A DNA stretch of 64,000 nt, from the NCBI GenBank assembly GCA_947491945.1, contig CANLLN010000003.1:62001-126000 (forward strand), written 5' to 3'. The stretch's first letter is position 1. Each line of letters starts with the position of its first letter. Source of the DNA: an uncultured Carboxylicivirga sp. GTDB lineage: Bacteria > Bacteroidota > Bacteroidia > Bacteroidales > Marinilabiliaceae. The notes beneath the pieces are model-generated. The model saw only the letters and a list, made by a program, of their open reading frames with translations, did not search any database and was not told the DNA's origin. The translations under genes were made by a program, and so were the position numbers. This document shows positions 1 to 64,000 of the stretch, one piece after another.

Positions 1-777
1 GATACCGTGCTTACGAATATTGGTGCCATGTTTAGTGAAGAAAAGGGTAGCTTTCACTCGAGTATGCGTAATCTGGATCGTTCCTTGCAGCATTTTGAGT
101 CCATCAGTCGTAATCTGGCCCGGAAGATGGAGCAGGATGGTGACCTATCGCTGATGATTCAACGTACTGACTCACTGATTGCCATGATGACTGCTCAACG
201 ACCCTACGTAGATTCTACCTTCGCCAACATGGCGCGTTTTACCGGGCAACTCAAAGAAACCAATATTGATGCTACGGTGGAACAGTTGCGTTCTACCATG
301 GCCAGTGCGAATTTATTGCTCGATAGTATGAACAATGGTAAAGGATCGCTGGGTATGCTCATGTCCGACGAAGAGCTTTACCACTCACTAAATGCTGTAA
401 GTGATAATTTAAATCGTTTATTGATTGATTTTCGTCATAACCCGGATCGCTATGTGTCTTTTTCGGCAGTTAACTTTGGTCGTAAATTTGTAGTTACTGA
501 TCAGGCTTACGGTGTTGGCGGCATTGTGTTTGAAATACAGTTAATGAATTCGCGTACACCTGTTGCTTTTGATAAGACTATTTTGGACGGAAAATATATT
601 GTTTATGAGGATTATCGTAAGTCTACTTATGTGTACTCGGTGGGGCAAACGCGTAATTTTGATGAAGCTAACAAAATCTTGGACGAAGTAATCGATCAGT
701 ATGGTGAGTCTCAAATAGTGGCCTTGGAGAATGGAGTGCCTATCAGCCTGAAAAAGGCCCTGCGCAAACTCAATTAA
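1..777 (+). CDS. MCE/MlaD-family lipid-transport protein with SPOR-like C-terminus (5' partial)
   Basis: The reading frame is open from the first base of the window, so the start and the MCE domain itself lie upstream; 258 residues are visible. The first ~150 are helical and heptad-like (many Leu, Met, Ser, Asp, Asn), as in the coiled-coil part of MlaD-type proteins, which carry lipids between inner and outer membrane with an ABC transporter. After about residue 165 the character changes to beta-rich sequence with YVYSVGQTRNFDEANKILDE, then an ALENG segment and a basic end. That pattern resembles SPOR-like domains that bind peptidoglycan. In Bacteroidota an MCE gene commonly lies just before dnaA, as here. 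The MCE assignment rests on this position and the coiled coil, because the diagnostic domain is outside the window; the SPOR-like reading is inference. Confidence 0.6.
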   Translation, partial: DTVLTNIGAMFSEEKGSFHSSMRNLDRSLQHFESISRNLARKMEQDGDLSLMIQRTDSLIAMMTAQRPYVDSTFANMARFTGQLKETNIDATVEQLRSTMASANLLLDSMNNGKGSLGMLMSDEELYHSLNAVSDNLNRLLIDFRHNPDRYVSFSAVNFGRKFVVTDQAYGVGGIVFEIQLMNSRTPVAFDKTILDGKYIVYEDYRKSTYVYSVGQTRNFDEANKILDEVIDQYGESQIVALENGVPISLKKALRKLN

Positions 778-1089
778 AATATGTTTATATTGTTCAGTTT
801 CAGGACGAAAAATAAATTTTAAACATTTTTCGACTAATTAGTCTATAATTTCCAAATCCTTTGATTACAGCTGCTTTGGTGTGTTAACTGAAAGTTACGC
901 ATATTATATAAGTTGCGGCTGGTCAGGCGGTTACACCTTTTACTTATAATGAACTGATTATTAGGTATACAATAGTTTTTTTGTATTTGTCAAGCGTTTG
1001 GACGTTTTTTTTTCATTTATTTTTTCACAATTTTTGTTTTCGCATTAAAGATAGTTAACAAACATAATTCTATAAAGGAAACAGAAAGA
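778..1089. other. dnaA upstream region
   Basis: This AT-rich gap between the MCE gene and dnaA contains a perfect 12-bp palindrome, GACTAATTAGTC (832-843), and long T-tracts around 976-1040. I see no cluster of DnaA boxes (TTATNCACA) and no exact TAnnTTTG promoter; AATTTTTG at 1029-1036 is the nearest. An origin here is therefore not supported by eye. Confidence 0.5.
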
Positions 1090-2517
1090 ATGGAAGTCGA
1101 TTGCAGAGAAATTTGGGGTAATTGCCTAAGAGTCATAAAGGATAATATACCACAGATTAGTTATCAGACCTGGTTTGAGCCGATTGTGCCGGTAAAAATC
1201 GAAAAGGATGTACTGACGATTCAAGTACCCAGTCTGTTTTTTTACGAGTATTTGGAAGAGCAGTTCATTGACCTTTTGAGTAAGACCCTTCGAAAAGAGC
1301 TTGGTGTGAATGCCAAATTGGAGTATAACGTTGTGATGGATAATGCCCACATGGTGAATCAGCGCCCTTATACACTTAATTTTCCAACCAGCAATAAAGC
1401 AGATTTGCGCAATCGACCTGTTAATGTTGCCCATCAGGAAAAGCCAAATATCCGCAATCCTTTTGTTATACCGGGCATTAAGCGTTTGAATGTAGATCCT
1501 CAGCTTAATGGTGAGTATAACTTTGAGAATTTTGTAGAAGGGGAATGCAATCGTTTGGCGCGAAGTGCCAGTCTGGCGGTTGCAAAGAACCCTGGTAAAA
1601 CAGCCTTCAATCCCTTATTTTTATACGGAAATTCTGGCTTGGGGAAAACGCATCTTGCCCAATCGATTGGTATTGATGTGAAGCGTGAGTTACCGGAAAA
1701 AACGGTGTTGTATGTGAATGCCAATAAGTTTATGACTCAGTTTACTGACTCGGTGCGTAATAATTCACAAAACGATTTTCTGAATTTCTATCAGATGATT
1801 GATGTGCTGATTATTGATGACGTGCAAGAGTTTGCCGGTAAGACCAAAACACAAAACACTTTTTTCCATATTTTTAACCATCTCCACCAGTCTGGTAAGC
1901 AGCTGATTCTTACCTGTGATAAGGCTCCGGTTGAACTGAAAGGTATGGAGGACCGTTTGTTGTCACGCTTTAAGTGGGGCTTGTCTGCCGATTTGCAAAT
2001 TCCGGATTTTGAAACGCGTGTATCTATTCTCAATAAAAAGATTTACAAGGATGGGTTGGAGGTACCCGAGGAAGTAGTGTATTATATTGCAAGCAACGTG
2101 GTAAACAATGTGCGTGAGTTGGAGGGAGCCCTAATCTCCTTGCTGGCGCAATCTACCCTAAACAAAAAGGAAATTACTTTCGAAACTGCTAAGCAAATCA
2201 TCGATAAGCTGGTTAAGAAAACGACTAAGGAAGTATCTATTGATTCCATATCGCAGACCGTCTGTGATTATTTTGGTCTGGATTTGGATATTTTACAGTC
2301 GAAAACTCGAAAGCGCGAGATTGTTCAAGCGCGTCAAATTGCCATGTACTTTAGCAAAGGGTTAACCAACTCTTCATTGTCGACCATTGGTGCAAAAATT
2401 GGCAAAAAAGATCATGCCACGGTGCTGCATGCCTGTAAGGCCATTAATAACCTCATCGAAACCGATAAGGATTTTAAAGGTACTATAAAAGAAATTGAGG
2501 CTCAGCTAAAATCATAG
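1090..2517 (+). CDS. dnaA: Chromosomal replication initiator DnaA
   Basis: DnaA is the AAA+ ATPase that binds DnaA boxes and opens the replication origin. The 475-residue product has all four domains. Domain I is at about 1-85 (WFEPI motif near 28), followed by a short linker. The AAA+ core has Walker A GNSGLGKT (180-187), Walker B VLIIDD (239-244), sensor I LTCDKAP and an arginine-finger region DRLLSRFKWG. The C-terminal DNA-binding domain carries the DnaA signature around KKDHATVLHACKAINN (439-454). Length is normal for the family. The ATG at 1090 follows the purine-rich stretch AAAGGAAACAGAAAG, the only plausible ribosome site. The gene stands alone, with a strong terminator 25 bases after its stop. 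Confidence 0.98.
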   Translation: MEVDCREIWGNCLRVIKDNIPQISYQTWFEPIVPVKIEKDVLTIQVPSLFFYEYLEEQFIDLLSKTLRKELGVNAKLEYNVVMDNAHMVNQRPYTLNFPTSNKADLRNRPVNVAHQEKPNIRNPFVIPGIKRLNVDPQLNGEYNFENFVEGECNRLARSASLAVAKNPGKTAFNPLFLYGNSGLGKTHLAQSIGIDVKRELPEKTVLYVNANKFMTQFTDSVRNNSQNDFLNFYQMIDVLIIDDVQEFAGKTKTQNTFFHIFNHLHQSGKQLILTCDKAPVELKGMEDRLLSRFKWGLSADLQIPDFETRVSILNKKIYKDGLEVPEEVVYYIASNVVNNVRELEGALISLLAQSTLNKKEITFETAKQIIDKLVKKTTKEVSIDSISQTVCDYFGLDLDILQSKTRKREIVQARQIAMYFSKGLTNSSLSTIGAKIGKKDHATVLHACKAINNLIETDKDFKGTIKEIEAQLKS

Positions 2518-2541
2518 TAAAGGATTTTCGCTGTACAACAT

Positions 2542-2573
2542 AAAGACATCCTAATTTGGGGTGTCTTTTTTTT
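2542..2573 (+). terminator. Intrinsic terminator of dnaA
   Basis: The perfect 7-bp stem AAAGACA/TGTCTTT (2542-2548 with 2562-2568) is extended inward by C-G and wobble pairs around the loop AATTT and followed by a run of T. It ends dnaA and overlaps the promoter of the next gene. Confidence 0.85.
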
Positions 2574-2582
2574 ATATTTTTG
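2555..2582 (+). promoter_or_regulatory. Bacteroidota-type promoter of the M3 peptidase gene
   Basis: TATTTTTG (2575-2582) matches TAnnTTTG exactly. A TTTG at 2555-2558 could be the -33 box, although the 16-base spacer is short. The predicted RNA start near 2589 lies 3' of the GTG at 2561, so that codon cannot be the start and the ATG at 2627 is favoured. Confidence 0.6.
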
Positions 2583-2626
2583 AGCAACAAACGTGTTGTA
2601 ACAATATGATTAAAAAATCTACAGAG

Positions 2627-4744
2627 ATGAATAAACTAATGATTCTTCTTTTGGCTGTAATTCTTGTAGCCGGAGGATGTCAAACAAAGACAAGTGATCG
2701 GAGTATGAATCCTTTTTTTAGTAAGTACGAAACACCTTTTGAGGCACCACCTTTCCATCTGATTGAAGTGGAGCATTATATGCCTGCCTTTGAAAAGGGT
2801 ATGCAGGAGCAGGTTGATGAAATTGAGGCGATCGTTAGCAATGACGAGGCTCCTGACTTTGAGAATACTATTTTGGCCTATGACCGTTCGGGAGGCTTGC
2901 TCGATAAGGTAGGTGCGGTATTCTTTAATATGCAGAGTAGCGACAACAGTGATGCGATCAAGGAAATTGCGCGGGAGCTGATGCCTATGCTTACCAAGCA
3001 TAGTGACAATATTTCTATGAATATGGAGCTGTTTAAGCGTGTGAAGGCTGTGTATGAGCAGCGGGAAACCGCCAATTTGAATGCTGCTCAAATACGGGTT
3101 ACGGAGAAGTATTATGATGATTTTGTACGCAATGGTGCCGAGTTATCAAGCGATGATCAGGAGAAATTGAAGAAGTTGAACGAAGAGCTGGCCACGTTGC
3201 AACTTCAGTTTGGCGAAAACCAATTGGCTGAGACCAATAAGAATTTTCAGTTGGTGGTTGATAATGAGGAGGATCTGGCCGGCTTGCCCGAAGGTGTAAA
3301 GATGGCAGCCGCCGAAACTGCCACAGCCAGCGGTAGGGAAGGTAAGTGGGTGTTTACTTTGCAGAAACCAAGCTTGATACCTTTTCTTCAATATGCCGAT
3401 AATCGTGATCTGCGTGAGAAGATTTACCGGGGTTATTTTATGCGGGGCAATAACAACAATGACTTTGATAATAAGGAGATTTGCCGCAAGATGGCCATGA
3501 TAAGGGCTGAGAAAGTACGCCTACTGGGTTATGATACCCATGCCGAATATGCTATTGCAACCAACATGGCTAAAACTCCAGAAAATGTGGATGCTTTCCT
3601 GATGGGACTATGGAAGCCTGCACTTGAAGTGGCTAAAAAGGAAAGAGATGCTATGCAGGCGATAATTGATCGTGAAGGTGGTAAATTTAAACTCAAGTCA
3701 TGGGACTGGTGGTATTATGCCGAGAAGCTACGAAAAGAGAAATATGACCTTGATGAGTCTGAAATTACGCCCTATTTTCAGTTGGATAATGTTCGCGATG
3801 GAATGTTTTGGGTAGCCAATCAATTGTATGGTATCACCTTTACTTCAGTCGATAATGTGCCTTTGTATAATCCCGAGGCTGAGGTGTTTGAAGTAAAAGA
3901 AGCCGATGGTTCGCACATTGGACTACTCTATCTTGATTATCATCCGCGAGACAGCAAAGCACCGGGTGCCTGGCAAACCAGTTTCCGTAATTCCATTACC
4001 CGTGACGGAAAAAAAGTAGCCCCATTGGTATCATTGGTTTGTAACTTCACGAAGCCAACAGGTGATATGCCTGCACTTCTCACCTTCGACGAGGTAAGTA
4101 CTTTGTTTCATGAGTTTGGCCATGGTTTGCACGCCTTGTTTACCCGGGGCGAGTATAAGCGCACGGCAGGAGTCGTGCCACAGGATTATGTAGAGCTGCC
4201 ATCGCAGGTGATGGAAAACTGGGCTGCCGAGCCACAGGTAATGCGTCATTATGCCCGTCATTACAAAACCGGTGAAGTGATTCCCGATGCACTTATTGAA
4301 AAGTTGCAGAAGAGTGGTCATTTCAATCAGGGCTTTATCACTATTGAATATCTTGCCGCTTCGCTACTTGATCTAGCCTGGCATGATTTAAAAGCGGGTG
4401 ATCAGGTGGATAATACGCTTGCTTTTGAGCAAGCCGCCATGGAAAAGATTGGCTTGATTGATGAGATCATTCCTCGTTATCGTTCTACTTATTTTAGCCA
4501 TATCTTTAGCAGCGATTATTATGCGGCCGGCTATTACGTATATATTTGGGCGGCTGTGCTCGATTCAGATGCTTTTGAGGCGTTTAAAGCTAGTGGAGAT
4601 ATCTTCAATAAAGAGCTGGCCAATAAATTCCGCAAGCACTGCTTGTCGGAGTGTGGGGATGATGAAGGCATGGTGCAGTATCGCAAGTTCAGAGGACAGG
4701 ATCCTTCCTTACAGCCTCTGCTCAAAAAACGAGGTTTAAATTAA
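2627..4744 (+). CDS. dcp: M3-family zinc metallopeptidase (Dcp-like), lipoprotein
   Basis: This is a thimet-oligopeptidase-type zinc enzyme that cuts short peptides, probably releasing dipeptides as Dcp does. From the ATG at 2627 the product has 705 residues, the usual size. Residues 1-18 form a lipoprotein signal peptide ending in VAGGC, with Cys18 as the lipidated residue. The zinc motif HEFGH is at 495-499, and the C-terminal part has the family's typical Tyr/Gly-rich stretch (FSSDYYAAGYYVYIW). The frame is open back to 2561 and an ATG also exists at 2606, but the signal peptide starts cleanly at 2627. QTKTSD after the Cys lacks the acidic surface-export signal, so a periplasm-facing location is likely (inference). 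Its place after dnaA carries no functional hint. Confidence 0.9.
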   Translation: MNKLMILLLAVILVAGGCQTKTSDRSMNPFFSKYETPFEAPPFHLIEVEHYMPAFEKGMQEQVDEIEAIVSNDEAPDFENTILAYDRSGGLLDKVGAVFFNMQSSDNSDAIKEIARELMPMLTKHSDNISMNMELFKRVKAVYEQRETANLNAAQIRVTEKYYDDFVRNGAELSSDDQEKLKKLNEELATLQLQFGENQLAETNKNFQLVVDNEEDLAGLPEGVKMAAAETATASGREGKWVFTLQKPSLIPFLQYADNRDLREKIYRGYFMRGNNNNDFDNKEICRKMAMIRAEKVRLLGYDTHAEYAIATNMAKTPENVDAFLMGLWKPALEVAKKERDAMQAIIDREGGKFKLKSWDWWYYAEKLRKEKYDLDESEITPYFQLDNVRDGMFWVANQLYGITFTSVDNVPLYNPEAEVFEVKEADGSHIGLLYLDYHPRDSKAPGAWQTSFRNSITRDGKKVAPLVSLVCNFTKPTGDMPALLTFDEVSTLFHEFGHGLHALFTRGEYKRTAGVVPQDYVELPSQVMENWAAEPQVMRHYARHYKTGEVIPDALIEKLQKSGHFNQGFITIEYLAASLLDLAWHDLKAGDQVDNTLAFEQAAMEKIGLIDEIIPRYRSTYFSHIFSSDYYAAGYYVYIWAAVLDSDAFEAFKASGDIFNKELANKFRKHCLSECGDDEGMVQYRKFRGQDPSLQPLLKKRGLN

Positions 4745-4787
4745 GACACTTTGAAATGCCTGAGTGGTTCAGGTGAGAAATACAATA

Positions 4788-4825
4788 AAAGGTCGCAGCA
4801 TTAAATGCAGCGGCCTTTGTTATTT
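4788..4825 (+). terminator. Terminator after the M3 peptidase gene
   Basis: AAAGGTCGC (4788-4796) pairs with GCGGCCTTT (4810-4818, one G-T wobble), with an inner GCATT/AATGC pairing and a T-rich tail. It lies between convergent genes. Confidence 0.8.
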
Positions 4826-4828
4826 TGA

Positions 4829-4896
4829 GAAAAGCTACCGGAAAGACAGAAAGAGTGCATTAAAGATAGTTGTAACTGAATGCCGGTGAGCTTTTC
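4829..4896. repeat. Long-loop inverted repeat near the gpx 3' end
   Basis: GAAAAGCTACCGG (4829-4841) is nearly complementary to CCGGTGAGCTTTTC (4883-4896), with a 41-base loop. It lies just past the stop of the minus-strand peroxidase gene and may be its terminator. Confidence 0.5.
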
Positions 4897-4904
4897 AAAT
4901 TCTT

Positions 4905-5447
4905 TTATCCTGCAGTTAGCCAGCTAATTATTTCCTGATCATCGGGCAGTGTTTTGGGCGATATTACCTTTGCTATGGTGCCATCTTCATTAATCAGATA
5001 TTTCTGAAAATTCCATTTCACGCTGCTGTCGCCGTAGTTATTCAGGGCCTCTGTTGTAAGCCATTTATACAACGGATGCATGTTTTTTCCTTTCACCGAT
5101 ATCTTGCTCATCATTGGAAAGGTTACCCCGTAATTGCGCTTACAGAACAGGCTGATTTCTTCATTGCTGCCGGGCTCCTGACTCAGAAAATTATTGGCCG
5201 GAAAACCGATGATGACAAAATCGTCGCCCCCATAGAGGTCATATACTTTTTGTAATTGCTCGTATTGACCCGTTAAGCCGCATTTGCTAGCCACATTCAC
5301 GATCATCACCTTCTTGCCTTTTAACTCCGACATTTTAAATACCTCCCCATCGATGGTATTTACTTCAAAATCATAAAAGGAAGATTGTGCATTACTGAAT
5401 CCTGTTGTGAGTAGCATACCGATAATTAACGTAAAAACTGATTTCAT
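4905..5447 (-). CDS. Secreted glutathione-peroxidase-family thiol peroxidase
   Basis: This is a GPx-family peroxidase that reduces hydroperoxides, probably with thioredoxin-type donors, as non-selenium members do. In the 180 residues a signal peptide (1-20, ending SNAQ) is followed by the thioredoxin fold. The peroxidatic residue is Cys56 in ASKCGLTGQ, and the codon is cysteine, not UGA. Gln90 in SQEPGS and Trp145-Asn146 in KWNF complete the catalytic tetrad. Cys102 in LFCKRNYGVTF is at the usual resolving position. The GFPANNF segment has Ala where many relatives have Cys, a position not needed for the disulfide mechanism. The signal peptide places it in the periplasm, so the reductant there is unknown. 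It is monocistronic and convergent with the M3 peptidase gene. Confidence 0.92.
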   Translation of the reverse strand: MKSVFTLIIGMLLTTGFSNAQSSFYDFEVNTIDGEVFKMSELKGKKVMIVNVASKCGLTGQYEQLQKVYDLYGGDDFVIIGFPANNFLSQEPGSNEEISLFCKRNYGVTFPMMSKISVKGKNMHPLYKWLTTEALNNYGDSSVKWNFQKYLINEDGTIAKVISPKTLPDDQEIISWLTAG

Positions 5448-5501
5448 AAATAAGTAAATAAGAATTGAAATACTACATTAACGCAGTGTGTGTAAAATTG
5501 T

Positions 5502-6176
5502 TTAATTATTGTCCCTGGTAAATGGAACAAAACGCACCGGCAATAGGTCTTTTCGTCTTATTTCACCATTTTTTTTAGTGTATAGCACTAGCTGTTGCTG
5601 CCCCATATTTTCAATGGGAGCAATGAGTCGTCCGCCTTCGTTTAGCTGTTCAAACAATGCTTTGGGTACTTTATTGTTGGCTGCGGTTATCATAATGGCG
5701 TTGTAGGGTTGGTGGGCTTCCCATCCGTGATATCCATCGCCGGCCTTGCAGTATACATTGTTATAGCCCAATGCTGTAAGTGTGGAATCGGCCAGGCGAG
5801 CCAGGGGCTTAATGATTTCGATGGTGTATACTTCTTTCACGATTTCGGAGAGAACGGCGGCCTGATATCCTGATCCAGTGCCGATTTCCAATACTTTATC
5901 CTCCTTACCCAGTTGTAACTGTGCCGTCATGTAGGCCACAATGTAGGGTTGTGAAATGGTTTGATGATATCCGATGGGCAGTGGTCGGTCGTCGTAGGCA
6001 TAGTTCTGTAAATCCTGAGGTACAAAGAGGTGACGAGGCACCGCCTGCATAGCAGCAAGCGTAGCCTCGTGCTTAATACCTCGCTTCATAATTTGGTTAA
6101 CAACCATTTCAGCTCTCATGGTATCCGTGCTTTGGATAAGTAGCGCAAGAATGATATTTAGCAAGCCAGGTATCAT
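5502..6176 (-). CDS. pcm: Protein-L-isoaspartate O-methyltransferase
   Basis: PCMT methylates isoaspartyl residues in aged proteins with S-adenosylmethionine so that they can revert to Asp. The core has the expected order: a PRHLFVP stretch, DDRPLPIGYHQTISQPYIVA, the SAM motif VLEIGTGSGYQAAVL near 94-108, and an acidic strand-2 segment VYTIEI. The C-terminus is family-like. The first ~19 residues (MIPGLLNIILALLIQS) are hydrophobic and could be a signal peptide; starting instead at Met20 (6119) would give an ordinary cytoplasmic enzyme. The start lies 6 bases past the stop of the upstream NTF2-like gene, so the two are probably cotranscribed. Confidence 0.93.
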   Translation of the reverse strand: MIPGLLNIILALLIQSTDTMRAEMVVNQIMKRGIKHEATLAAMQAVPRHLFVPQDLQNYAYDDRPLPIGYHQTISQPYIVAYMTAQLQLGKEDKVLEIGTGSGYQAAVLSEIVKEVYTIEIIKPLARLADSTLTALGYNNVYCKAGDGYHGWEAHQPYNAIMITAANNKVPKALFEQLNEGGRLIAPIENMGQQQLVLYTKKNGEIRRKDLLPVRFVPFTRDNN

Positions 6177-6182
6177 TCCTGA

Positions 6183-6629
6183 TTATTCTATCACCTCGGG
6201 ATGTGCATTGTCAGGTACTGAAATATGGCTTTGAACAATTCGCCATGTACCATCACGTTTTTCAAGTACACCTGTGTGTCTGAAGCCTTCCAGCCTAAAG
6301 GGTTCGCCCTTGGTTTCGAAGCAGGTATCCAGTAGTTGCGAATACCAGGCAACATTCTGGTCCTTACTTAGCTGAATACGTGTGTTTTTTGAGCTGATGG
6401 TATAGTCCGGTTTATTACGAATGGCGGTGCTCATCCATTCGTAGTAATCTTCCCATCCATACCATATTTCGTCCAGATCAGCTCCAATATTTAATGTGTT
6501 TTCATCTTTGGCAAAGCATTCCGAAAAAGTTTTTAAATCTCCCTCTTCCTGTGCCGTAATCATTGTGTCCAAAACGGCTTGGATAGGTGCAGTTTCTTTG
6601 CTAATCGTTCCGCTGTCAATTGTTTTCAT
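6183..6629 (-). CDS. SnoaL/NTF2-like fold protein (DUF4440-type)
   Basis: The product is a 148-residue soluble protein without a signal peptide. Its pattern is that of the NTF2/SnoaL cone fold: an N-terminal helix pair (AVLDTMITAQEEGDLKTFSE), a D-rich turn (GADLDEIWYGWEDYYEW), then strands ending WRIVQSHISVP. Members of this family with the WRIVQxHxS ending are usually uncharacterised ketosteroid-isomerase-like proteins. No catalytic Asp/His set can be assigned with confidence, so no reaction is proposed. It is the first gene of a two-gene minus-strand unit with pcm (6-base gap). It could be an enzyme or a small-ligand binder. Confidence 0.8.
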   Translation of the reverse strand: MKTIDSGTISKETAPIQAVLDTMITAQEEGDLKTFSECFAKDENTLNIGADLDEIWYGWEDYYEWMSTAIRNKPDYTISSKNTRIQLSKDQNVAWYSQLLDTCFETKGEPFRLEGFRHTGVLEKRDGTWRIVQSHISVPDNAHPEVIE

Positions 6630-6754
6630 GGTGCAATGTTGTTGGTTAGTAACAAAAAAATGTCTTGTCTTTACACGGTTTTATTAAAGTTAGTTATTTG
6701 TCTATTTGATGTCAACAGCTGTGTGTCTACATCGTGTTGAGTCATAATTTTATT

Positions 6755-6762
6755 TACTTTTG
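6755..6762 (+). promoter_or_regulatory. -7 promoter box of truA
   Basis: TACTTTTG matches TAnnTTTG exactly. A TTG at 6737-6739 is too close (15 bases) to be a good -33 box. The predicted RNA start near 6769 supports the ATG at 6782 rather than the upstream open frame. Confidence 0.6.
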
Positions 6763-6781
6763 TGTTTTTGAATTGAAACTC

Positions 6782-7558
6782 ATGTATAGATATTTCATTG
6801 AACTTGCCTATAATGGCGCATCTTATCATGGTTGGCAGATACAACCCAACGCGTTATCGGTACAGGAGGTGTTGAACGATGCCCTGTGTAAGGCTTTGCG
6901 CCAGCGCATTAATGTGGTAGGCTGTGGTCGTACCGATACGGGCGTTCATGCTTCTTATTTTGTGGCACATTTCGATAGTGCGGTGTGTATCGAAAATTGC
7001 GAGCAATTGGCATTTAAGTTGAATCGCATTGTAGGAAACAAAATTGTTGTTTATGCTGTTACACCTGTTTCCAATGAGGCACACAGTCGTTTCGATGCTG
7101 TTTCACGCACCTATCATTATTATTTAAAAACCGAGAAGAATCCTTTTCAGTATCTGTATAGCTATCGTCCTTTTTATAAGGTGGATATAGAAAAGATGAA
7201 TGCTGCTGCCCGTGTACTGTTTGATTATACTGATTTTACCAGCTTTAGCAAGTTGCATACTGATACTAAAACCAATAATTGCCGCGTGATGCAGGCGCGC
7301 TGGGAGGCTGGCGAGGACGGGGCTGTATTTATTGTGCAGGCTGATCGTTTTCTGCGCAATATGGTGCGTGCTATGGTAGGCACTTTGCTGGAAGTAGGGA
7401 GGGGTAAGATTTCCGTGTCCCAATTTCGTGAAGTATTGGAACAAAAGGATCGGGGTGCAGCGGGAACTTCGGTGCCTGCCCAGGCCTTGTTTTTGGTTCA
7501 TGTGGCTTATCCGGACTCTGTGTTTACTCCACAGCGCAGGTTTATGGCTCCTTTATGA
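6782..7558 (+). CDS. truA: tRNA pseudouridine(38-40) synthase TruA
   Basis: TruA converts U38, U39 and U40 in the anticodon stem of many tRNAs to pseudouridine. The 258-residue product starts MYRYFIELAYNGASYHGWQ, a typical TruA opening. The catalytic Asp is Asp52 in GRTDTGVHA. Other family landmarks are the RTYHYYL-like segment, the FRNMVRAMVG-like segment (FLRNMVRAMVGTLLEVGRG) and the ending with AxALFLVHVAYP. The frame is open back to 6734, but the promoter box at 6755 and the family start favour 6782. The gene is single and convergent with aroE; a 12-bp palindrome lies between them. Confidence 0.97.
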   Translation: MYRYFIELAYNGASYHGWQIQPNALSVQEVLNDALCKALRQRINVVGCGRTDTGVHASYFVAHFDSAVCIENCEQLAFKLNRIVGNKIVVYAVTPVSNEAHSRFDAVSRTYHYYLKTEKNPFQYLYSYRPFYKVDIEKMNAAARVLFDYTDFTSFSKLHTDTKTNNCRVMQARWEAGEDGAVFIVQADRFLRNMVRAMVGTLLEVGRGKISVSQFREVLEQKDRGAAGTSVPAQALFLVHVAYPDSVFTPQRRFMAPL

Positions 7559-7580
7559 TGTGCGTTCATTATATTTAGCA

Positions 7581-7628
7581 ACTTATCGGATAGGGCAATG
7601 TGTTTAACTCATTTAGTATCCGATAAGT
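7581..7628. repeat. Palindromic element, copy 1 (truA/aroE junction)
   Basis: Two perfect 12-bp arms, ACTTATCGGATA (7581-7592) and TATCCGATAAGT (7617-7628), flank a 24-base loop. There is no U-tract on either strand. The same core recurs at 45935-45981, also between convergent genes. Confidence 0.8.
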
Positions 7629-7643
7629 ACTGTCATCATCTTC

Positions 7644-8384
7644 TTAACTATTCCATATTTCCCAGGCTGCTTCGGCTTGCTTGTGCAACATTTCAAGGCC
7701 ATTTTTGGCTGTTGCCCCCTGATCAATGCCATTCTGCATGAAGCGGGTCACCTCAGGATTATAAGTTAAGTCGTAGAACAGGTGCTTTGAACCTGTCCAT
7801 TGATACGGGATATCGGGACTGCTGTCAACATTGGGAAACATGCCCAGCGGAGTGCAGTTGACAATGATCTGATGGGCTTGCATGGTACTTTTATCCAGCT
7901 GATCATAGCTGAGATAATCAGTTTGTGCCTTTCGCGATACATACCGGTGTTCAATGTTAAGCAGGGTGAGTGCTTCAGCGACAGCTTTCGCAGCACCGCC
8001 GGTACCCAATACTAAAGCCTTTGTGTGATGTGATGCCAGTAAGGGTTTTAAGGATTCGCTAAATCCTATTAAGTCAGTGTTATATCCCTTCAGACTGGGT
8101 TTTTTACCCTGCCAGGTTACTTTGATGGCGTTGCAGGCACCCACATTACGTGCCGAATCATCCAGTTCGTCGAGGTACTTAAATACCGTCTCTTTGTGCG
8201 GGATGGTCACACTGAATCCTGCTATGTAAGGATGACTCTCCAATAATTGGGGGAGCTCATCAATGTTTTCAATTTCAAAATTTAGGAAACGGGCATCAAT
8301 TTTCTCAGTCTCAAATTTTTGGGTGAAGTATTTCTGCGAGAATGATTGTGCCAGTGGGTAGCCAATTAATCCGAATGTTCTCAT
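7644..8384 (-). CDS. aroE: Shikimate dehydrogenase
   Basis: AroE reduces 3-dehydroshikimate to shikimate with NADPH in aromatic amino-acid synthesis. The 246-residue product begins MRTFGLIGYPLAQSFSQ, with the substrate-binding Ser pair at 14 and 16. It continues with TIPHK (catalytic Lys64), GACNAIK (Asn85) and YNTD (Asp104). The dinucleotide-binding loop is LGTGGAAKAVA and the C-terminal part has GLEMLHKQAEAAWEIW. Length is slightly short but complete. It is the last gene of a minus-strand operon: popT ends 4 bases before its start, and a TPR gene precedes popT. The grouping joins aromatic biosynthesis to envelope lipid recycling with no obvious biochemical link. Confidence 0.96.
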   Translation of the reverse strand: MRTFGLIGYPLAQSFSQKYFTQKFETEKIDARFLNFEIENIDELPQLLESHPYIAGFSVTIPHKETVFKYLDELDDSARNVGACNAIKVTWQGKKPSLKGYNTDLIGFSESLKPLLASHHTKALVLGTGGAAKAVAEALTLLNIEHRYVSRKAQTDYLSYDQLDKSTMQAHQIIVNCTPLGMFPNVDSSPDIPYQWTGSKHLFYDLTYNPEVTRFMQNGIDQGATAKNGLEMLHKQAEAAWEIWNS

Positions 8385-8388
8385 GGTG

Positions 8389-9300
8389 TTATTGCTGTTT
8401 TTTAGTGGCCAGTAATTCAGTAATGGTAATGCTTGCTATCCCTAAAATAATAAAAACAAGAGCAAAATAAAATTCTGCATCCAATGTTGGCATGTAATAC
8501 TCAAAACCCACGGTTTTCACCTTTTCGCCAAACTGCTCCTGTAGTTCATTTTTCCAGGGCCACAGAATGCCCAGCGATCCCGTAATAAAGCCCGTCAGCA
8601 GGGCGATTGTCTGATTGTGGTATTTCTTAAGCAGCCATGACAGTACGTGTGAAAAAGCAACAAGGCCCAGTCCGGCACCAAGTCCTACGGGCAGCAGAAT
8701 ATCCATTGCCATGTCGTTAACGCCGTCAATCATTACCAGCTGATAATTACCCATGAGAATCAGTACGAATGAGCCGGAGAGACCCGGTAGTATCATGCTG
8801 CATATTGCCACTACGCCACATAATATCAGGTAAATGAAGGAGTCGTTTTGGCTGGCAGGAGTGAGGACCGATATAGAAACTGCGATGGCTGTACCCACCG
8901 CAAGGCTGACGAGCGTAGAGAGTGACCATTTTTTAACGGTTTTACCTACAAAGTAGATGGAGGCCAATACTAAACCAAAAAAGAAGGCCCATATATAGAT
9001 GGGATAGTTCAGAAAAAGGTACTCAAATAAGCGGGCCAGGCTGATGATGGCTGCGCCCACTCCGGCGAAGAGGGACACTAGGAAATACAGATCAAGGTGC
9101 TGGGCCAGGGCTTTGAACTCGCCTTTGAAGAGCAATTGAAGTGCCTTTGTGTTAAAAGATTTGATGGCGTTGATCAAGCGCTCAAAAATATTGGTAATCA
9201 ACGCAATGGTGCCCCCTGAAACACCGGGTATCACATTGGCAGCACCCATAGCAGCACCTTTGATAATAATTTTTAAATAATCTGTAATTTCCTTATTCAT
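8389..9300 (-). CDS. popT: DUF368 polyprenyl-phosphate transporter (PopT-like)
   Basis: DUF368 proteins have been shown in other bacteria (PopT) to return undecaprenyl phosphate across the inner membrane for peptidoglycan and glycan synthesis. The 303-residue protein is very hydrophobic with about eight membrane segments. It has the family's near-repeated Gly/Pro motifs: AAMGAANVIPGVSGGTIAL near 16-34 and SMILPGLSGSFVLILMGNY in the second half. The start overlaps the end of the upstream TPR gene by 8 bases, which suggests translational coupling, and aroE follows after 4 bases. The function is transferred from the family; the specific lipid has not been tested here. Confidence 0.88.
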   Translation of the reverse strand: MNKEITDYLKIIIKGAAMGAANVIPGVSGGTIALITNIFERLINAIKSFNTKALQLLFKGEFKALAQHLDLYFLVSLFAGVGAAIISLARLFEYLFLNYPIYIWAFFFGLVLASIYFVGKTVKKWSLSTLVSLAVGTAIAVSISVLTPASQNDSFIYLILCGVVAICSMILPGLSGSFVLILMGNYQLVMIDGVNDMAMDILLPVGLGAGLGLVAFSHVLSWLLKKYHNQTIALLTGFITGSLGILWPWKNELQEQFGEKVKTVGFEYYMPTLDAEFYFALVFIILGIASITITELLATKKQQ

Positions 9301-10720
9301 TTTTATTGCTTTCTCTGTTTATGATACTATTAATCAGTATTTCTATGTCCTTATCGGCTACCATATCAGGGTAGTCATCGGCCAATGTTTTAAGGCCATC
9401 GGCATCCATATATATAGCTTCACGAAGGGGAAGAAGCGCTTTATCTTTACAATCCAGATAGTGATAATAGGCCACCGATGTGAGATAGTGAATGGCTGCC
9501 ATTTCACCGTTTTGATCGTGGAGACTTAGTACATAAGCTTCAATATCAAAGTCCTTGTTGAGTATGATTTTTAGCTTCAGCAATTCAAACCATCCACTGA
9601 GCTCGCTGGGATCCAGGTTGAGGCCATTCTCCAGGCTGCGTGCTGCGTCTTCGGTTTTTTCCAGCTCAAAGAGTCCCCGTGCGTGAGCAAACCAGTAATC
9701 GGCATTCAAGGGATTAATGGCAATGGCTTGATCAATAGCTTGCAAGCCGTCTTCAAACTTATCTGTTTCCATTAAAGTAGTCCCCAGCCCGTACCAGGCA
9801 TCGGCCTGCTTGGGTGCTATTTTAATTACCTGCTGGTAAAAGCGGATGGCGAGAGGATAATTGCCCAGCTGCTCCCAGCAGTCGCCAATATACTGATACA
9901 CGAGCGGTCCGTCGTCGCCCAATGCCAGGTGTTCTGTGTAAGCATCCAGTGCTTCTGCGAAAAATCCGGATTGTACCAGGCTGTTTCCGCTGTTAAAATG
10001 CGCTTCGGGATGCTTGGGATTAATGGCCAGTGTATAGGCATAGGCCTTGCCTGCCTCCTCATGCAGTCCCAGCTTACTGTAGATAACTCCCAGGTTGTAC
10101 CAGCCATTCTCCGAAAAAGGATTGATAGTAAGCAGTCTTTTGTAGGCAGCAATGCTTTTTTTATACTCAAGGTTCTTGTCCAGAGAAAAGGCGTATTCAA
10201 ACAAGGCGCTCTCATTGTTGGGCGCTTGCTTGAGTAAGACCTTCAGAAAAGTGACCGATTCCAAATACAGCTCGTGCTGATTCAGGTTGTAGCTCACCTC
10301 CAAAAGTACTTCCTCTTGTTCGTCGTAGGCACTGTTAACGGCCTGCCAGTAGTATTCTAAGGCCTTACTGATCTTGCCTTTTTGAAGCATAATCCAGCCC
10401 ATGGTCAGAAATACATCGGGGTTGGTTGATTCAATGGCTGCCACGCTCTCAAGCATTTTCAAGGCAGCGTCCAACTCACCCTGCTCGGCAAGGTGCATCG
10501 CTTTTTTTACAATGAGGCTGGCGGCACCCGGGTGCTGTTTCAGGCCAATATTTAGTACCTGACCGGCTTTTTTTATCTTGTTTTTGTCAAAATAGAAGTC
10601 ATAAATGTTTTCGATTTGATGCACATCAAAATATTCAATTTTGTCTGTGCTCAGCATTTTTTCAAAACGCTTGATTGCCTGCAAAACCTCGTCGTAGTTT
10701 GCGTGCAAATACTCTTGCAT
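9293..10720 (-). CDS. TPR-repeat protein (cytoplasmic)
   Basis: The 475-residue product is made almost wholly of tetratricopeptide repeats and has no signal peptide. Repeat signatures with the W/LG/Y-A/F-P pattern recur roughly every 34 residues, for example GWYNLGVIYSKLGLHEEAGKAYAYTL... followed by INPKHPEAHFNSG, then PLAIRFYQQVIKIAPKQADAWYGLG. TPR arrays mediate protein-protein contacts, so a scaffold or adaptor role is likely, but no partner can be named. It is the first gene of the operon with popT and aroE and has a well-spaced promoter at 10742-10771. TPR genes beside popT/aroE suggest a conserved cluster rather than a shared pathway (inference). Confidence 0.9.
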   Translation of the reverse strand: MQEYLHANYDEVLQAIKRFEKMLSTDKIEYFDVHQIENIYDFYFDKNKIKKAGQVLNIGLKQHPGAASLIVKKAMHLAEQGELDAALKMLESVAAIESTNPDVFLTMGWIMLQKGKISKALEYYWQAVNSAYDEQEEVLLEVSYNLNQHELYLESVTFLKVLLKQAPNNESALFEYAFSLDKNLEYKKSIAAYKRLLTINPFSENGWYNLGVIYSKLGLHEEAGKAYAYTLAINPKHPEAHFNSGNSLVQSGFFAEALDAYTEHLALGDDGPLVYQYIGDCWEQLGNYPLAIRFYQQVIKIAPKQADAWYGLGTTLMETDKFEDGLQAIDQAIAINPLNADYWFAHARGLFELEKTEDAARSLENGLNLDPSELSGWFELLKLKIILNKDFDIEAYVLSLHDQNGEMAAIHYLTSVAYYHYLDCKDKALLPLREAIYMDADGLKTLADDYPDMVADKDIEILINSIINRESNKNE

Positions 10721-10741
10721 AAATTCTTATTTTAATTGTTA

Positions 10742-10771
10742 CAAAAATATCAATTTTATCAGCATCGCCAA
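10742..10771 (-). promoter_or_regulatory. Promoter of the TPR-popT-aroE operon
   Basis: On the minus strand, TATTTTTG (10749-10742) matches TAnnTTTG, and TTG (10771-10769) lies 19 bases upstream, which is near-ideal spacing. The predicted RNA start is about 15 bases before the ATG. Confidence 0.75.
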
Positions 10772-10812
10772 TGTTGTTCTGGAATTGTTATCAACAGGTG
10801 TCAGTGTAAGGG

Positions 10813-10844
10813 TTTGTGATTGCTTGTGCGAATTGATATATTTA
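10813..10844 (+). promoter_or_regulatory. Promoter of the dihydropyrimidinase-like gene
   Basis: TTTG (10813-10816), a 20-base spacer and TATATTTA (10837-10844, one mismatch to TAnnTTTG). The RNA start would fall within about 10 bases of the ATG at 10858, giving a nearly leaderless mRNA. Confidence 0.55.
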
Positions 10845-10857
10845 TAAAAAAACCACT

Positions 10858-12186
10858 ATGGATTATGTGCTGATTAAAAACGGGCAGCTGGTTGCTGCAG
10901 GCGATGTGAAGCGCAAAGATGTGTTGGTTGGTAATGATAAGATAATTGAGGTGGCCACCCGCATTGACCGGCCGGAGCCTGAGACACCGGTTATTGATGC
11001 CGAAGGTAAATTCATCTTGCCTGGTGGGGTTGATAGTCATATATTTTTCAGTGAGTTAATAGAACAGGATGCCGGCTCTTTGCGGCGCTTTAATCAGGCA
11101 CAAATTATTGGAGCCACTACTACTACCCTTGAACCTCTTGTGGCAGAAGCTGTAACTGTCTTTCAGAAGGAGCTTGCTATGAGGCGTAACAAGCAATATG
11201 GTATCAATGCCGATTATGGCTTTCATCTGTCGCTTAACAGTTGCTCGCATTTTACGGGGCGCGATCTGGAGTATTGTCTTGCCCATGAGGGTATCGCTTC
11301 TTTATACCTTCGCTGGCCCCTTTGTGAAACACATCAGGATAATCTATTCGCACTGATGACGACGGCGGCCAATAATGACATTCCCGTGTTGGTTGATATG
11401 CATAAGCCCGGAGAATGGGGGGAGGCTTATGTTGGGCTGTCACAGATATCAATGGCTACTGTGGAGGAGCATCTGAGGCAAGTACATGCTTTGTTGGTAT
11501 TAAGCAAAAAGGCAGGTTGTACAATATGCTTGTTAAACATCTGTTTTCAGGAGGAGTTGAAGATTATAGAAGCACATAATGATGCTGGCCACCGTGTGTA
11601 TGCAGAACTGTCGTTTCCTTTTCATATTGCCGATCAGGATAAGCTTTTCATGGGTGATACTTCCATTTATTCCGGTTTTCCTCTTGTAAGTAACATTACC
11701 TTGCTTAGCGAAGATAATTTGTGGCGATGCTTCAATAATCCACGTTTTCTATTGGCGCGTCCGATGCTGAAGTTATCCGGTCAGGGTGTGTTGGATGGCA
11801 GTCAGGTGGATAATCGTCCGGATGAGTATATCCTACTCAAAAACCTCTTGTCTGTTTTGTATACCTGGGGCGTGCAGCAAGGGAAGTTAACAATGCCCGA
11901 TTTAGTGGAGCTGCTGGCTACACGTCCGGCTCGCCTCATGGGTCTCTATCCTAAAAAAGGCGTGTTACAGGCCGGATCCGATGCTGATATTGTTATTTGG
12001 GACGGCCATACTATCCGTAATCTGTACTGCCATCTTCCCGGGGCTTTCGAGCAAGGGCTTCGCAGTTTTCCGCTGGAGGGGCGTGTGGAATTTGTATTTA
12101 TTAAAGGGCGTATGGTGTATAATGGTGAGAGCTTTAGTGAAGAGAGCGTTAGTGGAGCTTATCTTTATCGCAGCTCATTGCTCTAG
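10858..12186 (+). CDS. Dihydropyrimidinase/dihydroorotase-like protein, probably inactive
   Basis: The 442 residues have the amidohydrolase layout of hydantoinase-type enzymes: a small beta domain (MDYVLIKNGQLVAAGDVKRKD), the strand KFILPGGVDSH, the TIM barrel, and the returning beta domain with AGSDADIVIWDG near 372-383. The metal site is gone. The HxH motif is His61-Ile-Phe63, and the segment that should carry the carboxylated lysine reads GIASLYLRWP. The helper His residues and final Asp are not recognisable; ARPMLKLSG stands where a DHxP-like motif is expected. It is therefore probably a non-catalytic relative, as the animal CRMPs are. Automatic annotation would call it dihydroorotase, which I think is misleading. 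It is single and followed after 133 bases by a Wzc-type kinase gene on the same strand. Confidence 0.85.
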   Translation: MDYVLIKNGQLVAAGDVKRKDVLVGNDKIIEVATRIDRPEPETPVIDAEGKFILPGGVDSHIFFSELIEQDAGSLRRFNQAQIIGATTTTLEPLVAEAVTVFQKELAMRRNKQYGINADYGFHLSLNSCSHFTGRDLEYCLAHEGIASLYLRWPLCETHQDNLFALMTTAANNDIPVLVDMHKPGEWGEAYVGLSQISMATVEEHLRQVHALLVLSKKAGCTICLLNICFQEELKIIEAHNDAGHRVYAELSFPFHIADQDKLFMGDTSIYSGFPLVSNITLLSEDNLWRCFNNPRFLLARPMLKLSGQGVLDGSQVDNRPDEYILLKNLLSVLYTWGVQQGKLTMPDLVELLATRPARLMGLYPKKGVLQAGSDADIVIWDGHTIRNLYCHLPGAFEQGLRSFPLEGRVEFVFIKGRMVYNGESFSEESVSGAYLYRSSLL

Positions 12187-12292
12187 CATAAAGAATCCTA
12201 TGCTGATAATTATTGTCGAAGAAAACCCTTCGCTTTCTGCACTATTGTAACAGAAGAGAAGTGGAAAGGCTGCTCAAACGGCTGAAAATATA

Positions 12293-12300
12293 TATATTTG
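12293..12300 (+). promoter_or_regulatory. -7 promoter box of the tyrosine-kinase gene
   Basis: TATATTTG matches TAnnTTTG exactly; no TTG lies at the proper -33 distance. The predicted RNA start near 12307 is 13 bases before the ATG at 12320. Confidence 0.55.
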
Positions 12301-12319
12301 GCCAGTCAAAAACACATGA

Positions 12320-14707
12320 ATGCATCATAAAACAAATACGATAGAAGCATCCGAAGGGGGTGTGAAAAGGGTTGGTAGTGATAATCTTTTTGATATCAAT
12401 CGTTTATTGCGGTTGGTAGTCCGGAATTGGTATCTTTTTGCCATTTCGTTTCCACTATGCCTGGGGGCTGTTTTTATTTATCATCGTTACACCGTTCCTG
12501 TGTATAAGGCTTCGGCCACCTTGCTGCTTAAAAGTGGTGAGCAAAAATCTTTTAGTAAAGCCGATTTAATTGAAGGCTTTGGTCTGTCGCCCGAGATGCG
12601 GAGTATTGAAAATCAGAGTTTCATAATCCGGTCGCGTAACATTATTAAAAAAGCCATAGATCGTCTCGATTTTGGTGTAGCTTATTATCAAAAAGGACGC
12701 TTTAAAGATACTGAGCTCTATAATCACTCGCCCTTTGTGGTGGAGTTTGACTCGCTACATCCTCAGCTACTAAATGTGCCTATTGAGCTGGTGTTTAACG
12801 ACAATAATACTTTGTCGGTCTCCGTGAATACTGAAGGGGCCAACCTACATTCTTTTGCTACCGAATCGTTTGTGGGGCGTATTGGTAAGCTTAGTGCCGA
12901 GCATCAGCTTAAGGAGGGTGAGTGGCTTACGCAGGCCGGATATTCTTTTCGTGTCTTACGCAAGCCCGATGTTCATGTTAATCCTGATGCCCGTTATTCG
13001 TTTTCCTTTCAGTCGCATCGGCAGTTAACGAGTCAATACCGGGGTGGATTGGGTGTTACGCCTTATCGTGAAGGGTCCAGTATATTATTTATCAGTTCGG
13101 TGGGTACCAATACCGATAAGTTAATACGCTTCCTGGATGTTTTGTGCGAAGTTATTATGGAGCATAATCTGGATCGTAAAAACGACATGGCAACACGCTC
13201 CATTGCATTCATTGAGTCGCAGCTGGAAACGGTGGCCGATACCCTTGACAGGATACAGAATCGCCTGTCGGCTTATCGCAAGTCCAATCGTTTTATGGGG
13301 CCTTCCGAGTTTTCGCAGAAGCTGGCCGATAAATATTACGAAACAGAGAGTGCTTTGAAGATGCTGCGTATGCGCATCGATTATTATGAGTACTTGCAAG
13401 AAAACCTAAAGGTGTCCGACGATTTTGAGCAGTTTCTATTGCCGGCCGTGGATAGTGAGAATACGGGGTTGGTGAGCGAATTGGTGTCACAGCTGATTGA
13501 ATTGCAGAAAGAACTGGAGATGCTGCGTGAGGCGGCACAGGAGGATAATCAGTATTTGCAGAAGCAGCAGCACCGTATGGAGGTAACCGTAGAGCTGTTG
13601 AATAAAACCATCAATCAGGTGCTTCGAAATTTTGCCCTGGAAGAGAAAAGCATACAAACAGAGCTAAGCACCATATTGGCTGATATGGAGAAATTACCGG
13701 AGCTGGAAAAGGATTATCTGGTGATTGACCGTAGCTATAAGCTGAATGATGCAATATATACTTTTTTGCTGCAGAAGCACTCCGAAACGCAGATTTCTAA
13801 AGCCAGTAATGTGCCCGATAATGAGGTGATTGATAATGCTTCTGTGTCGCAATTGGTATCGCCCAATAAAAGCAGTGATTATAAAAAGGGACTGATGTTA
13901 GCCCTGCTGATTCCCGCCGCATTTATTGGACTCAAAGAGTTTCTGAATACCAAGGTGAGGGGTAAGGATGATTTGAAGCAACTACTACCTCATGTGCCAG
14001 TTGTGGGGGTTGTAGTGCATAATAAAAATGGCGCCGAGAATGTGATAGATGCCTATCCGCACTCGGTAATCAGCGAGGCTTTCCGATCTATTCGTACCAA
14101 GTTGAAGTTTATGGCCGGTAATCGCGAGATGAAGGTGATTACGCTCACTAGCTCCAATACCGGAGAGGGGAAAACATTCTGTGCTCAGAATATCGCATCG
14201 GTATTCTCCATATCGGGTAAGCGCACCGTTATTGTTGGTTTTGATATGCGCAAACCGCGTTTAACAGCGCTGCACAACTTGCATGACCAGGCCGGTTTGT
14301 CCACGTATTTTATTGGTCAGAGCAGCCCTGATGAAATTGTTTATCCAACCGATAAGGATAATTTGTTTGTAATGCCGGCAGGTCCCATACCTCCCAATCC
14401 CAGTGAGTTAATTGTGGGAGAGAAGACCCATGAGTTGTATGAGTATCTGCGCAGTCACTTTGATGTGGTAGTGGTTGATTCGCCGCCTATTGGCCTGGTG
14501 GCTGATGCTCGTCTGTTAATGAGCTATTCCGACTGTAACTTGTTTATTGTGCGTTCGCATTATACCGAGAAGGACCACATGGCCCATACAGTAGATAATT
14601 TGTTAAGTGAAAAGGTAGAAGGTCTGGGTGTTATTCTCAACGATGTTTCGATTAAAGATAAGGGCTATGGCTATTATACCTCTGAATATTACGGAGCCAA
14701 GGTTTAG
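12320..14707 (+). CDS. Wzc-type polysaccharide co-polymerase / BY-tyrosine kinase
   Basis: This is an inner-membrane protein that sets chain length and drives export of capsule or exopolysaccharide while autophosphorylating on tyrosine. The Wzz domain starts after residue 25, with the first membrane segment WYLFAISFPLCLGAVFIY, a long periplasmic coiled-coil region (about 290-500) and a second membrane segment near 515-535 (KGLMLALLIPAAFIGL). The cytoplasmic kinase has Walker A SNTGEGKT (Lys618), Walker A' VIVGFDMRKPRL and Walker B VVVVDSPPIG, and ends in the Tyr-rich tail YGYYTSEYYGAKV. Kinase and membrane part are fused, as in Proteobacteria and Bacteroidota. An ATG at 12316 hits a stop at once, so 12320 is the start. 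Wza-type export and polymerase genes are absent nearby. Confidence 0.94.
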   Translation: MHHKTNTIEASEGGVKRVGSDNLFDINRLLRLVVRNWYLFAISFPLCLGAVFIYHRYTVPVYKASATLLLKSGEQKSFSKADLIEGFGLSPEMRSIENQSFIIRSRNIIKKAIDRLDFGVAYYQKGRFKDTELYNHSPFVVEFDSLHPQLLNVPIELVFNDNNTLSVSVNTEGANLHSFATESFVGRIGKLSAEHQLKEGEWLTQAGYSFRVLRKPDVHVNPDARYSFSFQSHRQLTSQYRGGLGVTPYREGSSILFISSVGTNTDKLIRFLDVLCEVIMEHNLDRKNDMATRSIAFIESQLETVADTLDRIQNRLSAYRKSNRFMGPSEFSQKLADKYYETESALKMLRMRIDYYEYLQENLKVSDDFEQFLLPAVDSENTGLVSELVSQLIELQKELEMLREAAQEDNQYLQKQQHRMEVTVELLNKTINQVLRNFALEEKSIQTELSTILADMEKLPELEKDYLVIDRSYKLNDAIYTFLLQKHSETQISKASNVPDNEVIDNASVSQLVSPNKSSDYKKGLMLALLIPAAFIGLKEFLNTKVRGKDDLKQLLPHVPVVGVVVHNKNGAENVIDAYPHSVISEAFRSIRTKLKFMAGNREMKVITLTSSNTGEGKTFCAQNIASVFSISGKRTVIVGFDMRKPRLTALHNLHDQAGLSTYFIGQSSPDEIVYPTDKDNLFVMPAGPIPPNPSELIVGEKTHELYEYLRSHFDVVVVDSPPIGLVADARLLMSYSDCNLFIVRSHYTEKDHMAHTVDNLLSEKVEGLGVILNDVSIKDKGYGYYTSEYYGAKV

Positions 14708-14737
14708 AGAGCGGCTCCGTCTTTAGTAATAGGTCAT

Positions 14738-15484
14738 TTAAAAAAACTGCTGTAGCTTACTCAGGTTTTTAACCAATAGGGCGTAAATGCCACCCACTTT
14801 ATTACTGCGTAAGGCGCGGTAGTCTTCCTTTGATTTTTGTATCATATTACCAATGGATCGGTTGCTTACACCGCCCAGTCGCATATTAATCAGTGTTTCG
14901 TTAATGTGGTGGCTTTGGGATTGCGGATGCATAAATAGGCGCAGCATATAATCGTAGTCAGCGGCAATGCGGTAGCTGGTATCAAATGCGCCAATGATTG
15001 TGGCCAGGTCTTTTTTCATGTATACGGTGGGATGGGGGGGCATCCATCCCCGCTTCAATAGTTTAGCGCTGAAGGGCTGGCTTTTCCAAAAGCGGACAAC
15101 CTTCTGTTCGGGTGTGCCATTAATGTAATTCAGATTGCCATACAGTAAATTACATTCATTATTATTCGCAGCATTAAGGATGTGTTCCACTACCTTGTCG
15201 TCATAAAATAAGTCATCGGCATGCAGAAAGCCTACCCACTGTCCGCTCGCCATCTGTAAACCCTTATTCATGGCATCATAGATACCCTTATCGGGTTCGC
15301 TGATCCATTTGTCTATCGAGGCACTGTTTTGCTCGATAATGGATAATGTGCCATCTGTTGACTGTCCGTCAATTACTATGTATTCAATATGCTGGCGTGC
15401 CGTTTGTGTGTTGACGCTGTTGATGGTGTCAGCAAGCGTTTTTGCGCTGTTATACGTTACGGTAATTATAGTTATCTTATTCAT
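14738..15484 (-). CDS. Family 2 glycosyltransferase
   Basis: A GT-A fold enzyme that transfers a sugar from a nucleotide donor. The 248 residues start ITIITVTYNSAKTLADTINS and have the first acidic site YIVIDGQSTDGT (Asp39). Then comes EPDKGIYDAMNKGLQMASGQWVGFLHADD, whose Asp90-Asp91 form the DxD-like metal site. The second half has the PHPTVYMKKDL and YRIAADYDYMLRL motifs common to GT2 proteins that act on cell-surface glycans. It is encoded 8 bases after a small membrane protein gene, in the same minus-strand unit, and convergent with the Wzc-type gene, which suggests a role in a surface polysaccharide. Donor and acceptor cannot be told from sequence. Confidence 0.92.
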   Translation of the reverse strand: MNKITIITVTYNSAKTLADTINSVNTQTARQHIEYIVIDGQSTDGTLSIIEQNSASIDKWISEPDKGIYDAMNKGLQMASGQWVGFLHADDLFYDDKVVEHILNAANNNECNLLYGNLNYINGTPEQKVVRFWKSQPFSAKLLKRGWMPPHPTVYMKKDLATIIGAFDTSYRIAADYDYMLRLFMHPQSQSHHINETLINMRLGGVSNRSIGNMIQKSKEDYRALRSNKVGGIYALLVKNLSKLQQFF

Positions 15485-15492
15485 CTCCCCTG

Positions 15493-16020
15493 CTAGTCGA
15501 AATAATAAAGCTGAATGTCTTTTTTTAGTGTTTCCCGGGCTTTATCAATATAAAATTTGGTTTCGTTAATGCTCTTCTCGAGAATTATCCTTGCCAGCTG
15601 CAGCCCCGGTGCATCGGGTCTTACTTCGGCGGATGCTGAATTGATTAGCTTGATTACTTCATCGCGTCCACGCAGTATGGCATCCCAGCTGGCGGTAGGG
15701 AGATATACCTGCATGGCAAAATTATGCTCAAATTCATTTCGAATACTTTGTAGCATATTTTTTTGTAGTTGCAGGCAATTTATTCCTTGCTTGTTTTCAC
15801 GCAGTACCAAGGCCTCCGGATTAATGCGTTCCAGTAATATGGTTAAGCGTTCGTAGGCCTGCAGACGTGTTGGTATTAATGTTTTGTAAGTGTTGTTGGC
15901 CAGTTCCAGTTCCTTTAGTTTAAGGTTGTGCTTTAAAAACCAACGGAGCAATAGCAGCAGCGGTGTACTTATTAAAACCACCAGGCCAACAATCTTCAAT
16001 ATTTCATTGAGGGCAATCAT
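15493..16020 (-). CDS. Uncharacterised membrane-anchored helical protein
   Basis: I do not recognise a named family. The 175-residue product has one N-terminal membrane segment (about 8-28, EILKIVGLVVLISTPLLLLL), then a basic helix and a long soluble helical region. Notable conserved-looking segments are LQAYERLTILLERINP, LQLQKNMLQSIRNEFEHNFAMQVYL and WDAILRGRDEVIKLIN. The protein ends in YYFD. The arrangement suggests a single-pass inner-membrane protein with a cytoplasmic helical bundle. It is first in the unit with the GT2 gene (8-base gap), so it may be cotranscribed, but a shared function is not shown. Similar lone helical proteins are common in Bacteroidota genomes. Confidence 0.8.
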   Translation of the reverse strand: MIALNEILKIVGLVVLISTPLLLLLRWFLKHNLKLKELELANNTYKTLIPTRLQAYERLTILLERINPEALVLRENKQGINCLQLQKNMLQSIRNEFEHNFAMQVYLPTASWDAILRGRDEVIKLINSASAEVRPDAPGLQLARIILEKSINETKFYIDKARETLKKDIQLYYFD

Positions 16021-16159
16021 GAGTGTTTAGTTTACAAATATTCTGTCAAATTATAAGTAGAGTTCATTCTAATTATTCCTTTCTTCTTTTATTTAAACTG
16101 AAAGTGTGAAAGTGTAATAATTTCGCATCAAAAAATGGTATTCTGTGTGTGGATTTATG

Positions 16160-16189
16160 TTGCCAGCTTTTAAATTTTAACTAATTTTG
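16160..16189 (+). promoter_or_regulatory. Promoter upstream of the aminotransferase gene
   Basis: TTG (16160-16162), a 19-base spacer and TAATTTTG (16182-16189) match the Bacteroidota consensus exactly. The predicted start near 16196 gives a leader of about 190 bases. Confidence 0.75.
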
Positions 16190-16222
16190 CGTTTACGGGT
16201 GCAAGATATAAAATGTTTCACA

Positions 16223-16257
16223 CCGATAGGAATTGATCGTGAATTTATCGGCTTTTT
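16223..16257 (+). terminator. Terminator-like hairpin in the aminotransferase leader
   Basis: CCGAT (16223-16227) pairs with ATCGG (16247-16251), with an additional AATT/AATT pairing inside, followed by CTTTTT. It could end a small RNA of roughly 60 bases or act as an attenuator. Confidence 0.5.
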
Positions 16258-16385
16258 ACCGTGTTGTTTTTAAAATAGTGGATGTTGTGATAATTAAGCT
16301 TCTGTTCCTTTTTTGAATCTACTACTTCGCGCTTTCAGAGCCGCTATGATCACGTTTGGTTGACGTTTATAGTAAATATACACAT

Positions 16386-17585
16386 ATGAATAACACAGTT
16401 ATATCTAGTCGCATTAATGCGCTATCTGAGTCGCAGACCATTCAGATGAACCAAAAGAGCAGAGCCTTAAAAGAGAGTGGAGTGGATGTGATTAACCTGA
16501 CTATTGGAGAGCCAGATTTTAACACCCCGGAACATATTAAGGCAGCAGCGGTTAAAGCCATTAGTGATAATTTGACACATTATCCGCCTGTAGCGGGTTA
16601 TCCTGCTTTAAAAACCGCGATTGCCAATAAGTTGTCGCAAGAAAACGGACTGTGTTACACGCCTGAGCAAATTGTGGTATCAGGAGGCGCAAAGCATAGT
16701 CTTGCTAATGTATTGCAATGTATTATCGATAAAGGTGATGAAGTGATTATACCCGCCCCTTATTGGGTGAGTTATATCGAGTTGGTGAAGTTGGCAGAGG
16801 GGACACCGGTAATTGTAGAGGCAGATGTAGAGGCGGATTTTAAGATCACCCCGGAGCAGTTGGAACAGCATATTACAGCGCGTACCAAGGCCATTTTATT
16901 TAATTCACCTTCAAACCCTACAGGCAGTGTTTACAGCGCAGAGGAGATGAAGGCGCTTGCTGCGGTGTTGGAAAAGTATCCGAAGGTGCAGATCATTTCA
17001 GACGAGATATATGAAAAGATTAATTTTGTAGGTAAACATGTGGGCTTTGGTGAGTTTGAAGCTTTGCGTGAGCGTACCATTGTGATTAATGGTGTATCAA
17101 AAGGTTATGCAATGACCGGTTGGCGCATTGGTTATCTGGCCGCACCATCCGCTATTGCCAAGGCTGTCACCAAGCTGCAAGGGCAGTTTACCTCGGGAGT
17201 ATGTTCCATTGCTCAGGCGGCTTCTATTCAGGCCTTTGAGGGGGATCAGAAGTGTGTGGAAGATATGCGTCAGGCTTTTCTTAAACGCCGCGATCTTGTT
17301 CTTGACATGGTGAAGGATATTCCTGGCTTTAAGCTTTCTGTGCCGGATGGTGCTTTTTATATATTCCCTGATATCAGCGCTTATTTTGGTAAGTCGGATG
17401 GAGATACCACCATTCATACGTCCATGGATATGTGTATGTATCTGCTGGATAAAGCGCATGTGGCATCTGTACCTGGCAGTGCCTTTGGTAGTGAAAAGTG
17501 TGTTCGCTTTTCTTATGCCACTTCCGAGGATCAGTTGAAAGAGGCTTTTAAACGTGTGAAAACTGTTTTGGCTCAATTAAAATAG
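16386..17585 (+). CDS. aspC: PLP-dependent aspartate-type aminotransferase
   Basis: A class I fold aminotransferase of the aspartate aminotransferase Ib type, moving amino groups between aspartate and 2-oxoglutarate. The 399-residue product has INLTIGEPDFNTPEHI at the N-terminus, the ISDEIYEKI stretch and the PLP lysine Lys239 in NGVSKGYAMTGWRIGY. A phosphate-binding SxxxxTGWR-type arrangement and the C-terminal VPGSAFG and VRFSYATS motifs follow, including the substrate-binding Arg. The frame is open to 16356, but only from the TTG there; ATG 16386 gives the usual MNNTVISSRINAL start. It is monocistronic with its own promoter and terminator. Substrate preference beyond aspartate is uncertain, since this subgroup includes promiscuous members. 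Confidence 0.93.
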   Translation: MNNTVISSRINALSESQTIQMNQKSRALKESGVDVINLTIGEPDFNTPEHIKAAAVKAISDNLTHYPPVAGYPALKTAIANKLSQENGLCYTPEQIVVSGGAKHSLANVLQCIIDKGDEVIIPAPYWVSYIELVKLAEGTPVIVEADVEADFKITPEQLEQHITARTKAILFNSPSNPTGSVYSAEEMKALAAVLEKYPKVQIISDEIYEKINFVGKHVGFGEFEALRERTIVINGVSKGYAMTGWRIGYLAAPSAIAKAVTKLQGQFTSGVCSIAQAASIQAFEGDQKCVEDMRQAFLKRRDLVLDMVKDIPGFKLSVPDGAFYIFPDISAYFGKSDGDTTIHTSMDMCMYLLDKAHVASVPGSAFGSEKCVRFSYATSEDQLKEAFKRVKTVLAQLK

Positions 17586-17604
17586 ACAGACTAATGCATA
17601 GCTG

Positions 17605-17650
17605 CGCCGAACGATCCCGACAATATACTGGGACGTTCGGCGTTGTTGTT
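17605..17650 (+). terminator. Terminator after the aminotransferase gene
   Basis: CGCCGAACG (17605-17613) pairs perfectly with CGTTCGGCG (17634-17642), with an inner TCCC/GGGA pairing, and is followed by TTGTTGTTT. Confidence 0.85.
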
Positions 17651-17760
17651 TGTGTTCTAAATACTTGTTATTGCGAATCATGCTGTATTCGTAGCTGAAG
17701 ATTTTTTATCCGGTAAAAAAAATGTTACTTTGAGTAATTAAATAATAGCGTAAGCGCCGC

Positions 17761-18498
17761 ATGAGTAAGAATAAACAACCCATTAGCAGTACCAATAAAG
17801 AAGGGTACATCATTGAGTTTAAAAACGCCTGCATCCGCCAGCAGGAACACATGATTCTGCAGGATGTGAATTTTAGTATTAAGCCAGGTGAGTTTGTCTA
17901 TTTAATAGGAAAAGTAGGCAGCGGAAAGTCCAGTCTTCTGAAATCCATGTACAAGGAACTTCCATTGGAGGAAGGATATGGATTTGTGGCTGGTTATCCT
18001 CTAAAATCTATCAAGAGCAAAGAGGTGCCGCTGTTGCGGCGCAAAATGGGTATCGTATTTCAGGATTTTCAGCTTCTTTCCGATCGTAGTGTATACGATA
18101 ACCTGATGTTTGTGCTCAAGGCTACCGGTTGGAAGGATAAGAAAGACATGGATAAGCGTATTCGCGATGTCTTGTCGCACGTAGATATGGTGCATAAGGG
18201 CTACAAAATGCCGCATCAACTCTCAGGAGGTGAGCAGCAGCGTATCGGTATTGCGCGTGCCTTGCTGAACTCACCGGATTTGATACTGGCTGATGAGCCT
18301 ACGGGTAACCTGGATCCTGACACCTCAGACGAGCTTATGCAGTTGCTCAAGAAGATCTGCCTGTCGGGGAATACCGTAATTATGGCCACGCATAACTATA
18401 ATTTGCTAAAGAAATTTCCGGGCCGTACCATTCGCTGCGAGGATACGCGCTTATTTGAGTCGCGGCAGGAGGAGATCGATTTTAGTCTGCTTGACTAA
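17761..18498 (+). CDS. ftsE: Cell-division ABC ATPase FtsE
   Basis: FtsE is the cytoplasmic ATPase of the FtsEX complex, which controls peptidoglycan hydrolases at the division site. The 245-residue product has Walker [10 protein letters not shown] (50-58), a Q-loop in VFQDFQLL, signature LSGGEQQ (154-160), Walker [13 protein letters not shown] with Asp178-Glu179, and the switch His in MATHN. The sequence around the Q-loop and [14 protein letters not shown] is typical of FtsE rather than of phosphonate or lipoprotein transporters, although automatic tools often use those names in this phylum. No ftsX is adjacent; in Bacteroidota it is usually elsewhere. TTACTTTG around 17725-17732 may be a one-mismatch -7 box. 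Confidence 0.88.
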
Positions 18499-18601
18499 GG
18501 GAAAAAGGTGCTCAGTATATCAACTGGTGGGTGTAAAAGGTATAAGTTAAATTATTGTGTTCGAAAAAAAAACCTTGTGGCGTTTACCTTTCTGGCTCTT
18601 G

Positions 18602-18609
18602 TACTTTTG
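18602..18609 (+). promoter_or_regulatory. -7 promoter box of the TPR/barrel operon
   Basis: TACTTTTG matches TAnnTTTG. The nearest TTG (18575-18577) is 24 bases away, a few more than usual. It would give a leader of about 87 bases before the ATG at 18703. Confidence 0.55.
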
Positions 18610-18702
18610 TTATCTTTAAGCACTAAAATGTGAGCGGGAAGACTAAAATTCCTGCTTCTTCGTTTTTCATAGATACAATCATAAATTAAAGGCCTTATCC
18701 TT

Positions 18703-21700
18703 ATGATGAGAATAATCGCGTTGTTGCTGTTTACTAGCCTGGTGCATCTAAGCAATGCACAGCAATCGCTTAACTACCAATCGCAAAAGCAACTATATGA
18801 ACAAGGCATGGAGATGTATCGCCTTGGTAAATATGGCTTAGCACGCAATACTTTTACCGCCTATCTAAATCAGGCTGGCGATAATAGCCCTTCGCTGCAA
18901 GCTGAAGCAGCCTACCTGGTGGCTGTGTGTGCGCAAAAGTTGGAGAATGATGATGTGGAATACTTGTGGGAGCGTTACCTCATGGATTTTCCTTACAGTA
19001 ATCGCTTGGAGTACGCCCGCATGCATTTGGGAGATTATTTTTTAGAGAGCCGTAAATACCGTCAGGCAAGTCGTTGGTACGATCGCGTTAAGGTGTCATC
19101 TTTAGATGATGCAGCACGCATTGATTACTACTATAATGCCGGTTATGCTTCGTTTGCGCAGGAGGAATATGATACTGCCTTGCAGCGGTTTAATAAAATA
19201 CGTGGACGTGAGCACCGGTATAGTGCTGCGGTGAACTATTACTATGCGCATATACAGTATCATAAGGGCAATTATCAAACCGCACTCGAATCTTTTAAGA
19301 AGCTGGAAGGGGAGAAGGCGTTCAAGAAGGTGACTCCCTATTATATCGCACAAATATACTACCTGCAGGAGGATTACTCAGCTGCCATTAGCTATGCTGA
19401 AGAGCTTGCGGAAGGAGGTGAGCAGATGCGGCAAGCCGATATGAACCGAATTATAGCCGATTCTTATTACGCGCAAAAGAATTACGAAAAGGCGGTGGTG
19501 TATTATTTAAAAGTTCTTGATCTGTCCGATGAGCCGCGACGTGAGGATTATTATCACCTCGGTTTTGCCAACTATTTTCTGGGGCATTACGCGGAAGCAA
19601 GCACTAGTTTATCGCAGGTAGCGACGGGTGATGATGCTCTGGCACAGAATGCCTATTATCATTTGGGCGATTGTTATTTGCGTGCAGGGGATAAGAAAAG
19701 AGCGCGTGTGGCTTTTGAGGCAGCCTCTAAACTGGAGCATGATAAAGAGATACAGGAAGATGCTTCGTTTAATTACATCAAGTTAAATTACGAGCTGGCC
19801 TACTCGCCTTTCAATGAAATTATTAATTCGTTCATGCGTTACATCGAGCTGTTTCCTGAGAGCGACAAGGTTGATGAGGCATACACCTATTTGGGTAAAG
19901 CCTTTTTAACCACAAAAAATTACCGAGAGGCGCTTACTTCCATGGAGAAGATCAGTCATAAGACAGCGGATGTGTATCGTGCCTTGCAAAGGGTAGCGTA
20001 TTTTAGGGGTCTTGAGCTTTTTACTGATCTTAATTTTAGCGAAGCCATTGAGTTTTTCGATTATAGCCTTAAATATGCCGAATACGATAAGACGCTTAAG
20101 ATTGGGGCTTTCTACTGGCGGGGCGAAGCCTATTACCGTCAGGGCAATTATGCCAAGGCTATCACCGATTTTCGTGAGTTTATTTATCAACCGGGTTCTT
20201 TCGAGATGAAAGAGTTTTCGGTGGCTCATTATAATATTGCCTATAGTTATTTTAAACAGAAAGAATATGCCGAGGCACAAAGCTGGTTCCGTAAATTTAT
20301 TAAGCTTAGCGATGGGCGCGACCGCGTGATGATGGGTGATGCCTATAATCGTACAGGTGATTGCTACTATGTGGAGCGTCAGTTCGATCAGGCCATTCTA
20401 TGGTACGATAAAGCCTCGGCGATCCCAGAGGGGGCACCCGACTACGCCTTATTTCAAAAGGCTTTTTGCCAGGGGCTGATGAAGCAGTATGATCGTAAGA
20501 TTAGTGTCCTTAACGATTTATTGGGGCGCTATCCGCAATCGCCTTATGTTGATGATGCACTTTATGAAACGGGTCGATCATATGTAGCTGTGGGCAATAG
20601 TGATAAAGCAATTTACTATTATAAGCGCACAAAGGAGAATTATCCTAAGGGTAGTTATGCTAAAAAGGCACTATTGCAGTTGGGGCTGGTTTATTACAAC
20701 AGCAACGACAATGGTAATTCAATGACTTTTTATAAGCGGGTGGTGAATGAATACCCGGGTACTCCTGAAGCGGAAGATGCTCTGGCCGGTATTCGCAGTA
20801 TCTATATGGACAATAACGACTTGAATGGCTATATGAAATATACGGCTTCGCTGGGTACCTTCGCCCAGGTAGATGAGCGTGAGCAGGATAGCCTTACCTT
20901 TGTATCGGCGGAGCGTTTTTACATGCAGAGTGATTGCGAACGCGCCATATCTCATTTTATGAATTATTTAACGCGTTTCCCGCAGGGTAAATTTGTATTG
21001 AACGCACATTTTTACAAAGCCGATTGCCAGTACAAGACAGGTGCCTATACCGATGCGCTCAGCTCCTTCGAGTATGTAGCGGGTCGCGAGCGTAGCCTCT
21101 TCACCGAGGAGGCCCTGATTCGCATGGGTGAACTGCATTATCAGCAGGGAGCGTACCAGCGTGCTTACGAAAGCTTTACGCGACTGGAGCTGGAGGCTGA
21201 GATAGCTGCCAATCGGTTGGAAGCGAAGATTGGTAAGATGCGTTGTCTGGCTAAGATTGATCAACCGGAACAGTGTATTGAAGCTGCCGAGAATTTGCTG
21301 GATCTACCTAAGGTGGCCGATGAAATCAAGCGCGAAGCTAGGTTTAATATGGCAGTTAGTCATCAGCATTTAGGCAATGAGCAGGATGCCTTCGAAAATT
21401 ATAAGCTGCTTGCTAAGAACACCAAGAGTATTGAAGGTGCCGAGTCGAAATATCAGCTGGCGCAAATACTCTATGTTCGCGATAAGAAAGAAGCGGCAGA
21501 AAAAGAGGTGTTTGACTTTATTGATAAAGGGACATCTCATCAGTATTGGCTGGCACGCAGCTTTATTTTACTGGCCGAGATTTATCATGATCGTGGTGAA
21601 ACCTTTCAGGCTATTCAGTATTTGCAAAGTATTAAGGATAACTATCAGGGTGATGATGATATTGCCCAGCGTGTTGATGGGTATCTAAAGGCATGGAATT

Positions 21701-21747
21701 CCCAGGATAATCAAGCTGCTACCGATAATCAAAACCCTGCAAACTAA
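18703..21747 (+). CDS. Large secreted TPR-repeat protein
   Basis: The 1014 residues have a signal peptide (about 1-20, ending SNAQ) and then TPR-like repeats along nearly the whole length. Many copies follow the pattern YxxGxxYFxxxxYxxAxxxF, for example YYHLGFANYFLGHYAEAS, AYYHLGDCYLRAGDKKRA and EAYYRQGNYAKAITDFREF. Such proteins form long superhelical scaffolds in the periplasm or on the membrane surface. The stop codon overlaps the start of the next gene by one base (TAATG), so the two are translated together. The adjacent barrel gene suggests a two-part outer-membrane assembly. No enzyme domain is visible and no experimentally named homologue comes to mind. Confidence 0.9.
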   Translation: MMRIIALLLFTSLVHLSNAQQSLNYQSQKQLYEQGMEMYRLGKYGLARNTFTAYLNQAGDNSPSLQAEAAYLVAVCAQKLENDDVEYLWERYLMDFPYSNRLEYARMHLGDYFLESRKYRQASRWYDRVKVSSLDDAARIDYYYNAGYASFAQEEYDTALQRFNKIRGREHRYSAAVNYYYAHIQYHKGNYQTALESFKKLEGEKAFKKVTPYYIAQIYYLQEDYSAAISYAEELAEGGEQMRQADMNRIIADSYYAQKNYEKAVVYYLKVLDLSDEPRREDYYHLGFANYFLGHYAEASTSLSQVATGDDALAQNAYYHLGDCYLRAGDKKRARVAFEAASKLEHDKEIQEDASFNYIKLNYELAYSPFNEIINSFMRYIELFPESDKVDEAYTYLGKAFLTTKNYREALTSMEKISHKTADVYRALQRVAYFRGLELFTDLNFSEAIEFFDYSLKYAEYDKTLKIGAFYWRGEAYYRQGNYAKAITDFREFIYQPGSFEMKEFSVAHYNIAYSYFKQKEYAEAQSWFRKFIKLSDGRDRVMMGDAYNRTGDCYYVERQFDQAILWYDKASAIPEGAPDYALFQKAFCQGLMKQYDRKISVLNDLLGRYPQSPYVDDALYETGRSYVAVGNSDKAIYYYKRTKENYPKGSYAKKALLQLGLVYYNSNDNGNSMTFYKRVVNEYPGTPEAEDALAGIRSIYMDNNDLNGYMKYTASLGTFAQVDEREQDSLTFVSAERFYMQSDCERAISHFMNYLTRFPQGKFVLNAHFYKADCQYKTGAYTDALSSFEYVAGRERSLFTEEALIRMGELHYQQGAYQRAYESFTRLELEAEIAANRLEAKIGKMRCLAKIDQPEQCIEAAENLLDLPKVADEIKREARFNMAVSHQHLGNEQDAFENYKLLAKNTKSIEGAESKYQLAQILYVRDKKEAAEKEVFDFIDKGTSHQYWLARSFILLAEIYHDRGETFQAIQYLQSIKDNYQGDDDIAQRVDGYLKAWNSQDNQAATDNQNPAN

Positions 21748-23507
21748 TGTATCAAATGAGAGTAATATATAGTTTTTTTGTGCTTCTCTTTCTAGGTAAC
21801 TGCCTGGTTACAATGGCTCAGGAGGAGATTAGCCAGGATGTAAAAGTTGTTAAAGAATACACGCCCACTGTGTCCGATGCTTATAAAATTAGTTATATGC
21901 CCCAATTGGGCGATTCGGGCACGGTGAAGCCACGTTTTAATTATCATATATTAAGCACTTCGGTGGCTACTGACTATCAGCCATCGCCCATTGAGGCGGC
22001 GAAGATAAAAACGGCGCGTAAAGAATATCTGCACAAAACCTACCTGAAAGGGGGTGTGGGTAATTACAGTACCCTTGAGGCTGAGCTGGGATATAATATT
22101 CTGGCCAATGAGGAATACGTGCTAGGGCTGCAGGTAGGTCATATCAGTTCCTTGGGCAACATTACCCTGGAGGATGACAATACAGTGGATGCGCCTTACC
22201 ATAATACGTCTGCCGGGCTCGATTTCAAGCATTTTTTCGATGATAAAACCCTGCTTGTTAACATGGATTTTGATCGTCGTGCATATCAATACTACGGTTA
22301 TCAGACGCTTTCGCCCGAAGGGGCTTATGTCTTGCCCAATGGAGAATTGGTGGGTGGCATGCATTATATGCCTGAAGAGGATCAGCGTCTGTCTTTATTT
22401 AAAGCCACGGTTGGTCTGTATAATAATGAAGCAGATGTTCGAAAGACGCGATATAATGCCAATGCAGGAATTGAATCTTTCGGCACACTTACGGGCGTAA
22501 ATCAGTTTGGCGTATTGCTAAACGGACAGGTGCATAAGCCCATTGATAACATAGGTTTGCGCCTTGATGCAGGTATTGAGGCTTATAAAACCAATGTGCC
22601 CGATTCGCTGGGGCCACGCTATACTTTCGACGATCGCTCTCAGCTATTGGTGCGGGTGCAGCCATCGCTTACTTTTAATTTCGATCGGGCAAAGCTCAGG
22701 GTAGGTATGTTGCTGGCTGGCGTTATTGATACGCAGGATGATAAGTTTTATGTAACACCTGATGTGCTGGGTGAGCTCACCGTTGTAGAGGGTATTGCCA
22801 CGGTGTATGCCGGTATGAATGGTCGCGTCAGCATTAATGATTACGCAAGTATGATGTACGAAAATAATTTTGCGGCTGCTGATGTTAATGTAAAGTCGTC
22901 GGTGTATGGGCTCAATTTTGTGGGCGGTGTTAAAGGTAACTTTAGTGCTGCAACCTCCTTCTCAGCAGGTCTTGAGTATGGTTTGTTTAACGATGAGCAT
23001 TTCTGGGTGAATCGATCCTTTAGTACGCGCGAAGAAGCTCCAGGCTTGAATGCAGCGCAGGATTATGGGAATATATTTGATGTGGTGTATGACGATGGCT
23101 CACTGCTTAAAGTACATGGAGAGTTGCTTTATCGACCCAAAGAAAGCATGAATTTTGCGCTTAGTGGAGCCTATTATGGTTGGCATCTCGATGAGCAGTT
23201 GGAGGCATGGCACAAGCCGGAAGTTGAGCTTGCGCTCGAAGGTAATTTCAAAGTGATGGAGAATCTGCATGCCTTGGCCGGAATTCATTATATGGGTGAG
23301 CGCTGGGCTTACGATGTTACGCGTGATGATTTAAGCAAAAAGTTAAAGGGCGTGGTTGATGTGAATGTTGAGGCGGAATATTTTTTCAGCAAGCAGTGGT
23401 CATTCTGGGTGGCAGTTAATAACCTGATGGCTGCAAAATACTATCAGTGGAACGGTTATCCTATGCAGGGATTTAATGCTCGCGCGGGTATAATTTTCTC
23501 ATTCTAA
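21747..23507 (+). CDS. Outer-membrane beta-barrel protein coupled to TPR partner
   Basis: The 586-residue product has a signal peptide (about 1-25, ending TMAQ). Mature residues follow with the segment VVKEYTPTVSDAYKI, after which beta-strand pairs with Gly/Tyr turns run to a terminal aromatic (ending IIFSF), as expected for an outer-membrane barrel. It resembles TonB-receptor-like barrels but has no recognisable plug domain, so transport by the TonB mechanism is doubtful. The N-terminal EYTPTVSDA stretch looks like a conserved handle that might contact the partner protein (inference). An in-frame ATG at 21756 is an alternative start. Translation is coupled to the TPR gene, and the operon ends at a clear terminator. 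Confidence 0.85.
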   Translation: MYQMRVIYSFFVLLFLGNCLVTMAQEEISQDVKVVKEYTPTVSDAYKISYMPQLGDSGTVKPRFNYHILSTSVATDYQPSPIEAAKIKTARKEYLHKTYLKGGVGNYSTLEAELGYNILANEEYVLGLQVGHISSLGNITLEDDNTVDAPYHNTSAGLDFKHFFDDKTLLVNMDFDRRAYQYYGYQTLSPEGAYVLPNGELVGGMHYMPEEDQRLSLFKATVGLYNNEADVRKTRYNANAGIESFGTLTGVNQFGVLLNGQVHKPIDNIGLRLDAGIEAYKTNVPDSLGPRYTFDDRSQLLVRVQPSLTFNFDRAKLRVGMLLAGVIDTQDDKFYVTPDVLGELTVVEGIATVYAGMNGRVSINDYASMMYENNFAAADVNVKSSVYGLNFVGGVKGNFSAATSFSAGLEYGLFNDEHFWVNRSFSTREEAPGLNAAQDYGNIFDVVYDDGSLLKVHGELLYRPKESMNFALSGAYYGWHLDEQLEAWHKPEVELALEGNFKVMENLHALAGIHYMGERWAYDVTRDDLSKKLKGVVDVNVEAEYFFSKQWSFWVAVNNLMAAKYYQWNGYPMQGFNARAGIIFSF

Positions 23508-23548
23508 AGTGCTTTAGAGGATGGCTTTTGAATAGGGTTTTTATGCGT

Positions 23549-23588
23549 AAAAATCATCGTTTTAAAGTCGTTTAAGATGATGATTTTT
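23549..23588 (+). terminator. Terminator of the TPR/barrel operon
   Basis: AAAAATCATC (23549-23558) pairs perfectly with GATGATTTTT (23579-23588) across a 20-base loop. The gyrB -7 box begins 3 bases later. Confidence 0.8.
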
Positions 23589-23590
23589 GC

Positions 23591-23598
23591 TATATTTG
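23591..23598 (+). promoter_or_regulatory. -7 promoter box of gyrB
   Basis: TATATTTG matches TAnnTTTG. A -33 box would lie inside the preceding terminator, where only TTTA is found. The predicted start near 23605 gives a leader of about 66 bases with two hairpins. Confidence 0.6.
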
Positions 23599-23601
23599 TG
23601 A

Positions 23602-25635
<2,034 letters not shown>

Positions 25636-25652
25636 ATAAAAGATCGATAGAT

Positions 25653-25682
25653 AAAAAAAGAGCTCCCAGGAGCTCTTTTTTT
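25653..25682. terminator. Bidirectional terminator between gyrB and dapF
   Basis: A perfect stem AAAAAAAGAGCTCC/GGAGCTCTTTTTTT with only CA in the loop, with T-runs in both directions. It serves two convergent genes. Confidence 0.93.
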
Positions 25683-25753
25683 GTTGCTATTTGTTATTCA
25701 AAGGGCGATACTTTTATGATGATCAGGAAGTAATTGGTGTAAGATGCTCATTT

Positions 25754-26551
25754 TTAAACTTCAATACTGCCCTTAAATACTAAGGTAGCAGGTCCTTCTA
25801 GCCAAATATCCCTGAAGCCTTTATCGGTTGGTGTGAAATGCACTCTTAGCTGACCGCCCATCACCTTAATATCAAAATCTGTATGTTGCGGACGCCTCAG
25901 GTGTGCTGCCAGCGCACTGGCTACTACGCCTGTTCCGCAGGCCAGCGTTTCATCTTCAACGCCTCTTTCATAGGTTCTTACCTCCAGTTGATTACCGCCT
26001 TTTAGCGCCACAAAGTTAACATTGCAACCATCCGGGGCGTATTCCACCGAATTGCGTATTTTTCTACCTTCTGCTACTACGTCACAATCACTCACCGTAT
26101 CAACAAAAGTTACATGGTGGGGCGATCCGGTGTTTAGAAAATAGGAATTATCGCCTTGTAAAAAGTTGGGTACATCAATCATTTTAAGGGTAATGATACC
26201 GTCTTTGTAGGCAGCGTGATGTTTGCCGTCAACAGCCATAAATGCAAAGTTATCGACGTCAGCGATTAACCCCTTGTGAACGGCAAAAGCAGCAATACAC
26301 CGTCCTCCGTTGCCACACATCGAAGCTTCTCGTCCGTCGCTGTTAAAATAGCGCATGGTGAAGGAGAGCTCAGGGTGATCCTCAAGAAGCATCAGTCCAT
26401 CGCCACCAATGCCAAAGCGGCGGTCGCAAAGGTGGCTAACCAATGTGGTGTCATCGCCATTAAATTCGCCATTCCTGTTATCGATGATAACAAAGTCGTT
26501 TCCTGTGCCCTGGTATTTAAAGAATTCAATTGTTTTCATATGATGGTTCAT
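25754..26551 (-). CDS. dapF: Diaminopimelate epimerase
   Basis: DapF interconverts LL- and meso-diaminopimelate for lysine and peptidoglycan synthesis, using two cysteines as acid and base. In the 265-residue product these are Cys79 (MCGNGGRC) and Cys205 (LACGTGV). Other family features are KYQGTGNDFVIIDNR at the N-terminus, RFGIGGDGLM, NTGSPHHV and YERGVEDETLACGTG. A second ATG at 26539 (MKTIEFFKYQG) gives a more typical N-terminus and may be the true start. The gene stands alone, converges with gyrB and has a possible promoter at 26683-26690. Confidence 0.97.
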   Translation of the reverse strand: MNHHMKTIEFFKYQGTGNDFVIIDNRNGEFNGDDTTLVSHLCDRRFGIGGDGLMLLEDHPELSFTMRYFNSDGREASMCGNGGRCIAAFAVHKGLIADVDNFAFMAVDGKHHAAYKDGIITLKMIDVPNFLQGDNSYFLNTGSPHHVTFVDTVSDCDVVAEGRKIRNSVEYAPDGCNVNFVALKGGNQLEVRTYERGVEDETLACGTGVVASALAAHLRRPQHTDFDIKVMGGQLRVHFTPTDKGFRDIWLEGPATLVFKGSIEV

Positions 26552-26896
26552 TTCTGTTATTATTCATCGATTACAAACATGATAAACGCCCTAATCATGA
26601 GGGTTCAATGCCCTCGATAGATTTCCGTACACCACGTAAGCAATTGACTTAAACAAAACGACAAATCGTCTTGTTTACATTACAAATGTATGCTGATATG
26701 ACAGAATTTCCTTAATAATTGGCAAAAAAACGTTAAGGTCTGGTTAAAGTGAGGGCTAGGAATGAATTTTGAAGCTCATGATTTTATATATTGAATTGTC
26801 GCGATATAAAAAATGTTAAAATAAATCAGAATGGGCGACTTTCCATTATCCGCCCTTGATTGATTAACCTAACAATAACTTTTTAAAAGTATAAAT
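26552..26896. other. Divergent region between dapF and the HtrA gene
   Basis: It contains a minus-strand -7 box (26683-26690), an imperfect hairpin (AACAA.ACGA / TCGT.TTGTT, about 26652-26676), and a small hairpin GAGGG/CCCTC near 26600-26615 that resembles a tRNA T-arm by chance. No exact plus-strand TAnnTTTG precedes the HtrA gene; TATATTGA near 26788 is the closest. No coding frame. Confidence 0.5.
26683..26690 (-). promoter_or_regulatory. -7 promoter box for dapF
   Basis: On the minus strand TACATTTG matches TAnnTTTG; no TTG lies at the -33 distance. It would give a leader of about 125 bases. Confidence 0.4.
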
Positions 26897-28375
26897 ATGA
26901 AAGCAAGAAACGTCTTTTACACATTTGCCATTGCAGTGATAAGTGCTGTTACTGGCGTTTATGTTTACTCGCATATCACCAAAAGCGAGCCAAAGGTAAT
27001 AACCATTAAAGAAGAGGTGCCGGCCGTTGGTCATTTTACATCAACCAATGCCAGTGGGGCATTACCCGACCTTACTCTCGCAGCTGAGCGTACAGTACAT
27101 GCTGTAGTGCATGTTAAAACACGTAGTAGGGGTAATGATTATTACTCAGGCAATCCTTTTTATGAGTTTTTCTTTGGTCCCGGCAGTGGTTATCGCCAGG
27201 AGCCTCAGCCTGTGCTGGGAGCCGGTTCGGGTGTGATTCTGACGAAAGATGGATACATTGTCACCAATAACCATGTGATTGATAAGGCGGACGAGATTGA
27301 GGTTACGCTCAATGATAAACGCACCTTTGCCGCTACGCTTGTGGGAGCCGATCCTACCTCGGATATAGCGCTTATTAAGATTGAGGCGGACGATGACCTG
27401 CCTTTTGTACCTTATGGTAGCTCCAGTGACTTAAAAGTTGGAGAGTGGGTGTTGGCTGTAGGTAACCCCTTCAACCTCACTTCAACCGTAACGGCCGGTA
27501 TTGTTAGCGCTAAGGCACGAAGCATTAATATTATAGCCAATCGTAACCAAACGTTGGGGGTAGAGTCTTTTATTCAAACGGATGCGGCTGTGAATCCTGG
27601 TAACAGTGGTGGTGCTCTCGTTAATCAGCGGGGTGAACTTGTAGGTATCAATACTGCCATTGCTTCTCGCACGGGTTCTTTTACCGGTTACTCATTTGCT
27701 GTACCGGTCACTATTGCTAAAAAGGTGGTGGGTGATCTAATGGAATTTGGTGAGGTACAGCGTGGTTTACTTGGAGTCAGCATTATTGAAATGAGTAATG
27801 TCACTGATGAGTTGGCCGATGAGTTAGGGGTAACGATTGATAATATGGAGGGTGTATTTATTGGCAGCGTTGCACCCAATGGTGGAGCCGAAGAAGCGGG
27901 CATGCGTGCCGGAGATATCATTCTGTCGGTCAATGGTGAAACAGTAAACTCGGTGCCCGAGCTACAGGAGAAAGTAAGTATGCATCGCCCCGGAGAAAAA
28001 GTGAATGTAATGGTGCTGCGCGGTGGTAAACAGAAAGACTATGAAGTTACGCTGCGTAATATTCGTGGAACCACAGGTATTATCAAGGCCAATAAATTTG
28101 ATGAGACATTGGGGGCAAGTCTTGAAGAAGTTTCGACAAGTGATTTAAGACGATTGGGAGTGCGTTATGGCATAAAAGTTGTTGATGTTGGCAATGGTAG
28201 TTTACGTAAAAGTGGGGTTAAGGAAGGATACATTATTACCAAAGTCAACGATACACCCATAAAAACGGTGGCTGATTTTAAGGCAGTAGTTGCCGGGGTA
28301 AAAGATGGCATGTTCCTAACAGGTATTTATCCAAATGGTCGTGTCGTATACTATGCTGTAAATTTGAATGATTAA
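26897..28375 (+). CDS. degP: HtrA/DegP-type periplasmic serine protease
   Basis: A Do-family protease and chaperone that removes misfolded envelope proteins. In the 492 residues an N-terminal hydrophobic segment (about 6-25) serves as signal or anchor. The trypsin-like domain has His126 (VTNNHVID), Asp156 (TSDIALIK) and Ser237 (NPGNSGGALVN), a complete triad. A linker segment YYSGNPFYEFFFGPGSGYRQ follows residue 81, in the position of the LA loop. Two PDZ domains follow (about 290-380 and 395-485), each with a G-x-hydrophobic carboxylate-binding region. Family size is normal. It is monocistronic, with a hairpin after the stop and the sigma-factor gene downstream. Confidence 0.95.
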   Translation: MKARNVFYTFAIAVISAVTGVYVYSHITKSEPKVITIKEEVPAVGHFTSTNASGALPDLTLAAERTVHAVVHVKTRSRGNDYYSGNPFYEFFFGPGSGYRQEPQPVLGAGSGVILTKDGYIVTNNHVIDKADEIEVTLNDKRTFAATLVGADPTSDIALIKIEADDDLPFVPYGSSSDLKVGEWVLAVGNPFNLTSTVTAGIVSAKARSINIIANRNQTLGVESFIQTDAAVNPGNSGGALVNQRGELVGINTAIASRTGSFTGYSFAVPVTIAKKVVGDLMEFGEVQRGLLGVSIIEMSNVTDELADELGVTIDNMEGVFIGSVAPNGGAEEAGMRAGDIILSVNGETVNSVPELQEKVSMHRPGEKVNVMVLRGGKQKDYEVTLRNIRGTTGIIKANKFDETLGASLEEVSTSDLRRLGVRYGIKVVDVGNGSLRKSGVKEGYIITKVNDTPIKTVADFKAVVAGVKDGMFLTGIYPNGRVVYYAVNLND

Positions 28376-28378
28376 AAT

Positions 28379-28412
28379 GTTTTCCAGCTAAATGGCGCGA
28401 AAGCTTGGAAAA
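28379..28412 (+). terminator. Hairpin after the HtrA gene
   Basis: TTTTCCAGCT pairs with AGCTTGGAAAA with one bulged base. No strong T-run follows, so terminator strength is uncertain; the TTG of the next promoter lies in its right arm. Confidence 0.45.
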
Positions 28413-28435
28413 TCAAGGAAAATATAGTACTTTTG
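28405..28435 (+). promoter_or_regulatory. Promoter of the primary sigma-factor gene
   Basis: TTG (28405-28407), a 20-base spacer and TACTTTTG (28428-28435): an exact Bacteroidota-type promoter, the type the encoded protein is expected to read. The start near 28442 is 16 bases before the ATG. Confidence 0.8.
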
Positions 28436-28457
28436 TGCCTGATTTTTTGATAAGGAT

Positions 28458-29318
28458 ATGAGACAACTCAAGATAACAAAGTCGATTACTAACCGCGAAA
28501 GCGCATCTTTGGATAAATATCTGCAGGAAATTGGTCGTGAAGAACTGATTTCTGTGGAAGAAGAGGTTGAGTTAGCGCAACGCATTAAAAAAGGTGATCA
28601 AATCGCTTTGGAAAAGCTGACAAGGGCCAACCTTCGATTTGTCGTTTCTGTTGCAAAACAGTACCAAAATCAGGGATTGAGCCTTCCGGATTTAATTAAT
28701 GAAGGTAATCTGGGATTGATTAAGGCTGCCGAAAAGTTCGATGAAACACGGGGCTTTAAGTTTATTTCTTACGCGGTTTGGTGGATCCGACAGTCGATTT
28801 TGCAAGCTTTAGCTGAACAGTCTCGTATTGTGCGTTTGCCTTTGAATCAGGTAGGATCGCTTAATAAAATTAACAAGGCCTATTCCAAGTTCGAGCAGGA
28901 GAATGAGCGCAAGCCTTCACCGGAAGAGCTAGCCGATAAGTTGGAGATACCAGCGGAGAAGGTAGCCGATACGATGCGTGTGTCGGGAAGACATATTTCT
29001 GTAGACGCACCCTTTGTTGAAGGTGAGGATAATAGCCTTCTTGATGTGTTGGTTAATGGTGATTCTCCCAATGCTGACAAAACTTTGATCAATGAGTCAT
29101 TGGCTCGCGAGATTGAGCGTGCCCTGGCTACCCTTACTGAGCGCGAAAGTGATATTATAAAGCTTTTCTTTGGTATCGGGTGTCAGGAGATGACGCTGGA
29201 AGAAATAGGTGAACGCTTTGGATTAACACGTGAGCGTGTGCGTCAGATCAAGGAAAAGGCAATTCGTCGTCTGCGTCATACCTCACGCAGTAAATTGCTG
29301 AAATCTTATTTAGGATAA
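28458..29318 (+). CDS. rpoD: Primary RNA polymerase sigma factor (sigma-ABfr type)
   Basis: This is the housekeeping sigma factor of Bacteroidota, which directs RNA polymerase to TAnnTTTG/TTTG promoters. It has 286 residues and lacks region 1.1, as is usual for this phylum. Region 1.2 is [16 protein letters not shown]; region 2 includes [35 protein letters not shown] and the -10-reading stretch [16 protein letters not shown]. Region 3 is about 130-200 ([15 protein letters not shown]). Region 4 has [20 protein letters not shown] with the helix-turn-helix [16 protein letters not shown]. The sequence is complete and undisturbed. It is monocistronic with a matching promoter and a strong bidirectional terminator. 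Confidence 0.97.
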
Positions 29319-29338
29319 TAATTAAGCATGATATTTCT

Positions 29339-29369
29339 AAAAAAGCCTCAAATTATTTCGAGGCTTTTT
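29339..29369. terminator. Bidirectional terminator overlapping the uvrB stop codon
   Basis: AAAAAGCCTC pairs perfectly with GAGGCTTTTT. It lies between convergent rpoD and uvrB, and the last codons and stop of uvrB fall inside the loop and right arm. Confidence 0.9.
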
Positions 29370-31368
29370 CATTTAATAGTCCTTCTAGTCTTTTGATTTC
29401 GTCGCGGTACTGTGCCGCTGTTATAAAGTCAAGCTCCTTAGCAGCTTTCTGCATCTCTTTGCGGGTTTTTTCAATGGCTTTTTTCAAGGCATCGCCTGTC
29501 ATGTATTCCACCACAGGATCAGCAGCTATATCTTTGTTATCGGGTCCAATATAAGCTTTTGCATTGGATGAGGCTTCAATAATGGTCGTTCGCTGTTTAT
29601 TGATTTGCGTTGGCGTGATGTTGTTCCGTTCGTTGTATTTGAGCTGTTTTTCGCGTCTGTAAAGCGTGGCGTCAATAGTTGCCTGCATACTTTTTGTGAT
29701 GGTATCGGCATACATGATTACACGGCCATTAAGGTTACGAGCGGCGCGTCCGGCGGTTTGGGTTAATGAGCGTTCTGACCGCAAAAAACCTTCTTTGTCA
29801 GCATCCAGGATGGCTACCAAAGATACTTCGGGCAAATCCAGTCCTTCTCTGAGCAGGTTAACCCCGATAAGCACATCGAAGGTTCCCAGACGTAGGTTTT
29901 CCATTATTTTAACGCGTTCCAGCGTATCCACATCGGAGTGTATGTATTCGCATTTGATGGACATGCGGCTCAGGTATTTGGTGAGTTCCTCAGCCATGCG
30001 CTTGGTGAGCGTGGTTACCAGTGTGCGTTCATTTCGATCAATGCGATCACTGATTTCATTGATAAGGTCATCAATCTGATTTTGGCTGGGGCGTACATCA
30101 ATTACCGGATCCAGCAGGCCGGTGGGACGTATCAGCTGCTCCACAATGATGCCTTCGGATTTCTCCAGTTCATAATCGGCCGGTGTGGCACTCACATAAA
30201 TTATTTGATTAATGAGTGCTTCAAATTCCTCAAATTTAAGGGGGCGGTTATCCATAGCAGCAGGTAGTCGAAAGCCATATTCAACCAGGTTTTGCTTGCG
30301 TGATTTGTCACCTCCGTACATGGCCCTAATCTGTGGTATGGTTACGTGGCTTTCATCGATAACGATCAAATAATCATCCGGGAAATAGTCCAATAGGCAG
30401 AAGGGGCGTGTTCCTTCCTCGCGGCCATCAAAGTAACGGGAATAGTTTTCGATGCCGGGACAATAGCCTAACTCGCGTATCATTTCAAGGTCATAGTTAA
30501 CACGCTCGTCTAGTCTCTTGGCCTCCTGTGTTTTGCCTTGTTCTTTCAAAAAGGCCAGATGTGCTGTTAAATCGTCCTGTATGGCGCGTATAGCTTCCTG
30601 TGTGCGTTCTTTGGACGTGATGAATATATTAGCAGGATAGATGGTGATCTGCTCCAATGATTCAATACGCTTGCCATTCTCAGGATGAAATAGCTCGATG
30701 GCTTCCACTTCATCGCCCCAGAAGATGATGCGGCAGGCATGGTCAGCGTAGGCTAGAAATATCTCAACCGTATCGCCTTTAACCCTGAAATGTCCCCTTT
30801 CGAACATTACTTCGTTGCGCGAATACAAGCTGTCAACAAGCTGTCGTAAGAAAGCGTTACGTGCCAGTGTCATGTTCTGGGAAATGCTTATCACACCGGC
30901 ATGAAAATCGTCGGGATTACCGATGCCGTATAGGCAAGAAACAGAGGATACAACAATAACATCGCGTCGACCCGACAAAAGGGCGGAGGTAGCACTTAGC
31001 CTTAATTTTTCTATTTCATCATTGATGGAAAGGTCTTTCTCGATATAGGTATCGGTAACGGGCAGGTAGGCCTCGGGCTGATAGTAATCGTAGTACGATA
31101 CAAAATATTCAACTGCATTGTTAGGAAAAAATTGCTTGAACTCACCATACAGTTGGGCTGCCAGGGTTTTATTGTGCGAAAGGATCAGTGTGGGGCGTTG
31201 TACCTGTTCAATTACATTGGCAATGGTAAATGTTTTGCCTGAGCCGGTAACACCCAATAACGACTGATGTTTGCTGCTATTTACAAGACCTTGGGTCAGC
31301 TGCTCAATCGCCTGTGGTTGATCACCGGTAGGTGCAAAATCCGATATTATCTTAAACTCCATTGGCAT
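29353..31368 (-). CDS. uvrB: UvrABC excinuclease subunit B
   Basis: UvrB is the helicase-like subunit that verifies DNA damage and recruits UvrC for nucleotide excision repair. In the 671 residues, Walker A GVTGSGKT is at 39-46. The beta-hairpin YYDYYQPEAYLP that clamps the strand starts near residue 92. The helicase motifs include VIDESHVTIPQ and QTAGRAARN, and the C-terminal UVR domain (KAAKELDFITAAQYRDEIKRL) that contacts UvrC is at about 630-665. All parts are present and length is typical. The coding end overlaps a terminator hairpin. No consensus promoter was found in the 73 bases upstream, where another terminator sits. Confidence 0.98.
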   Translation of the reverse strand: MPMEFKIISDFAPTGDQPQAIEQLTQGLVNSSKHQSLLGVTGSGKTFTIANVIEQVQRPTLILSHNKTLAAQLYGEFKQFFPNNAVEYFVSYYDYYQPEAYLPVTDTYIEKDLSINDEIEKLRLSATSALLSGRRDVIVVSSVSCLYGIGNPDDFHAGVISISQNMTLARNAFLRQLVDSLYSRNEVMFERGHFRVKGDTVEIFLAYADHACRIIFWGDEVEAIELFHPENGKRIESLEQITIYPANIFITSKERTQEAIRAIQDDLTAHLAFLKEQGKTQEAKRLDERVNYDLEMIRELGYCPGIENYSRYFDGREEGTRPFCLLDYFPDDYLIVIDESHVTIPQIRAMYGGDKSRKQNLVEYGFRLPAAMDNRPLKFEEFEALINQIIYVSATPADYELEKSEGIIVEQLIRPTGLLDPVIDVRPSQNQIDDLINEISDRIDRNERTLVTTLTKRMAEELTKYLSRMSIKCEYIHSDVDTLERVKIMENLRLGTFDVLIGVNLLREGLDLPEVSLVAILDADKEGFLRSERSLTQTAGRAARNLNGRVIMYADTITKSMQATIDATLYRREKQLKYNERNNITPTQINKQRTTIIEASSNAKAYIGPDNKDIAADPVVEYMTGDALKKAIEKTRKEMQKAAKELDFITAAQYRDEIKRLEGLLNEKASK

Positions 31369-31393
31369 TGTTTATTTAAATGTTTAAATAGAC

Positions 31394-31421
31394 AAAAAAA
31401 GAGTTGCAAATGCAACTCTTT
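31394..31421 (-). terminator. Terminator of the basic-tail barrel gene
   Basis: AAAGAGTTGC/GCAACTCTTT forms a perfect 10-bp stem with a 4-base loop. The run of seven A on the plus strand gives a U-tract on the minus-strand transcript, so it ends the gene at 31442-32278 before uvrB. Confidence 0.88.
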
Positions 31422-31441
31422 GGGTGTATCGTATAGATATT

Positions 31442-32278
31442 TTATCGTCTCTTTCTTCGCTTTTTATTGATCGATTTTAGGTTACGTTTGGATGAACTTC
31501 TGTAGTGCGATCGCGTTTTCATGTATGCTTTTCTGTTGTACTTTGGCTCGTTCTTCCAGCGGCTGTCATTAATTAGGAAGGTTAAACCCACGGAAGTGGT
31601 ATAGTAGAAGTCGTTGGACTCAGTTTGAATAATACCCCCCCCCGGTACTTCGTATTCTTTATGGCCATCTAGTTCATCTGTAAAGGGCACAGTTCCTACT
31701 GCTTCTACATTGACGCTCCATTGGGAGTTTATCCAGAGCGATAATCCGAGGCCACCAGAGAAGGAGGGCGTGATGCCGCTACTTTCATTCCATACCGATC
31801 CATATTCAAACGGAGGTGTGAAGCTTTGTCCATAAACGCCCCAGTATTTCGTTGCATTGTAATATATCAGACCTACTTGTCCAATTACATATGGGTTGAA
31901 TGTTCGTTGTTTAAAGTAGCCTAAGAGTACATTTAAAGGTTTAAACGTTGCTCCCACATTAAATTCGCCATAGAAATTATCAAACCAGGCGTTTTCCGTA
32001 TCATCGCTGGCAAACTGCGTGCCACTCATTTTGCCGCCCATCAGGCTTGCTCTCGCAGCTAAAAAGGTGGTGAGCTCTTTTTCGGCGGTTACTCCTCCGG
32101 TCATATTTGTCCGTCCATTGTCTACAAAATCGCCATAGAAGTGGTTGGCTCCAAGACGCCCTGTAACACTGAATCCTTCCCATATTCTCGGCTTTCTTCT
32201 ACGTTGAGCTCCGGACTCGGGAACAAGCATTGCGAGGAGAATAATAATAACAATAAAATATCTTAATGACAATGGCAT
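31442..32278 (-). CDS. Small outer-membrane beta-barrel with highly basic C-terminal tail
   Basis: The 278-residue product has a signal peptide (about 1-24, LAMLVPESGAQ) and begins RRRKPR after the cleavage site. The middle reads as an OmpA/OmpW-like barrel of perhaps eight strands: alternating hydrophobic residues with GANHFYGDF, GVTAEKELT, FYGEFNVGATFKPL, YVIGQVGLIYYN, GGLGLSLWINSQWSVNVEA and FYYTTSVGLTFLI. The last ~40 residues change abruptly to a Lys/Arg/Ser-rich tail ending KRRKRR, which is unlike an outer-membrane protein that finishes with an aromatic residue. The tail may lie in the periplasm and bind peptidoglycan or nucleic acid (speculative). It is monocistronic. No named family is recognised. 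Confidence 0.8.
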   Translation of the reverse strand: MPLSLRYFIVIIILLAMLVPESGAQRRRKPRIWEGFSVTGRLGANHFYGDFVDNGRTNMTGGVTAEKELTTFLAARASLMGGKMSGTQFASDDTENAWFDNFYGEFNVGATFKPLNVLLGYFKQRTFNPYVIGQVGLIYYNATKYWGVYGQSFTPPFEYGSVWNESSGITPSFSGGLGLSLWINSQWSVNVEAVGTVPFTDELDGHKEYEVPGGGIIQTESNDFYYTTSVGLTFLINDSRWKNEPKYNRKAYMKTRSHYRSSSKRNLKSINKKRRKRR

Positions 32279-32429
32279 TCGAATGTGCTTTAATTTAGGA
32301 TGTAAAAATGTAAAAAACTTTACGATTACAAAAATCTATTTGTTTCAAAGTTATCAGAAAGATGGCGTTTGAGAGGAAAAACTTTATCACCTGACTATTT
32401 TAATGAGCTAACCTTTCAATTTATTACAC

Positions 32430-33185
32430 TTAAATTTCTGAAACGGCACGAATATTTGCTTCGATAGTAGCCGTGTCGGAATAAAAGCGACTAAACTCTG
32501 CAATGCCATCGATACCTCCCATATTGATCCGTTCGTTTTTAAAGAGCATGGGTGAGGCGCTTTCTTTGCGTGCCGAGAAGTGAAATTCCCGAGCCTCTGT
32601 TTCTTTGGCTATGCGTGCAATATTATTGGGGTTAACGCCGGAACCAACGAGAATTTGAATTCGCTCGGCGGCTTGTTTGATAATTTTCTTTAGGTTATCA
32701 ATGCCTACTTCAGCTGTTTGCTCCAGACCGGAGGTAAGAATGCGCGTTACACCCAGGTCTATGAGTTGCTCCAGGGCTTCCATTGGTTCCCTGCACATAT
32801 CAAAGGCCCGATGGAATGTAAATGGAAGGTTGCCCGATGCTTCAATTAAGCGCTTGGTATTCTTTGTATCAATGTCGCCATTGGCCAGTAGGCAGCCCGA
32901 TACGATGCCGTCAGCACCCAGCTGCCGTGCCATAGCAATGTCGGCCAGCATTACCGACATCTCATCTTCATTATAGACAAAATCGCCACCCCGTGGTCGA
33001 ATGATTACAAATACCTTTAGCGTCTTAGCTTTTTCCTTTACTAACTTTATCATGCCGGCACTCGGCGTAGTGCCACCTTCAAAAAGATTATCGCATAGTT
33101 CAACACGCTGGGCGCCCGCGGTTTGCGCATTTAGAGCAGACTGAACCGAGTCGATACAGACTTCAAACGAAATATTTTTATTCAT
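32430..33185 (-). CDS. cutC: CutC family protein
   Basis: CutC proteins form a TIM barrel and were first linked to copper tolerance; their actual reaction is unsettled, so the copper label should be used with care. The 251-residue product has FEVCIDSVQSALNAQTAGAQRVELCDNLFEGGTTPS, typical of the family. FVIIRPRGGDFVY, LPFTFHRAFDMCREPMEAL and ILTSGLEQTA follow in the expected order. Conserved Cys residues lie in EVCID and ELCDN. Its start overlaps the end of the upstream acyl-CoA ligase gene by 8 bases, so translation is probably coupled, though the two activities have no obvious connection. Confidence 0.93.
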   Translation of the reverse strand: MNKNISFEVCIDSVQSALNAQTAGAQRVELCDNLFEGGTTPSAGMIKLVKEKAKTLKVFVIIRPRGGDFVYNEDEMSVMLADIAMARQLGADGIVSGCLLANGDIDTKNTKRLIEASGNLPFTFHRAFDMCREPMEALEQLIDLGVTRILTSGLEQTAEVGIDNLKKIIKQAAERIQILVGSGVNPNNIARIAKETEAREFHFSARKESASPMLFKNERINMGGIDGIAEFSRFYSDTATIEANIRAVSEI

Positions 33186-35091
33186 TATTATTCAAAAAAG
33201 TTCTTAAGTTATGAGCGTTAGTCTCTGATAAAAAGTTTTTGGCTTTCGGGCTGTAAAGATAGTCAATCTCCTCAGAAAAATGAGCTTCTACTTTTGGACG
33301 TACAACCTTCATTGTGCTGTTGAGCAACTTATTTTGTTCGGTAAAGCTCTCTTTTAATATTACCAATGTGCTGGGTAGCCAGCGTGCCGGAAAGTTAAAA
33401 TGCGCCTCTTCTTTTAAAGTATTTAGTTCTTCCTGTATGATTTGAAGAACATTGGCCAGTGCCTCATCCGAATCTTTTGACTGACTGTTTTGCTTCAGCC
33501 AGGCATTGATTTTCTCTTTGTTGGGTACAATCAAACCGCTGGTAAAAGGATTCTGATTGTTATGCAGAATAAACTGATCAATATATTCACAGTGGTCAAT
33601 AATGGCCTCTTCAATTCCTTCTGGGCTGTATTTCTCACCATCGGCACCTATCAGCAAGCTTTTAAAACGACCCAATACATACAAATAATTATTTGCATCC
33701 AGATAGCCCAGATCGCCGGTATAGAGCCAGCCTTCTTTGATGGTGTCTTGTGTCGCTTCTTCATTGCGCCAGTAGCCCTGCATTACATTTTCACCACGGA
33801 TTACAATTTCACCTTTCTGTCCCGTTGCTAGTGTTTTGCCCTCATCATCACATATTTTAATTTCCAGATTGTTTACCACTTTTCCTGAGGATCCCAACTT
33901 GTGAAATTTGGGTGTATTAGCCGAAATGATGGGAGAGGCCTCGCTGAGTCCATAGCCCTGATACATTGGAATACCGATGGCATAGAAGAAGCGTTGCAAA
34001 TCAATGTCGAGGAGAGCGCCACCGCCAATAAAATATTGCAGTTGACCGCCAAAGCGTTCTTTTATCTTGCCGAAGATAAGCTTTTTATAGAAGGCGTAGA
34101 GGGGATAGCTTAATTTCTTAAGCCCCTTGCCGGCATCATCACCATTGCCATTATACCAGTAGGCAAAGTGAAGACCCGAGCGGAAAAGCTTGTTTGCAAG
34201 CGCCCCTTTGCCCTCGATGCCTTTTTCTATGTTCTTCTTAAAATTTTTTGCCAAGGCTGGTACGCTCATTAATATTTCAGGTTTAATTTCCTGCATATTG
34301 GTAACGAAGTTCTTGAGTGTTTCGTGTTGGTTGCGACCGTTTTGTACACAGGCGATGGAGGCACCTTTATGCATAAAGGAATACAATGCTGCAGTGTGTG
34401 CAAAGGCATGATCCCAGGGGAGGATGACCAGTGTTTTATAATGTTGTGGCACATTAATATAGCTAAAGGCCTGTTCTACATTAGCGGTGTAGTTACGGTG
34501 CGAAAGGATGATTCCCTTAGGATCTGCTGTAGTACCCGATGTGTAGCAGATGTTTGCGTGTGTTTCGGGTTTTACAGCTTGCATTTTTTGACTGAGAGCC
34601 GCTGGGTGTTGCGCAGTATATTCTTTTCCAAGCTTCAGGAAATCGTTTATTGCAATTTCAGCCTCCTTAAGATCTTCAATGTCATCCAAAACGATTATTC
34701 GCTTTAGGCTTGTTAGCTCATTTCCGACCTGGCGTATCTTGTTCAGTTGATTTCTCGAAACAATGATGGTCTCAGCTTGGGAGTGGTTAAGGCGAAATAT
34801 CAGATCACTATCAGCTTCCAGCTTGGTGGATAGCGGTACATTGATGGCCCCCAGGTATAATATAGCCAACTCGCTTACAAGCCATAGGCGTCGGCCTTCC
34901 GAGAGGAGTGCAACCCGATCTTTTTCTTTAATACCCAAAGCCAGTAACCCATTGGCAAATTGGTGTACCTGAGTCTGAATTTGTTGATACGAATAGGATT
35001 TATATTGGGTGTTGGTTTTCTCCCAAATAAGGGCGTTATCCGGATGCTTGGCAACACTATCTTCAAAGAAGTCAATTATACTCTTCATCAT
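33178..35091 (-). CDS. Long-chain fatty acid-CoA ligase (AMP-forming)
   Basis: This adenylate-forming enzyme activates fatty acids to acyl-CoA through an acyl-AMP intermediate. The 637-residue product has the P-loop signature YTSGTTADPKG (183-193), the GYGLSEASPI motif near the acyl pocket, and YTGDLGYLDANNYLYVLGR with the ribose-binding Asp. The C-terminal lid follows, with KYSPEGIEEAI; here a Lys/Glu-Lys-Tyr segment replaces the more usual GENV. Length and the FGGQLQYFIGGGALL stretch match long-chain members (FadD15-like). It is the first gene of the unit with cutC. The substrate range cannot be read from sequence. Confidence 0.92.
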   Translation of the reverse strand: MMKSIIDFFEDSVAKHPDNALIWEKTNTQYKSYSYQQIQTQVHQFANGLLALGIKEKDRVALLSEGRRLWLVSELAILYLGAINVPLSTKLEADSDLIFRLNHSQAETIIVSRNQLNKIRQVGNELTSLKRIIVLDDIEDLKEAEIAINDFLKLGKEYTAQHPAALSQKMQAVKPETHANICYTSGTTADPKGIILSHRNYTANVEQAFSYINVPQHYKTLVILPWDHAFAHTAALYSFMHKGASIACVQNGRNQHETLKNFVTNMQEIKPEILMSVPALAKNFKKNIEKGIEGKGALANKLFRSGLHFAYWYNGNGDDAGKGLKKLSYPLYAFYKKLIFGKIKERFGGQLQYFIGGGALLDIDLQRFFYAIGIPMYQGYGLSEASPIISANTPKFHKLGSSGKVVNNLEIKICDDEGKTLATGQKGEIVIRGENVMQGYWRNEEATQDTIKEGWLYTGDLGYLDANNYLYVLGRFKSLLIGADGEKYSPEGIEEAIIDHCEYIDQFILHNNQNPFTSGLIVPNKEKINAWLKQNSQSKDSDEALANVLQIIQEELNTLKEEAHFNFPARWLPSTLVILKESFTEQNKLLNSTMKVVRPKVEAHFSEEIDYLYSPKAKNFLSETNAHNLRTFLNNNE

Positions 35092-35270
35092 GATTCAATA
35101 TTTTCGGCAACGAATATAGTGCAAAAATCTATAACGTGTTCGTTTTCGCCCACCTGGTGTATCAATGCGTACATATTGTTAATTTATTTATGAATATAAG
35201 TGATTAATAAACAGAGTTTAGGTGTGGTTGGCCTGAAGGTTGTTGTAGTATGCTCGTTATTTAAAAACTA

Positions 35271-36620
35271 ATGACCATGAAGCGACAAATTCTAAGCCTT
35301 TTACTTGTGGTGTTTGTAATTACACCATGGGCGAGTACACATGCCCAAGCCTCCATGCAAATGGATAGCGTTGAGTGTTTAAAAAACTATTCCCTGTATA
35401 AAGAGGCCCTCAAGAAAAAAATGTATGATTATTCCATTGGTGCCTGGCGTACCATGTTTAATGAGTGTCCTGATGTTACCATTCGTCTTTATAGCGATGG
35501 TATTGATATTTATAAGCATTATATAAAAAAGGAAAAGGATGCCTTGGTAAAAGAAGCTTTGGTGGATACCTTGCTGATGATATACGATCAGCGTATGCAG
35601 TATTTTGGGTCACACCCTAAGTATCCCAAAGGTTGGGTGCAGGGACGCAAAGGTATAGATATTGTTACATACAGGCGTGACGAGATAGAGTCTTTAAAAC
35701 AGGCTGTTGCGTGTTTCAAAGCATCTTTTAATCAACTGGGAAATGATACGGAAGCCATGGTGGCAGTTAATTGGTTGCAGGCTGTGAATGTGCTTGTTGA
35801 TCAGGGAGAGCTTGCCGAGGATGAGTTGTTAAGTGTATATTTGGATGTGGACGCTGTGTTAGCGGCGCACATAGCAAGACAGAAGAATGATAAAGCGATT
35901 GAAATGCTTAATAAGGCCAGCGATGCCTGCACGCAGATTCTTGCCCAAAGTGGTTTTAGTGATTGTTCAACCATTCAGCTGGCATTGGCTGAGAATTATG
36001 AGCTAGTGAAGGATAATGCAGCAGGATTGGAGCGCATGCTTAATTTACTTGCGGCCCTTAACTGTGACGGAGGTGATTTGTACGCCCGGGCGGCAGAGCG
36101 AAACTATCAGTTAGTGCCCAGCGCCAAGGCTTCCTATCTGTTGGCCAAATATTTTATCCGTCAGAATAAGTTTGATAAAGCAAAGGACTACTATTTAAAA
36201 ACCATTAGTCAGGCCGATGATGAGGATTTACAAGCCAAATGCTTCTATGAATTGGCTGTGGTTACCTTCTCGCATTTTAAGAATAGTCGTGACGCCCGCA
36301 CTTATGCACAGAATGCTTTGGAGAAAAAAACAGACTGGGGAAAGCCACATATTCTAATTGGTAATATATATGCCCAGGAAAGTGAGCACTATGGCGATAG
36401 TGATTTCGAGCATCAGACGGTGTATTGGGTAGCCTTAGATCGCTTTAAAAAAGCTATGGCCATTGATCCGGAATGTACTGAGGAGGCACAGAAGCAGATT
36501 AATTTGTACTCGCAATATCTTCCTGACAAGGAGACTGGATTTTTTCATGGCATACAGGAGGGTGATCAGTATACAGTGGGATCGTGGATTAATGAGCAAA
36601 CCACTGTGCGGTATCGTTAG
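35271..36620 (+). CDS. Secreted TPR-containing protein
   Basis: The 449-residue product has a signal peptide (about 1-26, WASTHAQ). A helical N-terminal part follows, with SLYKEALKKKMYDYSIGAWRTMFNECP, TLLMIYDQRMQYFG and VQGRKGIDIVTYRRDE. A TPR region lies in the second half (KASYLLAKYFIRQNKFDKAKDYYLKTI, CFYELAVVTFSHFKNSRDARTYAQNALEKKTDWGKP). This layout is common in Bacteroidales proteins of unknown role. An ATG 6 bases inside (35277) is an alternative start. It stands alone on the plus strand, divergent from the ligase/cutC unit and convergent with galM; no exact promoter box was found upstream. Confidence 0.88.
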   Translation: MTMKRQILSLLLVVFVITPWASTHAQASMQMDSVECLKNYSLYKEALKKKMYDYSIGAWRTMFNECPDVTIRLYSDGIDIYKHYIKKEKDALVKEALVDTLLMIYDQRMQYFGSHPKYPKGWVQGRKGIDIVTYRRDEIESLKQAVACFKASFNQLGNDTEAMVAVNWLQAVNVLVDQGELAEDELLSVYLDVDAVLAAHIARQKNDKAIEMLNKASDACTQILAQSGFSDCSTIQLALAENYELVKDNAAGLERMLNLLAALNCDGGDLYARAAERNYQLVPSAKASYLLAKYFIRQNKFDKAKDYYLKTISQADDEDLQAKCFYELAVVTFSHFKNSRDARTYAQNALEKKTDWGKPHILIGNIYAQESEHYGDSDFEHQTVYWVALDRFKKAMAIDPECTEEAQKQINLYSQYLPDKETGFFHGIQEGDQYTVGSWINEQTTVRYR

Positions 36621-36661
36621 TGGCCAATTCATTTGTTAATAAGTTAAATCTAATAAATATT

Positions 36662-36690
36662 AAGAGCGTTACTTTTTGGGTAACGCTCTT
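36662..36690. terminator. Bidirectional terminator between the TPR gene and galM
   Basis: AAGAGCGTTAC (36662-36672) pairs with GTAACGCTCTT (36680-36690) perfectly, with a 7-base loop and T-rich flanks. Confidence 0.88.
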
Positions 36691-36697
36691 TGTACTT

Positions 36698-37753
36698 TTA
36701 TTCTGCCAGACCAAATTTGTAAACGGTGGTTTGCCGGTAGGTTTCACCCGGTCTGAGTATCGCACTCGGAAATGCCGGTTCGTTAGGGGAGTTGGGGAAT
36801 TTTTGAGCTTCGAAACAGATACCGTAGTTTTCGTTGAACTTAATTCCATCGCGCTGAAAGCTGCCGTCCAAAAAGTTCCCTGTATAAAGCTGGAAACCGG
36901 GTTCGGTAGTGTAAAACTCAAGAAAACGGCCGGTGCTGGCATCTACCAGGCGGGCTCCCATATTTAGGTCGCCCTCAACACCGTTAATAACATAGTTATG
37001 ATCATAGCCTTTGCCATCTACATCGGCAATGCGCTCGCCTATTTTCTGTGGTAAAAGAAAATCCATGGGGGAGTCATGCACCGATAAGATCTCACCTGTT
37101 GGTATGTCGTTTTCATCTTTGGGCGTAAACTTATCAGCATAGAGTACCATCTGATGATCCAATACATTGTGCTGCATGCTCGACAGGTTAAAATAACTGT
37201 GATTACTTAGGTTAACTATAGTAGGTTTGTCAGTGACTGCTTCGTAATCAATAACCAATTCATTATCAAAAGTAAGGGTGTAGGTCATCTTCACATGAAG
37301 TTGCCCCGGATAGCCCTCTTCCATATCTTCCGATGTGAGTGTAAGTATCACACCTGTTCGTTTGGGCTCTTTAAAAGTTTCCATTTTCCAAATTTTTTGG
37401 TGGAAGCCCTTGGGACCTCCATGCAAGGCATTGGGTCCGTTATTGCAACTTAGCTGATATGTTTGGTCATCAATGCTGAAGGTTCCGTTTTTAATACGAT
37501 TGGCATAGCGGCCAATAGCTGCCCCAAAATAAGGACAGTTAGCCTGGTAGGATTCATTCAGGTAGTCCTGAACATCGTCAAAACCCAGCACTATTTCAGC
37601 AAAATTACCCCGACGGTCAGGTGTTTTAATACTCATGATGATGCCTCCGTAGTTGGTTACCGTTACCTGTGTATGCTTGCGGTTTTGTAACACTACGGTT
37701 TTTATTTCTTGGTTTAGCGCATCAATAAATTGGGATTCTTGGTTAATAATCAT
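36698..37753 (-). CDS. galM: Aldose 1-epimerase (mutarotase)
   Basis: GalM interconverts alpha and beta anomers of hexoses such as galactose. In the 351-residue product the catalytic acid is His185 in NLSNHSYFNLS, with supporting His111 in ALHGG, and the catalytic base is Glu315 in GICFEAQKFP. The opening TVTNYGGIIMSIKTPDRRG and the IGRYANRIKNG stretch are typical. There is no signal peptide, so it acts in the cytoplasm. It is monocistronic with a minus-strand -7 box (37778-37785). No other sugar-catabolic gene is adjacent, so the physiological sugar is unclear. Confidence 0.95.
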   Translation of the reverse strand: MIINQESQFIDALNQEIKTVVLQNRKHTQVTVTNYGGIIMSIKTPDRRGNFAEIVLGFDDVQDYLNESYQANCPYFGAAIGRYANRIKNGTFSIDDQTYQLSCNNGPNALHGGPKGFHQKIWKMETFKEPKRTGVILTLTSEDMEEGYPGQLHVKMTYTLTFDNELVIDYEAVTDKPTIVNLSNHSYFNLSSMQHNVLDHQMVLYADKFTPKDENDIPTGEILSVHDSPMDFLLPQKIGERIADVDGKGYDHNYVINGVEGDLNMGARLVDASTGRFLEFYTTEPGFQLYTGNFLDGSFQRDGIKFNENYGICFEAQKFPNSPNEPAFPSAILRPGETYRQTTVYKFGLAE

Positions 37754-37777
37754 AGTGACGTTTGTAAATTACACATG

Positions 37778-37785
37778 CAAAAATA
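37778..37785 (-). promoter_or_regulatory. -7 promoter box of galM
   Basis: Minus-strand TATTTTTG matches TAnnTTTG; the -33 region has only ATG where TTG is expected. The leader would be about 18 bases. Confidence 0.5.
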
Positions 37786-37949
37786 ACAAAAAAGTTAGTT
37801 TTAACATTTTTATACTTTTTTATTGTTAGGTGTTGAAAAAGTAGTAGATTTATAGCTGAAAGGTAATTAAAACTTTCGTTCAAACCGGCTGTTTTGTATC
37901 TGAAAAGATATTAAATAATAAGCGCAGGTAGTTTTTTGGTTTTAGAGAG

Positions 37950-37980
37950 AAGAGGTTATTCGTTGGGATAACCTCTTTGT
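37950..37980 (+). terminator. Orphan intrinsic terminator upstream of purL
   Basis: AGAGGTTAT (37951-37959) pairs perfectly with ATAACCTCT (37968-37976) across an 8-base loop, followed by TTGTTTT. No gene on the plus strand ends here. Confidence 0.75.
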
Positions 37981-38176
37981 TTTACATTGACTCTGATGAA
38001 TTGGTGTCGATAGGTCGAGGCAGAGTTGGCGATTGATAAAAAATTGCTTTGACAGTTATACAAAAGTGAGGCATTAAGCGTAAGAATATTTTAACAGAAT
38101 ACCATTTCTAAGTTCTTAAATGCTGTGATTGGTGAATATTCGCTTTTTTACTCTATGAAAACGACCGAACTATTAC

Positions 38177-38184
38177 TAAATTTG
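38177..38184 (+). promoter_or_regulatory. -7 promoter box of purL
   Basis: TAAATTTG matches TAnnTTTG; no TTG at the -33 distance. The predicted leader is about 28 bases. Confidence 0.55.
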
Positions 38185-38218
38185 CAGCTTATTAAAAACT
38201 AATTCAAAACATTCATTC

Positions 38219-41200
38219 ATGGTTCTGTTTTTCAAGGGTAGCTCAAAGCAGATTATTGCGGTGGGAACGCAAGCCGATCTTTCAGCTGATAACATTAATA
38301 AGTTAGAGTGGCTATTTAGTGGTGCAAAGCTTTCTGAAAGTAAAACTTTAGAAGGCTTTTTTGTTGGGCCACGTAAAGAGATGATTACTCCCTGGAGTAC
38401 CAATGCAGTTGAGATAACGCAAAATATGGGCGTTGATGGCGTAATGCGCATCGAAGAATTTTTTGAGGTAGATTCTGAGAACGCAGAATTTGATCCGATG
38501 CTTCAGACTCTTTATAAAGGTCTTGATAGTACTATTTTTACCATTGATAAAGAGCCGGAGCCCATTGTTCATATTCATGATATTGCGGCGTATAATGTGC
38601 AGGAAGGCCTGGCCTTAAGTAGCGAGGAAATTAATTATTTGAATGAATTGAGTGGGCGTTTGCGGCGTCCGTTGACCGATAGTGAGGTATTTGGATTTTC
38701 ACAGGTTAACTCCGAGCATTGTCGACATAAAATTTTCAATGGTATTTTTATCATTGATGGTGTAGAGAAAGAGAGCTCGTTATTTAAGCTAATTAAGCGT
38801 ACATCGAAGACCAATCCAAATTTCATTGTATCGGCTTATAAAGATAATGTGGCCTTTATAGAAGGACCCAAAGCCATGCAATTTGCTCCTGGCCGTCAGG
38901 ATACGGCTGATTTCTTTGAGACAAAAGAAATTGATACCGTTCTATCTCTGAAGGCAGAAACCCATAACTTTCCCACAACAGTGGAGCCTTTTAATGGTGC
39001 AGCAACGGGCAGTGGGGGTGAGATACGCGATCGATTGGCTGGTGGACAAGGCTCTTTGCCATTGGCAGGTACAGCGGTATATATGACCTCTTATTCGCGC
39101 AGTGAAGCGGGTCGGGAATGGGAGCAAAATATTCCTGAAAGACCCTGGTTGTACCAAACGCCTGAAGAAATATTAATCAAAGCTTCCAATGGAGCCTCCG
39201 ACTTTGGAAATAAATTTGGTCAGCCCATGATTTGTGGCTCGGTACTTACCTTCGAACATTTCGAGCATCATAAGAAATTTGCTTTTGACAAGGTGATTAT
39301 GCTGGCCGGTGGTATTGGTTTTGGTCGCAAGGAACACGCGCTTAAGGCCGATCCTGAAAAAGGTGATAAAGTGGTTATCCTGGGGGGTGATAATTATCGT
39401 ATCGGTATGGGTGGTGGAGCTGTATCGTCTGTGGCTACCGGAGAGTTTGATAATGCTATTGAGCTCAATGCAGTACAGCGATCGAACCCTGAGATGCAGA
39501 AACGTGCTATGAATGCCATTCGCGCCCTGGCAGAATCTGATAATAATCCCATCGTATCCATCCATGATCATGGTGCCGGGGGGCATCTTAACTGCCTGTC
39601 AGAATTAGTTGAGACTACCGGTGGTACCATTCATCTTGATAAACTGCCTGTGGGTGACCCAACCTTGTCGGCCAAGGAAATTGCCGGTAATGAGTCACAG
39701 GAGCGCATGGGCCTTGTGCTGAAAGAAAAAGATATTGAAAACCTGAAGAATATTGCCGCCCGCGAGCGCGCTCCTTTCTACGAGGTAGGGGAGACAACCG
39801 GCGATATGCATTTTAAGTTTGAAGATGATAAGGGTAACGCTCCCATCGATTGGCAATTAGCCGATATGTTCGGTAATCCGCCAAAAACCATTATGAAGGA
39901 TGAGACGGCCGATGACCGTTTTGCGGCTGTTGAATACGAAACTACTGAAATTGAAAAGTACATCAGTAACGTTTTGCAGCTGGAGGCCGTGGCCTGTAAA
40001 GATTGGCTAACCAATAAAGTAGACCGGTCGGTAACAGGTAAGGTAGCTAAGCAGCAGTGTGCGGGTGAGTTACAGTTGCCTTTGAATAACCTGGGAGCAT
40101 GTGCCATCGACTATAAAGGTGAAAAAGGTATTGCCACTTCCATCGGTCATGCACCTGCTATTGGATTAGTAGATGCTTCTGCCGGAGCCGTTGTTTCGGT
40201 TGCCGAGGCCTTAACCAACTTGGTGTGGGCGCCGCTAACGCATGGCTTAAAAGGGGTTTCTTTAAGTGCCAACTGGATGTGGCCATGTAAGAATAAAGGC
40301 GAAGATAGCCGTCTGTATCGTGCCGTGGAAGCCGTGAGCGATTTTAGCTGCGAGCTGGGAATTAACATTCCTACAGGCAAGGATTCCTTGTCGATGACAC
40401 AAAAGTACAAGGATGGTGATCTGGTTTATAGCCCGGGCACGGTGATTATTTCAGGAGCCGGTGAGGTGAGCGATGTTAAAAGGATTGTTGAGCCTGTTTT
40501 GGCCAAAGATACCGATACGCATCTACTGCATATCGACCTGTCTTTTGATAGCCTGAAGCTGGGCGGTAGCTCATTCGCTCAGGTGGTGAATAAACTAGGT
40601 GCAGAAGCGCCCACTGTGACGGATACTGCCTATTTCAAGAGTGGTTTCAATGCTATCCAGGAGCTGATTAATAAAGGACTGGTACTGGCCGGGCATGATA
40701 TTTCGGCCGGTGGTATGGTTACGGCTTTACTGGAGATGAATTTTTCCAACACGAGCTTTGGTGCGAAAGTCAACTTAAGCAATTATGCAGAGAAGGATTT
40801 GGTGAAGCTGCTATTTAGCGAAAATCCGGGTGTTATTATTCAAGTGAAAGATCTGGCTGCGGTAACAGCTGTTCTCGAGGGGCATGGTATTGAGTTTATA
40901 GCTTTGGGTCAGCCGCAGGAATCACGTTGCTTAGATATTGAGCATAATGGGCAGCAGTTAAGTCTTGATATTGATAAATACCGCACGGACTGGTACAGAA
41001 CGTCATATTTGCTTGATCGTAAGCAGAGTGGTGAGGACTTGGCTAAAGAGCGTTTTGAAAATTACGCAGGTCATGCCCTGGAATATAAATTCCCAAAGAC
41101 ATTTACCGGAGAGCTTAAGCAGTGGGATCTAACCCTGGATCGCAAAACACGCAGTGGTGTAAAAGCGGCCATCATCCGGGAGAAAGGGGTGAATGGCGAT

Positions 41201-41908
41201 CGCGAGATGGCTTACAGTATGTTCCTGGCTGGTATGGATGTGAAAGATGTGCACATGACCGATTTAATTGCAGGGCGTGAGACTTTGGAAGATGTGAATA
41301 TGATTGTGTTTGTGGGTGGTTTCTCAAATAGCGATGTGTTGGGATCGGCTAAGGGATGGGCTGGTGCCTTCCTTTATAACCCACAGGCCCAAAAGGCACT
41401 GGATAATTTCTATGCGCGCCCCGATACTCTGAGTATGGGTATTTGTAACGGTTGTCAGCTGATGGTGGAGCTGGGGCTTGTTTATCCTGAGCATGCCGAT
41501 AAGCCTAAGATGCTGCACAATAAGTCGCATAAGTTCGAATCTATTTTCCTGAACATGACCATTGAGGAGAATGATAGTGTGATGTTAGGTTCTCTCTCGG
41601 GAAGCAAATTAGGTGTTTGGGTAGCACACGGAGAAGGTAAATATCATCTGCCTTATGCCGAGGAGCAATATAATATTGTGGGAAAATATGCCCACGAGAG
41701 TTATCCGGCCAACCCCAATGGCAGTGATTATAATACAGCTGCCATTTGCTCGCATGACGGTCGTCACCTGGCGATGATGCCACACTTGGAACGTGCCGTT
41801 TTCCCATGGCAGTGGGGATATTATCCGGCCGATCGTAAAAACGATGAGGTTTCGCCATGGATTGAGGCTTTTGTAAATGCCCGCAAGTGGATAGAAACAA
41901 AGAAGTAG
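38219..41908 (+). CDS. purL: Phosphoribosylformylglycinamidine synthase (long form)
   Basis: FGAM synthase catalyses the fourth step of purine synthesis, amidating FGAR with ammonia from glutamine. At 1229 residues this is the single-chain form, with PurS-like, synthetase and glutaminase parts fused. The PurS-like N-terminus is about 1-140. Synthetase motifs include FSQVNSEHCRHKIFNG, LKAETHNFPTTVEPFNGAATGSGGEIRDR and SIHDHGAGGHLNCLSELVE. The class I glutaminase at the C-terminus has Cys1076 in GICNGCQL and CSHDGRHLAMMPHLER near the end. The protein is complete. It has its own promoter and a strong terminator; no other pur gene is adjacent. Confidence 0.97.
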   Translation: MVLFFKGSSKQIIAVGTQADLSADNINKLEWLFSGAKLSESKTLEGFFVGPRKEMITPWSTNAVEITQNMGVDGVMRIEEFFEVDSENAEFDPMLQTLYKGLDSTIFTIDKEPEPIVHIHDIAAYNVQEGLALSSEEINYLNELSGRLRRPLTDSEVFGFSQVNSEHCRHKIFNGIFIIDGVEKESSLFKLIKRTSKTNPNFIVSAYKDNVAFIEGPKAMQFAPGRQDTADFFETKEIDTVLSLKAETHNFPTTVEPFNGAATGSGGEIRDRLAGGQGSLPLAGTAVYMTSYSRSEAGREWEQNIPERPWLYQTPEEILIKASNGASDFGNKFGQPMICGSVLTFEHFEHHKKFAFDKVIMLAGGIGFGRKEHALKADPEKGDKVVILGGDNYRIGMGGGAVSSVATGEFDNAIELNAVQRSNPEMQKRAMNAIRALAESDNNPIVSIHDHGAGGHLNCLSELVETTGGTIHLDKLPVGDPTLSAKEIAGNESQERMGLVLKEKDIENLKNIAARERAPFYEVGETTGDMHFKFEDDKGNAPIDWQLADMFGNPPKTIMKDETADDRFAAVEYETTEIEKYISNVLQLEAVACKDWLTNKVDRSVTGKVAKQQCAGELQLPLNNLGACAIDYKGEKGIATSIGHAPAIGLVDASAGAVVSVAEALTNLVWAPLTHGLKGVSLSANWMWPCKNKGEDSRLYRAVEAVSDFSCELGINIPTGKDSLSMTQKYKDGDLVYSPGTVIISGAGEVSDVKRIVEPVLAKDTDTHLLHIDLSFDSLKLGGSSFAQVVNKLGAEAPTVTDTAYFKSGFNAIQELINKGLVLAGHDISAGGMVTALLEMNFSNTSFGAKVNLSNYAEKDLVKLLFSENPGVIIQVKDLAAVTAVLEGHGIEFIALGQPQESRCLDIEHNGQQLSLDIDKYRTDWYRTSYLLDRKQSGEDLAKERFENYAGHALEYKFPKTFTGELKQWDLTLDRKTRSGVKAAIIREKGVNGDREMAYSMFLAGMDVKDVHMTDLIAGRETLEDVNMIVFVGGFSNSDVLGSAKGWAGAFLYNPQAQKALDNFYARPDTLSMGICNGCQLMVELGLVYPEHADKPKMLHNKSHKFESIFLNMTIEENDSVMLGSLSGSKLGVWVAHGEGKYHLPYAEEQYNIVGKYAHESYPANPNGSDYNTAAICSHDGRHLAMMPHLERAVFPWQWGYYPADRKNDEVSPWIEAFVNARKWIETKK

Positions 41909-41938
41909 GGTCTTAATTTAAGGCTAATGCATATTATA

Positions 41939-41977
41939 AACCTGTCAGGACTTGAAATTCCTGATAGGTTTTTTTTA
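41939..41977 (+). terminator. Terminator of purL
   Basis: CCTGTCAGGA (41941-41950) pairs with TCCTGATAGG (41959-41968, one wobble), followed by eight T. Confidence 0.9.
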
Positions 41978-42080
41978 TGTCTCATTACCCATGGTGTCTA
42001 TTACCCCCTGAAAGCCAGTAGAATGAAATTTAACCGCAAAAAACAATAATTTAAATGGTCTGTTTTTGCCATTCAGTTTG

Positions 42081-42088
42081 TACTTTTG
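42081..42088 (+). promoter_or_regulatory. -7 promoter box of the SNF2 helicase gene
   Basis: TACTTTTG matches TAnnTTTG. The predicted RNA start near 42095 rules out the upstream open frame and supports ATG 42122. Confidence 0.6.
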
Positions 42089-42121
42089 CGGATTAGCACG
42101 TTTCAAATTGACAAAAGAAGT

Positions 42122-45100
42122 ATGGCAGAAAGCGTAAAGGATTTTATTAGTGGAGAGATTGATTTTTATGCTTCGAATGATATAAGCAGCGAAGGAACAG
42201 GTCTTTATCAGGCCGGCAGGGTGTCGTTACAGCTTTACCAGAAGGCACTGGATAACTGGATTTTTTCGGTGAAAGACACCAAAACACATAAGGTGCAGAT
42301 ACGCTATCTTAATGAGCGACGACTGGAGACCATGTGTAATTGTTCGTTCATAGGCGGGCGTTTTTGTGTGCATACCATCGCTGCCCTGTTATTTATAGCT
42401 GATATTGACGGCAATATTCAGCTGGGTTTCGAAAAAAGAAATGAGCAAAGCAGTCAGCGAGCCGTTTCGGGTCGTTCAGTCTTGGGATTTGAGCTGCCCG
42501 GCTTTGAAAATATCACTGAATCTTTTGTCAAAGAGAATACTACCTATTCCATTTTGAGTGCTGTATCGTACAGCTATCAGGTGAGTTACGTATCGGGGCT
42601 TACCGTGCTTAAAGACAAACTTTTGGTGCAACTTGATCAGAATTTTAAGAAGCATGTAAAGATCGTGTTTTCCTATGTAGATGGTAAGGTTTATATCTCG
42701 CCCGAGGAGAAGACTAATCTGCAAAGTCTTACCGAGGCTGAAGTAATTTGCTTGCTGAAGATTGCCCGTTCTGGCAGTCCTGATCTTCTCAACCGGGTAT
42801 TTAAATTCAGCCTTGAGAAGATTAAGGAGGAAACCATGCAGAAGCACGGCTTGGAAGATGCAGACTTTGATACCTATTTTAAAATAGGTTTTGATGAGAA
42901 AGAAGGGCTGGTGGCGCAGCACACGGATTTTGCCAAAGGACTCATTCCTGTGCAGGATAATGATGCACAGGTGGTGACGCAGATGCTAGCTTCTATTGAT
43001 GTGGATACTTATCATCTTGAGAAACAGGATGAGGTGCAGAAAGAAGAGCGTGAGCTGGGTTTTATCCTTGAGTTGAGCACCACAAAAACTTATTTTAGTG
43101 ATAATTACGTCATTGAGTTAACGCCCATCATCGGTAAGCCTAATAAAACACGTCAGGCGCTCAGTTCACACATCCGTGAATATGACGGATTACACGAGGA
43201 TTATATCCTCAGCATTAGCGAGCACCAGAAGGAACTGTTGGAGTTGATTGACCGCTGCAATGCATCCATGTCGGCATCCGACTTGTTTATTGTGCACAAG
43301 CGAATTATGGAATTGCTGGCCCTTGAAAAACATGTTTATGTGAATCATTCCAGCAGTTATAAGCTGAAGAAGGGCGATTTGGAACCTATCTCCATTGCGG
43401 CGGAACCCATTGATGGTTTTTTTGAGGTTAAGGAGGATGATAACTTTGTTTACTTGTTGCCCTGCCTCAAAATAGGAGATCGTCAGCTTTCTGTGGATGC
43501 CATCAATATCGAGCAATCGGGTCAGTTCATCTATGTTATCGATGGAGTGTATTATGTGACCAAAGACTATCGTGTGGCTCGTCTGATTGTAGATTACAAT
43601 GAGCCCATCAAGATGGTAAAGGCACATAAGCAGTCCTTTTACGAAAAGGTGATCAAGCCCCTTTCCGATCGTTTTGATATGGATTTTGACAAGGGAATCT
43701 ATCCGATTGAAAGCGTTGAGCTGGATTTTAAGAAAAAGCAGGTATTTCTTTCAGAACAGGATCAGCATCTTATCATCTCCCCACAGGTAGAGTATCATAA
43801 CGGTGTATCCGTGGAGCTTACCACCAGTGGTAATGTACTCATTGAAGAGGGGGAACGCATTATTCAGTATAAGCGTAATTTCGAGCTGGAAGAAGATTTT
43901 GCGGAACAGTTGGCGGCGCTTCACTCTAGGTTTGAAGCGCAGAAAAGTAGCAAAGTGTTTCATCTGCACTATAATGAGTTTAACCAGAATATGTGGTTCT
44001 ACAGGTTTTTCGATGCCCTACAGCTTAACAATATTGAAGTGTATGGTTTAAATGACCTGAAGAGCTTTAAATACTCGCCCCATAAGGGTAAAATTACCAC
44101 TTCTATTAGCTCGGGGCAGGATTGGTTTGATATAAGTATCCATGTGAGCTTTGGGGATAATGTAGTAAAACTGAGCGATATACGAAAGGCGGTATTGAAG
44201 AAGCAACGCTATATTCAGTTGTCCGATGGTTCGGTGGGCGTATTACCCGCCGAGTGGTTTCATCGTTTCGAAAAATTCTTCCGTCATGGCGAGGTAGATG
44301 GCGATCATCTGACGGTGTCGAAGCTACGATTCTCCATTGTAGATGAGCTGTTTGAAAATATTGATGATGCAGTAGTGCTGGAAGAGCTGGCTGAGAAAAG
44401 ACGCAAGCTGGCTTCCTTCACGCAAATTGAAGATACACCGGTGCCTGAATCCATTACTGCTGATTTGCGCCATTATCAGAAAGAAGGGCTTAACTGGCTT
44501 AGCTTTCTCCATGAAATGGGGTGGGGTGGTATTCTGGCGGATGATATGGGACTGGGTAAAACCCTGCAAGTGCTTACCTTCCTGCAGCATGTATTGGATC
44601 AGGATTCCACTACCAACCTGGTGGTGGTGCCCACAACTCTGCTATTTAACTGGGAAAACGAAATCCGCAAATTTGCACCCGACCTCAAGGCACACTATCA
44701 TTATGGTGTGCAGCGCTTAACCGATGCCAGCGCCTTTGATGCCTATGATATCGTGTTTACCACCTATGGCATCTTATTGCGCGATATTGAGATGCTGAAA
44801 AGTTATAGTTTTAACTATGTCGTTCTGGACGAATCGCAGGCCATTAAAAACCCGGCATCGCGTCGCTATAAGGCAGCCAGCCTTTTGCAGGCACGAAGTC
44901 GACTGGCGCTGTCAGGTACGCCTATTGAAAACAGCACCTTCGATCTGTATGCGCAGATGAGTTTTGTTAACCGCGGTTTTCTGGGTGGGGTAAGTGCCTT
45001 TAAGGAAAGCTTTTCCAATGCTATTGACAAGGAAGGTAATGAGTTGATAGGTGGTGAGCTGCAGCGTCTTATCAATCCTTTTGTACTGCGCCGTACTAAG

Positions 45101-45850
45101 GAGAAAGTAGCATCGGAGCTTCCGCCAAAAACGGAGGATGTAATTTTCTGTGAGATGGATACTGCCCAGCGTAAAGTGTATGATGCCTATCGTAATCAGT
45201 TTCGCGATCAGTTAGTGGGTAAGGTTGAGGAAGAAGGTGTTGGTAAGAGTAAGTTGTTGGTGTTGGAGGCCTTAACCCGTCTGCGACAGATATGTGACTC
45301 GCCGCAGCTCATTGGTGATCCCAAAATTGACGTGACGGAGTCGGTTAAGATAAAAGAGATAATACAACATATTACGGATCGTACGGCCAATCATAAAATA
45401 TTGATATTCTCACAGTTTGTGAAGATGCTGACCCTTATTAAAGATGAGCTTAGGCGCCGTAATATTGAGTTTGAGTACCTGGATGGAAAGAGCTCAACCC
45501 GTCAGCGCGAGCAGTCGGTTAATAATTTTCAGAACAATGAGGATTTAAGGGTATTTCTTATCAGTCTGAAGGCAGGAGGTACAGGCCTTAACCTGACTGC
45601 TGCCGATTACGTCTATCTGGTGGATCCCTGGTGGAACCCCGCCGTTGAAAATCAGGCCATCGATCGCTGTTACCGTATTGGTCAGGATAAAAAGGTATTT
45701 GCCTATCGCCTGATCTGTCGCGATACGGTGGAGGAGAAAATTCTAAAGCTGCAGGAGCGTAAAAAGAAAGTGGCCGGTGATATCGTACAGACCGATGAGA
45801 GTATTATGAAGAACCTGTCGCTCGACGATATTAAAGACCTTCTGGGCTAG
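42122..45850 (+). CDS. SWIM zinc-finger SNF2-family helicase
   Basis: A Swi2/Snf2 ATPase likely to move along double-stranded DNA and displace proteins or polymerase, as RapA/HepA relatives do. From ATG 42122 it has 1242 residues. The N-terminal SWIM zinc site is Cys72-x-Cys74 ... Cys82-x-His84. A long middle region (about 100-770) has no recognised domain. The ATPase follows: Walker A DDMGLGKT (Lys813), DESQ box (903-906), SGTPIENSTFDLYAQM, then the second RecA lobe with KILIFSQFVKML, LISLKAGGTGLNLTAADYV and motif VI QAIDRCYRIGQ. This SWIM-SNF2 type is widespread in bacteria but poorly studied. It is single and not part of a visible defence cluster. Confidence 0.92.
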   Translation: MAESVKDFISGEIDFYASNDISSEGTGLYQAGRVSLQLYQKALDNWIFSVKDTKTHKVQIRYLNERRLETMCNCSFIGGRFCVHTIAALLFIADIDGNIQLGFEKRNEQSSQRAVSGRSVLGFELPGFENITESFVKENTTYSILSAVSYSYQVSYVSGLTVLKDKLLVQLDQNFKKHVKIVFSYVDGKVYISPEEKTNLQSLTEAEVICLLKIARSGSPDLLNRVFKFSLEKIKEETMQKHGLEDADFDTYFKIGFDEKEGLVAQHTDFAKGLIPVQDNDAQVVTQMLASIDVDTYHLEKQDEVQKEERELGFILELSTTKTYFSDNYVIELTPIIGKPNKTRQALSSHIREYDGLHEDYILSISEHQKELLELIDRCNASMSASDLFIVHKRIMELLALEKHVYVNHSSSYKLKKGDLEPISIAAEPIDGFFEVKEDDNFVYLLPCLKIGDRQLSVDAINIEQSGQFIYVIDGVYYVTKDYRVARLIVDYNEPIKMVKAHKQSFYEKVIKPLSDRFDMDFDKGIYPIESVELDFKKKQVFLSEQDQHLIISPQVEYHNGVSVELTTSGNVLIEEGERIIQYKRNFELEEDFAEQLAALHSRFEAQKSSKVFHLHYNEFNQNMWFYRFFDALQLNNIEVYGLNDLKSFKYSPHKGKITTSISSGQDWFDISIHVSFGDNVVKLSDIRKAVLKKQRYIQLSDGSVGVLPAEWFHRFEKFFRHGEVDGDHLTVSKLRFSIVDELFENIDDAVVLEELAEKRRKLASFTQIEDTPVPESITADLRHYQKEGLNWLSFLHEMGWGGILADDMGLGKTLQVLTFLQHVLDQDSTTNLVVVPTTLLFNWENEIRKFAPDLKAHYHYGVQRLTDASAFDAYDIVFTTYGILLRDIEMLKSYSFNYVVLDESQAIKNPASRRYKAASLLQARSRLALSGTPIENSTFDLYAQMSFVNRGFLGGVSAFKESFSNAIDKEGNELIGGELQRLINPFVLRRTKEKVASELPPKTEDVIFCEMDTAQRKVYDAYRNQFRDQLVGKVEEEGVGKSKLLVLEALTRLRQICDSPQLIGDPKIDVTESVKIKEIIQHITDRTANHKILIFSQFVKMLTLIKDELRRRNIEFEYLDGKSSTRQREQSVNNFQNNEDLRVFLISLKAGGTGLNLTAADYVYLVDPWWNPAVENQAIDRCYRIGQDKKVFAYRLICRDTVEEKILKLQERKKKVAGDIVQTDESIMKNLSLDDIKDLLG

Positions 45851-45934
45851 TCTAGATTACGGAATGGTTCTTTATAAGTGTCTTGTGAAAGAGAACCGTT
45901 CCATATATTTATCAATCTACGATATGCATTTTAT

Positions 45935-45981
45935 ACTTATCGGATGACTAATTGATGGTTGCAAATAGTCATCCGATGAGT
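45935..45981. repeat. Palindromic element, copy 2 (SNF2/regulator junction)
   Basis: ACTTATCGGATGACTA (45935-45950) pairs with TAGTCATCCGATGAGT (45966-45981) over 16 bp with one G-T wobble and a 15-base loop. It shares the ACTTATCGGAT core with 7581-7628 and again lies between convergent genes without a U-tract. Confidence 0.8.
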
Positions 45982-46010
45982 CTGGCTGCTGTCAATCGAT
46001 AAGTTTGATC

Positions 46011-49000
46011 CTATTTTTCCGCTGCCCAGCGTCTGCGGCTTTGTTTATACTGACCCGGCGACATGTCAAATTCCTTTTTAAAGCTCTTAATAAAATAAGA
46101 GCTGCTGTTAAACCCAACTTTGTAGGCTATCTCACTTACCTGGTCATCAGTGCAGATTAGTTTAGCTGCTGCTTCTTTGAGTCGCACTGTGCGAATAAAA
46201 TCTGTGCCTGACTTGCCCGTTAGCGCTTTAATCTTACGGTGCAGATGGCTGCGACTCATCCCCAGCTCGTTACCCAGCTCTTCCACACCAAAGGCTTCAT
46301 CGGCCATATTAGCTCTTACAATGTCGAGGGTATTACTGATAAATGCCTCGTCAACTGAAGTGGTGGTTATTTCCGATGGCAACACAATGGCTTTACCCAT
46401 AAATATTTCCTGCAACTTCTGTCTTCCTTTCAGAAGATTGTCGATATAGGCAAGCAGTACATCAGGGTTAAAAGGTTTGGGAACATAAGCGTCGGCTCCG
46501 GTGTTAAGTCCTTCTATACGATTCTCGACCGACGCCTTGGCTGTTAACATAATTACTGGGATGTGACTCGTTTGTAGGTTAGTTTTAATGGCCTTGCACA
46601 GTTCAATGCCATTCATCACTGGCATCATCACATCTGTTAGTACCAGGTTAACCGTACGTCTTTCCAGTATGTCGCAGGCAGCCTGTCCATCCGAAGCCTT
46701 CAGCAGATGATAGTAGGGCGAAAGCAAAGTTGTAAGGTATTCCAGTACTTGAGGATTATCATCCACAATCAGAATTTTATGCTTGCTTTGGTCGATGTGT
46801 TCCAGGGGTATGGCCATATCAGAAGGAACATCGTCAGCTGCTATGGTAATGGGTGCCTCTGTGTTCGTCCCATTTTGGTGCAAGGGACTGTTTAATACGG
46901 GTATACTTACCGTAAAGCAGGTTCCAATGCCTTTTTCTGAAGTAACAGTAATTTGGCCGCCATGCAACTCCACCAACGATTTGGTAAGCGCCAGACCAAT
47001 GCCCGTACCACTTACATTACGTGCCCCCTGATGAAAGCGTTTGTATTGCTTAAAAATATCGTTTGCGTTGGCACTATCAATGCCCTCACCATCGTCTTTT
47101 ACTTCTATCAGCAGTGCCTGTTTCTCCATGGCATCATTATGCGCAAATGAAATGTTTAGTGACACATGCCCGTTTGTTTTACCATATTTAAAGGCGTTGG
47201 AAAGCAGGTTGTAAACCACCTTTTCTACAATATCATCATCAAACTGAAGGGTAAGGGTGTTGATGCTGCTCTTGATTACAAACTGCATGTTGCGCTCCTG
47301 TGCCATATAGCGAAATGACTCACCACATTCGCGGATGCAGGCAATGATATCGCCCTCTTTTATGTTGAGCTCCATGGCGCCCGTCTCTACTTTGCGGAAA
47401 TCCATAACCTGGTTAATCAGGCGCAGTAGCAGGCGAGTGTTTTTGTGGGCGATATTAAATAGCTTCTCCTCTTCATCGTTCAGTTTCAGCCTTTTTTTTA
47501 AGGATTCCAAGGGTGCCGATATGAGCGTTAAGGGTGTCCTGAACTCATGTGATATATTGGTAAAAAACTGCATGCGTAGGTGGTTTAGCTCATTAATTTT
47601 CTCCCTTTCAAGCACCTCGAACTCCAGTTTTCGTTTCAAGTCCATCCACAATACAGTATAGCGGATGTAGGCATACATCATCCCAACAATAATAATCAGA
47701 TAGGCCAGGTAGGCATACCAGCGTTTCCACCAAGGTGCCAGTACTTTTATTTGCAATGTAGTGTCTGAGGTGGTCCATACTCCATCGTTATTGGCAGCTT
47801 TTACTTTAAAAATATACTCACCTGCTTTTAGGTTATTGTATTTTACGCGTCGGTCGGTGGTGGGTTTACTCCATTCTTCCGACGAGTTTTCGAGCATATA
47901 ACTGTATACATTTTTCTCCGAGATAAAATAATTGATGGCAACAAACTCAATGCTTATGTTGGACTGGTTGTGTTTTAAGACAATGGATTGCGTGTTGGCA
48001 ATATTTTGTTTCAAGGGGCTATTCTCCTCGCCTGCTTTCACCGGACTGTTGTTAATATACAGCTCAGAGAGCAATACTTTGGGCACCTTATTATTAACTT
48101 TAATAACCTCGGGGTTGAATCTGTTAATACCACGTACGCCACCTACTAATAGTTGTTTGTTGCTAGTGTAAAGTAGTGCATTAAAGGTGCTACCTACCAG
48201 TCCGTCGCGGTTATCGTAGTTCTGAAAACGGCCGGTCTCCACCTCATATTTCGAAAGGCCGCCATGGCTTGCAAACCAGAGGATTCCCGGGTGTACTTCG
48301 GCGATGTCGTAAACCTGCTCCTGTGCCAGTCCATCGTTAATGGTCAGGTTGGTAATGGCTTCGTTGGTAGGATCTATTTTAAATATTCCTCCGCCATTGG
48401 ATCCCATCCATATATTACCGTTGCTACTCTCATTAATGCACAGAATAGCATTTTTTCCCACTCCGCTGTCGTTCAGCTTATCAAATAAATAGCATCGGTA
48501 AGTCTTACGGTTAGCATGCCAAAGGTAAATACCATTACTGGTGCCAATCCACAAATTATTTTTGGAATCCACAAACAGGCTCAGGATATATTCGTTCATC
48601 TGCTCATCGAGCTCAGGAAAGATATCGCTCAAGGCAGTAAAAACCTTGGTTTGGGTATCAAATTGGTACAGTCCATTGCCCAGGGTACCCACCCACAGCT
48701 TGTTGTCATCCTGCTGAGCCAGCGACCATACCGAAATGGATAACGGGCCATCATTTTGTTCAAGGGCAGGGTTATGTGTGATGAGTTGGTCACGCTGCTC
48801 GTCAAGCTGTGCCAGTCCGCTGCCATAAGTGCCCAGCCATATTGTACCTTTATTGTCTTCAAAGATGCGTTTTATAACGTTACTCTTTAGGTTTGATGCA
48901 ATCCGGTTATAGCGTTTAAAGGTTTCCTTTTCAGGGTTAAAAAGATTTAAGCCGCCTCCATCGGTGCCCACCCATATTCTGTTTTTTGAGTCTTGCAACA

Positions 49001-50093
49001 GACTTAGTACCACATTATCACTTAGGCTCTTAGGTAAATGATCCTGGTGAACGAAATGCTGAAAGCGGTTACGTTCCGTATTAATAATGCGTACCCCTTT
49101 GCCAATGGTTCCTACCCAGTACAAGCCGTTGTTGTCGATATAGGTTGTAAAAACAGCTTTAGTATCCAGTTGTGCAAGGGCTTTGTTATGATCTTTATCT
49201 TTGATTATTACTTTCCTTAAGGGATCGATATTGACAATACCGCCACCATCAACGGCTGCCAGCAGCGTACCATCTTTGTTAATGCCCAGGGACATTATAA
49301 TATTGAGTGAAGTGCCGTCAGCATTTGTATGCCCCACAAAGCGTTCATACTCCCTGGTCATCTTGTCGAAACGGTACAGTCCCATATTATCGGTGGCAAT
49401 CCAGATATTACCATTGCCATCGTCCAGCAGGTCATTGATCTGCATGGTAGGAAAGCGATAGTTAATAAAGGCATTATTTTGAGTGTCAAATAAACTTAAG
49501 CCTTGTCCGTAGGTGCCCAGCCATAAATTACCGTCAGATCCCTCACAAAGGGCATTTACCATATTAATGTAATTGCCTAAGGAGTCATTTTGGGCAAAAG
49601 ATTGAAAGGTGTTGTTGGTGTGATTGTAGTGATGTAAACCACCACCCATAGTAGCAATCCAAAGTCTGTTTTTCTTATCGAGTATCAGGTCGCCAATGTG
49701 GTTGTCGCGCAGGCTGGTTCCCGACTGTTCATCGGCCCAGAAACGTGTGAATTTTTCGGTGTCTTTATCCCGCACGTTTAAACCAAACTTGGTGCCCACC
49801 CATAAATCTCCGTTGTTGTCCTCCTGCAGGCAAGTGATAAAATTACTGCTTAGGGTACTTTCATCTTCCGAGATACTGAAATAGGTGTTTACCTCATAGC
49901 CGTTGTAGCGGTTAAGACCATAATAAGTGCTGATCCACATATAGCCATGTCGATCCTGCATAATCTCATTCACCGAGTTGTTACTTAGGCCATTTTCAGT
50001 GTCCAGTCCACTGAAATAGTAGGGCTGTGTTTGAGCAGACAGCGTGGGTGCATATAAAAAATATACAAGTAGGATTAGGATTGTATAGCGCAT
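46011..50093 (-). CDS. Hybrid two-component system regulator (HTCS)
   Basis: This one-protein signalling system typical of Bacteroidota usually senses a glycan fragment in the periplasm and switches on a nutrient-uptake operon. The 1360 residues have a signal peptide (1-20), then two seven-bladed propellers' worth of Reg_prop repeats (about 22-690, recurring DNNGDLWVGT-like units). A Y_Y_Y domain (about 715-780) and a membrane segment near 787-808 follow. The kinase has His849 in NISHEFRTPL, the N-box NLLSNAFKYG and the G-box GTGIGLALTKSL. The receiver domain has Asp1154 in LTDVMMP. A C-terminal AraC-type helix-turn-helix (about 1255-1355) includes the IAYKVGFNSSSYFIKSFKKEF motif. All phospho-relay residues are intact. 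The nearest SusC gene is about 4.6 kb away on the opposite strand. Confidence 0.96.
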   Translation of the reverse strand: MRYTILILLVYFLYAPTLSAQTQPYYFSGLDTENGLSNNSVNEIMQDRHGYMWISTYYGLNRYNGYEVNTYFSISEDESTLSSNFITCLQEDNNGDLWVGTKFGLNVRDKDTEKFTRFWADEQSGTSLRDNHIGDLILDKKNRLWIATMGGGLHHYNHTNNTFQSFAQNDSLGNYINMVNALCEGSDGNLWLGTYGQGLSLFDTQNNAFINYRFPTMQINDLLDDGNGNIWIATDNMGLYRFDKMTREYERFVGHTNADGTSLNIIMSLGINKDGTLLAAVDGGGIVNIDPLRKVIIKDKDHNKALAQLDTKAVFTTYIDNNGLYWVGTIGKGVRIINTERNRFQHFVHQDHLPKSLSDNVVLSLLQDSKNRIWVGTDGGGLNLFNPEKETFKRYNRIASNLKSNVIKRIFEDNKGTIWLGTYGSGLAQLDEQRDQLITHNPALEQNDGPLSISVWSLAQQDDNKLWVGTLGNGLYQFDTQTKVFTALSDIFPELDEQMNEYILSLFVDSKNNLWIGTSNGIYLWHANRKTYRCYLFDKLNDSGVGKNAILCINESSNGNIWMGSNGGGIFKIDPTNEAITNLTINDGLAQEQVYDIAEVHPGILWFASHGGLSKYEVETGRFQNYDNRDGLVGSTFNALLYTSNKQLLVGGVRGINRFNPEVIKVNNKVPKVLLSELYINNSPVKAGEENSPLKQNIANTQSIVLKHNQSNISIEFVAINYFISEKNVYSYMLENSSEEWSKPTTDRRVKYNNLKAGEYIFKVKAANNDGVWTTSDTTLQIKVLAPWWKRWYAYLAYLIIIVGMMYAYIRYTVLWMDLKRKLEFEVLEREKINELNHLRMQFFTNISHEFRTPLTLISAPLESLKKRLKLNDEEEKLFNIAHKNTRLLLRLINQVMDFRKVETGAMELNIKEGDIIACIRECGESFRYMAQERNMQFVIKSSINTLTLQFDDDIVEKVVYNLLSNAFKYGKTNGHVSLNISFAHNDAMEKQALLIEVKDDGEGIDSANANDIFKQYKRFHQGARNVSGTGIGLALTKSLVELHGGQITVTSEKGIGTCFTVSIPVLNSPLHQNGTNTEAPITIAADDVPSDMAIPLEHIDQSKHKILIVDDNPQVLEYLTTLLSPYYHLLKASDGQAACDILERRTVNLVLTDVMMPVMNGIELCKAIKTNLQTSHIPVIMLTAKASVENRIEGLNTGADAYVPKPFNPDVLLAYIDNLLKGRQKLQEIFMGKAIVLPSEITTTSVDEAFISNTLDIVRANMADEAFGVEELGNELGMSRSHLHRKIKALTGKSGTDFIRTVRLKEAAAKLICTDDQVSEIAYKVGFNSSSYFIKSFKKEFDMSPGQYKQSRRRWAAEK

Positions 50094-50210
50094 AAATACT
50101 GAATTAGGGAACTGTGAAGATATAAAAAAATAAATTATGCCGCCCGCTTTAAACCAAATGATCGCTCTGGTGTTTTTTGTTGAGCAGTGTAATGTTAAAG
50201 GAATATTAAG

Positions 50211-50612
50211 ATGAAAAAATATGGAATTATTATAGTTCTTACCTTGTTTGGTTTTTTAACCCACACTTTAATGAATGCTCAGGATAAGGTTCATCAGTTA
50301 TCAAGTCACATTTTAGATGTTACGGAAGGTAAGCCCGCTCCGAATGTAAAAATAAGTTTGTATAAGCAGGATAACAATGGTATTTGGAAGGAAGTAGATG
50401 AACGTGTAACGGATTTCTTGTTGATGCGTGAAGGAGAGTATAATCACGGTATTTATAAGCTAAGATACCATACAAAAAGCTATTTTAAGGGTTTAGATAA
50501 AGACACTTTCTATCCTTTTATTGAGGTAGTTTTTGAGATTGTTGATGACACCCATTATCATGTGCCCATAACCTTATCTGCTTACGGTTATTCCACCTAT
50601 CGAGGTAATTAG
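50211..50612 (+). CDS. Secreted 5-hydroxyisourate hydrolase-like (transthyretin family) protein
   Basis: HIUases open the ring of 5-hydroxyisourate in urate breakdown. The 133-residue product has a signal peptide (about 1-24, LMNAQ), so it acts outside the cytoplasm. Family residues visible are His33 in LSSHILD, His117 in HYHVP, and the C-terminal Y130-R-G-N133. Canonical enzymes end YRGS with catalytic Ser, here Asn. The DGR loop is also altered: VTDFLLMREGEYNHG replaces it, and Arg73 may stand in for the usual Arg. It may therefore be a modified enzyme or a binding protein of the transthyretin fold. It is divergent from the HTCS gene, and the flavin reductase gene follows after 52 bases. 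No other urate-pathway gene is present. Confidence 0.82.
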   Translation: MKKYGIIIVLTLFGFLTHTLMNAQDKVHQLSSHILDVTEGKPAPNVKISLYKQDNNGIWKEVDERVTDFLLMREGEYNHGIYKLRYHTKSYFKGLDKDTFYPFIEVVFEIVDDTHYHVPITLSAYGYSTYRGN

Positions 50613-50664
50613 TGCTTAGTTTATAATAAAAAAATCAAAAGAATTAGTAATAAGTTTAAAGGAT

Positions 50665-51345
50665 ATGCAAAAAGAAGTTCCGGTAGCGAATAAGATAAAA
50701 ACCGATTTACACGAAATTTTACAGATACGTCATTTAACCGATAGCACCTTCGTACTGCGCATTGAGCGCAAGGGTCTGACATTTCAGGCAGGCCAGCATG
50801 TGTGTGTGGGACCGCCCAACGGGATACACACCCGGGAATATTCCATTTATAGTGCTGAGCAGGACGATTACCTGGAGATATTAGTGAAAGAAGTGGAGAA
50901 CGGTCTCGTATCGCCCAGTCTTAAGAAGCTCAAGTCTGGTGGTTTTGTGGTAGTTGAAGAGCCCGTGGGATATTTCACAATTAATAAGGCTTTGCCCAAG
51001 AATCAAAAATATGTGTTTATTGCCAGCGGCACGGGTATATCGCCCTTTCATAGCTTCGTGCTGAGTACGCCAGGACTCAATTATACCCTTTTACATGGTG
51101 TTCGCCATGGGGATGAGGCTTATGATGCGGATGCCTACGAGGCGGGCCGCTATGTGCTATGTACCTCTCGCGATGATAGTGGTAATTATAAAGGGCGTGT
51201 GACACAATATTTAAAGAAGCATCCTTTTGGAACAGATGTGCATTATTACCTCTGTGGTAATTGTAATATGATTCATGATGTATATGACATTCTGGAGGAG
51301 CAAGGTGTCAGTACAGACAATATTCATGCTGAAGTATATTTTTAA
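50665..51345 (+). CDS. FAD/NAD(P)-binding ferredoxin reductase-like protein
   Basis: The 226-residue product has the two-domain FNR fold. The FAD part has REYSIYSAEQ (the RxYS flavin motif), and the nucleotide part has FIASGTGISPFHSF followed by LLHGVRH and the C-terminal YLCGNCNMIHDVYDILEEQGV, ending in an aromatic (YF). Members pass electrons between NAD(P)H and ferredoxin, flavodoxin or an oxygenase. No [2Fe-2S] domain is attached. The same-strand miaB-like gene starts 18 bases after its stop, so this reductase may supply electrons to the two iron-sulfur methylthiotransferases that follow (inference from arrangement). Confidence 0.88.
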   Translation: MQKEVPVANKIKTDLHEILQIRHLTDSTFVLRIERKGLTFQAGQHVCVGPPNGIHTREYSIYSAEQDDYLEILVKEVENGLVSPSLKKLKSGGFVVVEEPVGYFTINKALPKNQKYVFIASGTGISPFHSFVLSTPGLNYTLLHGVRHGDEAYDADAYEAGRYVLCTSRDDSGNYKGRVTQYLKKHPFGTDVHYYLCGNCNMIHDVYDILEEQGVSTDNIHAEVYF

Positions 51346-51363
51346 TTGTAAGCACAGATTAAG

Positions 51364-52713
51364 GTGAAGTATCATTTAATAACATTGGGCTGTCAGATGA
51401 ATCAGTCTGACAGTGAGCGGGTACGACGTGTATTGGAAGGAATGGGTGCCCAATGGACCGATAGCGAGGAGGAAGCGGGTATTATTGGTATCCTGGCCTG
51501 CTCGGTAAGGCAGAAAGCCATCGATAAGGTGTATTCAAAAATATCCGCGTGGAACCGGCGCAAAGACCGACAAAATCTGATCACTTTCATTAGTGGCTGC
51601 ATTTTACCGGCCGATAAGGAGAAGTTTCTGAAGTTGTTTGATATTGTGTTTGCAATGCGCGAGCTGCCACAGTTTCCGCAGATGATGGCACATTACGGTA
51701 TTACCACGCCGGCGGGTTTGGAGCGCGATAACCTCAATCCCAAAGAGGAGATGTCCTTCTTTTGGAAGGTAAAACCGAAATACAACAGTAATTTTGAAGC
51801 CTTTGTGCCTATTCAGAATGGCTGCGATAAGTTTTGCTCCTTCTGTGCAGTGCCCTACACACGTGGCCGAGAGGTGAGTCGACCATCTGCTGAAATTGTG
51901 AATGAAGTACAAAGTCTTGTTAATAAGGGCTATAAGTCCATTACGCTCTTGGGGCAGAATGTAAATTCCTATGGACTCGATAAGAAAGGCAAGGAGATAA
52001 ATTTTGCTCAATTACTGGAAGCCATCGGAGAGATAGGGGTTAAGAGCAGCCATCGTTTCTGGGTGTATTTTACCTCACCGCACCCTCGCGATATGGGACG
52101 TGAGGTGATTGAAGTGATTGCGCGTTATGACTGTTTGGCTAAACAAATTCATTTGCCTTTGCAGTCAGGGGATGATAAGGTACTGATTAGAATGAATCGC
52201 AAGCACTCGCTGAAAAAATACCGCGAATCGGTGGAGGCCATTCGTGAGTTGATTCCACAAGCCACTTTGTTTACCGATATTATTGTGGGTTTCTCGGGCG
52301 AAACGGATGAGCAGTTTCAAAATACGCGAAAGGCGCTTAAAGAGTTCGATTATAATATGGCTTATATTGCTATGTATTCGCGGCGGCCGGGAGCTACTTC
52401 TTATAGCTGGCCCGATGATGTGGAGCTGGCTACCAAGAAGCAGCGGCTGGCCGTGCTGTCTGAGGATCTGGCCGGTACGGCGGGAGCCTATAATGCCCAA
52501 ATGGTGGATAAAGTATTCCCCGTTTTGGTGCGTGATAAAGATCGTAAAAGCGGCTACTTAAGCGGGCAGACCGAAGGGAAAATAACGGTGCGTTTTGCAT
52601 CGGAGGATAATGCGCTGATTGGACAGATTGTGGATGTGAGGATTACTTCAGCCGGTAATTTCTCAGTTGAGGGAGAGTTGCTTGAGGTGTCGGCTTTGAT
52701 GGATAGAGAATGA
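51364..52713 (+). CDS. MiaB-like radical-SAM methylthiotransferase (divergent)
   Basis: This family adds a methylthio group to adenosine-37 derivatives of tRNA using two [4Fe-4S] clusters. The 449-residue product has N-terminal cluster cysteines Cys10 (TLGCQMNQSDSE), Cys46 (LACSVR) and Cys79 (SGCI). The radical-SAM cysteines are Cys154, Cys158 and Cys161 (NGCDKFCSFC), and a TRAM-like C-terminal domain covers about 378-445. GCQMNQSDSE is the MiaB form, but the second site reads LACSVR where MiaB has NTCSIR, and the region 80-140 is unusual. It may be a second MiaB paralogue. It begins with GTG, the only start fitting the family end. The next gene overlaps it by 4 bases (ATGA). Confidence 0.85.
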   Translation: MKYHLITLGCQMNQSDSERVRRVLEGMGAQWTDSEEEAGIIGILACSVRQKAIDKVYSKISAWNRRKDRQNLITFISGCILPADKEKFLKLFDIVFAMRELPQFPQMMAHYGITTPAGLERDNLNPKEEMSFFWKVKPKYNSNFEAFVPIQNGCDKFCSFCAVPYTRGREVSRPSAEIVNEVQSLVNKGYKSITLLGQNVNSYGLDKKGKEINFAQLLEAIGEIGVKSSHRFWVYFTSPHPRDMGREVIEVIARYDCLAKQIHLPLQSGDDKVLIRMNRKHSLKKYRESVEAIRELIPQATLFTDIIVGFSGETDEQFQNTRKALKEFDYNMAYIAMYSRRPGATSYSWPDDVELATKKQRLAVLSEDLAGTAGAYNAQMVDKVFPVLVRDKDRKSGYLSGQTEGKITVRFASEDNALIGQIVDVRITSAGNFSVEGELLEVSALMDRE

Positions 52714-53996
52714 AGAGAAAAATTGGATTTAAAACGCTGGGCTGCCGTCTGAACCAGTTTGAGACCGATGCGCTCGCATCGCGCTTTACCCGTATGGGTT
52801 ATGAGGTGGTGGACAACAGCAAGGATACTGATGTATTTGTGGTAAATACGTGTACGGTAACCAATCAGAGTGATCAGAAATCGCGCTACGTGGTTAACCA
52901 CGCCCTTACCCACGGGCACATCGGCATGTTAATTATCACCGGCTGCATGGCCAATCATCATAAGGATCAGCTTGAGCAGCGCTATCCCAATGCCTATGTG
53001 GTAGATAATCAGCAGAAGAGTGCCATCCCTCAGTTGGTGGAGGCACATTTTAAGAAGGAGATAGTCCCCTCCAATCAAAGCCAGGGAGGTGTGTTTAGCT
53101 ATGCGCCTGCTGCGGAGACGTTTCATACACGCAGCATGGTTAAGATACAGGATGGCTGCGATAATTTCTGCACTTTCTGTATTATACCCAAGGTACGGGG
53201 TCGGGCTGTGAGTCGTCCGCCCCAAGCCATATTAGAGAACATAAAGCAAGTACTTGATTATGGCTATAAGGAGGTGGTGATTACCGGAGTAAATATTAGT
53301 CGATATAATTATGAAGGCTTAAGTTTCTCGGCTTTACTCAGACAGATACTTGCTATCGATCGGGATTTCAGACTTCGCATATCATCTATTGAGCCGGATA
53401 GCTTTGATGATGATTTCTTCGAACTGATGAAGCATCCTAAGTTGATGCCACACCTTCACCTTTGCCTGCAAAGTGCCTCGGAGTCCATTCTGTTGAAAAT
53501 GCGGCGGATGTATACCTATAAGTTATATAAGACAATGGTGGAGAAACTGCGTAAGCTAAACCCTCTCTTTAATATCACTACCGATTTGATTGTGGGCTTC
53601 CCCGGTGAAACAGAGGATGATTTTCAGGCATCGCTTAAAGCTGTTGGCGACTTGCAGTTGGGCCATGTGCATACTTTCAAGTATTCGAAGCGTGAGGATA
53701 CGCGTGCTGCCCGCATGAGCGACACTATGCCAGAACCTCTGAAAACACAGCGCAGCGAGCTGGTGAGAGCAGCCGCCCTGAAAGCTAAAATTGCGTACCG
53801 CAGGCAGTTTATTGGCATAAAGCAAACGGTGCTGATTGATACACTCAATGCGGTTTACGCCAAAGGCTACTCCGAGTATTATATTCCGGTTAAAATAAAA
53901 CAGTCTGTTCCGAAAAATACGCTGCTCAAGGTTCATATTTATGGGTTAGAGACCGAGGGGAATGATCCGTGTTTACTGGGTGAAATATCTGCCTGA
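52710..53996 (+). CDS. mtaB: tRNA t6A37 methylthiotransferase MtaB
   Basis: MtaB converts t6A at position 37 of ANN-decoding tRNAs to ms2t6A. The 428-residue product opens GFKTLGCRLNQFETD, the MtaB form of the first motif, with Cys12, then Cys48 in VNTCTVTNQSDQKSR and Cys79 in ITGCMA. The radical-SAM cysteines are Cys150, Cys154 and Cys157 (DGCDNFCTFC). LRISSIEPD and HLHLCLQSASESIL are also MtaB-like. The TRAM-like end is short (about 370-428). It is translated in overlap with the MiaB-like gene upstream, which pairs two enzymes acting on the same tRNA position but different modifications. Confidence 0.93.
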   Translation: MKRKIGFKTLGCRLNQFETDALASRFTRMGYEVVDNSKDTDVFVVNTCTVTNQSDQKSRYVVNHALTHGHIGMLIITGCMANHHKDQLEQRYPNAYVVDNQQKSAIPQLVEAHFKKEIVPSNQSQGGVFSYAPAAETFHTRSMVKIQDGCDNFCTFCIIPKVRGRAVSRPPQAILENIKQVLDYGYKEVVITGVNISRYNYEGLSFSALLRQILAIDRDFRLRISSIEPDSFDDDFFELMKHPKLMPHLHLCLQSASESILLKMRRMYTYKLYKTMVEKLRKLNPLFNITTDLIVGFPGETEDDFQASLKAVGDLQLGHVHTFKYSKREDTRAARMSDTMPEPLKTQRSELVRAAALKAKIAYRRQFIGIKQTVLIDTLNAVYAKGYSEYYIPVKIKQSVPKNTLLKVHIYGLETEGNDPCLLGEISA

Positions 53997-54267
53997 GCAT
54001 TGCAGGTGGTGTGGTCAATGCAGTAAAACATTGATGCCTTATTTCCAATAGGATTAATGGGTTAACGGTAAGCTGAAATATTATTTCAAACGATTTTGAG
54101 ATATCCCTAGTGTAATCGAACATAAAATTAGCAATCACAGCACGGCTGAATTTGAAATGCGATTGCCTTGGCCTTTCAGTTGAGGGTTTATTTCAGATGA
54201 AAGCGCTAAGCTTGTGGCTCAATCCTCCTAACTTGCAGATTTATTTATTTTACAATAATTATTGCCG

Positions 54268-54296
54268 GCAGCACCTGATTAGTGCTGCTTTTTTAT
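54268..54296 (+). terminator. Terminator before the first Sus operon
   Basis: GCAGCAC (54268-54274) pairs perfectly with GTGCTGC (54282-54288), loop CTGATTA, then TTTTTTATTT. It lies 270 bases after mtaB, so it ends either a long 3' UTR or an unseen small RNA. Confidence 0.85.
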
Positions 54297-54430
54297 TTAG
54301 TACACCCTTCTTTTTGTTAGGTAAGCGCAACGGTTTCCTCATTACTTCGTCTGCCCTTGGTGATTAAAATGTCAATTTTTGTAATTCTTATAACCTTTAT
54401 TAAGGCCCGTATAGCGTGGTTTTGCAACAA

Positions 54431-54457
54431 TAGTACAACATTAGTACAATAGTACAA
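54431..54457 (+). promoter_or_regulatory. Triple TAGTACAA direct repeat upstream of susC1
   Basis: Three exact copies of TAGTACAA at 54431-54438, 54442-54449 and 54450-54457, about 63 to 89 bases upstream of the -7 box. This is the expected position and form of an activator site. The half-site GTACAA reappears before the second Sus operon. Confidence 0.6.
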
Positions 54458-54519
54458 TCGCTTTGTTAAAAGTTCTATTTTTTACAACCTCTGTTTTATT
54501 ATCTCATGCGAACAGCTGT

Positions 54520-54527
54520 TAGATTTG
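54520..54527 (+). promoter_or_regulatory. -7 promoter box of the first Sus operon
   Basis: TAGATTTG matches TAnnTTTG and lies 22 bases before the ATG of the 45-residue gene. The -33 region has no TTG, which fits a promoter that needs an activator. Confidence 0.65.
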
Positions 54528-54548
54528 CCGGTGTAAAAATTCAATATT

Positions 54549-54686
54549 ATGAAAGTATCAATGAGCAATAGCGATAAGCCATCAAGTATCAAGCAAGAGG
54601 CGCGGCGGTATTTATTAATACGCAGTGTCCTCGTCGTGCTTTTGCTGCTAATGGTCATTCTACTATTATTATTAACGTTTTTTTAA
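54549..54686 (+). CDS. Small single-pass membrane protein (45 residues)
   Basis: This short gene sits between a consensus promoter box and susC1. The 45 residues have a polar N-terminal part (MKVSMSNSDKPSSIKQEARRYL) rich in Lys, Arg and Ser, then about 20 very hydrophobic residues (SVLVVLLLLMVILLLLLTFF) running to the C-terminus. This gives a single-pass, tail-anchored membrane protein with a basic cytoplasmic part under the positive-inside rule. It ends 35 bases before the susC1 start, so the two are probably cotranscribed. A second Met at codon 5 is a possible start. I know no named family. It could be a regulator or assembly partner of the SusCD system, but no function is assigned. Confidence 0.65.
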   Translation: MKVSMSNSDKPSSIKQEARRYLLIRSVLVVLLLLMVILLLLLTFF

Positions 54687-54721
54687 ATATCATGTTAACT
54701 AATCATCAAATTCAACTCTTT

Positions 54722-57700
54722 ATGAAAAGACGATTTAATTGGTTTCAAAGAGGACTCATGGGAGCGTTTATGCTACTGTTATCAGTAGGCGTTGCTTTTG
54801 CCCAGGAGCTTACTATTAGCGGTACCGTGAAGGGTGCCGAGGATGGATTACCCATACCGGGTGTGTCCGTTATTGAAAAAGGTACTACTAACGGTACCAT
54901 TACCGACATCGACGGTAAGTATCAAATTACCTGCCCAACAGGAAGTGTCGTGGCTTTCTCGTTTGTGGGTATGAAACCTCAGGAAGTAACGGTGGGAAGC
55001 CAAACCACTATTAACATTACCCTGCAGCCCGATGCCATCGAAATGGAAGGTGTTGTGGTAACGGCCCTGGGTATCAAGCGCGAAGAAAAATCCCTTGGAT
55101 ACGGAGTGTCAAAAGTTGACAGTGACGAGATACAAGCTGCCGCCGGTAGTGACGTGCTCAGTTCAATGCAGGGTAAAGTGGCTGGTTTAGATTTAGGTTC
55201 ATCACAAGGTGGACTTGGTTCTTCTAACCGTGTAGTACTTCGTGGTAACAGCTCTATTTCTGGCAATAACCAGCCGCTTTATGTGGTTGATGGTGTTCCG
55301 GTGAATAATTCAACAGTCGAAGAGTCGGCTGGTGTTTGGGATAGAAAAGATTTTGGATCAGGCTCTATGGATATCAACCCTGACGATATCGAAAGTGTTA
55401 CTGTTCTTAAAGGTCCTAATGCCGCTGCCTTATATGGTTCTCGTGCCCAGAATGGTGCCATTATTATTACGACAAAATCAGGTAAGAAAGGGCAAGGTCT
55501 TGGTGTAGAAATTTCTACTTCCAATATGTTTGACGTGGTAACTGATCAATATTTGCCAAAGGTTCAAAATAAATATGGACAGGGTAGTTATGTAGATAAT
55601 GTACCAACCTATTCTACTTCAGTTACTGATGATAGTTGGGGGCCAGCTATGACCGGACAGACTTTTCCATCATGGAGTGGGTTCGAAGATAATTTAACGT
55701 ATTCTCCACAACCCAATAATCTTAAAGATTTCTTTGAGACCGGTTTTAAAACAACTAATACAGTTGCTTTAACCACTGGTGGTGAAAATGGTTCGTCTCG
55801 TTTTTCGTATACCAATTTGTATGGTAATGGTATTGTTCCGGGTAATGAGCAAATGCGTCATAATTTCAATATCAGAACGCAATATGATTTAGCAGATTGG
55901 TTACGTGTAGATGCGAAAGCTAACTACATCAATCAGGAGATTGAGGGTGGAACCTGGCTGGGAGAAGGTAGTAGTAATGCTGTTTATGGCTTATTTACTC
56001 TTCCTCGTAATACTAACTTAAACGAGCTTAAGAAATTTAATTATAAAAATTCACCGAATGATCCTTTTGTCGGAACCCAAATGAATCCATATTGGACAAC
56101 TTTGCACGATAATATGATTAACAAAAAGGATCGTTTAATTGGATTTGTTAAGTTAGACTTTGATATTACAGACAACTTGTCTGGTTTTGTTAGAGCAGGT
56201 ACCGATTATACGAATAATTCTATTGAAGAGCGTTATAATCTTGGACATAAGCAAAGTAAATCGGGTCAGTGGATTATGAACCAGTACATGCGTCGTGAAT
56301 CTAACTTTGATGCTTTACTGAGCTATAATAAGCGTTTTGGAGAATTAGACCTAGGTGTAAACGTAGGTGGTAACATCATGAAAAACCTAAGCCAGGCAAC
56401 TTATAACCGTGGTGATGATGTTATATCTAATGGTTTTTGGAATATCCAGAACTATCTGAATAAGAATGCAAGCTATAATATTTACGAAAAGCAAGTTAAT
56501 TCGGCCTATGCTACTCTTAATTTGGGCTATAACAACTTCCTTTATTTAGATGCATCTTTCCGTAATGACTGGAGTTCTACATTACCTGAGGAAAACCGCT
56601 CATATTTCTACCCTGCTGTTTCGACAAGTATTTTGCTGAATGAAGTCCTGGACATGGGCGATGTAAACCTTTTAAAAGTACGTGTTGGCTATGCTGAAGT
56701 AGGAAATGATTCTGACCCATACCGTTTAGCAACAACATTTGGAGTTAATCCTTTATTAGATCATAATGGCATTCCTTTAATGGATGTTGATGGAACACCT
56801 GGTGTACCAGATCTAAAGCCCGAAAGGACGGGGTCGATAGAGTTTGGTGTTGATTTCAGAGCATTTAATAATCGTGTATTTGCCGATTTCAACTACTATT
56901 CGCAGTCAACTGAAAACCAGCTTTTCACAACGAGAGTATCTTCAGCCACCGGCTATGTTAACAAGTACTTGAATGGTGGTGATGTAGTGAATAGCGGTTT
57001 CGAAGTTTCTATTGGTGGTATCCCAGTACAGACAGGTTCTTTCGAATGGGAAACAACCTTAACATTAGCCCAAAACACAACTGAAGTAAAAGAGTTAGCA
57101 GACGGATTAGATACACAAGTATTGGCCGACTTAGGAAACATAGTTGGTGGTGTACAGATTGTTGCTAACAAAGGTAAAAATGGCTATGGTGTTATTATGG
57201 GTATGCCAGCTAAAGTTAATGGCGAGTATCAGTTAGGTAATAATGGTTTCCTACCGGGTAATGATCGTGTTGAGCTTGGTAATTTTACCCCTGATGCAAC
57301 TTTTGGTTGGTTAAATACCTTCTCTTACAAGCGTTTAAACTTCAGAGCTTTAATTGATGGTAAAATAGGTGGTGATGTGATGAACGCTACAAAAGGAGAT
57401 TTGACAGCGAAGGGGATCACAGAAAACACATTGGAATATCGTGAAGGTGGAATTGAAGTTTCGGGCATAAATGCAAATGGTGAGCCAACTACTGTAACCA
57501 TGAATGCGCAATCATATTGGGGTGGTTTGGCTAACTATGGTGAGCCTTGGGTAGTTGATGCTACGAACGTTCGCCTGCGCGAATTGAGTTTGGGCTACAA
57601 CTTTAAGTTAAATCCTGATTTCTTTATCAAAAACTTAAGCGTCAACTTTAACGCTTATAACCTATTCTTTATATATCGTGATGAAGATGCCAAGGATATC

Positions 57701-57802
57701 GATCCGAATCAAACCTGGGGTACAGGCAACGCACAAGGTTATAACTTATACAATGTACCTTCTACAACCTCTTATGGTTTCACTGTTAACGTTAAGTTTT
57801 AA
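54722..57802 (+). CDS. susC: SusC/RagA-family TonB-linked outer-membrane protein 1
   Basis: SusC proteins are 22-strand barrels that import large nutrients with a SusD lid and TonB energy. From ATG 54722 the protein has 1026 residues; the frame is open further up, but the signal peptide (1-28, VAFAQ) starts here. A CarboxypepD_reg-like domain follows (about 30-108, LTISGTVKGAEDGLPIPGVSV). The linker VVVTALG (111-117) precedes the plug, with the SusC motif LSSMQGKVAGLDL and VLKGPNAAALYGSRAQNGAIIITTKSGK. The barrel ends in an aromatic residue (VNVKF). Base composition falls from about 50% G+C near the plug to about 33% in sampled barrel lines. A SusD gene follows after 20 bases. Confidence 0.96.
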   Translation: MKRRFNWFQRGLMGAFMLLLSVGVAFAQELTISGTVKGAEDGLPIPGVSVIEKGTTNGTITDIDGKYQITCPTGSVVAFSFVGMKPQEVTVGSQTTINITLQPDAIEMEGVVVTALGIKREEKSLGYGVSKVDSDEIQAAAGSDVLSSMQGKVAGLDLGSSQGGLGSSNRVVLRGNSSISGNNQPLYVVDGVPVNNSTVEESAGVWDRKDFGSGSMDINPDDIESVTVLKGPNAAALYGSRAQNGAIIITTKSGKKGQGLGVEISTSNMFDVVTDQYLPKVQNKYGQGSYVDNVPTYSTSVTDDSWGPAMTGQTFPSWSGFEDNLTYSPQPNNLKDFFETGFKTTNTVALTTGGENGSSRFSYTNLYGNGIVPGNEQMRHNFNIRTQYDLADWLRVDAKANYINQEIEGGTWLGEGSSNAVYGLFTLPRNTNLNELKKFNYKNSPNDPFVGTQMNPYWTTLHDNMINKKDRLIGFVKLDFDITDNLSGFVRAGTDYTNNSIEERYNLGHKQSKSGQWIMNQYMRRESNFDALLSYNKRFGELDLGVNVGGNIMKNLSQATYNRGDDVISNGFWNIQNYLNKNASYNIYEKQVNSAYATLNLGYNNFLYLDASFRNDWSSTLPEENRSYFYPAVSTSILLNEVLDMGDVNLLKVRVGYAEVGNDSDPYRLATTFGVNPLLDHNGIPLMDVDGTPGVPDLKPERTGSIEFGVDFRAFNNRVFADFNYYSQSTENQLFTTRVSSATGYVNKYLNGGDVVNSGFEVSIGGIPVQTGSFEWETTLTLAQNTTEVKELADGLDTQVLADLGNIVGGVQIVANKGKNGYGVIMGMPAKVNGEYQLGNNGFLPGNDRVELGNFTPDATFGWLNTFSYKRLNFRALIDGKIGGDVMNATKGDLTAKGITENTLEYREGGIEVSGINANGEPTTVTMNAQSYWGGLANYGEPWVVDATNVRLRELSLGYNFKLNPDFFIKNLSVNFNAYNLFFIYRDEDAKDIDPNQTWGTGNAQGYNLYNVPSTTSYGFTVNVKF

Positions 57803-57822
57803 TCAAAAGTAAATTTAAACAG

Positions 57823-59568
57823 ATGAAGATATTTAATAAATACATTTTAGTTGGTTTGGTGGCTTTGACAAGCTTCAGTTGTACTGATGACTTCGATGAA
57901 ATGAACACAAACCCAAACTCTCCTTCTGCCGATAATCCTGCGACGGAAGCTGTATTGGCTAGCTCAATGCGCAAAGCCTTTCATGAAGATAGATTTGAAT
58001 TTTGGCGGGGTGTAGTCCTTCATGCAGAACGTTTTGCCGGCCATGTTGATGGTGGTTATAACGGATGTTGGTGGGCACCCGGTAATTCTTATGATTATAA
58101 CGAAGGTTGGACTGCCGCAGCCTGGGATTCCTATAACTCATCATCGTTTACAAACGGTTATGGAGGAGCTTTATTTGCGAATACCAATGTACTTTTAAAT
58201 TACTATGAAGAGAATCCTGAAGCGCCCTACGCCAAAGAATTCACAGGTATTTGCCACGTACTACGTTCGTTCCAGTTCTTGAAAATTACTGATCTGTTTG
58301 GCGACACGCCCTACTCAGAGCACGGTAATATTGATATTCCAACACCCAAGTTTGATGCTCAGCAGGCCATCTATGATGATATTGAAGCAAAACTTAAAAT
58401 GGTTGTGGAGGAAAACTTTGCCGATGATGTTACTATCGGAACCATGAATAAGTACGACTTAGTGTACAAAGGCAATATTAGCAAGTGGAGAAAATTTGCA
58501 AATTCTTTACGTTTACGTATGGCTCTTCGTCGTTCTAATGTCGATAGCGAAGGTGCAAAAGCCATACTCGCAAATATTGTGCAGTATCCACTTTTAGAGA
58601 GTAATGAAGACAATGTAATGGTTGAGCGCACAAAGTCGTCAACAGACTTGCACAACCAATACTATGGATTCTTTAAAACGTGGCCAGGCGCTATGCCTAA
58701 TGGCTCATATACCTGGGATGGTTATGTAACTGAGTGGGCTCCGGGTCCCGGTGCTTTTGTGCCCGCCCGTGAAATTATTGAGGTGATGAAAGGAAACGCC
58801 TTATATGCAGCTGAGGTTAAGGATGGAGGTTCCGCTACCGAGGATATTAATGCAGTATCCGGCATTTACGATCCACGAATGGAGAAGTATTTCATGCGTC
58901 CTAAAGGTGATGTTACGGCAGAACACAAAGGACGCCCTGCACGTGCCGAATATTTCCTAAAAGATGGTGTTATATCCAGTATTCAGAATGATGCTATTGA
59001 AGGAGATGTACATAATTACTCCTGGATGCACCCATCAATCTGGTATGATGGTGGTACCTGGAATCCCGTTAGCTTAGATTATGCTGAAGTGTGTTTAGCA
59101 TTGGCAGAAGCTGTTAATAGAGGTTTAGTAAGTTATGGTCAGTCTGATGCTGACTTACTAAAGGCCGGGCTTGAAGCAAGTTGTAAGCGTTGGGGTGCAG
59201 ATGTTGGTACTTTTGCCGATGATGTTGTAGCTAAGTTTAACAGTGCTGATGCAGAAGGACAAGAAGCGATTATTGCTACTGAGCGTTGGGTTTCTGCTTA
59301 TACTGTTCCGCACCAGGCCTACTCAGTATTACGCCGTACAGGTCATCCTGAGTTTGTGTATCTTGACAAGGACAGAACAATCACTGGTACCTGGGTTAAG
59401 CCTGATGGAAGCACTGAGACACGTACCATTGAGAAGTATGCTCAAGGTAGCACCAACTTTAAGTTACCACAGCGTATGCGCGTTCCGGAAAGTGAAGTAG
59501 CCATTAATAACAATGTTCCGGAAGAGAACAAAAGCATGGTTAACAAAGTATGGTGGGCCAAGCGCTAA
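57823..59568 (+). CDS. susD: SusD/RagB-family surface lipoprotein 1
   Basis: SusD-like lipoproteins bind the nutrient on the cell surface and close over the SusC barrel. The 581-residue product has a lipoprotein signal with Cys20 (LTSFSC), followed by TDDFDE. Acidic residues just after the Cys are the Bacteroidota surface-export signal. The body is of the SusD-like 2 type (SusD_2 family, often peptide or glycan binding), with FLKITDLFGDTPYSEHG, KWRKFANSLRLRMALRR, PLDYAEVCLALAEA-like stretch SLDYAEVCLALAEAVNRG, and the C-terminal RWVSAYTVPHQAYSVLRRTGHPE. It follows susC1 by 20 bases and is followed by a terminator. The ligand is unknown. Confidence 0.95.
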   Translation: MKIFNKYILVGLVALTSFSCTDDFDEMNTNPNSPSADNPATEAVLASSMRKAFHEDRFEFWRGVVLHAERFAGHVDGGYNGCWWAPGNSYDYNEGWTAAAWDSYNSSSFTNGYGGALFANTNVLLNYYEENPEAPYAKEFTGICHVLRSFQFLKITDLFGDTPYSEHGNIDIPTPKFDAQQAIYDDIEAKLKMVVEENFADDVTIGTMNKYDLVYKGNISKWRKFANSLRLRMALRRSNVDSEGAKAILANIVQYPLLESNEDNVMVERTKSSTDLHNQYYGFFKTWPGAMPNGSYTWDGYVTEWAPGPGAFVPAREIIEVMKGNALYAAEVKDGGSATEDINAVSGIYDPRMEKYFMRPKGDVTAEHKGRPARAEYFLKDGVISSIQNDAIEGDVHNYSWMHPSIWYDGGTWNPVSLDYAEVCLALAEAVNRGLVSYGQSDADLLKAGLEASCKRWGADVGTFADDVVAKFNSADAEGQEAIIATERWVSAYTVPHQAYSVLRRTGHPEFVYLDKDRTITGTWVKPDGSTETRTIEKYAQGSTNFKLPQRMRVPESEVAINNNVPEENKSMVNKVWWAKR

Positions 59569-59622
59569 ACTAAAAGTAAGTCTCTAAAACCAAAACTATT
59601 ATATTTATACGTTTTGAAAGTG

Positions 59623-59654
59623 AAGGGGTTCTGCAACGGCAGAGCCCCTTTTCC
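59623..59654 (+). terminator. Terminator of the first Sus operon
   Basis: AAGGGGTTCTGC (59623-59634) pairs with GCAGAGCCCCTT (59639-59650), loop AACG, then TT. A strong stem at the end of susC1/susD1. Confidence 0.88.
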
Positions 59655-59880
59655 GATTCCTAGCCCCAACTTCTCCCTGGTTTAAAACTGAGGAAAAAAT
59701 ATTTCCATGCCATGTGATGGTTAATTTACCATTCTTTCCCACTGGCTGTGTTATCACATCTCAAAAGCATAATCACCAAAGGTGTTGAATAGAAATTGCC
59801 CTGTTTATAGAACAGCGATTTACCCAATACGGCCATCACAACTACAGCGAAGTTGAATAGCTGATGTCCAAACCTTCACT

Positions 59881-59896
59881 TTTGTACGGGTACAAA
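59881..59896. promoter_or_regulatory. GTACAA palindrome upstream of susC2
   Basis: TTTGTAC-GG-GTACAAA is a perfect 7-bp inverted repeat around GG. The GTACAA arm is the same half-site as in the TAGTACAA repeats before susC1 (54431-54457), suggesting a shared regulator. Confidence 0.55.
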
Positions 59897-60014
59897 TGTG
59901 TATTTATTATTTCGCTTAGGCCCCCTTGATGGTAAGGTTTTTAGGGGCAAAGGTGTAAATATGTTTTGAAATGATTAAATATGTTCCGAATTGTGAATGA
60001 ATGTAAAAAACTAC

Positions 60015-60045
60015 TTGAAAGTGTTGTGTAGCTACCCTACTTTAG
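60015..60045 (+). promoter_or_regulatory. Probable promoter of the second Sus operon
   Basis: TTG (60015-60017), a 20-base spacer and TACTTTAG (60038-60045, one mismatch to TAnnTTTG). The leader would be about 115 bases. Confidence 0.5.
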
Positions 60046-60049
60046 CCGC

Positions 60050-60082
60050 TGAATGAGTTACGCATTCGCTCGTTCATTTTTT
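60050..60082 (+). terminator. Terminator-like hairpin at the susC2 mRNA 5' end
   Basis: TGAATGAG (60050-60057) pairs with CTCGTTCA (60069-60076, one wobble) and is followed by TTTTTT. If the predicted start near 60052 is right, it forms at the very 5' end of the message. Confidence 0.45.
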
Positions 60083-60166
60083 GTTTTAAGCAGTCTGCCG
60101 TTAGAATTTTATCACACCATTTTTTAGCGGTGGGCAGTGGATTAGGAACTATAAAATTCAAAACGT

Positions 60167-63100
60167 ATGAAAAGAACAGTAAGTTGGTTAAAGAGGTGTT
60201 TGTTGGTGCTACCGGCCTTCCTCTTGGGTACCCTGGTGTACGGCCAAAATATTAGTGTTACCGGTACGGTAACGAGCTCTGAAGATGGATTACCCATACC
60301 GGGTGTTTCCGTGGTTCAAAAAGGAACGACCAACGGTACCATCACCGATATGGACGGACTATACAACATTCAGGTGCCCCAGGGCAGTACCCTGATATTC
60401 TCTTTTGTGGGTATGGGCTCTCAGGAGGTGCTTATACCATCGGCCGGTACTTACGATGTGAGTTTGACATCGGAAACCGAAGGACTCGAAGAAGTGGTGG
60501 TTACTGCTCTGGGTATCAAGCGGGAACGTAAGGCACTTGGTTATGCCATTCAGGAGGTAGATGGAGAAGCCATTCTGGAATCACGCGAAGCTAACGTAGC
60601 TAACTCCCTCAGTGGTAAAGTGTCGGGCTTGCAGGTAATAAAGTCAAGTGCAGGACCCGCCGGATCATCAAAAATAGTGCTGCGGGGTAATAGTTCATTA
60701 ACAGGTGATAACCAGCCGCTGATAGTTGTGGATGGAATTCCTATTGATAATTTCACCGGTGCAGACAATAACGATTACTGGAACCCATCGCCCGATATGG
60801 GTAACGGACTAGGTGATATTAACCCCGACGATATTGAAAGTATGTCGGTATTGAAGGGAGCCTCAGCAGCTGCCCTTTATGGATCGCGTGCGGGTAATGG
60901 AGTAATTTTGATTACTACCAAATCAGGTAAGAAGACTGATGGTCTGGGTATCTCAGTGTCTGCTACCTATGGTTTTGAAACGATTTTCACTAATCCTGAG
61001 TTGCAAAGCAGCTTCGGACAGGGTAGCCGTGGTATCTTTGACGAATTAAGCACTGGCAGCTGGGGACCAAAAATCGAAGGACAAGAGGTAACCAAATGGG
61101 ATGGCACGCAAGCTCCCCTGATGGCCTACGATAATGTTAAGAACTTCTTCGATACCGGAATAACACAGGATTATAATGTGTCTTTCCAGCAGCAGTACGA
61201 TCGCACTTCGGTGTATACCTCGTTTACTCACAAGGATGATAAGAGTATGATACCGGGTGCTAAGTTGCAGCGTACTAACTTATTGGCTCGTGCAACTTCC
61301 AAGTTTGGTCCCGATGAGCGCTGGACACTGGATACCAAAGTACAATATGGTAGTACCACGGCTAAAAACCGTCCCCTGTTGGGAGCCAATGCTTCCAATG
61401 CCTATTATACCATGTATTCTTTACCCATTTCATTAGATATTCGTGACTTTGATCCGCCAGCTGATGAGTCAGGTAATATGATTTGGTACGGGGGTGGAAG
61501 TCAGGTAAACCCTTATTGGAATGCCAGGTACAACCTTAACGAGGACTCACGCGACCGTTTTATCTTGCACGGCTCGTTAAAATACCGTTTTACCGATTGG
61601 TTAAACGCTGAGATTAAAGGCGGATCAGACCGCTACACCACGAATACGGAGACCAAACTCTACGATGGTAGTCCACTAGCCAATGGCGGACGCTATAGCC
61701 TGGGTAAGCGTGTGTTCTACGAAAACAACTTCAGTGCGCTGGTAACGGCTTCTCAGGATAATCTCTTTGGTAAAGTGGGTGGCTCACTCATGTTGGGAGG
61801 TAACCTGATGAAACAGCATAATTCTGGATTGTCCGGTAGTTCAGGTGAATTGGAAGTACCCAATTTATTCTCCTTAAATAATGGAGTAGATAATCCAACA
61901 ATCAGTGAGACTTTCAGCGAGCGGAAGATCAATTCAGTGTATGGTAATGTGCAGCTGAATTACGATGGCTACCTGTTTCTGGAAGGAACCTTCCGTAACG
62001 ATTGGTCTTCAACCCTTAGCAAGGATAATCGATCCTTCTTCTATCCTTCGGTAACAGCCTCTTATGTGATAACTGATATGTTGAATAAGTCAGGCGCAAT
62101 GGTTCCCACATGGTTAACTTTTGCCAAAGTAAGGGCTTCCTATGCCGAGGTGGGTAATGACCTACAACCCTATCAGCTGTATAATACCTACTGGATAGGG
62201 AAAGACCCCAGTGGCGATACAACCGCCGGCGCTGGAACTACATTATTTGATTCGACTGTTCGCAGCGAGTTGATTAAATCCTATGAAATTGGTGCCGAGC
62301 TACGCCTATTCCAAAACAGGCTGGGTATTGATTTTGCCTGGTACAAATCCAATGCAACTCGTCAGTTGATTGACCTGCCCATGGACCCAATGAGTGGTTA
62401 TGAGCGGAAAAAGATCAACGCAGGTGATATTCAAAACAAGGGTGTTGAGCTAATGCTGCATGGAGACTTGCTCAGAAGTAGCACAGGTCTTAACTGGGAC
62501 ATGCAAATCAACTACTCGAAAAATGAGAATACTATTGAAGAGCTGGCTGAGGGTGTAGAGCGCTATAAGTTAGGTGGTTATGATAATGTGTTGATTGATG
62601 CCACAGTGGGCGGTATGTACGGAGAGATATATGGTACTTCCTTCTTACGTGTTACTGATGAAGAAAGCGAGCATTATGGACGTTTGTTGTTGGATGGTAA
62701 TGGTTTGCCACAGGAAGATGGTGAGGTCAAGAAGCTGGGTAATCAGCAGCCCGATGCCATGGTAGGCTGGATCAACAACTTTAGCTATAAGAATTTGAGT
62801 TTGAGCTTTCAGGTGGATGGTCGCTTTGGTGGCGAGATCTTCTCGGGTACCAACCTGGGCTTGCAGAGAGCCGGTACAGCCGATGTAACCGCACCCGGTG
62901 GAATGCGCGAAGATATGGTAGTTGATGGCGTGGTGATGGATGGTGATAATTACATCGAAAATACCACATCTATTTCAACACAAGATTACTGGAATGCTGT
63001 TACCGGACCCGGTAACCTTGGTATTACAGAGGCCAATATCTACGATGCTACCAGTGTGCGACTGCGGAATATTCGCCTCAGTTATAATTTGCGCGGTGGA

Positions 63101-63292
63101 ATTCTGGAGAATACCCCCATTAAGCGCATGAAACTGGGCTTCACCGTTAATAATGTATGGCTGATTAAGAGTCATTTAAAGGGTGTTGACCCCGAATCGG
63201 TTTATGCCACAGGAACAAACGCAGTAGGTTTCGAAAATGCGGCTCCTCCAACATCACGTACCTATATTTTTAACCTGTCGTTGGACTTTTAA
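60167..63292 (+). CDS. susC: SusC/RagA-family TonB-linked outer-membrane protein 2
   Basis: A second nutrient-import barrel of 1041 residues. A signal peptide (about 1-27, LVYGQ) is followed by the CarboxypepD_reg-like domain (about 30-105, VTGTVTSSEDGLPIPGVSV), the VVVTALG linker (110-116) and the plug, with NVANSLSGKVSGLQV and VLKGASAAALYGSRAGNGVILITTKSGK. The barrel ends IFNLSLDF. It is clearly paralogous to susC1 in the N-terminal third, including a 23-base identical DNA stretch, but the barrel differs, so the two should take different substrates or forms. Sampled base composition (48% G+C) is higher than in the susC1 barrel. The susD2 start overlaps the spacer 6 bases after its stop. Confidence 0.96.
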   Translation: MKRTVSWLKRCLLVLPAFLLGTLVYGQNISVTGTVTSSEDGLPIPGVSVVQKGTTNGTITDMDGLYNIQVPQGSTLIFSFVGMGSQEVLIPSAGTYDVSLTSETEGLEEVVVTALGIKRERKALGYAIQEVDGEAILESREANVANSLSGKVSGLQVIKSSAGPAGSSKIVLRGNSSLTGDNQPLIVVDGIPIDNFTGADNNDYWNPSPDMGNGLGDINPDDIESMSVLKGASAAALYGSRAGNGVILITTKSGKKTDGLGISVSATYGFETIFTNPELQSSFGQGSRGIFDELSTGSWGPKIEGQEVTKWDGTQAPLMAYDNVKNFFDTGITQDYNVSFQQQYDRTSVYTSFTHKDDKSMIPGAKLQRTNLLARATSKFGPDERWTLDTKVQYGSTTAKNRPLLGANASNAYYTMYSLPISLDIRDFDPPADESGNMIWYGGGSQVNPYWNARYNLNEDSRDRFILHGSLKYRFTDWLNAEIKGGSDRYTTNTETKLYDGSPLANGGRYSLGKRVFYENNFSALVTASQDNLFGKVGGSLMLGGNLMKQHNSGLSGSSGELEVPNLFSLNNGVDNPTISETFSERKINSVYGNVQLNYDGYLFLEGTFRNDWSSTLSKDNRSFFYPSVTASYVITDMLNKSGAMVPTWLTFAKVRASYAEVGNDLQPYQLYNTYWIGKDPSGDTTAGAGTTLFDSTVRSELIKSYEIGAELRLFQNRLGIDFAWYKSNATRQLIDLPMDPMSGYERKKINAGDIQNKGVELMLHGDLLRSSTGLNWDMQINYSKNENTIEELAEGVERYKLGGYDNVLIDATVGGMYGEIYGTSFLRVTDEESEHYGRLLLDGNGLPQEDGEVKKLGNQQPDAMVGWINNFSYKNLSLSFQVDGRFGGEIFSGTNLGLQRAGTADVTAPGGMREDMVVDGVVMDGDNYIENTTSISTQDYWNAVTGPGNLGITEANIYDATSVRLRNIRLSYNLRGGILENTPIKRMKLGFTVNNVWLIKSHLKGVDPESVYATGTNAVGFENAAPPTSRTYIFNLSLDF

Positions 63293-63298
63293 AAACTT

Positions 63299-64000
63299 AT
63301 GAAGATGAAGAAAATGATAAAATTATATGCAGCTGCCGGTTTAGTTTTTGCGATGGCTTTGGCAGGTTGCTCCGATTTTGAAGAAATAAATGTGGATCCT
63401 AAGGCAGCCAGTGCTGAGCAGGTGCAGGTGGAGTACATCATCAACTCCTCTATTGTGGGTGCTCAGCAGAATCCACACGTGGCCGAACGTGCCTTTGTGT
63501 TATACTGGAAAATAGCCGCACGTCAATGGCGTGGTAATGGTGCCTTGGCTACCGGTGGATACAGTGATGGCTGGAGTAACGATTATTACAATTCCCTCTC
63601 GGGATGGCTCAAAAACGCTTACCTGGCGGTTAATATTTCGGATGAGAAGATGGCACAGGGCGCCGCTCTTCCTTATACCGATAACCTGAAGCAGGTAGCA
63701 CGTATCTGGCGTGTTTATCTGGTAAGTGAATTTGCCGACACCTTTGGTCCCATTCCTACCGAAGGATTCAGTGGCAGCAATCCGGAGTTTGATGATTTGC
63801 AAACAGTGTACTATTTCATGCTGCAAGAATTGCAGGAGGCATCTGAAAGCATCGACTTGAGCGAGGCAGCCAAGGTGCCTGAAGATTTGAAAGATTATGA
63901 TAAAGCTTATGGTTTCGACCTGAGAAAATGGAAGAAGTATGCCAATTCTATGCGTATGCGCCTGGCTATGCGCCTGTCAGAGGTGGATCCAGCCAAGGCC
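63299..64000 (+). CDS. susD: SusD/RagB-family surface lipoprotein 2 (3' partial)
   Basis: The partner of susC2, cut by the window edge after 234 codons with the frame still open. The start ATG at 63299 follows the susC2 stop by 6 bases. The lipoprotein signal ends at Cys24 (MALAGC), followed by SDFEE, the acidic surface-export signal. Visible SusD features include VARIWRVYLVSEFADTFGPIPTEGF, LQTVYYFMLQELQEASESI, and RKWKKYANSMRMRLAMRLSEVDPAKA, matching the KWxKFANSLRxRLAxR motif of SusD-like proteins. It resembles susD1 in layout but is shorter up to the conserved KWKKYANSMRMRLAMR stretch. Confidence 0.93.
   Translation, partial: MKMKKMIKLYAAAGLVFAMALAGCSDFEEINVDPKAASAEQVQVEYIINSSIVGAQQNPHVAERAFVLYWKIAARQWRGNGALATGGYSDGWSNDYYNSLSGWLKNAYLAVNISDEKMAQGAALPYTDNLKQVARIWRVYLVSEFADTFGPIPTEGFSGSNPEFDDLQTVYYFMLQELQEASESIDLSEAAKVPEDLKDYDKAYGFDLRKWKKYANSMRMRLAMRLSEVDPAKA

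Follow-up and report, generated by a model that had tools for sequence, protein, structure and literature searches.

The window (the whole 64,000-nt stretch analysed here), from a marine Bacteroidales bacterium, carries a small open reading frame (sORF) at the head of a SusCD operon. The regulator nearest to this operon is a hybrid two-component regulator (HTCS). The features are as follows.

46011-50093, minus strand: HTCS with Reg_prop propeller, Y_Y_Y, HisKA, HATPase, receiver and AraC-type HTH domains
54267-54289, plus strand: terminator-like hairpin that follows the upstream mtaB-like gene and sets it apart from the sORF operon
54425-54478, plus strand: operator-like direct repeats CAACAATAGTACAA, CAACATTAGTACAA, then TGTTAAAAGTTCTAT, presumed to be the HTCS binding site
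54520-54527, plus strand: sigma-ABfr -7 box TAGATTTG, the sole TAnnTTT[GA] box within 200 nt upstream of the sORF
54549-54686, plus strand: sORF, gene for a 45-aa small membrane protein (by translation, homologues, selection and an AlphaFold2 model)
54687-54721, plus strand: spacer with the conserved susC leader element, TTAACTAATTCC-AAAATTAAACTCTTT in relatives
54722-57802, plus strand: susC1, SusC/RagA TonB-linked outer-membrane protein (TIGR04056)
57823-59568, plus strand: susD1, SusD-like_2 (PF12771)
60167-63292, plus strand: susC2, with no membrane sORF ahead

The hairpin closes the mtaB-like gene, and the sORF therefore starts its own transcription unit. The operon runs sORF, susC1, susD1, susC2 and susD2, followed beyond the window by tdh (threonine dehydrogenase), a gene for a 401-aa protein and one for an M49 peptidase. 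This cargo points to peptide or amino-acid use. A sequence-only reading of this DNA had described a 45-residue frame, basic then hydrophobic, with a consensus promoter box upstream, an end 35 bases before susC1 and no counterpart before susC2. Translation confirmed the frame and its layout. The box proved to stand 21 bases ahead of the ATG, 35 bases separate the stop from the likely start codon of susC1 (ATG at 54722), and susC2 has no membrane-type small frame in front of it. Not all relatives retain an alternative in-frame ATG of susC at 54692. Two further observations concern the surroundings. A transthyretin/HIUase-family protein (PF00576, 50211-50612) is encoded divergently from the HTCS, 118 bases from its start. 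Upstream of the sORF, a sub-threshold Rfam match to GcvB (54085-54296; E 0.046, 21.1 bits with a cut-off of 42) takes in the hairpin behind mtaB and is probably due to chance.

The sORF on the plus strand translates as MKVSMSNSDKPSSIKQEARRYLLIRSVLVVLLLLMVILLLLLTFF, 45 residues followed by a stop. The product is predicted to consist of a basic N-terminus of about 20 residues and a single membrane helix that reaches the C-terminus, with a hydropathy of 3.48 over 19 residues. An AlphaFold2 model shows a single helix at residues 11-44 (mean pLDDT 82). The product is rich in leucine, contains no cysteines and has almost no residues beyond the helix. A C-terminal hydrophobic helix with a basic N-terminal side is the mark of tail-anchored small membrane proteins, and this predicted location, together with the model, leads us to infer an inner-membrane protein with a cytoplasmic N-terminus and a membrane-anchored tail. 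Searches of Pfam and NCBIfam with the product gave no family match.

The family and order were searched first with the single sequence and then with a profile, which identified sORF homologues in 12 of 71 Marinilabiliaceae genomes, with profile E-values of 1e-18 to 1e-26. They occur in ten of the 14 genomes of Carboxylicivirga, the genus of the window, and in one genome each of two other genera. All 12 lie upstream of a susC and on its strand, and the sORF is single-copy and tied to one operon. The order-wide profile search (393 genomes) yielded weak matches only, and those inspected did not adjoin a susC. Compared with its six closest relatives, the sORF has pN/pS values of 0.14-0.21 at pS of 0.76-0.92, at which synonymous sites are saturated. 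Over nine sequences the mean pN/pS was 0.27 in frame, while the two remaining forward frames gave 0.93 and 3.8. Conservation thus lies in the peptide rather than in the nucleotides, and this check, which the sequence-only reading had named as a possible refutation, supports it. The peptide is under strong purifying selection, and the sORF is, with near certainty, a real and conserved protein-coding gene. In the membrane part I24, R25, L28, L31, L32, L38, L39, L40 and L42 are invariant, and conservation along the helix is periodic near 100 degrees per residue, which outlines a helix face (permutation p about 0.003-0.01). The conserved residues include the cytoplasmic part as well as this face.

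Type I toxins have a size and hydrophobicity similar to those of the sORF product, and a toxin-like membrane peptide of this type would fit in these two respects. However, no conserved promoter box for an antisense RNA was found on the opposite strand at the sORF loci, and a DonS-like antisense RNA was rejected for the same reason; the Rfam search gave no match at the sORF itself; and the operon position of the sORF is constant. A chance or decaying frame is excluded by the purifying selection on the peptide. Taken together, a toxin or a chance frame is very improbable.

We then considered how the sORF would be transcribed. A single TAnnTTT[GA] box lies within 200 nt upstream of the sORF at all 12 loci. 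In Flavobacterium the -7 box occupies -12 to -5 (PMC6847099; PMC9723704), and the window sORF would on this basis be transcribed from about 54532 with a predicted leader of 17 nt. The gap between box and ATG is only 5 bases at seven of the 12 loci, which with the box at -12 to -5 gives a predicted leader of about 1 base, so that the sORF transcript is predicted to be leaderless in these seven genomes. Few transcripts in the phylum are leaderless or have a very short leader (about 4-6%; PMC9723704). Three sORF copies start with TTG, and each has a longer leader, with 41-87 bases between box and start; this fits the expectation that a leaderless copy needs ATG.

Repeats such as CAACAATAGTACAAT and TGTTAAAAGTTCTAT precede the -7 box at the sORF loci. 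TGTTAAAAGTTCTAT occurs exactly once per genome in the nine peptide-bearing genomes scanned and is absent from two genomes without the HTCS. In Bacteroides, the sites of HTCSs consist of direct repeats with an average spacing of 21 bp (PMC3878776). Autocorrelation of the operator region peaked at 19-20 and 41, as well as at 8 and 11, and a clean 21-bp period was dropped because the peaks do not fall cleanly at 21. The spacing is compatible with an HTCS-type site but does not prove one.

The position of the sORF between promoter and susC raises the alternative that it is a translational leader: its translation would open the susC start, 35 nt downstream, or couple to it, and the product itself would matter little. 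In favor of this, the spacing between sORF and susC is short and fairly constant, about 29-38 nt at 11 of the 12 loci and 29-36 nt at most of them. A 26-nt susC leader element (54699-54724; CTAATTCCAAAATTAAACTCTTTATG in relatives) is also conserved, even across exchanged SusC genes, and at two mismatches it was found solely at peptide-linked susC genes. It is possibly a translation-start element or an sRNA target. Conversely, the spacing at the remaining locus (G007) is about 460 nt, and amino acids are conserved beyond the frame as such, in the cytoplasmic part and on the helix face. Moreover, susC2 and most other susC genes manage without a sORF. No terminator-like site was found between 54686 and 54722, and the RNA from frame to susC has only a weak consensus structure (-3.65 kcal/mol). 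A translational leader is therefore unlikely, and attenuation was rejected since neither a terminator nor alternative hairpins lie between sORF and susC.

We compared the distribution of the peptide with those of the HTCS and the transporter. The 12 genomes (of 71) with an orthologue of the HTCS (at least 51% identity in the sensor half) are exactly those with the sORF; the next-best HTCS is at 35%. The two are on different contigs in G005 and G007; this is also the case in G003, where the sORF lies near a contig end. In the two non-Carboxylicivirga genera the HTCS lies directly upstream of the sORF. SusC, on the other hand, has been exchanged behind the sORF. It is 83-92% identical to that of the window in six genomes and 37-41% identical in five, with a mosaic in G012 (62% identity up to residue 287, about 40% for the whole protein). 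For the sORF, pairwise distances correlated with those of the HTCS at r 0.86 versus r 0.54 for the SusC behind it, the former correlation being in part plain vertical inheritance. G004 has the SusCD-tdh-401-M49 (DPP3) operon, with a SusC about 50% identical, and lacks both the HTCS orthologue and the sORF. These distributions suggest that the sORF goes with the HTCS rather than with the transporter behind it, although a single lineage that inherited these genes together, as one set, could show the same co-occurrence.

The SusCD genes form an exchangeable body behind a constant head of promoter, sORF, susC leader and SusC signal-peptide region (54520-57802 in the window; L085, L091 and L100). 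The tdh and 401-aa genes are constant behind the exchanged body, giving the picture of a transporter-swapping locus. We also looked at the membrane segment of the HTCS, where conservation might have been a sign of peptide contact. This was dropped because the segment is not unusually conserved, with a mean pairwise identity of 0.64 versus 0.75-0.89 in the flanks.

Frames of the same design were found at other HTCS operons. In the genome of the window, three more susC genes near HTCSs have one (C36, 42 aa; C29, 41 aa; C1, 35 aa), and searches with two of these peptides gave weak matches that were also HTCS- or susC-linked. The great majority of susC genes in this genome, susC2 included, have no such frame ahead. 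G003 has a 41-aa frame of this kind before a susC, and G010 and G012 have a 37-aa frame between HTCS and susC. In three genomes of a third genus, a nearly identical 39-aa frame with a pN/pS of about 0.1 lies between HTCS and susC. G006 has a second HTCS with a 37-aa frame behind it and then a catabolic operon without SusCD. At this locus (L246:5388-9383 and beyond, on C140) the frame is followed by genes for an AraC regulator, an aldehyde dehydrogenase, a permease and an enolase-type protein. Within the family, all seven tandem HTCS-susC junctions contain such a peptide. In one genome of another family of the order (G401, about 0.8 Mb sampled), the one tandem junction has a 37-aa frame. Here (L249:19080-19480), the HTCS is followed by MKTENEIHEMMRRVRKARFVVLGILFCLVALLLFFLL and then by susC, and repeats of the CAATGG/CAATAG type lie upstream. 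TATATTCG ends 4 nt before the ATG, so that this frame may be nearly leaderless too.

We surveyed gaps for frames of 30-62 aa with a tail helix and a basic N-side, covering the 71 family genomes through targeted searches and fetched loci. Such frames were present in 10 of 21 gaps before susC genes within 10 kb of an HTCS, in 2 of 21 before other susC genes (at both loci the HTCS was elsewhere or not seen), in 5 of 304 before other genes and in 1 of 282 without a same-strand gene. Gaps before susC genes near an HTCS thus differ from those before other genes (Fisher p 3e-10) and before other susC genes (p 0.015), though six of the ten frames near an HTCS are orthologues of the window sORF and the independent number is smaller. 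In a tree of HTCS cytoplasmic regions, peptide-bearing HTCSs fell into two clades with support of 0.999 and 1.000, plus one that was weakly placed; unlabelled HTCSs lay outside the peptide clades, though only part of these were checked at their own target operon. The peptides of different HTCS operons differ in sequence and share a loose look, such as SSIK before the helix in the window family and G006, and are grouped by design, not by homology. One tandem HTCS-susC junction of Bacteroides finegoldii has no such frame, showing that HTCSs need no such peptide in general, and universality in gut Bacteroidales was dropped on this ground. Eight more susC genes of Bacteroides, Parabacteroides, Segatella and Persicobacter, none adjoining an HTCS, also lack one.

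These results bear on whether the peptide serves the transporter, acting on SusC export, barrel insertion or TonB/ExbBD coupling. All 12 orthologues lie upstream of a susC, as a SusCD helper would. However, the sORF is kept where SusC has been exchanged, down to 37% identity; the second G006 locus combines an HTCS with a like peptide and no SusCD; the SusCD operon of G004 has no peptide; and most susC genes of the same genome do without one. We consider a SusCD helper unlikely. The sequence-only reading had offered three roles, of which assistance in barrel assembly is weakened by the co-occurrence with the HTCS, the swapping of SusC and the G006 operon. The same three observations make modulation of the regulator the best supported. 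The third idea, a mark of operon-specific control, is right as to the single copy tied to one operon, but that reading had missed the recurrence of the design, with different sequences, at further HTCS operons.

The choice of nutrients that Bacteroidota take up rests with HTCSs, and the usual description has each of them complete as a single chain. The patterns above suggest that such one-piece sensors can have a small membrane partner, and the sORF product is probably partnered with the HTCS, judging from the genomic comparisons. By analogy, we give about an even chance to the more specific reading that it is an inner-membrane protein, induced together with the operon, which partners its HTCS and exerts feedback on it in the manner of MgrB on PhoQ. 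The HTCS would sense its signal and switch on the sORF operon, and the peptide would be produced with the first transcripts. Its conserved helix face would then pair with a membrane or juxtamembrane segment of the HTCS, and the paired peptide would tune the regulator. The feedback may be negative, a direction that we prefer tentatively because the peptide would be the product of a target gene of its own regulator.

Small helical membrane proteins have many targets. The sORF product could thus act on another one in the inner membrane, such as a protease, a transporter or lipid, and merely be co-induced by the HTCS. Most small membrane proteins have no known function (PMC8534201). Such a target alone would not account for a design that follows particular HTCS clades and varies from one HTCS to another, and we regard it as rather unlikely.

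Extending the reading of the sORF product as an HTCS partner, certain Bacteroidales HTCS clades might not be single-polypeptide sensors. They would have their own tail-anchored subunit, encoded by the first gene of the operon, in some cases leaderless, that feeds back on or insulates them. This generalization is speculative, though far from negligible. If true, a small and easily missed HTCS partner at the operon head would add a layer of control, and such partner peptides would explain part of the overlooked coding space just before susC genes. The design rule (HTCS, a 35-45-residue frame with a basic part and a tail helix, target operon) can be searched across the phylum, and the association of peptide and HTCS is directly testable in cultured Carboxylicivirga.

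Finally, we compared the sORF with known systems. The neighbouring regulator is a standard HTCS of Bacteroidota, and direct repeats similar to those of the operator have been reported as the sites of such regulators (PMC3878776). We found no description of a small membrane partner of HTCSs in the open-access papers searched. Like leader peptides and attenuators, the sORF is a short frame between promoter and operon that is rich in one amino acid, leucine. Unlike in attenuators, its peptide sequence is conserved, and terminators or alternative hairpins are absent. SafA, UgtL and MzrA are small inner-membrane connectors that act on sensor kinases, activating PhoQ or EnvZ (PMC8534201). They resemble the sORF product in being small inner-membrane proteins, but they act mainly through a periplasmic part, which the sORF product lacks, and link two systems, whereas the sORF product goes with a single regulator. 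MgrB, 47 aa long and encoded by a target gene of PhoP, represses PhoQ by contact through its membrane helix (PMC8534201). The sORF product does not belong to the MgrB family proper, as it has no two-cysteine periplasmic region and no Pfam or NCBIfam match. It further differs in having almost no periplasmic part and no cysteines, in that it would pair with a one-piece, beta-propeller HTCS, and in that the sORF heads the main operon while the MgrB gene stands alone. The two are alike in size, in their single membrane helix and, by prediction, in a cytoplasmic N-terminus, and the sORF, too, may be under the control of the sensor that its product would regulate. By this analogy, it is plausible that the sORF product works like MgrB.
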